Assembly (NCBI GenBank): GCA_026396875.1
Contig: JAPLVY010000005.1
Coordinates: 180,907 to 213,014 of the forward strand
Length of the DNA stretch: 32,108 nt
DNA from: Candidatus Falkowiibacteriota bacterium
GTDB taxonomy: Bacteria; Patescibacteriota; Patescibacteriia; Patescibacteriales; UBA12465
Direction of reading: 5' to 3'
The stretch's first letter is position 1; each line of letters starts with the position of its first letter. The notes below the pieces were generated by a model. That model had not been told where the DNA came from. It was given only the letters and a program-made list of their open reading frames with translations, and did not search any database. Of the stretch, positions 1 to 32,108 are shown one piece after another. A program made the translations under genes and the position numbers.

Positions 1-670
1 TGAAGATTATCGTTACCGCCAGTGGCCAGCTGGTACGAAGAATCTCTTTCCAGAACTTAAAATCCCAGGCTGGGCGAACGTCAGTTTTTTCCCCAGCAAA
101 ATTGAGATGAATCAAGAAGCTAATCAGGGCGGCCAACCCAAGACCGAGCATAATTCCAGGAAGGCCAAAATTGCCTTTAATTGTGATAATTACCGCGACC
201 AAGAAAATAACGCGGTTAGCGACCTCAGCCAGCGCTACATATATGAGGTTTAGTTTTTTTTGGAAAAAGCCGACAAAAATCTGGTTTAGTAGTGGGAAAA
301 TAAAAGCGATAGTGCCAATCATTACAGCCTGTTTAATTGCCCAAGAATAAGGAAAAACAAAAATAATCAAGGGAGCTAGGCCAACCAGACCAACTGCTAA
401 AGCGATTCTTAGACCAAAAAGATTACTGATGATCTTCTTTTCATTGGCATCGGGAGCGCTTAGTAGGCGAGAGGTCACTAAAGTTAGGCCAAAATCAGCG
501 CAGATAGCGAAAATAGAAATAAAGGTGAAAGCGGTTGTGTATTCGCCGAAACTCGTTGGACCGAGATAGCGAGTCATGAGCATTAAAGCCACCAAACTTA
601 AAACAGTAGACAGGACTTTGCCGGCTACTTGCAGGAAGGTGTTGTAGGCAATTTTTGCGGAAGTGTTCAT
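1..670 (-). CDS. MOP-superfamily polysaccharide flippase (Wzx-like), 3' part cut off
   Basis: A reading frame is open from an ATG at 670 leftward to the window edge, 223 codons with no stop. The protein starts MNTSAKIAYNTFLQVAGKVL and alternates hydrophobic helices with short loops; about six membrane segments are visible. The N-terminal pattern with TRYLGPTSFGEY, then a helix and a DFGL turn, is typical of the polysaccharide-transport branch of the MOP exporters (Wzx/RfbX), which flip lipid-linked saccharides across the cytoplasmic membrane. The C-terminal half is missing, so substrate and exact subfamily cannot be read. It is divergent from the pilin-like gene at 711 and their promoters overlap. 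MurJ is a less likely alternative because the N-terminus looks Wzx-like. Confidence 0.85.
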   Translation of the reverse strand, partial: MNTSAKIAYNTFLQVAGKVLSTVLSLVALMLMTRYLGPTSFGEYTTAFTFISIFAICADFGLTLVTSRLLSAPDANEKKIISNLFGLRIALAVGLVGLAPLIIFVFPYSWAIKQAVMIGTIAFIFPLLNQIFVGFFQKKLNLIYVALAEVANRVIFLVAVIITIKGNFGLPGIMLGLGLAALISFLIHLNFAGEKTDVRPAWDFKFWKEILRTSWPLAVTIIF

Positions 671-701
671 GTGTGTTATAATAACCTATATCTAAATTAT
701 A
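655..701. promoter_or_regulatory. Overlapping face-to-face promoters for flippase and pilin-like gene
   Basis: On the plus strand TATAAT at 677-682 is preceded by TGT (extended -10), with TTGCGG at 655-660 as a weak -35; it would start about 20 bases before the ATG at 711. On the minus strand TATAAT (complement of 696-701), preceded by TGA, would start about 20 bases before the flippase ATG at 670. The two -10 boxes face each other, so the two start regions coincide and the polymerases would compete. Confidence 0.55.
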
Positions 702-710
702 TCAAAATTT

Positions 711-1130
711 ATGAAAACTCTTAAGTTGAAAAAAATTTTAGCTTCTCTGGGCATTTTTTTGTTTTTTAGTTTCTTCGCTTTCCAGGCGGTTTCTGCGGCT
801 GGTATTTGGGATGCACAAATCGGCGCCCAAGGGCAAGATTCTATCGGTTCTTGGTTTGGTCAATCTTCCGGGACACCAGATATCAAAATTACCGTGTATA
901 AAATTATCAACTTTGTCATTTCGCTATTGGCAATCATCTTCCTGGTATTGACAATTATTGCCGGTTTCTTGTGGATGACCGCAGGCGGTGACTCCAAAAA
1001 AGTAGAATCAGCCACGGGGTATCTCAAAAGTGCCATTATCGGTCTGATTATTATTTTGATTTCCAAAGGTTTGACCATTTTCATCTTCAAGCGCTTAATC
1101 AATGTTACTGCCGGGACTCTGGTTCCTTAA
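711..1130 (+). CDS. T4SS-pilin-like small membrane protein
   Basis: This is a 139-residue protein. It has an N-terminal signal sequence (about residues 8-29, ending in VSAA), a hydrophobic helix (about 62-90) followed by AGGDSKKVESATGYLKSA, and a second helix (about 107-125). This signal plus two-helix layout, with the short charged loop after the first helix, is that of VirB2/TrbC-like pilin proteins common in Patescibacteria. In known VirB2 proteins both helices lie in the membrane before assembly. No other secretion genes lie nearby, so a role in a pilus or surface layer is inferred only. It is a single-gene unit, with a terminator-like hairpin at 1171-1200. Confidence 0.7.
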   Translation: MKTLKLKKILASLGIFLFFSFFAFQAVSAAGIWDAQIGAQGQDSIGSWFGQSSGTPDIKITVYKIINFVISLLAIIFLVLTIIAGFLWMTAGGDSKKVESATGYLKSAIIGLIIILISKGLTIFIFKRLINVTAGTLVP

Positions 1131-1132
1131 TT

Positions 1133-1161
1133 TTGACAAAGGACGCGCCTCATGCTAATAT
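1133..1161 (+). promoter_or_regulatory. Consensus promoter upstream of nusA
   Basis: TTGACA at 1133-1138, a 17-base spacer, and TAATAT at 1156-1161 preceded by TGC (extended -10). The expected start is near 1168, directly before the hairpin at 1171. A second candidate, TTGTTT (1179-1184) with 17 bases to TATAAT (1202-1207), lies within and after that hairpin. Confidence 0.65.
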
Positions 1162-1170
1162 TATTTTATT

Positions 1171-1205
1171 AAAGCTAGTTGTTTCTACAATTAGCTTTTT
1201 CTATA
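1171..1205 (+). terminator. Hairpin with T-tract between pilin-like gene and nusA
   Basis: An 11-bp stem (1171-1181 with 1190-1200, one G-U pair, loop of eight bases or fewer) is followed by a T-run. It can end the pilin-like transcript. Because it also lies just downstream of the consensus promoter at 1133-1161, it would sit at the very start of the nusA transcript and could act as an attenuator or 5' stabilising stem. Confidence 0.6.
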
Positions 1206-1247
1206 ATTTACTGGTTTTTATTAAATAAAGACCTTACAAAACTTAAT

Positions 1248-2501
1248 ATGTCTGAACTAACCAACGCAATCAAGCAGATTTGCGAAGAAAAAAACCTCGA
1301 TTTTCAAGTCGTAGTTTCCACGATCGAGCTCGCTTTAGCGGCAGCTTATCGCAAAGATTACGGTGAAAAAAATCAAAATATTCGTGTCGAATTTGATCCG
1401 GCTACCGGGAAATCAAAAATTTTTGATGTCAAAACGGTGGTAGAAAACTTACCGGAAGAAGAGGAAAGAGAAATGCTTGAACGTCTCAAAGAGCAACAAG
1501 AAGGAATCCGTCGAGTTGAGAAAGAAGAACGAAGAGAGGAGATTTCCCATGTTCCTGGCGAAGAAGAAGTAAAAAAATTCAACCCAAAAACCGATATTCA
1601 ATTAAAAGAGGCTGGAATTATGAAGCACGGCGCTTCTGTTGGCGAAGAAATTGTGACCGAATTACCAATTCCTGAAAGTTATGGTCGAATGGCCGCGCAA
1701 ACTGCTAAGCAGGTTATTATTCAGAAGTTACGCGAGGTAGAAAGAGACATGATTCTTTCTGAATTCAAAGGAAAAGAAAAAGAAGTTGTTTCTGGTATTG
1801 TTCAGCGTCGCGAAGGTCGCTTCGTGTTGGTTGATCTCGGGAAAGCAGTTGGCATTCTCCCTGCCGAGGAACAAATTTTTAATGAACGCTATAATCCGGG
1901 TGAAAGAGTTAAGGTTTATATTAAAGAAGTTCGCTCAGGAAATAAGGGGCCAGAAATTATTCTATCTCGTAAGTCTGAAGAAATTTTGAAAAAAATATTT
2001 TATTTGGAAATCCCAGAAATTGCCAACGGCTTAGTAGAAATAAAGGCTGTCGCTCGCGAAGCTGGTTCAAGATCCAAAGTTGCTATTTGGACAGACGTAG
2101 AGAATGTTGACCCGGTTGGTTCTTGCGTTGGTCAACGTGGGGCTCGTATCCAGACAATTATCCAAGAATTAGGAGGAGAAAAGGTTGATATTATTGAATA
2201 TGATGAAAACCCAGAAAAATTTATCGCCAACGCTCTTGCTCCAGCAAAAATCATCAGTCTAGAGTTGAACGAAGGTGAGCATAAAGCTACTGTTAAAGTC
2301 AGTGCCGACAAGCTATCACTCGCTATCGGTAAGGCTGGGCAGAACGTGCGCTTGGCCGCTCATCTCACTAATTGGAAAATCGATATTATCGAATCTTCCG
2401 AAGGAGGAGAAGTAAAAGTTGTTACAAGTGAAGAAAATGGCGAAGTCGCTGTCGCTGAAGAAGTAGTTGAAAAACTAGAAAGCAGCGAAGAAGAAAAATA
2501 A
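1248..2501 (+). CDS. nusA: Transcription termination/antitermination factor NusA
   Basis: NusA binds elongating RNA polymerase and modulates pausing, termination and antitermination. The start is placed at the ATG at 1248 (MSELTNAIKQICEEKNLD), the normal NusA N-terminus; the frame is open upstream to 1179, but those residues do not fit the family. The protein has 417 residues: N-terminal polymerase-binding domain, S1 domain (about 173-248), then two KH domains (about 258-340 and 345-383; the second contains LSLAIGKAGQNVRLAA). The N-terminal domain carries an extra, strongly charged stretch of about 45-50 residues (about 70-120, starting LPEEEEREMLERLKEQQEG) absent from E. coli NusA. The tail is acidic. 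The usual rimP/infB neighbours are absent. hppA follows 24 bases later. Confidence 0.95.
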   Translation: MSELTNAIKQICEEKNLDFQVVVSTIELALAAAYRKDYGEKNQNIRVEFDPATGKSKIFDVKTVVENLPEEEEREMLERLKEQQEGIRRVEKEERREEISHVPGEEEVKKFNPKTDIQLKEAGIMKHGASVGEEIVTELPIPESYGRMAAQTAKQVIIQKLREVERDMILSEFKGKEKEVVSGIVQRREGRFVLVDLGKAVGILPAEEQIFNERYNPGERVKVYIKEVRSGNKGPEIILSRKSEEILKKIFYLEIPEIANGLVEIKAVAREAGSRSKVAIWTDVENVDPVGSCVGQRGARIQTIIQELGGEKVDIIEYDENPEKFIANALAPAKIISLELNEGEHKATVKVSADKLSLAIGKAGQNVRLAAHLTNWKIDIIESSEGGEVKVVTSEENGEVAVAEEVVEKLESSEEEK

Positions 2502-2525
2502 TCAATTTATAATTAATATAAAATT

Positions 2526-4523
2526 ATGAACTCCACCCTTCTTATTTTCGGTTCAGCGATTCTCGCCATTGTTTATGGCTTGGTCACTATCCGCAGTATC
2601 TTTAAGCTCCCTGCTGGAAATGAAAAAATGCAGGAAATCGCTCGCGCGATTCAAGATGGCGCCAAAGCTTTTTTGAATCGTCAGTATCGCACTGTAGCGA
2701 TTGTTGCGGTCGCATTATTTATCATTCTTGGCCCAGTTTTGGGCTGGATGACTGCCGTTGCCTTTCTGGTCGGAGCAATTTTCTCTGCCCTTACTGGTTA
2801 TATCGGCATGCACGTCAGTGTTCGCGCTAATGTGCGAACTACTGAGGCCGCTCGTGGCGGCATGAAAAAGGCTTTGGATGTCGCCGTCAAAGGAGGCAGT
2901 GTGACCGGCATGCTCGTTGTCGGCTTAGCTCTTCTTGGTACTGCCGGCTTCTATTTTTTGACTCACGATTTGCACGCCTTAATCGGCTTCGGTTTTGGTG
3001 GCTCTCTGATTTCCATTTTTGCCCGCTTAGGTGGTGGTATTTATACCAAGGCTGCCGATGTCGGGGCTGATTTGGTTGGTAAGGTTGAAGCTAGTATTCC
3101 AGAAGATGATCCTCGCAATCCAGCAGTAATTGCTGACAATGTTGGTGATAATGTTGGTGACTGTGCTGGTATGGCCGCTGACTTATTTGAAACCTATGCA
3201 GTAACTTCGATTGCGGCGATGGTTCTCGGCTCCTTGATGTTTGCTGATAATGCCAATATTATTATCTTCCCATTGGTTATTGGCGCTCTTTCCATTATCG
3301 CTTCGATTGTTGGTATTTTCTTTATCCGCCTTGGAAAAAGTGGCAATATCATGCGCGCTTTGTATAAAGGATTAATTGCTGCTGGCGTTTTATCAGCGAT
3401 TGCTTTTTATCCTTTAACCAAGATGATGTTTTCTGACCCAGTAATGGCGATGAATGTTTATCTCTCGACCTTGATCGGTTTGGTGGTTACTGGCGCCTTA
3501 GTATTTATTACCGAATATTATACTTCCACCGCTTTCTCTCCAGTAAAGAGTATTGCTGAGGCTAGTAAGACTGGCCATGGAACCAACGTGATTGCTGGTC
3601 TTGCCGTTTCGATGAAATCCACCGCCTGGCCGGTAATTGTTATTTGTTTGGCAATTTTTGGTGCTTATAGTTTGGCTGGTATCTATGGTATTGCTGTCGC
3701 AGCGATGGCCATGCTTTCGATGGCGGGAATTATCGTTACCATCGATGCTTATGGACCAATCACCGACAATGCTGGCGGTATTGCAGAAATGGCTGAACTC
3801 GGCGATGATGTTCGAAACATCACCGACCCCTTAGATGCAGTTGGAAACACCACTAAAGCAGTAACTAAAGGCTATGCTATTGGTTCCGCCGCTTTAGCTG
3901 CTCTCGTTTTGTTTGCTGACTTTACTTTCAAGATCAAGGCCGCCGGTGGCAACGCTGAATTCATGATCAATAACCCTTACGTTTTAATTGGTCTATTCTT
4001 GGGTGGCTTGTTGCCTTATTATTTCGGCGCTTTAGCGATGAGTGCGGTTGGCAAAACCGCTGGTTCTGTCGTTGAAGATGTTCGCGCTCAATTCAAAGAA
4101 AAACCAGGAATCATGAATAATACAGAAAAACCAGATTATGGTCGCACAGTTGACATTGTTACTAAGGCCGCTTTAAAAGCAATGATTTTGCCGGCTTTAA
4201 TTCCAGTAGTCGTACCGATTATCGTTGGTTTTGGTTTCGGTAAAGTCCATGGCGTGGAAGCACTTGGCGGTTTGTTGGTCGGTTCAATTATTACTGGTAT
4301 CTTTGTTGCTGTTTCCATGACTTCCGGTGGTGGTGCTTGGGACAATGCCAAGAAATATATCGAACAAGGCTTCTTTGGTGGTAAAGGTTCCGATGCTCAT
4401 AAGGCAGCAGTTACTGGCGATACCGTTGGTGATCCATACAAAGATACAGCTGGTCCAGCTATTAATCCAATGATTAAAGTTCTAAATATCGTCGCTCTGC
4501 TAATTGTTGGTTTATTGCTCTAG
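2526..4523 (+). CDS. hppA: Membrane-bound proton-pumping pyrophosphatase
   Basis: This integral membrane enzyme hydrolyses pyrophosphate and pumps protons across the membrane. At 665 residues it has the usual length, with about 16 hydrophobic segments. The substrate site is intact: [11 protein letters not shown] (from residue 178), [12 protein letters not shown] (204-215), the late acidic loop [18 protein letters not shown] and [11 protein letters not shown]. The potassium-dependence position reads GNTTKA with Lys about 444; family studies link Lys here to K+-independent proton pumps and Ala to K+-dependent ones. It shares a transcript direction with nusA (24-base gap) and is closed by a strong terminator. 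No Shine-Dalgarno is seen. It would conserve energy from the pyrophosphate made by biosynthesis. Confidence 0.96.
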
Positions 4524-4548
4524 TTTCTAAATTCACAAAGAGATAATT

Positions 4549-4580
4549 AAAGACCCAGCCGAAAGACTGGGTCTTTTCTG
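4549..4580 (+). terminator. Rho-independent terminator after hppA
   Basis: A perfect 10-bp stem, 4549-4558 with 4567-4576, eight-base loop, followed by T residues. Confidence 0.9.
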
Positions 4581-4597
4581 TTATTTATGTGTAAAAT

Positions 4598-4626
4598 TTG
4601 CTTTTTTCCTCAAATATCATTAAAAT
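4598..4626 (+). promoter_or_regulatory. Promoter for trigger factor
   Basis: TTGCTT at 4598-4603, a 17-base spacer and TAAAAT at 4621-4626. The predicted start lies about 25 bases before the tig ATG at 4659. Confidence 0.55.
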
Positions 4627-4658
4627 AAAAAAGCTTAGAATTAATTGATTAACCATTT

Positions 4659-5954
4659 ATGCAAGTAAATAAAAAAGAATTAGAGAATTCCCAAGTAGAA
4701 TTTACCCTGGAGTTCACCGTAGAAGAAGTTTCAGAAAATTTAGCTAAAGCTGCTGAAAAAATATCTGAAGGCTTGAAAATTGAAGGGTTTCGACCTGGAA
4801 AGGCGCCTCTTGAGATTGTTAAGCAAAAAGTAGGCGAAATGAGCCTTTGGGAAGAAGCTGCCAGGATGCTGATTGGTAAAAAAATCGACGGTGTTTTAAA
4901 TGAACAATTAGTTGGCAAACAAACTGTCGGTGGTCCGCGTGTTGATATCACCAAATTAGCGCCAAATAACCCAGTAGAATGCAAGGTAGTGATTTCCGTT
5001 TTGCCGGACGTAGCTCTGGGTAAATATAAAGAGTTGGGGGTGAAACTAGTAGAAGCTAAAATTGACGAGAAAGAGCTAGAAAAGACCATCAAAGATTTAG
5101 CAGAAATGCGCACCAAAGAATTTTTGGCTGATGCCGGACATAAAGCAGAACTTGGCGATAAAGTATTATTGGATATCGAAATTTTCTTGGATAAAGTACC
5201 AGTCGAAGGTGGCGCTAGCAAAAGCGTGGCTGTGATTCTTGGTAAAGATTATTTGGTCCCAGGTTTTGACGACCAAATTAAGGGTATCGAAAAAGGCGGT
5301 GAACGTGAATTTGCCTTGCACTATCCAGAAAATCATCATCAAAAAAATCTTGCCGGCAAGCTAGTAGATTTTAAAATTAAAACTCAAGAAATTTATCGTA
5401 GGGAAGTACCAGAAGCCAATGACGAGTTTGCTACCGGATTTAATTTTAAAAGCCTGGAGGAAATGAGAGAGGCAATTTCCAAAAATATTGTTTCCGAAAC
5501 CGAATATAAGAACGGTCAGAAAGCAGAACTCGAAATGCTGGAAAAAATTGTTGATGACGCTAAAATTGGTAATTTGCCAGAAACCTTGATTGACCATGAG
5601 GCCGAAGGAATGATGGAAGAAATGAAACATGGCCTTGAACATCAGGGTTTGAATTTTTCTGACTATCTGCAGCATACCGGAAAAACAGAGAATGAAATCA
5701 TGTTGGAGTTATTGCCAGGAGCAGTGAAGCGAGTAAAAATTGCCATGATTTTGCGTGAAGTTTCAGTGATCGAAAAAGTTGAAGCAACTGAAAGTGAAAT
5801 TGATGCGAAGATCGCTGATTTGAAAGAGCACTATAGCAAGGATGCGGAGGCCCTAAAAACCGTTGAGACGCCGTCTTATCGCCGTTATCTGCGCAATGCC
5901 ATCGTCCATGAAAAAACTCTCAATCTTTTGAAGGAGTGGAATATCAAAAAATAA
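4659..5954 (+). CDS. tig: Trigger factor, ribosome-associated chaperone
   Basis: Trigger factor binds at the ribosomal exit tunnel and shields emerging chains; it also has prolyl isomerase activity. At 431 residues it has the standard length. The N-terminal ribosome-binding domain carries the signature loop GFRPGKAPLEIVKQKVG (about 45-61). The FKBP-type domain follows (about 165-245: GDKVLLDIEIF, PGFDDQIKGIEKGG, LAGKLVDFKI), then the helical C-terminal arms, in which MLEKIVDDAKIGNLPETLI is clear. The ATG at 4659 has no Shine-Dalgarno. It is followed 12 bases later by smpB, so a co-transcribed translation-quality unit tig-smpB-ssrA is likely. Confidence 0.96.
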   Translation: MQVNKKELENSQVEFTLEFTVEEVSENLAKAAEKISEGLKIEGFRPGKAPLEIVKQKVGEMSLWEEAARMLIGKKIDGVLNEQLVGKQTVGGPRVDITKLAPNNPVECKVVISVLPDVALGKYKELGVKLVEAKIDEKELEKTIKDLAEMRTKEFLADAGHKAELGDKVLLDIEIFLDKVPVEGGASKSVAVILGKDYLVPGFDDQIKGIEKGGEREFALHYPENHHQKNLAGKLVDFKIKTQEIYRREVPEANDEFATGFNFKSLEEMREAISKNIVSETEYKNGQKAELEMLEKIVDDAKIGNLPETLIDHEAEGMMEEMKHGLEHQGLNFSDYLQHTGKTENEIMLELLPGAVKRVKIAMILREVSVIEKVEATESEIDAKIADLKEHYSKDAEALKTVETPSYRRYLRNAIVHEKTLNLLKEWNIKK

Positions 5955-5966
5955 TTAGATTTTTAA

Positions 5967-6449
5967 ATGCCGACGCTAGCAATAAATAAGCGTGCCCGTT
6001 TTGATTACGATATTTCGGAAACTTACGAAGCGGGATTGTCGCTCAAAGGTTACGAAGTGAAGTCTGTGAAAAACGGCCACATTAGCTTGCGCGGCTCCTA
6101 TGTTTCCATAAGAAGTTTGCATGGCAGTCCAGAGGTCTATTTGGTTGGGGCTCATATTTCTCTTTATCCGCAGGCCGGAAAGGTTGATGATTACTTGCCA
6201 ACGCGCGAGCGAAAGTTACTTTTGGGCCGTCGAGAAATTAGCCGTTTAATTGGGAAGAGGCAAGAAACAGGCTTGACATTGGTGCCATTGAAAATATATA
6301 CTAAGCATAGTTTTGTGAAGCTGGAACTTGGTATTGGGCGCGGCCGTCAGAAAACGGATAAGCGAGAAGTTATCAAAAAACGCGAAACAGAACGACAAAT
6401 TAGTACTCTCACAAAAAGGAAAACTGGGGATGCCAGGCATCGACAGTAG
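5967..6449 (+). CDS. smpB: SsrA-binding protein SmpB
   Basis: SmpB binds the tRNA-like part of tmRNA and brings it to stalled ribosomes. The 160-residue protein begins MPTLAINKRARFDYDISETY and has the conserved EAGLSLKGYEVKSVKNG segment, then the basic oligonucleotide-binding barrel and a basic helical tail (KREVIKKRETERQ). The tail is complete. Its last seven codons and stop (from about 6426) lie within the tmRNA gene, so the SmpB frame and the tmRNA acceptor stem and D-arm share the same bases. It starts 12 bases after tig and has no Shine-Dalgarno. Confidence 0.95.
   Translation: MPTLAINKRARFDYDISETYEAGLSLKGYEVKSVKNGHISLRGSYVSIRSLHGSPEVYLVGAHISLYPQAGKVDDYLPTRERKLLLGRREISRLIGKRQETGLTLVPLKIYTKHSFVKLELGIGRGRQKTDKREVIKKRETERQISTLTKRKTGDARHRQ
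6273..6302 (+). promoter_or_regulatory. Possible internal promoter for ssrA inside smpB
   Basis: TTGACA at 6273-6278 and TATACT at 6297-6302 (18-base spacer) lie within smpB, about 120 bases before the mature tmRNA 5' end. This would allow tmRNA synthesis independent of tig-smpB. The boxes also encode ordinary SmpB residues, so chance remains possible. Confidence 0.4.
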
Positions 6450-6802
6450 ATTATTTCCTCAACGGGCAAAGCGTGCCGATTAACACGTAAAAGTGATCAA
6501 AAACATAAATGTCGCAAAGACAAGCGGCGCTGCCTTCTCTTGGAAGGTTCCAGCGTTTGCTCCAGTTGCCGCTTAATAGCCGCAACCATTCGTCCAGCTA
6601 GTCCTTGGTGTTGGGTCGCGAGTGTTATATTTCGAGGATAGGTCGGCAAGATTACTTCTGATTGCCAGCCGAAACTTAAGGGGTTGCTCTAAGGTGATTT
6701 CGTTTGGCTTTTACACCTTAGCCAAGATTCAAGTCAGACTAACTTTGTAGTTCCGTTGCGGCCAAGATTTATTGGACATGGGTTCGACTCCCATCATCTC
6801 CA
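6426..6802 (+). ncRNA. ssrA: Transfer-messenger RNA (tmRNA), one-piece
   Basis: tmRNA rescues stalled ribosomes: it enters as alanyl-tRNA, then supplies a short message that adds a degradation tag. The 5' strand GGGGATG (6426-6432) pairs with CATCTCC (6795-6801; one G-U), giving the 7-bp acceptor stem. A T-arm with GGGTTCGACTCCC precedes it, and A6802 is the discriminator; CCA is not encoded. The tag frame starts at GCA 6514 and ends at TAA-TAG (6574-6579). No gap or permutation is seen, and the length of 377 is normal. The 5' end overlaps the last 24 bases of smpB. Confidence 0.93.
6514..6576 (+). other. tmRNA-encoded proteolysis tag frame
   Basis: Translation from the resume codon GCA gives AKTSGAAFSWKVPAFAPVAA, then TAA and TAG. 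The Ala start and hydrophobic end ...VAA fit the C-terminal degron recognised by ClpXP/FtsH-type proteases. Twenty residues is about twice the usual length, with a Trp and no acidic residue. The C-terminus and double stop make the frame assignment firm; the exact resume codon is inferred from the GTC-GCA context. Confidence 0.85.
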
Positions 6803-6858
6803 CATAGCTTATTTAACGGTAAGCTGATGTGCTGCTGATTTTTTCAGCCGTCATCGTT

Positions 6859-6942
6859 GCCGCGGTGGCGGAATTGGTAGACGCGCTGGACTTAAAATCC
6901 AGTTGTGGCGACACAGTGCGGGTTCGATTCCCGCCCGCGGCA
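6859..6942 (+). tRNA. tRNA-Leu(UAA)
   Basis: The acceptor GCCGCGG (6859-6865) pairs with CCGCGGC (6935-6941). The anticodon loop CTTAAAA has anticodon TAA, followed by a long type-II variable arm and T-loop GGTTCGATTCC. Discriminator A6942; CCA is not encoded. Confidence 0.95.
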
Positions 6943-7041
6943 CCCGTTAATTTGTATAGTTTTCATTTTTTTGTTAGATTAAAAAAGAAGAGCGTGAACC
7001 TAGCCGAAATGTCATAGCGCCGAAGCGTTTATAGCACTAAG

Positions 7042-7116
7042 GCGGGTATCGTATAGTGGTTATTATGCGACCTTGCCATGGTCGAGAGAGGGGTTCGATT
7101 CCCCTTACCCGCTCCA
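7042..7116 (+). tRNA. tRNA-Gly(GCC)
   Basis: The acceptor GCGGGTA (7042-7048) pairs with TACCCGC. The anticodon stem CGACC/GGTCG encloses loop TTGCCAT with anticodon GCC. The T-arm is GGGGTTCGATTCCCC. Discriminator T and an encoded CCA end at 7116, unlike the tRNA-Leu and tmRNA just upstream, which lack it. Confidence 0.95.
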
Positions 7117-7155
7117 AACTAAAAAACAGCCTTTCAGGGCTGTTTTTTAGTTTGC
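7116..7155. terminator. Strong, probably bidirectional terminator
   Basis: A perfect 16-bp stem, 7116-7131 with 7138-7153, loop of six, with A-runs on the 5' and T-runs on the 3' side. It can end the tRNA transcript on plus and the membrane-gene transcript on minus. Confidence 0.88.
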
Positions 7156-7186
7156 GATTTGGAAAGGAAAAATGTCTTTAAAAAAT

Positions 7187-7570
7187 TTATTTAGGACCTC
7201 CTAAGCCGAAGATACTGCCTAGGTTAACTAAAACAAAGAAGACGAAGATAAATAGTAGAAAAAGCAAAATCATCTTCCAGGAAACTTTTTGAAACATTCG
7301 ATTACCGTACTTCTTGTATTTAGTCTCGATACCTTTATTTATTTCTCGGATTTCCTCTGGTGATAGACTGTTGATGAGGCGGCGGCGAACTATAAACTGA
7401 AGGAAGGCACAAACAATAGCTACCCCAGAAAATATAATAGTGGTGTTTAGCCAGTTTTTTGATAATAAAGTTTTATCGCTGATATTAAAGCCACCCGCTA
7501 TTTATAAGGCACCCAACATCAATAATAATAGGGCTTTATACAAAAAGCTTTTTTTGAAGGCGACCATCAT
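7187..7570 (-). pseudogene. Small membrane protein gene interrupted by an in-frame TAA
   Basis: Read leftward from ATGATG at 7570, the frame gives MMVAFKKSFLYKALLLLMLG, then Ala-Leu, a TAA stop, and continues in the same frame (IAGGFNISDKT...) for about 104 more residues to a TAA at 7187. The stop falls in the middle of what would be a smooth membrane helix; one base change from TTA (Leu) would create it. The remainder has two further hydrophobic segments and a basic loop (FIVRRRLINSLSPEEIREIN). No ATG, GTG or TTG lies between the stop and an internal Met about 56 codons on. The family is not recognised. The start overlaps the upstream gene's stop in an ATGA junction. Confidence 0.65.
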
Positions 7571-7731
7571 TGTTGCTTGGCGTCTTGTACCACCCCGCTA
7601 CCATATGTCGGAAAATCATAAATCATTTTGTACTTGCTGGAAGGATTAGCGTTATCAGTCCTTTTCTTTAGAATCTCTGCATACGGAGTTATAACGTTGT
7701 CATCCTTCATCTTCTGATTTATTTGTTTCAT
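7567..7731 (-). CDS. Small protein of 54 residues, unrecognised
   Basis: It begins MKQINQKMKDDNVITPYAEI at 7731 and ends ...SGVVQDAKQQ with TGA at 7567, the only protein-like frame here that ends in TGA apart from the broken S1. It is hydrophilic, with a central SSKYKMIYDFPTYGSGVV stretch and no signal. Its stop overlaps the start of the membrane-protein frame (ATGA), so coupled translation is likely. Alternatively the two were one protein (soluble head plus membrane helices) before a frameshift. A TATAAT box on the minus strand at 7762-7767 gives it a promoter. Confidence 0.55.
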   Translation of the reverse strand: MKQINQKMKDDNVITPYAEILKKRTDNANPSSKYKMIYDFPTYGSGVVQDAKQQ

Positions 7732-7761
7732 AGAATTAAGCAGTTAATATAGCGTGCTTGC

Positions 7762-7770
7762 ATTATACCA
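7762..7770 (-). promoter_or_regulatory. Extended -10 for the minus-strand pair
   Basis: Complement of 7762-7767 is TATAAT, preceded by TGG, about 31 bases before the ATG at 7731. No convincing -35 was found. Confidence 0.45.
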
Positions 7771-7803
7771 TTTAGCTAAAAATCCTAAAATATCCAAAAT
7801 AAA

Positions 7804-7830
7804 AAAACATCATTAATATGATGTTTCTGT
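7804..7830 (-). terminator. Terminator of the EF-Tu-like fragment
   Basis: A 9-bp stem, 7805-7813 with 7818-7826, tetraloop, with an A-run at 7799-7807 that reads as a U-tract on the minus strand. Confidence 0.6.
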
Positions 7831-7836
7831 TTTCTT

Positions 7837-8091
7837 TTATTTTTCCTTCCAATTCAATTGTCCTTCTTTGCTACAATTGAGATATGCAAGCAATTGTTCT
7901 TTTGAAATTTTTGGCAGACAAACACCAACCTGCTGATTGGTGGAAGCTTCCAAAACTTCTTCATGGAACATCTCAATTCGCAATATTTCATCGCAAATTG
8001 TCCCTTTCCCTTTCATTGCAATACTCGCCTGATCTCCCTTAGAGATTTTGCCATTTACTACTTCTCCGATAACTACTAAGCCACAGGATTT
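7837..8091 (-). pseudogene. EF-Tu domain-II-like protein, N-terminally truncated fragment
   Basis: Read leftward from about 8091 to a TAA at 7837, the frame gives ...CGLVVIGEVVNGKISKGDQ and ends ...GVCLPKISKEQLLAYLN plus a short tail. This is the beta-barrel pattern of translation-GTPase domain II (G-x-V-V-x-G-x-V-x-x-G-x-I-x-x-GD, then Q-x-G-V-x-L-x-x-I). It would be a stand-alone domain of about 80 residues. No ATG, GTG or TTG precedes the conserved part. Upstream the frame hits TAA after a few codons. An ATG at 8116 (minus) reads MELKKRFH then stops and would reach this frame only by dropping one A from an A6 run. Either this is a frameshift or the 5' end was lost by a deletion that also truncated the band-7 gene. 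Confidence 0.65.
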
Positions 8092-8115
8092 AATGAAACC
8101 GCTTTTTTAGTTCCA

Positions 8116-8964
8116 TTGGAACAAGGTACTAAAACCGATCAAAAGAAGCTGAAGTCGATTGAATATCTGGAACAAAACAAAGTGGCAGCAAAAAGGGTTT
8201 ATATCCCAACTATCTGGCACGAAACTGGACGCTGGGCAGATGACGGTAAATGGATCCCCACTATGGAAGTAATTATTGTAAACAGATCCCCCGTAACCAG
8301 GGAATGGACAAAAGATCCATCGACGGGAACCAGCCAGACTCAGCAACAAATTACTGTTGAATCGAGTAATTCGATTGGTTTTTCAACGGGTATTACTGTT
8401 ACTGCCTCTGTTCCGGAAGAAGATGCTTCGAAATTTCTTTATTGGTATTCTGGCAAATCAATTGCTGAAGTATTGGACAACAATGTTCGTTCATTTGTTG
8501 CCGACTTTTTAACCAGCGAGTTTGGCAAAAGAGAGCTCACTGCATGTCAGAAGGAAAGAGCTGCGGTTTTCACACTCATGAAAGATGCTACCAGAAAATG
8601 GTTTAGTGAAAGAGGTTTAAGAATCGACAACATTGGTGCCAGTGGAGAATTTACTTATCTAAATGAGGAAATTCAGAATGCCATCAATCTGGAATTCATC
8701 GCTGAAAAGAAAAATGATGCTGCAGGTAAAGAAGTTTTAGCCGCTCAAAAATATGCATCAGCGGCAGAAGCGATTAAAGCCCAGAAAAGATTGGACGCAG
8801 AAATTAATTTAACCAATGCAATGGCGGATTATATCCGTGCCGGAAAAATTACTTGGCCAACTACTTTAGTGATTGGTCAAGGAATGAGCCTAATGGACAT
8901 CTGGGGTGTTAAAAATTTGGGCGGACAGTCAGTAGCAAATCCAGTGACCACAAAAAAGAAGTAA
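8116..8964 (+). CDS. Band-7/SPFH-domain protein, N-terminus missing
   Basis: The frame is open from 8080 with the first usable start TTG at 8116. The protein-like sequence already begins at about 8092 with NETAFLVPLEQG, a segment normally internal in this SPFH subgroup, which usually has a signal peptide or lipid anchor first. Later parts fit the family: IIVNRSPVTREWTKDPSTG, then VTASVPEEDASKFLYW and a helical, Ala-rich coiled segment (about 190-245) with AEAIKAQKRLDAEINL, ending in a basic tail. SPFH proteins form ring- or cage-like membrane scaffolds. Without the anchor this copy may be inactive or cytosolic. A small two-helix membrane gene follows 4 bases later. Confidence 0.7.
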   Translation: MEQGTKTDQKKLKSIEYLEQNKVAAKRVYIPTIWHETGRWADDGKWIPTMEVIIVNRSPVTREWTKDPSTGTSQTQQQITVESSNSIGFSTGITVTASVPEEDASKFLYWYSGKSIAEVLDNNVRSFVADFLTSEFGKRELTACQKERAAVFTLMKDATRKWFSERGLRIDNIGASGEFTYLNEEIQNAINLEFIAEKKNDAAGKEVLAAQKYASAAEAIKAQKRLDAEINLTNAMADYIRAGKITWPTTLVIGQGMSLMDIWGVKNLGGQSVANPVTTKKK

Positions 8965-8968
8965 CACC

Positions 8969-9253
8969 ATGAAAAAACCAATTATTAAAACAGTTTTGAT
9001 TGTTGTCTTATTCATCGTTTGGCACCTTCTTCGCACCTGGGCCCAATATTTAGTTGATATGCAATATTCAACCAGTGTAGCCCCTAATCAGGTAAGTGAT
9101 GACACCATGTCTTATCAATTAATGAAGTCCTACCCCTCAATTGTGAGCGGGATTAATTGGGCTTATGCTGTAGGCTTTATCCTACTTCTCGTTTGGCTAA
9201 CTTCTGTGTGGTGGAAGTATATCAAGAAAAAAGGCAGCCAGAGTAGCAACTAA
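8969..9253 (+). CDS. Small two-helix membrane protein
   Basis: This is a 94-residue protein: basic start MKKPIIKT, a first hydrophobic helix (about 9-26), an exposed loop of about 40 residues containing YLVDMQYSTSV, a second helix (about 63-82) and a basic end. No family is recognised. It lies 4 bases after the SPFH gene and is followed by a strong terminator, so the two form an operon; a membrane partner for the SPFH scaffold is a reasonable but unproven guess. Confidence 0.7.
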   Translation: MKKPIIKTVLIVVLFIVWHLLRTWAQYLVDMQYSTSVAPNQVSDDTMSYQLMKSYPSIVSGINWAYAVGFILLLVWLTSVWWKYIKKKGSQSSN

Positions 9254-9284
9254 TCGTTCTAAAAGTTTTTTAAAAAACTTTTCC

Positions 9285-9314
9285 CCCGCATAACAAGTTT
9301 ATGCGGGTTTTTTG
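9285..9314 (+). terminator. Rho-independent terminator
   Basis: A perfect 9-bp GC-rich stem, 9285-9293 with 9299-9307, five-base loop, followed by a T-run. Confidence 0.9.
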
Positions 9315-9326
9315 TTTTTCATAAAT

Positions 9327-9355
9327 TTGACTTTTCATATTATTCTTGCTATTAA
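9327..9355 (+). promoter_or_regulatory. Promoter of the infC operon
   Basis: TTGACT at 9327-9332, a 17-base spacer and TATTAA at 9350-9355 preceded by TGC. The leader to infC is about 38 bases. Confidence 0.55.
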
Positions 9356-9399
9356 TATTAGTGAAAAGCTAAACAAACTTTTAATTTTTTTATACCACC

Positions 9400-9957
9400 A
9401 TGCGTATTAAATGGCGTAAAGCTCAACCCGTTAAACCAACCATCATCTTTCGTAGTAATGCCCAAATTCGCGTGCCGGAAGTTTCAGTTATTAACGAAGA
9501 AGGAGAACAAATCGGTACCGTTGAAACATCTATTGCCTTGCAGATGGCGGTTGATGCTGGCTTGGACTTGGTGGAGGTAAATCCAAAGGCTAACCCGCCA
9601 GTAGTAAAAATCATGGATTTTGGCCAATTCCGCTATGAACGCGAAAAAAAGGCCCATAAACAGAAATTACAGCAAAAAAAGGTGGAAACCAAGAATATTC
9701 GCCTTTCAGTCCGTATTAGTGAGCATGATTTTGACTTCCGCCTAGACCAAGCAGAGAAATTTTTGGCTAAAGATAACAAATTAAAGATCGAAATCATGAT
9801 GCGTGGCCGTGAAAAGCAATACCCTCAGAAAGCCATGGAATCGGTAACTCGTTTTGTTGATGCCCTAAAAGCCCGCGAAGGCTTGAATATTGAGGTGGAG
9901 CAGCCCTTGACAAGACAGGAAGGAAGATTTAATATTATACTGTTCAATAAGAAGTAA
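9400..9957 (+). CDS. infC: Translation initiation factor IF-3
   Basis: IF-3 binds the 30S subunit, prevents premature 50S joining and checks the start codon and initiator tRNA. The 185-residue protein has a basic start, the N-domain signature (VINEEGEQIG, then AVDAGLDLVEVNPKANPPVVKIMDFGQF at about 46-75), a Lys-rich linker, and the C-domain (VRISEHDFDFRLDQAEKFL, then IMMRGREKQYP). It uses ATG, not the rare AUU that underlies infC self-control in E. coli. It leads the classic infC-rpmI-rplT cluster. Confidence 0.96.
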   Translation: MRIKWRKAQPVKPTIIFRSNAQIRVPEVSVINEEGEQIGTVETSIALQMAVDAGLDLVEVNPKANPPVVKIMDFGQFRYEREKKAHKQKLQQKKVETKNIRLSVRISEHDFDFRLDQAEKFLAKDNKLKIEIMMRGREKQYPQKAMESVTRFVDALKAREGLNIEVEQPLTRQEGRFNIILFNKK

Positions 9958-9974
9958 ACCTAAGAGAGATTAAT

Positions 9975-9998
9975 CAGGTGCTTACTGCCTGTTTTTTT
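9975..9998 (+). terminator. Weak hairpin plus T7 between infC and rpmI
   Basis: A 6-bp stem with two G-U pairs (9975-9980 with 9986-9991, loop of five) is followed by seven Ts. In other bacteria the infC-rpmI-rplT transcript is controlled through L20; this could be an operon-internal attenuator that lowers infC-to-L35 readthrough or, by being bypassed, balances IF-3 against L35/L20. Confidence 0.5.
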
Positions 9999-10015
9999 AT
10001 CGTAAATTAGAAAAT

Positions 10016-10210
10016 ATGCCTAAAATCAAAACTCACAAGGCGACCGTTAAACGCTTCAAAAAAACTGGCAGCGGCAAGCTTGTTCAAAGAAAGGCTGGTC
10101 AGGACCATTTTAATGCTCGAGAAACTGGTAAAACAAAGCGCATCAAGCGTTCTGATATTAATACAACCAAAACCTTGGAGAAGACCATTAAACAGTTGAT
10201 CCAGTTTTAA
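10016..10210 (+). CDS. rpmI: 50S ribosomal protein L35
   Basis: The 64-residue, very basic protein has the L35 signature MPKIKTHKATVKRFKKTGSG and the RKAGQDHF and KRSD segments. Length is normal. It is part of infC-rpmI-rplT and lies 25 bases before rplT. Confidence 0.95.
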   Translation: MPKIKTHKATVKRFKKTGSGKLVQRKAGQDHFNARETGKTKRIKRSDINTTKTLEKTIKQLIQF

Positions 10211-10235
10211 TTAATTTAGTTTTTATTTTTAGAAT

Positions 10236-10583
10236 ATGCCTAGAGTCAAACGGGGTACTTCCCATGTCAAAAAAAGACGCAAACTTCATCAAGCGACCAA
10301 AGGTTTTAAATGGGGCCGCAAGAATTTAATCAAAGTTGCCAAAACTGCTCGTACTAAAGCAGGTGCTCACGCTTATGCTGATCGCCGCAAGAAGAAGACA
10401 GTCGCGCGCGCTTTGTGGCAAATTAAGATTGGTGCTTTTGTTCACGAACATGGTCTCTCCTATTCAAAATTCATTCACGCCCTAAAGGTAGAAAATATTG
10501 CCTTGGACCGCAAAGTTTTGGCTGATTTAGCCGTAAACAACAAGACAGTTTTGGTTAAAATCATTGAACGGTTGAAAAAATAA
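10236..10583 (+). CDS. rplT: 50S ribosomal protein L20
   Basis: The 115-residue protein begins MPRVKRGTSHVKKRRK and keeps the conserved YADRRKKK, ARALW, NNKT and LDRKVLADLAV motifs. L20 is needed early in 50S assembly by binding 23S rRNA; in model bacteria it also represses its own operon by binding mRNA that mimics its rRNA site. secG follows 9 bases later. Confidence 0.96.
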   Translation: MPRVKRGTSHVKKRRKLHQATKGFKWGRKNLIKVAKTARTKAGAHAYADRRKKKTVARALWQIKIGAFVHEHGLSYSKFIHALKVENIALDRKVLADLAVNNKTVLVKIIERLKK

Positions 10584-10592
10584 TACTCATAT

Positions 10593-10808
10593 ATGTTTTG
10601 GCTTAAAATTTCTCAAATTATTGTCGCCTTACTCTTGATTATTGTTATTCTTTTGCAAAGCAAAGGATCTGGTCTGGGCAGTGCTTTTGGCGGTAATTCT
10701 AGTGTTTATCTGACTAAGCGTGGCGCAGAGAAAAAACTTTTCTATGCAACGATTATCCTCGCTGCTCTTTTCTTCATAGTTTCCCTCGCCGGCGTTATGT
10801 TAAAATAA
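10593..10808 (+). CDS. secG: Preprotein translocase subunit SecG
   Basis: The 71-residue protein has two membrane helices (about 4-22 and 50-70) joined by a glycine-rich loop with LQSKGSGLGSAFGG and a short FGGNSSVYLTKRG segment, the standard SecG layout. It assists SecYE in moving proteins across the cytoplasmic membrane. It is attached to the translation operon, 9 bases after rplT, and followed 32 bases later by the peptide-binding protein. Confidence 0.92.
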   Translation: MFWLKISQIIVALLLIIVILLQSKGSGLGSAFGGNSSVYLTKRGAEKKLFYATIILAALFFIVSLAGVMLK

Positions 10809-10840
10809 CGCTTGGTTTTTATCTTGCTTCTCGCAACCCA

Positions 10841-12808
10841 ATGAAATTTACGAAAAATAATTTTTTTCGCTCCCTGAAGAAGGCTAAGCATGCTTTGTCT
10901 GGTTTTTTTGTGCATCTCAATTTCTTTTCAAAAAATAAAAAATCTGCCGACTTGAATCACTTGGATTTGAATCGCGAACTAGTCTACTCTCTTTCCACTA
11001 AAAAGTTGCCAAATGCTGAACAGTTAAAACACTTAGGAAGATTCCTTACAACCAAAGAAAGAAAGATTGTGAGAATTTGCGCGTTAATTTTAATACTTAA
11101 CTTTGTCTATCTAGGATTTGTATTTTTTAATAAACACATCGTCAGCACACCTCTTGCTGGTGGAAGTTATATTGAGGGCTTAGTCGGTGCACCTAAATAC
11201 ATTAACCCTCTTTATTCAAGTAATCGTGATGTTGATGCCGATATTTCTCGTTTAATTTTTTCTTCGTTATTCAAGTATGACGAAAAAGGAGTGTTGGTCG
11301 GTGATTTGGTGGAGTCTTGGCAGCGTAGTGATGATGGCAGGGAGTACACCTTGGTCTTAAAAAATAATGCAGTTTGGCATAACGGCGAAAAGCTTAACGC
11401 CGATGATATTATTTTTACTGTCCAGGCCATTAAGAACCCAAAGTTCCGTTCACCTTTGCATAGTGCCTTCTCTGGCTTGGAAGTAGAAAAAATGAATGAC
11501 TACGCAGTTAAATTCAAACTCAGTCAACCTTACGCACCATTTTTGGGACTACTTACTTTTGGTATTTTGCCAAAAAATATTTGGGGTGCGGTTATTCCGG
11601 AGTCCGCTACTTTAGCTGAGTTAAACTTGAAACCAATTGGTTCCGGGCCTTATAAGTTTAAGTCCTTGGTAAAAAATAAAAATGGTGAAATCAAAGAGTA
11701 TACTCTCGAAGTGAATGAGGCTTATTATGGCGCCAAACCATTTATTAAAGAGGTATCCTTCCGTTTTTATTCAGATGCCGAATCTATTGTCAAAGCCTTG
11801 AATGACAATTCAGTGGATGGCGTTTCTTACCTGCCCTTCAGTGCCCGCAAAGATCTTCTTGCCAAAAGCTCCCTGAGTTTCCATTACCTAAACCAACCGC
11901 AACTAGAAGCAATTTTTTTCAATCAGAAAAACAATGAATTTTTGACCAATAAGAATATTCTTCAGGCTTTAAATATCGCTATCGACCGAAGCTATTTAAT
12001 TAAGGGAATTTTTAATGGTCAAGCTCAAGAATCTCGCGGACCGATTTTAGAAAATAATTCAGCTTTTAATGCAGACCTCAAAAAAACGGTTTATGATTAC
12101 GCGCAGGCAGAAAAGATTATTGCCGACGAAGGCTTCATAAAAGTAAATGTAAGTGATGATGATTTAAAAGATCCGAGCAAAGAAATCGAAGGAATCACTG
12201 TCAGCGATTTTCAAGAAAAAGCTAGTGATGCCGGTGTCGACCCAGTAGGAATTTGGTTAGTTAAGAAAGCAACCAAGAAGGTGCCAGAAAATAAATTTTT
12301 GGTGATTTCCTTAACTTACCCAGATTCTGCAGACAATGCTTTAATTGCTGGAAAAATTCAAGAATATTGGCAGGCCATTGGTGTGAAAACCTCATTGAAC
12401 CCGCTACCGTCTTCACAGATTGCCTCGGAGATTGCAATTGAAAAGAATTTTGAAGCCTTGCTTTTTGGTGAGAATGTTGGTGCTGACCCAGATGTTTATG
12501 CTTTCTGGCATTCTTCTCAGATCAGCGAAGGACTAAATATCGCTAGCTATGCTAACACCAACGCAGATAAATTATTGGAAGCAGCGCGTGTATCCACCGA
12601 CGAAAACGATCGCTTAGAAAAATATCGCAGTTTTCAGCAATTAGTTGTTGAAGACCAGGGAGCAATTTTTCTGTTCTCCCCTAATTATTTGTATCTGCAA
12701 GTAAAAAAATTACACGGTTTTAGCGGCACCTCAATTATTGAACCAAGTGACCGCTTTGCTTCTATATCAAATTGGTATTTGCGCGTCAGGCATAGCTTTG
12801 TCTGGTAG
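10841..12808 (+). CDS. Membrane-anchored oligopeptide ABC-type substrate-binding protein
   Basis: This is a 655-residue protein of the SBP_bac_5 (OppA/DppA) family. Instead of a lipoprotein signal it has a basic cytosolic head of about 75 residues, then one membrane helix (about 76-96), then the extracytoplasmic binding domain. Visible family landmarks are the YINPLYSSN start, VESWQRSDDGREYTLVLKNN, HNGEKLNADDIIFTV, KPIGSGPYKF and the late SYANTNADKLLEAAR. Such proteins capture peptides for an ABC importer; no permease or ATPase gene is adjacent, so it is an orphan here and its partner must be elsewhere if it transports at all. A role as a stand-alone peptide receptor is also possible. Confidence 0.88.
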   Translation: MKFTKNNFFRSLKKAKHALSGFFVHLNFFSKNKKSADLNHLDLNRELVYSLSTKKLPNAEQLKHLGRFLTTKERKIVRICALILILNFVYLGFVFFNKHIVSTPLAGGSYIEGLVGAPKYINPLYSSNRDVDADISRLIFSSLFKYDEKGVLVGDLVESWQRSDDGREYTLVLKNNAVWHNGEKLNADDIIFTVQAIKNPKFRSPLHSAFSGLEVEKMNDYAVKFKLSQPYAPFLGLLTFGILPKNIWGAVIPESATLAELNLKPIGSGPYKFKSLVKNKNGEIKEYTLEVNEAYYGAKPFIKEVSFRFYSDAESIVKALNDNSVDGVSYLPFSARKDLLAKSSLSFHYLNQPQLEAIFFNQKNNEFLTNKNILQALNIAIDRSYLIKGIFNGQAQESRGPILENNSAFNADLKKTVYDYAQAEKIIADEGFIKVNVSDDDLKDPSKEIEGITVSDFQEKASDAGVDPVGIWLVKKATKKVPENKFLVISLTYPDSADNALIAGKIQEYWQAIGVKTSLNPLPSSQIASEIAIEKNFEALLFGENVGADPDVYAFWHSSQISEGLNIASYANTNADKLLEAARVSTDENDRLEKYRSFQQLVVEDQGAIFLFSPNYLYLQVKKLHGFSGTSIIEPSDRFASISNWYLRVRHSFVW

Positions 12809-12861
12809 GGCAAAAAATACCTTCTCATATTTTATTAATCTTAATAACTCGTACTCATTTT

Positions 12862-14790
12862 ATGATCAGTTTTAACTCTGGCCAAAAACCGGCAAGTGAT
12901 TTGGTGTTTTCGCCAAATGACCAGCCCAAGACCAACCCTCATCAAGGAGGCGGATTTAACCGTCGTCGCCCAGCTATTCGGAGCTTTCATCCCGAAAATA
13001 AAGAAAATAAAGAAATTAAAAAATCAGATAATTCTGGCAATTCCCGCCCCTCAATGAATCGTCGTCAGCCAATGAGAACCGCCTCTAAGCAAGTTTTTTC
13101 GCATGAAAGCAAAGAGGGTAAATTGCGCGTGATGATGCTTGGCGGCTTGGAAGAAGTCGGTCGCAACATGACCGTTATTGAATATAACAAGGAGATCATT
13201 GTAATTGACATGGGGCTAATGTTCCCCGACGAAGACATGCCAGGAATTGATTATATTATTCCAGATGTTACTTACTTAAAAGATAAAAAAGATTGGATCA
13301 AGGGTGTTGTCATTACTCATGGTCACTATGATCACATCGGCGGCATCCCGCACATCATGGGCGAAATTGGTAATCCACCAATGTTCATGGGCAAATTAAC
13401 TGCTGGCTTGGTACAAAAGCGCCATCAGGAATACAAAACCGCTCCAGTTCTCAAGATTAAAGAAATTGATGATCATAGTAATGTTAAATTGGGCAGCTCT
13501 TTTAATTTGGAATTTTTGCGTGTCAATCATTCCATCCCTGATTGTTTTGCCATAATTATTCATACCCCAGTCGGCACGGTGATTCATACGGGAGATTTTA
13601 AAATCGATTTTTCACCGGTTAATGATAAGCCAGCAGATCTAAATCGTATTGCTCAAATCGGTTCTCGTGGCGTTTTAATGCTTATGGCCGATTCGACTGA
13701 TGCCACCCATCCTGGATATCAAATTTCTGAATCAGCAATTGGTGATGAGATGGGAAAACTTTTTGAGAAAATAGACGGCAGAATTATTATCGGAACCTTC
13801 GCTTCTCAACTTTCTCGTATTCAGAAAATTTTTGAATTAGCCGCCAAATATGGCCGTCGCGTTAATCTCCAAGGGCGAAGTATCAGTAGTAATGTGGAGG
13901 TCGCGCATAAGATTGGTTATTTGAAGTTTGACCCTCGTTTGCTAGTAGAGGACAAGGATCTTTCTCGTTTACCAGACAATAAGGTGATTATTATCGGCAC
14001 TGGCGCACAGGGAGAAAGCAACGCTTTCCTTTATCGTCTGGTGCGCGGTGAACATCGCAGCTTATCTTTAAAGACCGGTGATACCGTTTTATTCTCTTCT
14101 TCGGTTATTCCAGGTAATGAAAGAACCATTCAAAATTTAATGGACATCGTGGTGCGTCAGGGTGCAAAAATTATTAACTATAAAATGTTAGATATTCATG
14201 CCGGCGGTCACGCCAAGCAGGAAGATTTGAAGTTAATGATGCGTCTTGTAAAACCAGAGTACTACATGCCAATAGAAGCCAACCACTATATGTTGAGAGC
14301 TAACGCAGACTTAGCTGAACAGGTTGGCATTCCAAAAGAAAAGATTTTTGTCGCCGACAATGGGCAAGTTGTCGAATTTCATCGTGGCGCAAAAGGCGTT
14401 TCTGGCGTGCTTACCAAAGAAAAAGTACCGACTGAATACGTGATGGTTGACGGTCTAGGAGTTGGCGATGTTTCAGAAATTGTTTTGCGTGATCGTCGTA
14501 TGATGTCGGAGGACGGGATGATTGTGGTTATTGCCACTATTGACTCCAAAACTGGCGACCTGATTGGTAACCCAGACCTTATTTCTCGCGGCTTCGTGCA
14601 CATGAAGGAAAACCGTGATTTAATTGAGAAAACTAGAACGAAAGTCAAGGCAATCGTCAAAGAACAGGACAAAAAAGTTCCTGCCGATGATGACTATATT
14701 AAGAACAAAATTCGCAACGATATTGGCCAATTTCTCTTTAACCAAACCAAGAGACGACCGATGGTTTTGCCAGTAATCATTAAAGTTTAA
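12862..14790 (+). CDS. rnj: Ribonuclease J
   Basis: RNase J is a metallo-beta-lactamase/beta-CASP nuclease with 5'-to-3' exo- and endonuclease activity, central to RNA decay in bacteria lacking RNase E. The 642-residue protein has an unusual basic, Asn/Arg/Pro-rich N-terminal extension of about 85 residues, then the catalytic core with HGHYDH (153-158), HTGDFKID, FASQLSRIQ, the PGNERT segment and the late DIHAGGHAKQEDL motif (His about 450), and a C-terminal domain ending in VLPVIIKV. The extension could bind RNA or a partner. A strong terminator follows directly. Confidence 0.94.
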   Translation: MISFNSGQKPASDLVFSPNDQPKTNPHQGGGFNRRRPAIRSFHPENKENKEIKKSDNSGNSRPSMNRRQPMRTASKQVFSHESKEGKLRVMMLGGLEEVGRNMTVIEYNKEIIVIDMGLMFPDEDMPGIDYIIPDVTYLKDKKDWIKGVVITHGHYDHIGGIPHIMGEIGNPPMFMGKLTAGLVQKRHQEYKTAPVLKIKEIDDHSNVKLGSSFNLEFLRVNHSIPDCFAIIIHTPVGTVIHTGDFKIDFSPVNDKPADLNRIAQIGSRGVLMLMADSTDATHPGYQISESAIGDEMGKLFEKIDGRIIIGTFASQLSRIQKIFELAAKYGRRVNLQGRSISSNVEVAHKIGYLKFDPRLLVEDKDLSRLPDNKVIIIGTGAQGESNAFLYRLVRGEHRSLSLKTGDTVLFSSSVIPGNERTIQNLMDIVVRQGAKIINYKMLDIHAGGHAKQEDLKLMMRLVKPEYYMPIEANHYMLRANADLAEQVGIPKEKIFVADNGQVVEFHRGAKGVSGVLTKEKVPTEYVMVDGLGVGDVSEIVLRDRRMMSEDGMIVVIATIDSKTGDLIGNPDLISRGFVHMKENRDLIEKTRTKVKAIVKEQDKKVPADDDYIKNKIRNDIGQFLFNQTKRRPMVLPVIIKV

Positions 14791-14795
14791 GACCA

Positions 14796-14837
14796 AAAAT
14801 CAACCGCGTGACCCAAAAATCCGCGGTTGATTTTTTA
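14796..14837 (+). terminator. Terminator after rnj
   Basis: A perfect stem of 13 bp (14796-14808 with 14822-14834), loop of about 13, with continuing Ts. Confidence 0.9.
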
Positions 14838-14847
14838 TGGTTTTTCA

Positions 14848-14867
14848 TGTTATAATATCACTATAAT
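14848..14867 (+). promoter_or_regulatory. Tandem -10 boxes for the 14.9-kb gene
   Basis: TATAAT at 14851-14856 preceded by TGT (extended -10), and a second TATAAT at 14862-14867. Both lie before an ATG at 14901, which supports a start there rather than at the TTG at 14992. Confidence 0.5.
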
Positions 14868-14991
14868 AAGCGGCATCTCTAAAAAATAAACTCCAAAACT
14901 ATGGCCAAACCCGAAGTACTAACTTTATATTTTACGTAGCGTCCTTAACAAGCAAAAGATTGGCGAAAGCTCTGAAAAAAAGGAGAAAGAT

Positions 14992-15501
14992 TTGAAGGCA
15001 GAAAAAAAGTTTTCACAATTTAAAATTAATCTCAAGTCACTAGAGGGGAAATTCATGTCCCCAGAAGAGATTCGAACAGCCAAATTTCATTTAGCTACTT
15101 TCGAAGATTTAATTGATTTGGCTAATGATTTATTGGATAGCAAGCTAGGGTCTTCGACGAAGAACATTATTTCAAAAATAAAGGAGGTTCTTTCGGAAAA
15201 GAGCGAAGCCTTGGTTGGCGAAGGTTTGTTGGCAGTGCCAATTTTGACCTTAGCCCAAATAGAAAATCGCTACGGTTCGTATTTAACTGATAAGATCAGA
15301 GATAATTACTGCGAAGCGAAAGGCATTGGCAGACTAAAAAAGATATTTTTTGGTAGCAAGATCAAGGATGAAGCCCTAAAAGATTATTTGCACGGGATTT
15401 CCCGCTCAAGAGTCAATGAATTAGGGGAACCATTAAGCCATGAAGAAATCGATCAAATGGTGGCATTACGGAAAAATAATGAAGACAGTGCGGCAGTCTA
15501 G
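14992..15501 (+). CDS. Unrecognised 169-residue protein, start uncertain (possible frameshift)
   Basis: The longest usable frame starts at TTG 14992, six bases after AAGGAG, one of very few Shine-Dalgarno-like sites in the window. The frame is open back to 14923 without ATG. An ATG at 14901, just downstream of tandem -10 boxes, gives MAKPEVLTLYFT then stop in another frame; removing one base near 14920 would join it to LYILRSVLNKQKIG and this protein, giving about 195 residues. The protein is soluble and helical, with SPEEIRTAKFHLATFEDLID, a Lys/Glu-rich middle and an acidic tail. No known domain is recognised. It stands alone between terminators. Confidence 0.6.
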   Translation: MKAEKKFSQFKINLKSLEGKFMSPEEIRTAKFHLATFEDLIDLANDLLDSKLGSSTKNIISKIKEVLSEKSEALVGEGLLAVPILTLAQIENRYGSYLTDKIRDNYCEAKGIGRLKKIFFGSKIKDEALKDYLHGISRSRVNELGEPLSHEEIDQMVALRKNNEDSAAV

Positions 15502-15525
15502 AATGCTTTATATTTAGATTATTTT

Positions 15526-15563
15526 CAAGAGAGACCTTTTACGAGGTCTCTCTTGCTTTTTTT
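15526..15563 (+). terminator. Rho-independent terminator
   Basis: A perfect 12-bp stem, 15526-15537 with 15544-15555, loop of six, followed by a T-run. Confidence 0.92.
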
Positions 15564-15612
15564 GTCGATAAGTGATAGAGTCTAATTAACTAAATACTCA
15601 CCTTTTATAAAT

Positions 15613-15637
15613 TCGTCGGTTTCAAGGTGACCGATGA
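15613..15637 (+). promoter_or_regulatory. Stem-loop in the S1 leader
   Basis: An 8-bp stem (15613-15620 with 15630-15637, one G-U) lies about 35 bases before the likely S1 start at 15673. In several bacteria S1 represses its own mRNA through leader structure; that role here is only a possibility. Confidence 0.35.
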
Positions 15638-15672
15638 GCTCTCGTGATTTGAGGGTTAAGGGTATTTTTTTT

Positions 15673-16383
15673 ATGTCTGAAGAAAAGAATTTTAGCGCTT
15701 TATTGGATGAAAATCCTCCAATAGTTCCCCAGGTTGGTGAAATCATTAAGGGAAAAGTAGTTTCTGCTTCTAAGTCCGAAGTGAAGCTCGATTTTGATGG
15801 AATCATGATGGGCGTTGTTCGTGGACCAGAACTTTATGTTGAAGTCCCTGAATTCGCTAACTTAAAACCAGGCGACGAAGTCGAGGCTGCAGTTATCGAA
15901 GAAGAAAATGAAAACGGTGAGTTAGAATTGTCTTTCCGCCAAGTCGGACAAGAGAAAGCCTGGGAACACTTACGTGTTGCTAGTAAAGATAAGAGCACCG
16001 TTACTGTTAAAATTATCGACGCCAATAAGGGCGGTTTACTTGCTCGTTATTGTCAGATTAATGGATTTTTACCAGTATCTCAATTGGCTCCAGAAAACTA
16101 TCCACGCATCAGTGGCGGTGATAAGAGTAAAATTCTCGAGAAATTAAAAGGTTTTGTTGGTCAAGAGTTTGAGGTCAACGTCATGACTTTAAATGAAGTA
16201 GAAAACAAAATTATCTTTTCTGAGAAAGATGTTTGGACCAAGCGCCAGAAGCCAGCCCTGGATAAATACCAGATTGGCATGGTGATTGAAGGTAAAATTA
16301 CTGCTGTTACCAACTTTGGTTTATTTGTTAGCTTTGATGAAGGAATGGAAGGCTTAATCCATATTTCAAAAATTAATGCGTGA
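15673..16383 (+). CDS. rpsA: 30S ribosomal protein S1, 5' part (S1 domains 1, 2 and half of 3)
   Basis: S1 holds mRNA on the 30S subunit and matters most where Shine-Dalgarno motifs are rare, as here. The start is placed at ATG 15673 (MSEEKNFSALLDENPPIVPQ), the usual N-terminus in this group; the frame extends to 15634. Domain 1 is at about 18-87, domain 2 about 103-190. Domain 3 starts (IGMVIEGKITAVTNFGLFVS) but stops right after GLIHISKINA at a TGA. The following frame resumes with RDPWQEASAKYQAGQ, sequence normally found after the end of domain 3. The second half of domain 3, about 35-40 residues, is therefore missing, and the frame shifts at the same place. Confidence 0.8.
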   Translation: MSEEKNFSALLDENPPIVPQVGEIIKGKVVSASKSEVKLDFDGIMMGVVRGPELYVEVPEFANLKPGDEVEAAVIEEENENGELELSFRQVGQEKAWEHLRVASKDKSTVTVKIIDANKGGLLARYCQINGFLPVSQLAPENYPRISGGDKSKILEKLKGFVGQEFEVNVMTLNEVENKIIFSEKDVWTKRQKPALDKYQIGMVIEGKITAVTNFGLFVSFDEGMEGLIHISKINA

Positions 16384-16735
16384 CCCATGGCAAGAAGCTA
16401 GTGCAAAATATCAGGCTGGTCAGGTTGTCAAAGGTACTATTTTGAAAGTTAATCCATTTGGTTTATTCGTGAAACTTGATGAAGAAATTCACGGACTTGC
16501 TCATATTTCTCAAATCGGACTTGCCGCTAAGGATAAAATCACCGATTTATTCCAGTCCGGCGAAGTAAGAGACTTTGAGATTGTTAACATTTCACCAAGC
16601 GAACATCGCTTGGGTCTGAAATTAGCTGGCGAAGAAAAGTCAGAAGCTGCACCAAAGAAAGAAAAAGTTTCCAAGAAAAAAGCTGAAAAAGAAGAAGTAG
16701 CCGAAGAAGTTACTTCCGAGGAAACCGAGGCTTAA
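16376..16735 (+). CDS. rpsA: 30S ribosomal protein S1, 3' part (S1 domain 4 and tail)
   Basis: This frame starts with an ATG at 16376 that overlaps the TGA of the 5' part by eight bases, so reinitiation could make a separate protein. It has one complete S1 domain (VVKGTILKVNPFGLFVKLDE, then IHGLAHISQIG) and a Lys/Glu-rich tail (about 85-119). The codons just upstream in this frame read QKLM before RDPWQEA, the expected end of domain 3, so the natural reading is one S1 gene with an out-of-frame internal deletion. It is followed by a terminator. As a stand-alone product it would be a one-domain RNA-binding protein. Confidence 0.75.
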   Translation: MRDPWQEASAKYQAGQVVKGTILKVNPFGLFVKLDEEIHGLAHISQIGLAAKDKITDLFQSGEVRDFEIVNISPSEHRLGLKLAGEEKSEAAPKKEKVSKKKAEKEEVAEEVTSEETEA

Positions 16736-16754
16736 TTGAAATCAATTTTTTCAC

Positions 16755-16785
16755 AGAAAAAGCGCTTTAAAAGCGCTTTTTCTTT
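16755..16785 (+). terminator. Terminator after S1
   Basis: A 13-bp stem, 16755-16767 with 16771-16783, A-rich 5' and T-rich 3' side. Confidence 0.88.
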
Positions 16786-16795
16786 TGAGAATCAT

Positions 16796-16824
16796 TTGCC
16801 AAAAGCCCCTTCTGGTGCTATGAT
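16796..16824 (+). promoter_or_regulatory. Promoter for ftsH
   Basis: TTGCCA at 16796-16801, a 17-base spacer, and TATGAT at 16819-16824 preceded by TGC (extended -10). The leader is about 27 bases. Confidence 0.55.
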
Positions 16825-16857
16825 TTTTTTAATAATAACTAATTTTTATTTCTCTGT

Positions 16858-18687
16858 ATGAAAAAACTGATTCGTAATTTTATTTGGTTTTTCCTCATTT
16901 TTTTGGTAATTGCCGCTGTTTTTTCTTCTTTCCAGACGAAAAGCAAAATTGAAAAAGCGGGTATAGAAACTTTAGTGGCAGAGGTGAAGGGGGGCCAGGT
17001 AAAAACAATTGAAGTTTCTGGCGACAATCTACTACTCACCTTGCAGGACGGACGACAACAGACCGTCAAAAAAGAAACTGGCGAATCGCTTGTCTCTCTC
17101 ATGTCTGATTATAAGATCGACCCAGTACAAATGGCGAGCGTTGGTGTAACCATTAAAGAAGAAAGCGGCATGGACATCTTTATTTCCTCGGTTTTACCAT
17201 TTCTGATCCCAATGGTTCTTTTGGGTGTATTTTTATTCTTTATGATGCGAGGCATGGCTGGAGCGAATTCCAAGGCCATGTCCTTTGGTCAAAGTCAGGC
17301 AAAAGAATTTAATTTAGAAAAGAAAGAAAAAATTACTTTCAAGGATGTTGCTGGGGCTAAAGAAGCGAAGGAGGAATTAAGGGAAGTGGTGGAATTTTTA
17401 AAGTTCCCAAAAAAGTTTCATGATCTTGGTGCACGTATCCCGCGTGGCGTTTTGCTTCTTGGCGGACCAGGAACCGGGAAGACCTTGATGGCGCGTGCTG
17501 TCGCTGGCGAGGCTGGTGTTCCGTTTTTTCACATGTCCGGTTCTGAATTTGTAGAAATGTTTGTTGGCGTTGGTGCTTCCAGGGTTCGTTCTCTTTTTGA
17601 AAAAGCCAAGAAAACCTCACCTTGCATTATTTTTATTGATGAAATTGATGCTGTTGGGCGTCGTCGTGGTACTGGCTTGGGTGGCGGACATGATGAGCGC
17701 GAACAAACCCTTAATCAAATTCTCGTAGAAATGGATGGTTTTGAAACTACGAATAATGTCATTGTAATTGCTGCTACCAATCGCCCAGATGTTTTAGACC
17801 CAGCTCTTCTTCGCCCAGGGCGTTTTGACCGGAGAGTTATTATCGACAATCCAGATCTCAAAGATCGCGAAGCAATTTTATTGGTTCATGCCACCAAGAA
17901 ACCTTTGGCCAAAAATGTTGATTTAAAGTTTGTGGCTGAGAGAACGGCAGGATTTTCCGGCGCTGACTTGGCCAATGTTTTGAATGAAGCCGCGATTTTT
18001 GCGGCTCGTCAGGATAAACAAGAAATTAGCATGGACGATCTTTTTGAATCCATTGAGAAAGTAATGATTGGTCCAGAAAGAAAGAGCCGAGTGATTACGG
18101 ATCAAGAAAAGAAAATAACTGCTTATCATGAAGCCGGGCATGCCTTGGTTGCTCATTTTTCTACACAAATTGATCCGGTGCAGAAGGTTTCTATTATTGC
18201 TCGTGGTAATGCCGGCGGCTATACCCTGAAAGTGCCACTCGAAGATCGTCACATGCACTCAAAGAGCGAATTTATAGAAGAGTTGGCAGTATTACTTGGT
18301 GGACATTTAACTGAAAAGGATGTTTTTGGTGAGGTAACCACTGGCGCTACCTCCGATTTGCGTCGCGCAACCGCTTTGGCTCGTGCTATGATTACTGAAT
18401 ATGGCATGAGCGACAAGCTTGGCACTAGAACTTTTGGCGACAAGGAAGAGATGGTCTTTCTTGGTCGTGAAATTCATGAAAATCGTGATTATAGCGAAAA
18501 AACCGCTGAATACATTGATGGAGAAATTTCCGGACTATTATCTCTAGCCACCGAGCAGGCAAAAAAGATTATCTCTGCTCATCACGATTCTTTAGAAAAA
18601 ATTGTCGAAGTTTTGCTTGAAAAAGAGACCTTAGAGAAAGTTGAATTTGATGCCTTGCTTGGCGTTAAGCCCAGTAAAGTTGACTAA
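16858..18687 (+). CDS. ftsH: ATP-dependent membrane metalloprotease FtsH
   Basis: FtsH is a membrane-bound hexamer that unfolds and degrades membrane and regulatory proteins, and in model bacteria also tmRNA-tagged ones. The 609-residue protein has two membrane helices (about 5-25 and 105-130) around a short external domain, then the AAA+ module: Walker A GGPGTGKT (202-209), Walker [12 protein letters not shown], and the second-region-of-homology RPGRFDRR. The protease site has HEAGH (424-428) and the third zinc ligand in TSDLRRAT (Asp about 500). All key residues are present and the length is normal. rpmF follows 52 bases later. Confidence 0.97.
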
Positions 18688-18707
18688 TTAGCAGTTTTCG
18701 TTATACT
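18680..18707 (+). promoter_or_regulatory. Promoter for rpmF overlapping the ftsH stop
   Basis: TTGACT at 18680-18685 includes the last codons of ftsH; after 16 bases TATACT lies at 18702-18707. It would start about 26 bases before the rpmF ATG. Confidence 0.5.
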
Positions 18708-18739
18708 GAAGAAGTAATTAATATATTTTCATAAATTGT

Positions 18740-18934
18740 ATGGCTAATCCGAAAAAAAGAAAGACAAAATCAGCCGTCGGTAAGAACCGCGCCCATTTGG
18801 CCCTCAAGCCAGTCGCCCTCAATACCTGCGAAAAATGTGGTAAAGCAAAATTACCACACACGGCTTGCGAATTCTGTGGTACCTATAAGGGCCGAGAGAT
18901 TGTTAAAAAAACTGTTAAGAAAACCAAAAAATAA
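18740..18934 (+). CDS. rpmF: 50S ribosomal protein L32 (zinc-binding type)
   Basis: The 64-residue basic protein begins MANPKKRKTKSAVGKNRAH and holds CEKCGKAKLPHTACEFCG, four cysteines that bind zinc in the C+ form of L32. Length is normal with a Lys-rich end. The C+ form is the standard housekeeping type. Confidence 0.95.
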   Translation: MANPKKRKTKSAVGKNRAHLALKPVALNTCEKCGKAKLPHTACEFCGTYKGREIVKKTVKKTKK

Positions 18935-18940
18935 GACTTT

Positions 18941-18986
18941 GAAATCGGCGGCTTGACTCTTGAAGGGGTTTCAGGCCGCCGCTTTC
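18941..18986 (+). promoter_or_regulatory. GC-rich hairpin between rpmF and nusB
   Basis: An 11-bp stem (18946-18956 with 18971-18981, one G-U), extended by GAAA/TTTC, loop of 14. It is not followed by a clear T-tract, so it may be a weak terminator or an mRNA processing or stability element rather than a strong stop. Confidence 0.45.
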
Positions 18987-19001
18987 AATATTGCCTAATA
19001 T

Positions 19002-19556
19002 ATGAGTAATCGACATTTAGCGCGAACTATTGCAATGCAGACCTTATTTGTCTGGGACTTCAATCATCGCAATAACTCTGATATTGATCGTATCATCAAG
19101 GATAATTTTGCTAATTTTGCTCCCGATTTTAATGATAGTGGCTATGTAAAATATACTATTGATGGTATTTTTGAGCACCTGGAAGAAATCGATAATTATA
19201 TTCGCAAGTATGCCACGGAATGGCCATTGGAGCAGATTACTTATGTTGATCGTAATATTTTGCGTCTCGGCATTTTTGAATTAATCCACGCAGAAAAAAT
19301 TCCGCCAAAAGTCGCCATCAACGAAGCAATTGAAATTGCTAAAGCTTTTGGTAGCGATTCCTCAAGTAAATTCGTCAACGGTGTTTTGGGTTCGATTTTT
19401 AATGATTTGCCAGAAGAATTGCGTAAAGCTGATTTTATTCCGGAAAATGAAGAGGAAAAACCCGCCGAGGAAATCGATGATGCAACTATCACCAAGGAAA
19501 TCACGGAGGAGTTAAAAGAAGAAACCAAAGAAATCGATGAAAGTCCAAAATTCTAA
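19002..19556 (+). CDS. nusB: Transcription antitermination protein NusB
   Basis: With NusE (S10), NusB binds boxA RNA in rRNA leaders and supports rRNA antitermination. The 184-residue protein has the helical fold with ARTIAMQTLFVWDFN at the start, DRNILRLGIFELIH and KVAINEAIEIAKAFG, then SSKFVNGVLGSI. An acidic tail of about 45 residues (from about 140) extends beyond the usual length. It is followed 4 bases later by rnc, placing rRNA transcription and processing genes together, near the 23S gene. Confidence 0.94.
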   Translation: MSNRHLARTIAMQTLFVWDFNHRNNSDIDRIIKDNFANFAPDFNDSGYVKYTIDGIFEHLEEIDNYIRKYATEWPLEQITYVDRNILRLGIFELIHAEKIPPKVAINEAIEIAKAFGSDSSSKFVNGVLGSIFNDLPEELRKADFIPENEEEKPAEEIDDATITKEITEELKEETKEIDESPKF

Positions 19557-19560
19557 AGCT

Positions 19561-20253
19561 ATGGCTGAATTTGAAAAATTACAAAAAAAAATAAATTTCA
19601 CTTTTGAAAAGAAGGACTTATTAAAACAAGCCCTAGTTCATCGTTCCTATTTGAATGAGCATCCAGATTTTCCTTGCGGGCATAACGAGCGTTTAGAATT
19701 CTTAGGTGATGCGGTTTTAGAAATTGTGGTCACCGAATATCTTTATCTCAATTTTCCAGAAACTCCCGAAGGAGATTTGACTAATTGGCGCGCTAGCTTG
19801 GTAAATGCCAAAATGCTACACGTGGTGGCGGAAGAGATTAGTCTTGATGACTACCTGTATTTATCTCGCGGTGAAGCAAAAGACAAAAACAAGAAGGCGC
19901 GCGGCTATATTCTGGCCAATGCCGTCGAGGCTTTGATTGGCGCTATATATTTGGATCAGGGACTTGAGCCGGCGAAGAAATTTATTCTTGGTCGCATTGT
20001 TGTTAAGTTGGCGGACATTTTAAAGAACAAAACCTATTTAGATCCGAAATCTCGTTTTCAGGAGGCCTCTCAAGAATTTCTGGCAGTTACCCCGAGTTAC
20101 CAAATTCTAAGTGAAGAAGGGCCAGACCACGCCAAAACCTTTACAGTTGGTCTTTACTTGGGCGAAGAACTTATTTCGCAGGGTGTCGGTTCATCCAAGC
20201 AGGAGGCACAAATTGATGCTGCTGCCAAAGGTTTAGTTGTTAAAAATTGGTAA
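19561..20253 (+). CDS. rnc: Ribonuclease III
   Basis: RNase III cuts double-stranded RNA, notably the long stems around 16S and 23S precursors. The start is placed at ATG 19561 (MAEFEKLQKK); an earlier in-frame ATG at 19537 lies within nusB. The 230-residue protein has the catalytic signature NERLEFLGDAVLEIVV, a second acidic site (ANAVEALIGAIYLDQG) and a C-terminal dsRNA-binding domain (about 157-230; AKTFTVGLYLGEELISQGVG, then KQEAQIDAAAKGL). All catalytic acids appear present. A 23-bp stem that fits as its substrate flanks the 23S gene at 21747 and 24765. Confidence 0.96.
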   Translation: MAEFEKLQKKINFTFEKKDLLKQALVHRSYLNEHPDFPCGHNERLEFLGDAVLEIVVTEYLYLNFPETPEGDLTNWRASLVNAKMLHVVAEEISLDDYLYLSRGEAKDKNKKARGYILANAVEALIGAIYLDQGLEPAKKFILGRIVVKLADILKNKTYLDPKSRFQEASQEFLAVTPSYQILSEEGPDHAKTFTVGLYLGEELISQGVGSSKQEAQIDAAAKGLVVKNW

Positions 20254-20264
20254 ATTTTATTTAT

Positions 20265-21344
20265 ATGGATTTTACAATCTTATTTAAAATCGCCACTGCC
20301 ACTGGAGCTTCCGATTTACACCTAATTCACGGCTTAAAGCCGATGCTTCGTTTGAGTGGTCAGCTTTTTGATATCGACGAAGTGCTGTCTGGTACTGACA
20401 ATCTCGCCGCCTTTAAGGGGATGTCTTTTTCTGTCCTTGGAGACAAAGATTTAAGTGCTTCCCTGGATCTTTTTCTAAACAAAGAACAGAAGGCTGCGTT
20501 ATTAAAAAATAGAGAATTAGATTGTAGCTTCGGTGTGGATGGCACTCGTTTCCGCATCAACGTTTCTTTTGCCTGCGATCACTTACGAGTGGTGGCGAGA
20601 GTAATTAATAGTCACCAGCCCACTCTGGAAGAAGTTGGTTTTACAGATAGTATTAAAAAGATTCTTGATCAGCGCCAAGGCCTGATTTTACTAGTTGGAC
20701 CGACCGGTTCGGGAAAGTCAACCACTTTGGCGGCGATGATTGATTATCTTAACGAAAATTATCGTTACAATATTATTACTTTTGAGGATCCGATTGAGTT
20801 TATTTTTACCCCTAAAAAAAGTATTATTTCCCAACGTCAATATGGTACTGATTTTCTAAGTTTTCCAGAAGGTCTTTCTCATGTTCTGCGTCAGGACCCA
20901 AACGTCATCATGATTGGTGAGATGCGCGACCTAGAAACCATTGCCTCGGCAATTACTATCGCGGAAACCGGGCATTTAGTATTTGCCACTTTACATACTG
21001 CTAATTCTGCCCAGTCCATTGACCGTATGATTGATATTTTTCCAGCTCATCAACAGAATCAAATCAGATCACAAGTTTCCAATATTTTGAGCGCTGTTAT
21101 TGCTCAGCATTTAATTCCTAAAGTTGATGGCGGAAGAATTGCTGCCAGAGAGATTATGCTCAACAATGCAGCAATCGGTAACATGATTAGAGAGAATAAG
21201 GCCTCTCAAATGAAGAACGTGATTGAGACCAGTGCTGCCGAAGGAATGGTCTGTCTTGATCATGACCTGAAGAGGCTTTATAGCGAAGGATTAATCACCA
21301 AGGAAACAGCAATGGAGTATTTGGAAAATAATAAGGAAATTTAG
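20265..21344 (+). CDS. pilT: PilT-type retraction ATPase
   Basis: PilT family ATPases drive retraction of type IV pili. The start is ATG 20265 (MDFTILFKIATATGASDLHL), 11 bases after rnc; the frame opens earlier only through a TTG inside rnc. The 360-residue protein has the SDLHL start, Walker A GPTGSGKSTT (about 141-150), the Asp box FEDPIEF, Walker B NVIMIGEMRDLE and the His box GHLVFATLHT. The C-terminal part keeps IGNMIRENKASQM, similar to the PilT IRE segment, which favours retraction over GspE/PilB-type assembly ATPases. No other pilus gene is nearby, except the unrelated pilin-like gene at 711. Confidence 0.92.
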   Translation: MDFTILFKIATATGASDLHLIHGLKPMLRLSGQLFDIDEVLSGTDNLAAFKGMSFSVLGDKDLSASLDLFLNKEQKAALLKNRELDCSFGVDGTRFRINVSFACDHLRVVARVINSHQPTLEEVGFTDSIKKILDQRQGLILLVGPTGSGKSTTLAAMIDYLNENYRYNIITFEDPIEFIFTPKKSIISQRQYGTDFLSFPEGLSHVLRQDPNVIMIGEMRDLETIASAITIAETGHLVFATLHTANSAQSIDRMIDIFPAHQQNQIRSQVSNILSAVIAQHLIPKVDGGRIAAREIMLNNAAIGNMIRENKASQMKNVIETSAAEGMVCLDHDLKRLYSEGLITKETAMEYLENNKEI

Positions 21345-21370
21345 GGCTTTTTCCCTGTGTTTACGGGGTA

Positions 21371-21398
21371 TTGACATTATTTTTTTATCAGCTATAAT
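21371..21398 (+). promoter_or_regulatory. Consensus promoter of the 23S-5S transcript
   Basis: TTGACA at 21371-21376, 16 bases, TATAAT at 21393-21398: both hexamers match consensus exactly, the best promoter in the window, as expected for rRNA. The predicted start is near 21405, leaving a leader of about 365 bases. Confidence 0.8.
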
Positions 21399-21429
21399 TA
21401 AAACAGTTTTAAAAAACAAGAGATACGAT

Positions 21430-21520
21430 ATGCGTAATCAAATTTTTCATATCCACTTAAAGCGGTGACTACACAATGCCTTTTTCACTTGTGTTGTAGA
21501 CCGCCTCGGCGGTTTTTTTA
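21430..21520 (+). promoter_or_regulatory. Attenuator-like element with short frame in the 23S leader
   Basis: A hairpin ACCGC-CTCG-GCGGT (21500-21513) followed by seven Ts is a terminator. Its 5' half can pair instead with GCGGT (21462-21466), and TGTAG (21495-21499) with CTACA (21469-21473), making an alternative stem that would undo the terminator. A 12-codon frame, MRNQIFHIHLKR, runs from ATG 21430 to TGA 21466-21468, ending in the first arm of that alternative stem, as in leader-peptide attenuators. A second frame, MPFSLVL, lies at 21476-21499. The structure is plain in the sequence; the regulatory reading is inference. Confidence 0.55.
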
Positions 21521-21746
21521 GTCCCTGACTGAAGAATTTGAAAAAAGATTGAAGCACTCATTTCGTTCATCGCCTAGCGGTGTGCGGAACCGGTAAGTCA
21601 ATCAGATTATAGACCGTGTGCGACCATTAAAATCAGAATAAAAACTTCATTATGATTTTTTGCAATTTCAATAATGAAGCAGACTGAAATTAGCAGCGTC
21701 TAATTTTCAGTCATAGATCAAGATCAAAAACTTTTCGAGAAAGTTT
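21521..21746 (+). other. Structured 23S leader without genes
   Basis: No 16S rRNA, tRNA or protein frame is present. Visible stems: 21645-21653 with 21671-21679 (9 bp, loop 17); 21682-21692 with 21701-21712 (11-12 bp, one bulge); 21727-21733 with 21739-21745 (7 bp). They probably shape processing of the 23S precursor. Confidence 0.5.
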
Positions 21747-21769
21747 AAAAACAAAAGTGTGAGGAAATC
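21747..21769 (+). repeat. 23S processing stem, 5' arm
   Basis: These 23 bases are perfectly complementary to 24765-24787. A long duplex closing the 23S ends is the classic RNase III substrate. Confidence 0.88.
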
Positions 21770-24764
<2,995 letters not shown>

Positions 24765-24787
24765 GATTTCCTCACACTTTTGTTTTT
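24765..24787 (+). repeat. 23S processing stem, 3' arm
   Basis: Perfect 23-base complement of 21747-21769; see that entry. Confidence 0.88.
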
Positions 24788-24863
24788 ATACAAAGATCTT
24801 CTTACTTTTTTCGTGGCTTCCTTGGAAGCTATGGTCAACAGTAAGTAACAAAAAAACATCATC

Positions 24864-24981
24864 ATTTTGGTGGTTGAAGCGAAGGGGACACACCTGATTC
24901 CATCCCGAACTCAGCAGTTAAGCCCTTCAGCGCCGAAAATACTTGGGCCTGAGCCCTGGGAAGATAGGTCGCCGCCAGAAT
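24864..24981 (+). rRNA. rrf: 5S ribosomal RNA
   Basis: The 5' strand (24864-24874) pairs with the 3' strand (24971-24981) as helix I. The interior has the conserved CCATCCCGAACTCAGCAGTTAAGC loop region (about 24900-24924) and CGCCGAAAATACTTGG. About 118 bases, 75 bases after the 23S processing stem. Confidence 0.92.
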
Positions 24982-24997
24982 AATGGTGTTTTTTTGT
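24975..24997 (+). terminator. End of the rRNA transcript
   Basis: Helix I of 5S is extended outward: bases around 24850-24863 pair with 24981-24993, followed by a T8 run. The extended 5S stem doubles as terminator. Confidence 0.6.
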
Positions 24998-25051
24998 ACC
25001 CAAAAAATTATTTTCAATTTTCCGTCTTCTATACTTTGAAGAAAAAATGTA

Positions 25052-25081
25052 TAGACTTACCTCTAGAAGGTATGGTAAAAT
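25052..25081 (+). promoter_or_regulatory. Promoter of the NHL surface protein
   Basis: TAGACT at 25052-25057, 18 bases, TAAAAT at 25076-25081 preceded by TGG (extended -10). The leader is about 60 bases. Confidence 0.45.
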
Positions 25082-25147
25082 TTTAAGAAGTTAATAATTA
25101 TCTAAATTAATAATTTCGAGCTTTCTAAGGGGCTTTTCTTCTCCACG

Positions 25148-28100
25148 ATGAAAAATTTATTCTCAAGATTTCATCATAAATACTTATTCGTTCCTTTTTT
25201 AATTGGAGCGTTTTTTATTATTGTTCCAAGGGCCTCGGCGGCGCTGATTAACGCTGACGGCGTAATCGGTCATATCGATATTAACAATAATACTAATTAT
25301 ACCGAAAAAGGACCGAATAATACGACAACCACTAACGGCTTTAATTACCCAATGGATAGTGGCGCCGTAGATACGGTCAATCACCGATTATTTACCATTG
25401 ACTCCTATAACCACCGTATTTTGGTGTTTGCGCTTGATAGCAACGATAACATTGTTTCTCAAACTCCGATTAATGTCTTGGGTCAAAATAATCTTGATTA
25501 TTTGAAGGCTGGGACTAGTAGGTCGGCTTTAAATTATCCCTGGGGTTTGGCTTATGATAGTGTTAATCGTAGACTTTTTGTTGCCGATTCTCAAAATAAT
25601 CGAGTTTTAATTTTTAATGTTGACCCCGGATATATCACCAACAACGAAAACGCTGACTACGTGCTTGGTCAAAGCAACTTTACCAATTCTGGTAGTGGTG
25701 CCACTCAAAGCACAATGTATTTTCCGATGGGCCTCGACTATGATTCGGCAACTAATCGTCTTTTTGTGGCCGATACCTATAATAGTCGTGTATTGGTTTT
25801 TGATGTTAATCCGGCCATAGTTACTAGCGGAGAAAATGCCACTAGCGTGATTGGTCAAGCTAATTTTACTACTGTTACTTTTGGTACAGCAGCCAATAAG
25901 CTCTATTATCCGGCCGACGCTACTTATGATACCAATAACAATCGTTTGTTCGTTACTGATTGGTATAATAATCGGGTTATGGTTTTTAATGCCGCCTCAG
26001 GAACTTTGCCAGTAAATAATGCCAGTGCAGTAAATGTACTAGGTCAGACGCTTTTTACTACTAGAGTTGCCAATGTCACTCAAACTTCTTTTTGGGGGCC
26101 AAAAAATTCAACTTACGACATTCTAAGTAACCGTCTTTTTGTCACTGATAATTCTAACAATCGTTTAATGGTTTTTGATGTTGCCACTTCAACAATTGTG
26201 AACAATAAGGCGGCCTCCAATGTTTTAGGGCAGACGCTATTTACTACTGGAGTAGTAAGCACCACTCAGAATGGGTTAAACAGTCCGGCGGGAGCAATAT
26301 TTGATCCGACAAATAAGCATCTATTTGTGGCGGATTGGTATAATAATCGCATCATGGTTTTTAATGCGGCCACCTCATCAATCGCAAACGGTGCCAATGC
26401 CATTGATTTGCTCGGGCAAACAAATACTGATGGAAGCAAAAATTACACAACCAAGCTTTTCGATAACTCACCGACTAATGCCTCTGGTTTTAATAATCTT
26501 CCCAGCGCTACTATCGATACAGTGAATCATCGTCTCTTTGTGGCCGATAAATTTAATTATCGAGTTTTAGTTTATCCTTTAAGCAGTAGTAATAAGATGA
26601 CGACTACTACTCCGAATTATGTTTTGGGTCAGTCAAATTTTACTAGTGGAATTGGGCCGAGCCTGAGTAGAAATAGTTTTGGTGGCAGTGTTTTTAATCT
26701 TTTGTACGACTCAAATAATAATCGTTTATTTTTGGCCGATGGGAATAATAACCGAGTTCTGATTTTTGATGTTGCCCCGGGAACAATCAGCAGTAACATG
26801 AATGCCAGTTTTGTTCTTGGCCAATCCGGTTTTACCACCAAAGTCTCAGCGGCCACACAATCGGGAATGTATGCCCCGGATGATATGGCTTATGATAGCA
26901 AAACTAATCGACTCTTTGTGGCTGATGCCTGGAATAATCGCGTTTTGGTTTTCAATGTTACTCCAGGAAGTGTTAGCAACGGCATGAATGCTGTTAATGT
27001 TTTGGGCCAGAACAATTTTGCCAGTAGCAGTGCAGCTACTTCAATCAATGGGATGTATATCCCTACCGGCCTGGCTTATGATTCAGCGAATGACCGCTTG
27101 ATTGTTGATGATAGTTTTAATAATAGAATTTTATTCTTTAATGCCGCCACTTCAACCATTGTTAATGGTTCAAATTCTCTAAATGTTATTGGTCAAAGTA
27201 ACTTTACTTCTAACATCGCGGCTAGTACTATCAATGGATTGAATAACCCAGACGATATCATTGGTTACGATTCAGCTACTGGAAGATTATTTATTGATGA
27301 CGACTCAAATAACCGAGTAATGATTTTTGATGTCTCCACATCCACCATTGCTAACGGTAAGAATGCTCAGAACGTAATCGGCCAAAGTAATTTTACGGAT
27401 AATTCACTGAGTGGGTCACAAAGTACCTTCGGCGATCCTAATGGCACCGCCACTTTTGATCCAGTAAACAACGTGATGTTTGTGGCCGATAAGCACAACA
27501 ATCGCATGCTTCAGTTTTCCATGATCAAAATAAATAACGCATCTCTGGCCAATGGGAATGTAAGCAGGCCATATTCTCAGACAATCAGTACTTCTTTTTC
27601 TCAGGGTTCTCAGAGCTTCCAGTTGGTGAGTGGTGTACTGCCAGCAGGCTTATCCCTTAGCACTTCAACTGGTATTATTTCTGGTACCCCAACTTCTGTG
27701 GCTACCAGTACTTTTACTATTGAAGCTGATGACAATTTCAATACTGGTCAATTATTTGATCGCGCCGTTTACACCATGAATATTGGGCCAGCCACTCCGC
27801 CGCTGCCACCAACCAGCCTCCTGGTTTCCAATCTGTCCACTTCCACTCTCACTTTGACCTGGACTGATAACAGTGATAATGAAGATGGTTTCTTGGTGAG
27901 AAAATCTTTGGACGGAAATACTTTTACCGATCTTGCCACCACCAGTCCAAACATTAATACCTTGCCAGTTAACGGTCTGTCTCCCTACACTCATTATTAT
28001 TTTGAAGTCGCTAGTTACAACACTAACAGTACTTCCAGCTTTGCCTTCTCCATGAAAGAAACAACTGTCGCTCTGTCTAGCACTGGCGGGATGCTCATCA

Positions 28101-28600
28101 CCAAGCCCATACCGCCAACAGGAGGCTATAAACTGATGATCAATGATGGTCAGGGAAAAACCGATAAACAAAATGTGAGGTTAAAATTCGTGGTCGGTAA
28201 CGATATTAATAGGATGACGGTTTTTAATAATCCGGAGTCGAAAAATTTGAACATCATCAAATATCAAGAAGAAATAAGCTGGGATATTGGTTCGCAAATT
28301 GGAAATCATATGGTTTGTGCCAAATTCTTTAATCAGTTTGGTCTTTATTTGAACGTAGTTTGTTCCGCAATTACTTATACCCCGCCGGCGAAGAGAGGGG
28401 TGGCCGCTAAAGCTCCAGAAAAATGTATCGTGTACAAGGTTAAGAAGGGTGACAGCTTGCCGGCCATCGCTCTCAAGACTTTGGGCGGTAAATATAAGCA
28501 GAAGTCGATTGTCGATCAAAATAGCAAAAAATACCCAACCCTCAAGAAAGGAAAATTAGGGGTTAATTGGCAGTTAAATATCTGCCAAACCAGCAAATAA
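25148..28600 (+). CDS. Large secreted NHL-repeat protein with Ig-like, FN3 and LysM-like domains
   Basis: This is a 1150-residue secreted protein. The signal peptide spans about residues 1-31 (ends ASA). Residues about 38-790 hold twelve blades, each with VLGQ-x-N-F-T near its start and RLFVADxxNNRVLVF near its end, the NHL beta-propeller pattern. Blades 1 and 7 are a distinct longer type (DTVNHRLF, then an extra loop), so the array reads as two sets of six, two propellers made by duplication. Next come a putative Ig domain (about 795-878; LPAGLSLSTSTGIISGTP), an FN3 domain (about 881-975; LTLTWTDNSDNEDGF), a further beta-sandwich-like stretch (about 990-1085) and a LysM-like end (about 1093-1150; YKVKKGDSLPAIALKTLGG). 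It probably binds peptidoglycan by its tail and displays the propellers for adhesion or ligand binding. Confidence 0.88.
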   Translation: MKNLFSRFHHKYLFVPFLIGAFFIIVPRASAALINADGVIGHIDINNNTNYTEKGPNNTTTTNGFNYPMDSGAVDTVNHRLFTIDSYNHRILVFALDSNDNIVSQTPINVLGQNNLDYLKAGTSRSALNYPWGLAYDSVNRRLFVADSQNNRVLIFNVDPGYITNNENADYVLGQSNFTNSGSGATQSTMYFPMGLDYDSATNRLFVADTYNSRVLVFDVNPAIVTSGENATSVIGQANFTTVTFGTAANKLYYPADATYDTNNNRLFVTDWYNNRVMVFNAASGTLPVNNASAVNVLGQTLFTTRVANVTQTSFWGPKNSTYDILSNRLFVTDNSNNRLMVFDVATSTIVNNKAASNVLGQTLFTTGVVSTTQNGLNSPAGAIFDPTNKHLFVADWYNNRIMVFNAATSSIANGANAIDLLGQTNTDGSKNYTTKLFDNSPTNASGFNNLPSATIDTVNHRLFVADKFNYRVLVYPLSSSNKMTTTTPNYVLGQSNFTSGIGPSLSRNSFGGSVFNLLYDSNNNRLFLADGNNNRVLIFDVAPGTISSNMNASFVLGQSGFTTKVSAATQSGMYAPDDMAYDSKTNRLFVADAWNNRVLVFNVTPGSVSNGMNAVNVLGQNNFASSSAATSINGMYIPTGLAYDSANDRLIVDDSFNNRILFFNAATSTIVNGSNSLNVIGQSNFTSNIAASTINGLNNPDDIIGYDSATGRLFIDDDSNNRVMIFDVSTSTIANGKNAQNVIGQSNFTDNSLSGSQSTFGDPNGTATFDPVNNVMFVADKHNNRMLQFSMIKINNASLANGNVSRPYSQTISTSFSQGSQSFQLVSGVLPAGLSLSTSTGIISGTPTSVATSTFTIEADDNFNTGQLFDRAVYTMNIGPATPPLPPTSLLVSNLSTSTLTLTWTDNSDNEDGFLVRKSLDGNTFTDLATTSPNINTLPVNGLSPYTHYYFEVASYNTNSTSSFAFSMKETTVALSSTGGMLITKPIPPTGGYKLMINDGQGKTDKQNVRLKFVVGNDINRMTVFNNPESKNLNIIKYQEEISWDIGSQIGNHMVCAKFFNQFGLYLNVVCSAITYTPPAKRGVAAKAPEKCIVYKVKKGDSLPAIALKTLGGKYKQKSIVDQNSKKYPTLKKGKLGVNWQLNICQTSK

Positions 28601-28623
28601 TCATATTATTAGCCAAAATAAAT

Positions 28624-28645
28624 GAGCCCCGGAGAGGGCTCTTTT
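28624..28645 (+). terminator. Terminator after the NHL gene
   Basis: A 6-bp GC-rich stem, 28624-28629 with 28636-28641, six-base loop, followed by Ts. Confidence 0.8.
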
Positions 28646-28675
28646 GTTATGTAATAAATTCAAACTGCCTTACTA

Positions 28676-28704
28676 TTGACAATAATATAAACATGTGCTA
28701 TACT
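28676..28704 (+). promoter_or_regulatory. Promoter of the barrel-like gene, paired with that at 31245
   Basis: TTGACA at 28676-28681, 17 bases, TATACT at 28699-28704 preceded by TGC. It shares the flanking TACTATTGACA and a downstream AAAATGGTT (28717-28725) with the promoter at 31245. Confidence 0.75.
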
Positions 28705-28747
28705 TAAAACTAAGTGAAAAATGGTTATTTAACATATAGATAAAAAT

Positions 28748-28803
28748 TGAATTAATTGCTAAGTACGATTTGCAAGCCAAAAGTTGTGTTTGGCAATTAA
28801 TTC
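28748..28803 (+). promoter_or_regulatory. Long hairpin in the leader of the barrel-like gene
   Basis: An 11-bp perfect stem (GAATTAATTGC near 28748 with its complement ending near 28803) closes a loop of over 30 bases within a leader of about 128 bases, far longer than most leaders here. It may fold into an RNA element; no known riboswitch is recognised. Confidence 0.4.
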
Positions 28804-28838
28804 ACATTTTTATTTAAATCTTTTAAAACCTTTGACTC

Positions 28839-29402
28839 ATGAGAAAATTAGTTATGTTAGTTTCGTTGTTTATTGTTAGTTTAAATTCTTTTGCTCAAAT
28901 CCAGGTGTTTGAAAAAATCGCCAAAGGTGCCAAGCCCGCCATCGACATCAATTTCTTCGGTTACGGGAAAATAGACACTTCGGCTAACGCTAAATTCAAG
29001 ATGACCTATTTCGCTCTTGTAGAAGAGAAATGGGCCGAAGGATTGGTTGGCGTTAGTTACACACCAGTAAAATGGTGTGAAATTGGTCTCTCTGCTGGGA
29101 TCGAAAGTGTTTCTTCCTTGTACAGGGTATCTGCCAGCATTTGGCTTGGTAATGACAAATTTTCCTTCTTTTCCTGCGTTGAAAAGGGCGAAGGCAGGGA
29201 TAACTGGTGGTATAAAAGCGTTGCTAACTACAACGTAAATAAAAATATTTCCCTAGGCTTAATGTCTTGGAGGTATAATAATACCGGATTATTTCTGAAA
29301 TATAACAACGTCAGATTCGGCGTTAGCCCATGGGTAAACGTTGGACGAGACTTGGAGTTCGGAATTAACCGAATTTCCTACGGCTTAGACATCAAGCTCT
29401 AA
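28839..29402 (+). CDS. Secreted, beta-barrel-like small protein, unrecognised
   Basis: This is a 187-residue protein. It has a signal peptide, MRKLVMLVSLFIVSLNSFAQ, of a type common in Bacteroidota. The mature part is rich in alternating hydrophobic and polar residues with many aromatics (VGVSYTPVKWCEIGLSAG, SLGLMSWRYNNTGLFLKYNN, FGINRISYGLDIKL), suggesting eight or so antiparallel beta strands, as in small outer-membrane barrels. An outer-membrane barrel would be odd in a single-membrane Patescibacterium. Options are acquisition from a Bacteroidota-like source, a secreted barrel used on a host, or a soluble beta protein. It stands alone between its promoter and a terminator. Confidence 0.6.
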   Translation: MRKLVMLVSLFIVSLNSFAQIQVFEKIAKGAKPAIDINFFGYGKIDTSANAKFKMTYFALVEEKWAEGLVGVSYTPVKWCEIGLSAGIESVSSLYRVSASIWLGNDKFSFFSCVEKGEGRDNWWYKSVANYNVNKNISLGLMSWRYNNTGLFLKYNNVRFGVSPWVNVGRDLEFGINRISYGLDIKL

Positions 29403-29418
29403 GCACCACGCAAAATCT

Positions 29419-29457
29419 AAAAACCTTTCTATCCCCCGAAGAAGAAAGGTTTTTTTA
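29419..29457 (+). terminator. Rho-independent terminator
   Basis: A stem of about 12 bp, 29419-29430 with 29443-29454, loop of 12, followed by a T-run. Confidence 0.85.
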
Positions 29458-29473
29458 TTTTTCTGGTGATAAA

Positions 29474-29482
29474 TGCTAAAAT
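29474..29482 (+). promoter_or_regulatory. Extended -10 upstream of the 29.5-kb gene
   Basis: TGC-TAAAAT at 29474-29482, about 22 bases before the ATG at 29504. No clear -35. Confidence 0.4.
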
Positions 29483-29503
29483 ATAATTATAATCTAATTA
29501 TTT

Positions 29504-29938
29504 ATGAAGATTTTTAAGGGCTGGTTTTTTTATTTGCTCGTGGCGATAGTAATGGTGGTAATTGCTACTTTCGCCAGTAGTTATTATTCCCGTTCAGACA
29601 AGAACAATGATGCTGCCCAAAAACTTTTAGCCGGTGTGCCGGTGGTGGAAACGAAGCTAGGAGCTAGTCTTTTGCCGAGAACTAATCTAATAACTAGCAG
29701 CTCCAAGCAGGACTTAAGCCAAAAAGCCAAGGAGGCCGCCCAAAAAGCCCTTGCGGCTGCCCCAAAAGATTTGCAATTTGCGAGTGGCTTTAAGGGGGTT
29801 ATTTTTCGTTATTTAAGCCAAAAAAAGCTTATTTTGGCGGATCGAGGATTTTATTTCACAGAAGGAAGTGACAAAAAGTGGGATTTTGGCTATAAAACCG
29901 ACCAAGGACCAGTGAAATTGTTTTCGTTAAAGCCCTAA
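29504..29938 (+). CDS. Membrane-anchored small protein, unrecognised
   Basis: This is a 144-residue protein with one N-terminal membrane helix (about 8-27) after a short basic start, so the rest is probably outside. A Lys/Ala/Gln-rich helical stretch (about 66-85; SQKAKEAAQKALAAAPKDL) leads to a small C-terminal domain with FKGVIFRYLSQKKLILADRG and DFGYKTDQGPVKLFSLKP, likely beta. No known family is recognised. It lies between a terminator and recA, about 120 bases before recA. Confidence 0.65.
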   Translation: MKIFKGWFFYLLVAIVMVVIATFASSYYSRSDKNNDAAQKLLAGVPVVETKLGASLLPRTNLITSSSKQDLSQKAKEAAQKALAAAPKDLQFASGFKGVIFRYLSQKKLILADRGFYFTEGSDKKWDFGYKTDQGPVKLFSLKP

Positions 29939-30009
29939 ATGTTGTATAATAGATATTAAGAAGGATATATTTTTTTGTCTTTCTTTTTATAATTTTTTTA
30001 TTGCACCCC

Positions 30010-30018
30010 TGCTATAAT
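30010..30018 (+). promoter_or_regulatory. Extended -10 upstream of recA
   Basis: TGC-TATAAT at 30010-30018, about 40 bases before the recA ATG. No SOS-box-like palindrome was recognised around it. Another TATAAT lies at 29945-29950. Confidence 0.5.
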
Positions 30019-30059
30019 CAGAGTGGTGTTGAGCTGATTTATTTTTTAATTTAATTTTT

Positions 30060-31136
30060 ATGCCAAAAGAGAAAAAAGTTACCGCCGCCGCTGAGCCGGT
30101 AAAAAACGAATCTGGTGCAAGTGACAAAAAATTTGCTGCTGCCTTGTCCGCGATGGAACAAATTAAAACCAAATTCGGTGAAGGAGCAATCATGAAATTT
30201 GGTGATGCCAGAAAAACCGATGTCGATGCAATTCCGACCGGCTGTTTGTCTCTGGATGTCGCCTTTGGAATCGGCGGCGTGCCACGTGGCCGCGTTATTG
30301 AAATTTATGGACCGGAATCGTCTGGTAAAACCACTCTCGCTCAGCACATCGTTGCCGAAACTCAGAAGCTCGGTGGCATTGCTGCTTTCGTTGACGCTGA
30401 GCATGCTCTTGATCCTGATTATGCTGCCAAAATCGGTGTTAACATTAAAGAACTCTTAATTTCTCAGCCAGATTCTGGTGAGCAAGCCTTGGAAATCGTC
30501 GAAACTTTGGTTCGTTCTAATGCTGTCGACGTTGTAGTGGTTGATAGCGTTGCCGCCTTAGTTCCTCAGAAAGAAATTGAAGGCGACATGGGCGACTCTC
30601 ACATGGGTCTTCAGGCTCGCTTAATGAGTCAAGCTCTGCGCAAATTGACCGGCTCAATCGCAAAGACAAATACCGTGGTAATTTTTATTAATCAAATCAG
30701 AAATAAAATCGGCGTTTTCTTTGGTAATCCAGAAACCACCACTGGTGGCAACGCTTTGAAATTTTATGCCTCAGTTCGTGTGGAAATCCGTCGGGCCGCT
30801 CAAATCAAACAAGGAGAAAATATTATTGGTAATCGCGTGAAAGTAAAGATTGTAAAGAACAAAGTTGCTGCTCCTTTCAGAACTTGTGAATTTGATATTA
30901 TGTACAATGAAGGCATTTCTCTTTCTGGAGACATGCTGGATGCCGGCGTGGAGTATGGTGTTATCGTGAAGAGTGGTAATTCCTATACTTTCAAAGAAAC
31001 CAAACTTGGTACCGGCCGTGAAAATGCCAAGAAATTCCTGAAAGACGATCCAAAATTAATGGAAGTTATCCGCAAGGCAATTTGGGCCGTGATTAAGGGG
31101 AAAGAGGCTGACGAGAAGAAAGAGGCGGCTAAATAA
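30060..31136 (+). CDS. recA: Recombinase RecA
   Basis: RecA forms filaments on single-stranded DNA and drives strand exchange and the SOS response. The 358-residue protein has a longer, basic/Ala-rich start (about 25 residues), Walker [10 protein letters not shown] (84-92), the Walker B region [10 protein letters not shown], loop 1 with [12 protein letters not shown], and loop 2 with [25 protein letters not shown]. The C-terminus is Lys/Glu-rich rather than strongly acidic. No intein. Strong terminator downstream; no recX neighbour. Confidence 0.97.
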
Positions 31137-31163
31137 TTGAAACATTAAAATCCGAGAGACATA

Positions 31164-31193
31164 AAAAAAGAAGCCATTTCGGCTTCTTTTTTG
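31164..31193 (+). terminator. Terminator after recA
   Basis: A 12-bp stem, 31164-31175 with 31181-31192, loop of five, A-rich 5' and T-rich 3' side. Confidence 0.9.
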
Positions 31194-31244
31194 TTTAATT
31201 TTAGGTAATAATTAAAATTTTTTAAAACCCAGTACGTCCTACTA

Positions 31245-31273
31245 TTGACAAAACATTTAAAGTTTGTTATTAT
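31245..31273 (+). promoter_or_regulatory. Promoter of the anchor protein-lipoprotein pair
   Basis: TTGACA at 31245-31250, 17 bases, TATTAT at 31268-31273 preceded by TGT. AAAATGGTT follows at 31284-31292. The leader is about 118 bases with a small hairpin (CAAG/CTTG near 31309-31334). Confidence 0.7.
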
Positions 31274-31397
31274 ATTTAATGACAAAATGGTTCTTTAAAA
31301 ATTTGTGTCAAGGACTTTAATGTTAATTGTCTTGAGTTTGTAAATAATTTATGAATTCTTAAACAATTAATATTAATAGTCATTAAAACACAAAAAG

Positions 31398-31748
31398 ATG
31401 AGAAATTTTTTAAAAGGTGTCGGTATTTTTATCGGCGTATTGGTAGCTTTCGCAATTATTGGTTGGTTTGCTGCCGGTAATGAGTTCTTCATGTTTAAAT
31501 TTTTTGCTCCAAAAACCGAACAGGTTCGTCGCGAAACTTTTGAGCAGTCAAAGGCCTACAATCAGGGTATGATTCAGGAATTGCAAAATATGCAATTTCA
31601 ATATGAACAAGCTGATTCGGCACACAAAACAGCTCTTGGCTCGATTATTTTACATCGCGCCGCTGATTACGATGAAACAAAATTGCCAGCAGATTTGGCA
31701 AGTTTTATTCAGAAATTAAAAAATGAGAAAAACAAAAGTAAGTATTAA
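31398..31748 (+). CDS. Small membrane-anchored protein with coiled-coil tail, unrecognised
   Basis: This is a 116-residue protein: one membrane helix (about 8-26; GVGIFIGVLVAFAIIGWFAAG), then a Gln/Glu-rich helical region (about 42-80; MIQELQNMQFQYEQADSAH) likely to coil, and a Lys-rich end. No family is recognised. It shares an operon with the lipoprotein gene that starts 40 bases after its stop, suggesting a joint envelope role. Confidence 0.65.
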   Translation: MRNFLKGVGIFIGVLVAFAIIGWFAAGNEFFMFKFFAPKTEQVRRETFEQSKAYNQGMIQELQNMQFQYEQADSAHKTALGSIILHRAADYDETKLPADLASFIQKLKNEKNKSKY

Positions 31749-31765
31749 CAGTAAAAGTAAGTATT
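31734..31765 (+). repeat. 13-base direct repeat at the end of the 31.4-kb gene
   Basis: AAAAGTAAGTATT occurs at 31734-31746 and 31753-31765, period 19. The first copy encodes the last codons (K-S-K-Y) and part of the stop, the second lies in the gap before the lipoprotein gene: probably a small tandem duplication. Confidence 0.7.
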
Positions 31766-31788
31766 GCAAATTTTTAAGACCAGAAAAA

Positions 31789-32108
31789 ATGAAAAGAAAA
31801 AACAGTTTCACCTATTTAGTAGCCCTGTTGGTTGGGTTAACCATGTTTGTTTCTTGTGGCCAAGCACCACAGAGCAGTGATATCGTTCAAAAAGAACAGC
31901 AGGAAAAAATCTTAGCTGAAGGCTCAGCTCAAGTCGGAATGCCGGCAATAAAAAATTTCAGGGAAAGAAAGATTGTTAAAGATCTTTACGAATTGCGTGA
32001 TCAAAATGGTTTGGTAACTTATACTTATATTTTCAGTGAATATACTGGAAAATATACTTATCTTGGCGAAACCATTGGATACGGCATTCCTTATGCCACC
32101 CAGTTTAC
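31789..32108 (+). CDS. Putative lipoprotein, 3' end cut off by the window
   Basis: From ATG 31789 the frame stays open to the window edge (106 codons). It begins MKRKNSFTYLVALLVGLTMF, then VSCGQ: a lipoprotein signal with Cys about 24 as the lipidation site, again reminiscent of Bacteroidota lipoproteins. The mature part has MPAIKNFRERKIVKDLYELR, then LVTYTYIFSEYTGKYTYLGE and GYGIPYATQF, a repeating Tyr/Thr beta pattern. Function is not recognised. It is the second gene of a pair with the membrane-anchored protein. Confidence 0.75.
   Translation, partial: MKRKNSFTYLVALLVGLTMFVSCGQAPQSSDIVQKEQQEKILAEGSAQVGMPAIKNFRERKIVKDLYELRDQNGLVTYTYIFSEYTGKYTYLGETIGYGIPYATQF

Follow-up and report, generated by a model that had tools for sequence, protein, structure and literature searches.

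The 23S rRNA gene and its leader

The window analysed here (the whole stretch of 32,108 nucleotides, G000:C8:180907-213014) comes from a 767 kb genome in 10 contigs, which is that of a Falkowbacteria-like Patescibacterium; when the promoter motif described below was scanned across named genomes, the matches were nearly all Candidatus Falkowbacteria, Parcubacteria and Patescibacteria records. On the forward strand, the window carries a 23S rRNA gene at 21762-24774 (Rfam RF02541, 2499.8 bits) and a 5S rRNA gene at 24866-24980 (Rfam RF00001), the latter presumably transcribed jointly with the former. Located at C8:52962 of the same contig, the 16S gene is approximately 148 kb from the 23S gene, and the two are thus unlinked. 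Immediately 5' of the 23S gene, 19002-21344 holds the genes for NusB, RNase III and a PilT-like ATPase, and the 23S gene is thus adjoined by genes for an rRNA antitermination factor and an rRNA-processing enzyme. A NusA gene is found at 1179-2501. Just past the rRNA genes, positions 25148-28600 code for a 1150-amino-acid protein, probably a surface protein, in which NHL repeats are combined with fn3 and a putative Ig domain.

The 23S leader opens with a sigma-70 promoter matching the consensus at 12 of 12 positions (TTGACA-16-TATAAT, 21371-21398, forward strand, as are all leader features), the sole strong promoter 5' of the gene. A CAGTTTT motif that is near-invariant in the family alignment follows at 21404-21410, where the transcription start is predicted. 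Next comes an upstream open reading frame (uORF) of 12 codons at 21430-21468 (MRNQIFHIHLKR), the TGA stop codon of which falls within the 5' arm of a putative antiterminator. This arm (21462-21476) comprises GCGGT at 21462-21466 and ACACAA at 21471-21476, and the 3' arm (21489-21504) comprises TTGTGT at 21489-21494 and ACCGC at 21500-21504. An intrinsic terminator occupies 21498-21519, with a stem at 21498-21515, a CTCG loop and seven Ts at 21513-21519. Since ACCGC (21500-21504) is common to the 3' arm and to the 5' strand of the terminator, antiterminator and terminator are mutually exclusive. The rest of the leader, 21520-21761, is without a strong promoter. An earlier, sequence-only reading of the locus had reported a 12-codon frame, a stem and a GC hairpin with seven Ts, in this order between promoter and 23S gene, and had taken the shared ACCGC to mean that stem and terminator exclude each other; each element is where that reading placed it, and the exclusion holds.

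The uORF ATG has no conspicuous Shine-Dalgarno sequence ahead of it, and other strong promoters in the same genome likewise lead to ATGs lacking one. The leader has no match among Rfam leader and riboswitch covariance models, even at permissive E-values. Taken by itself, the fold of the window sequence is unexceptional (z -1.1 and -1.2, with 28 of 200 shuffles as good), and the case therefore rests on relatives.

Distribution among relatives and specificity to 23S

The 5' end of the 23S gene could be located in 34 of 39 genomes of the family. In each of the first 30 family leaders inspected, a perfect promoter leads into CAGTTT or a close variant of it, which is followed by a frame starting with ATG, an arm containing GCGG or GCGA, the arm complementary to it and a GC-rich terminator that carries 6-7 Ts. 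A strong promoter plus terminator 5' of 23S is present in 32/32 family genomes, 40/43 other genomes of the order and 38/58 of the class sample. The promoter is a 12/12 match in 32/32 family and 39/41 order leaders, and an equivalent terminator, mostly 80-120 nt from the -10 box, lies past it in 32/32 and 41/43, respectively. Across the order, class and phylum samples the anatomy of the leader is unchanged and its sequence changed.

A recognisable version is lacking in two genomes of the order (G042 and G078), about one third of the class sample and most members of other classes, so the attenuator that we propose below would not be obligatory for 23S regulation. Linkage of 16S and 23S genes does not account for its absence: a 16S end lies within about 600 nt in only one of 49 such leaders.

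When 109 order genomes were searched for the pattern of arms plus terminator, 42 matches turned up in 40 of them, with about six of the matches lying elsewhere than at 23S; a reversed control pattern gave four matches. Among the 18 perfect promoters of the window genome, only that of the 23S gene is followed by an attenuator-like hairpin, and no further copies were found elsewhere in the genomes above the control level. The device is therefore specific to 23S. A separate observation concerns Parcubacteria group bacterium CG2_30_45_37 (L064), where a similar promoter, CAGTTTT and, shortly 3', a GC terminator occur at 4069-4107 on the minus strand, with no 23S gene detected in the stretch examined; this may be a divergent or relocated attenuator, or chance.

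The two pairings are maintained as sequences diverge

Compared with shuffled sequences, the antiterminator region is more stable in the family (mean z -4.6), the order (-4.0) and the class (-2.3, from a sample in which, as in that of the phylum, the arm detector is noisier). RNAalifold applied to a whole-leader alignment recovered the terminator alone, since the arms are misaligned and the antiterminator competes; we therefore used swapped-arm folding and anchored pair counting in its place. Arms swapped between genomes pair much worse than native ones (p = 4e-10, 2e-9 and 3e-7). When 65 arms from family and order are aligned without gaps, 96 cells show compensatory double changes; shuffles give 52 +/- 5, and no more than 59 remain when the partner is slid by 1-3 columns.

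Individual lineages carry helices of their own, as in TGAAACCG/CGGTTTCA (G052), TTTGATAACA/TGTTATCAAA (G103), AAAATAAT/ATTATTTT (G003) and AAGAACAC/GTGTGCTT (G007). The stem of the sister genome G001, 92% identical, has changed from CTACACAA to TAACACAA with pairing still possible, and G153 and G086, whose terminator core has become GTCGC/GCGAC, keep a 5' arm that can pair. Arm and loop sequences vary between genera, and only a GCGG/CCGC core is conserved. No protector (1:2) hairpin is evident in the window; some relatives have a small hairpin 5' of the ATG.

The reading frame is conserved and the peptide is not

To count uORFs, promoters (at least 11/12) and terminators were picked blind to open reading frames, and a uORF was required to have 9-16 codons and to end 15-55 nt before the terminator. 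Among leaders with promoter and terminator, 32/32 from the family, 40/40 from the order, 36/38 from the class and 8/11 from other classes have such a uORF, where dinucleotide shuffles predict 4.2, 5.3, 5.0 (about 13% for family, order and class) and 1.0; the genomes are related and mostly metagenome-assembled, so these are not independent trials, and the order set covers 15 or more families in addition to that of the window. The detector used for length, distance and frame statistics favoured open reading frames by a bonus, and the counts just given were redone without it. By those statistics, uORFs in relatives are mostly 12-14 codons long (mode 13) and mostly stop 24-31 nt (about 27 nt) before the terminator, and the distance from -10 box to ATG is variable (11-128 nt). 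Frame 0 is open in every leader, with +1 and +2 open in 12 and 1 (n=32), 7 and 6 (n=41) and 11 and 18 (n=40).

The stop codon falls within the 5' arm even though the frame through the arm differs, giving ends such as KR-stop, KRL-stop, KRF-stop, SG-stop and AVG-stop. Mostly it is the arm itself that supplies the stop: AGCGGTTAA reads S-G-stop, and in the original family the stop comes from AAGCGGTTATAA (K-R-L-stop) or AAGCGATTCTAA (K-R-F-stop). A single base close to the frame's end distinguishes the sister species G006 and G019, and the changed frame still stops a few bases on, in the arm region, so that the peptide is altered and the position of the stop has barely moved.

Typical peptides are MKIISSFIKFTSG, MTSELKFKTKSG and MINQKNNFILIGG in the order, and MKPKNLKLKIPSG and MVKQALTFKFPSG are examples from the class. 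Across genera, no residues or codons of the uORF are conserved beyond those dictated by the arm. Differences between uORFs are 15 synonymous to 49 nonsynonymous, that is, 23% against an expected 22%, a neutral ratio which rules out a functional leader peptide. A fixed length and end point combined with a neutral peptide mean that a translatable frame is conserved and its product is not; judged from these sequences, it is the act of translation that is kept. The sequence-only reading had asked whether frame and pairing are conserved in relatives, and both are.

A proposed translation-coupled attenuator of 23S rRNA synthesis

In our interpretation, the element attenuates transcription of the 23S(-5S) rRNA unit in a translation-coupled manner, and we put the probability of this at roughly 0.8. 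The conserved frame and pairing in relatives support the translation-dependent attenuation that had been suggested from the window alone. The interpretation starts from what is observed, namely anatomy, conservation, covariation, geometry and the absence of another strong promoter; from these we infer translation of the uORF, the direction of masking, for which geometry is the sole guide, and ribosome availability as the signal.

Polymerase would start at the strong promoter and transcribe the uORF of 12-13 codons. If no ribosome is present at the uORF end, the 5' arm would pair with the 3' arm, ACCGC would be sequestered, the terminator prevented and 23S rRNA made. The antiterminator is made first and is the more stable structure (approximately -16 kcal/mol versus approximately -10 kcal/mol for the terminator, in family and order), and should consequently win when no ribosome intervenes. 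When a ribosome has reached the stop codon and holds it in the A site, its footprint covers the 5' arm, which in relatives starts about 4-8 nt ahead of the stop codon and runs about 10 nt beyond it. Such a ribosome would thus mask the 5' arm and free ACCGC to pair with GCGGT; the terminator would form, and 23S synthesis would be aborted after about 115 nt. With the antiterminator as default and the ribosome as the agent that frees ACCGC, translation should lower 23S synthesis. The output would then be inverse to uORF translation, off when active 70S ribosomes are plentiful and on when ribosomes are short or inhibited. Given the lack of control codons and the neutrality of the peptides, the signal would be ribosome availability rather than one specific aminoacyl-tRNA. 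We also considered whether lack of a ppGpp synthetase might be a reason for the extra control, but a RelA/SpoT synthetase was found in 92 of the 109 order genomes. The attenuator would therefore act beside stringent control, not instead of it.

The same attenuator might instead sense stalling of ribosomes within the uORF, as a result of amino acid shortage, antibiotics or other translation stress, and not ribosome abundance; a stall 5' of the arm would allow readthrough, like in trp or antibiotic-inducible leaders. The layout, in which the uORF end masks region 2 and the choice is then between 2:3 and 3:4, is indeed that of stalling-type attenuators, and basic residues are frequent (K plus R make up about 23% of uORF residues). 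However, a stalling sensor sits poorly with peptides that evolve neutrally and have no codon or residue in common across genera other than those the arm imposes, and making more rRNA upon starvation would oppose the stringent response, for which most genomes of the order carry the synthetase. We regard stalling as an unlikely signal.

Transcription of 23S must pass through the terminator

Between terminator and 23S gene, no promoter of at least 10/12 exists in any of 32 family leaders. Past the terminator, some order and class leaders do have 10/12 matches, none as strong as the upstream promoter; certain of these matches overlap boxA-like TTGACA. With no strong promoter in between, transcription of 23S must read through the terminator. 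This bears on a second possibility, one that the sequence-only reading had raised as a short separate RNA ending near 21520, namely that promoter and terminator delimit an RNA in its own right, about 115 nt long (either a small RNA or the mRNA of a small protein), and that 23S is transcribed from elsewhere. The unit is compact and bracketed by promoter and terminator, as such an RNA would be, but it fits poorly with the missing second promoter throughout the family. Furthermore, RNA sequence and peptide are both unconserved, Rfam offers no match, and the antiterminator would be left purposeless; we consider an independent RNA improbable.

Equally improbable in our estimation is an attenuator governed by a bound protein or RNA, such as a ribosomal protein or a Nus factor on the hairpins, with the open reading frame incidental. 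Attenuators controlled by ribosomal proteins are described in other bacteria in the part of PMC4538822 that deals with them, and the genes for NusB and NusA are within the same window. An incidental frame would not be expected to be near-universal and fixed in length and stop position, however, and with arms and loops differing between genera there is no conserved binding site besides the GCGG/CCGC core. The sequence-only reading had also allowed for the remnant leader of a lost gene. Attenuators normally precede protein genes, and such a remnant would have stayed near 23S by chance, but this is scarcely credible for a device whose uORF, arms and terminator are intact across the whole order and which is kept at 23S in at least 16 families of that order and into other classes, with the uORF counts given above.

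We therefore retain translation-coupled attenuation as the preferred reading, and note where it stands in relation to boxA, where other bacteria load the complex that antiterminates rRNA transcription. Among family and order leaders, boxA-like sites lie after the terminator in 55 and before it in none, and the window itself yielded no confident boxA; the arrangement of an rrn boxA/nut antitermination leader, with boxA 5' of the terminator, is thus not the one found. The boxA-like sites 3' of the attenuator in many relatives have the form CTTTAACAAT/CTTTGACAAT. Their position in the sequence suggests that an antitermination complex would load only once the attenuation decision is past.

Relationship to known regulatory systems

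It has long been asked how rRNA synthesis is adjusted to the demand for ribosomes; in model bacteria the answer is mostly promoter control, and feedback regulation of rRNA synthesis by ribosomes is a classical hypothesis for E. coli. The present proposal shares with it the repression of rRNA synthesis by ribosomes; E. coli feedback is, however, attributed to ppGpp/NTP control of promoters, whereas we propose a direct cis-acting attenuator.

The closest parallel is ribosome-mediated transcription attenuation of the trp/his type, as set out for E. coli trpL in the relevant part of PMC10953045. Both have a short leader ORF and an exclusive choice between antiterminator and intrinsic terminator, which ribosome position at the ORF end is expected to decide. 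Compared with that account, the window element differs in controlling an rRNA gene and not amino acid enzymes, in having no control codons, in showing no evident 1:2 protector hairpin, in placing the stop codon inside the antiterminator arm, and in an expected default of readthrough without translation. A promoter-proximal terminator, a conserved short leader ORF and an exclusive antiterminator within ribosome reach, the marks of a ribosome-mediated attenuator, are all found; the control codons of the amino acid (trp/his) subtype are not, so the element is better described as a variant of ribosome-mediated attenuation applied to rRNA.

The E. coli rrn leader, with its nut/boxA antitermination and the tL pause/attenuation site (PMC3639268, citing Kingston and Chamberlin 1981), likewise has a promoter-proximal pause or termination signal with boxA nearby. 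In that account's treatment of the leader, tL is described as 3' of nut-like sequences and no leader ORF is mentioned, whereas here the terminator is 5' of boxA and coupled to a uORF. Antibiotic-sensing uORFs, such as those of E. coli toiL-topAI (PMC12121999) and the B. subtilis vmlR leader (PMC9226507), also report the state of translation so as to steer downstream expression; as characterised in the portions of those papers devoted to them, and unlike the window element, they target protein genes and act via stalled ribosomes. Finally, L10(L12)4 acts on B. subtilis rplJL through a leader terminator and antiterminator to give feedback on ribosome components (PMC4538822), but in that paper's description the sensor is a ribosomal protein and the target an mRNA, while here the sensor would be translation and the target is an rRNA.

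The sequence-only reading held that translation-dependent attenuation of an rRNA gene would be new. In the literature covered here, open-access full text, protein genes attenuated via leader peptides and rrn antitermination in E. coli are described, and no rRNA gene with a translated attenuator was found. Such an attenuator would serve as a ribosome counter that is direct and encoded in cis, and it would be shared by much of Patescibacteria, a major bacterial group whose physiology has seen very little experimental work. Ribosome feedback could then be tested with simple reporters, and 23S transcription is predicted to rise under translation inhibitors in organisms that bear the attenuator.

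Balance between subunits and the 16S leader

A broader proposition, towards which we lean by a narrow margin, is that Patescibacteria control large-subunit rRNA via direct, ligand-free feedback, in which the nascent 23S transcript would test for working 70S ribosomes through its 13-codon uORF and be aborted if they are present. The same device was searched for in 16S leaders, which have no consistent uORF. If the proposition is true, the supply of 50S relative to 30S subunits would also be balanced, given that the 16S gene is unlinked and its leader is without such a uORF, and this suggests a reason why unlinked 16S and 23S genes stay balanced.

The 16S leader has features of its own. Approximately 260 nt 5' of the 16S gene at 52962 (locus L149), and in relatives (L150-L178), there is a conserved AU-rich hairpin with a run of seven Ts, AAACAAGATA..TATCTCTGTTTTTTT, soon after the promoter. 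In many relatives an upstream AAAACAGA could compete for the 3' arm of this hairpin, which is possibly a second, different rRNA attenuator.
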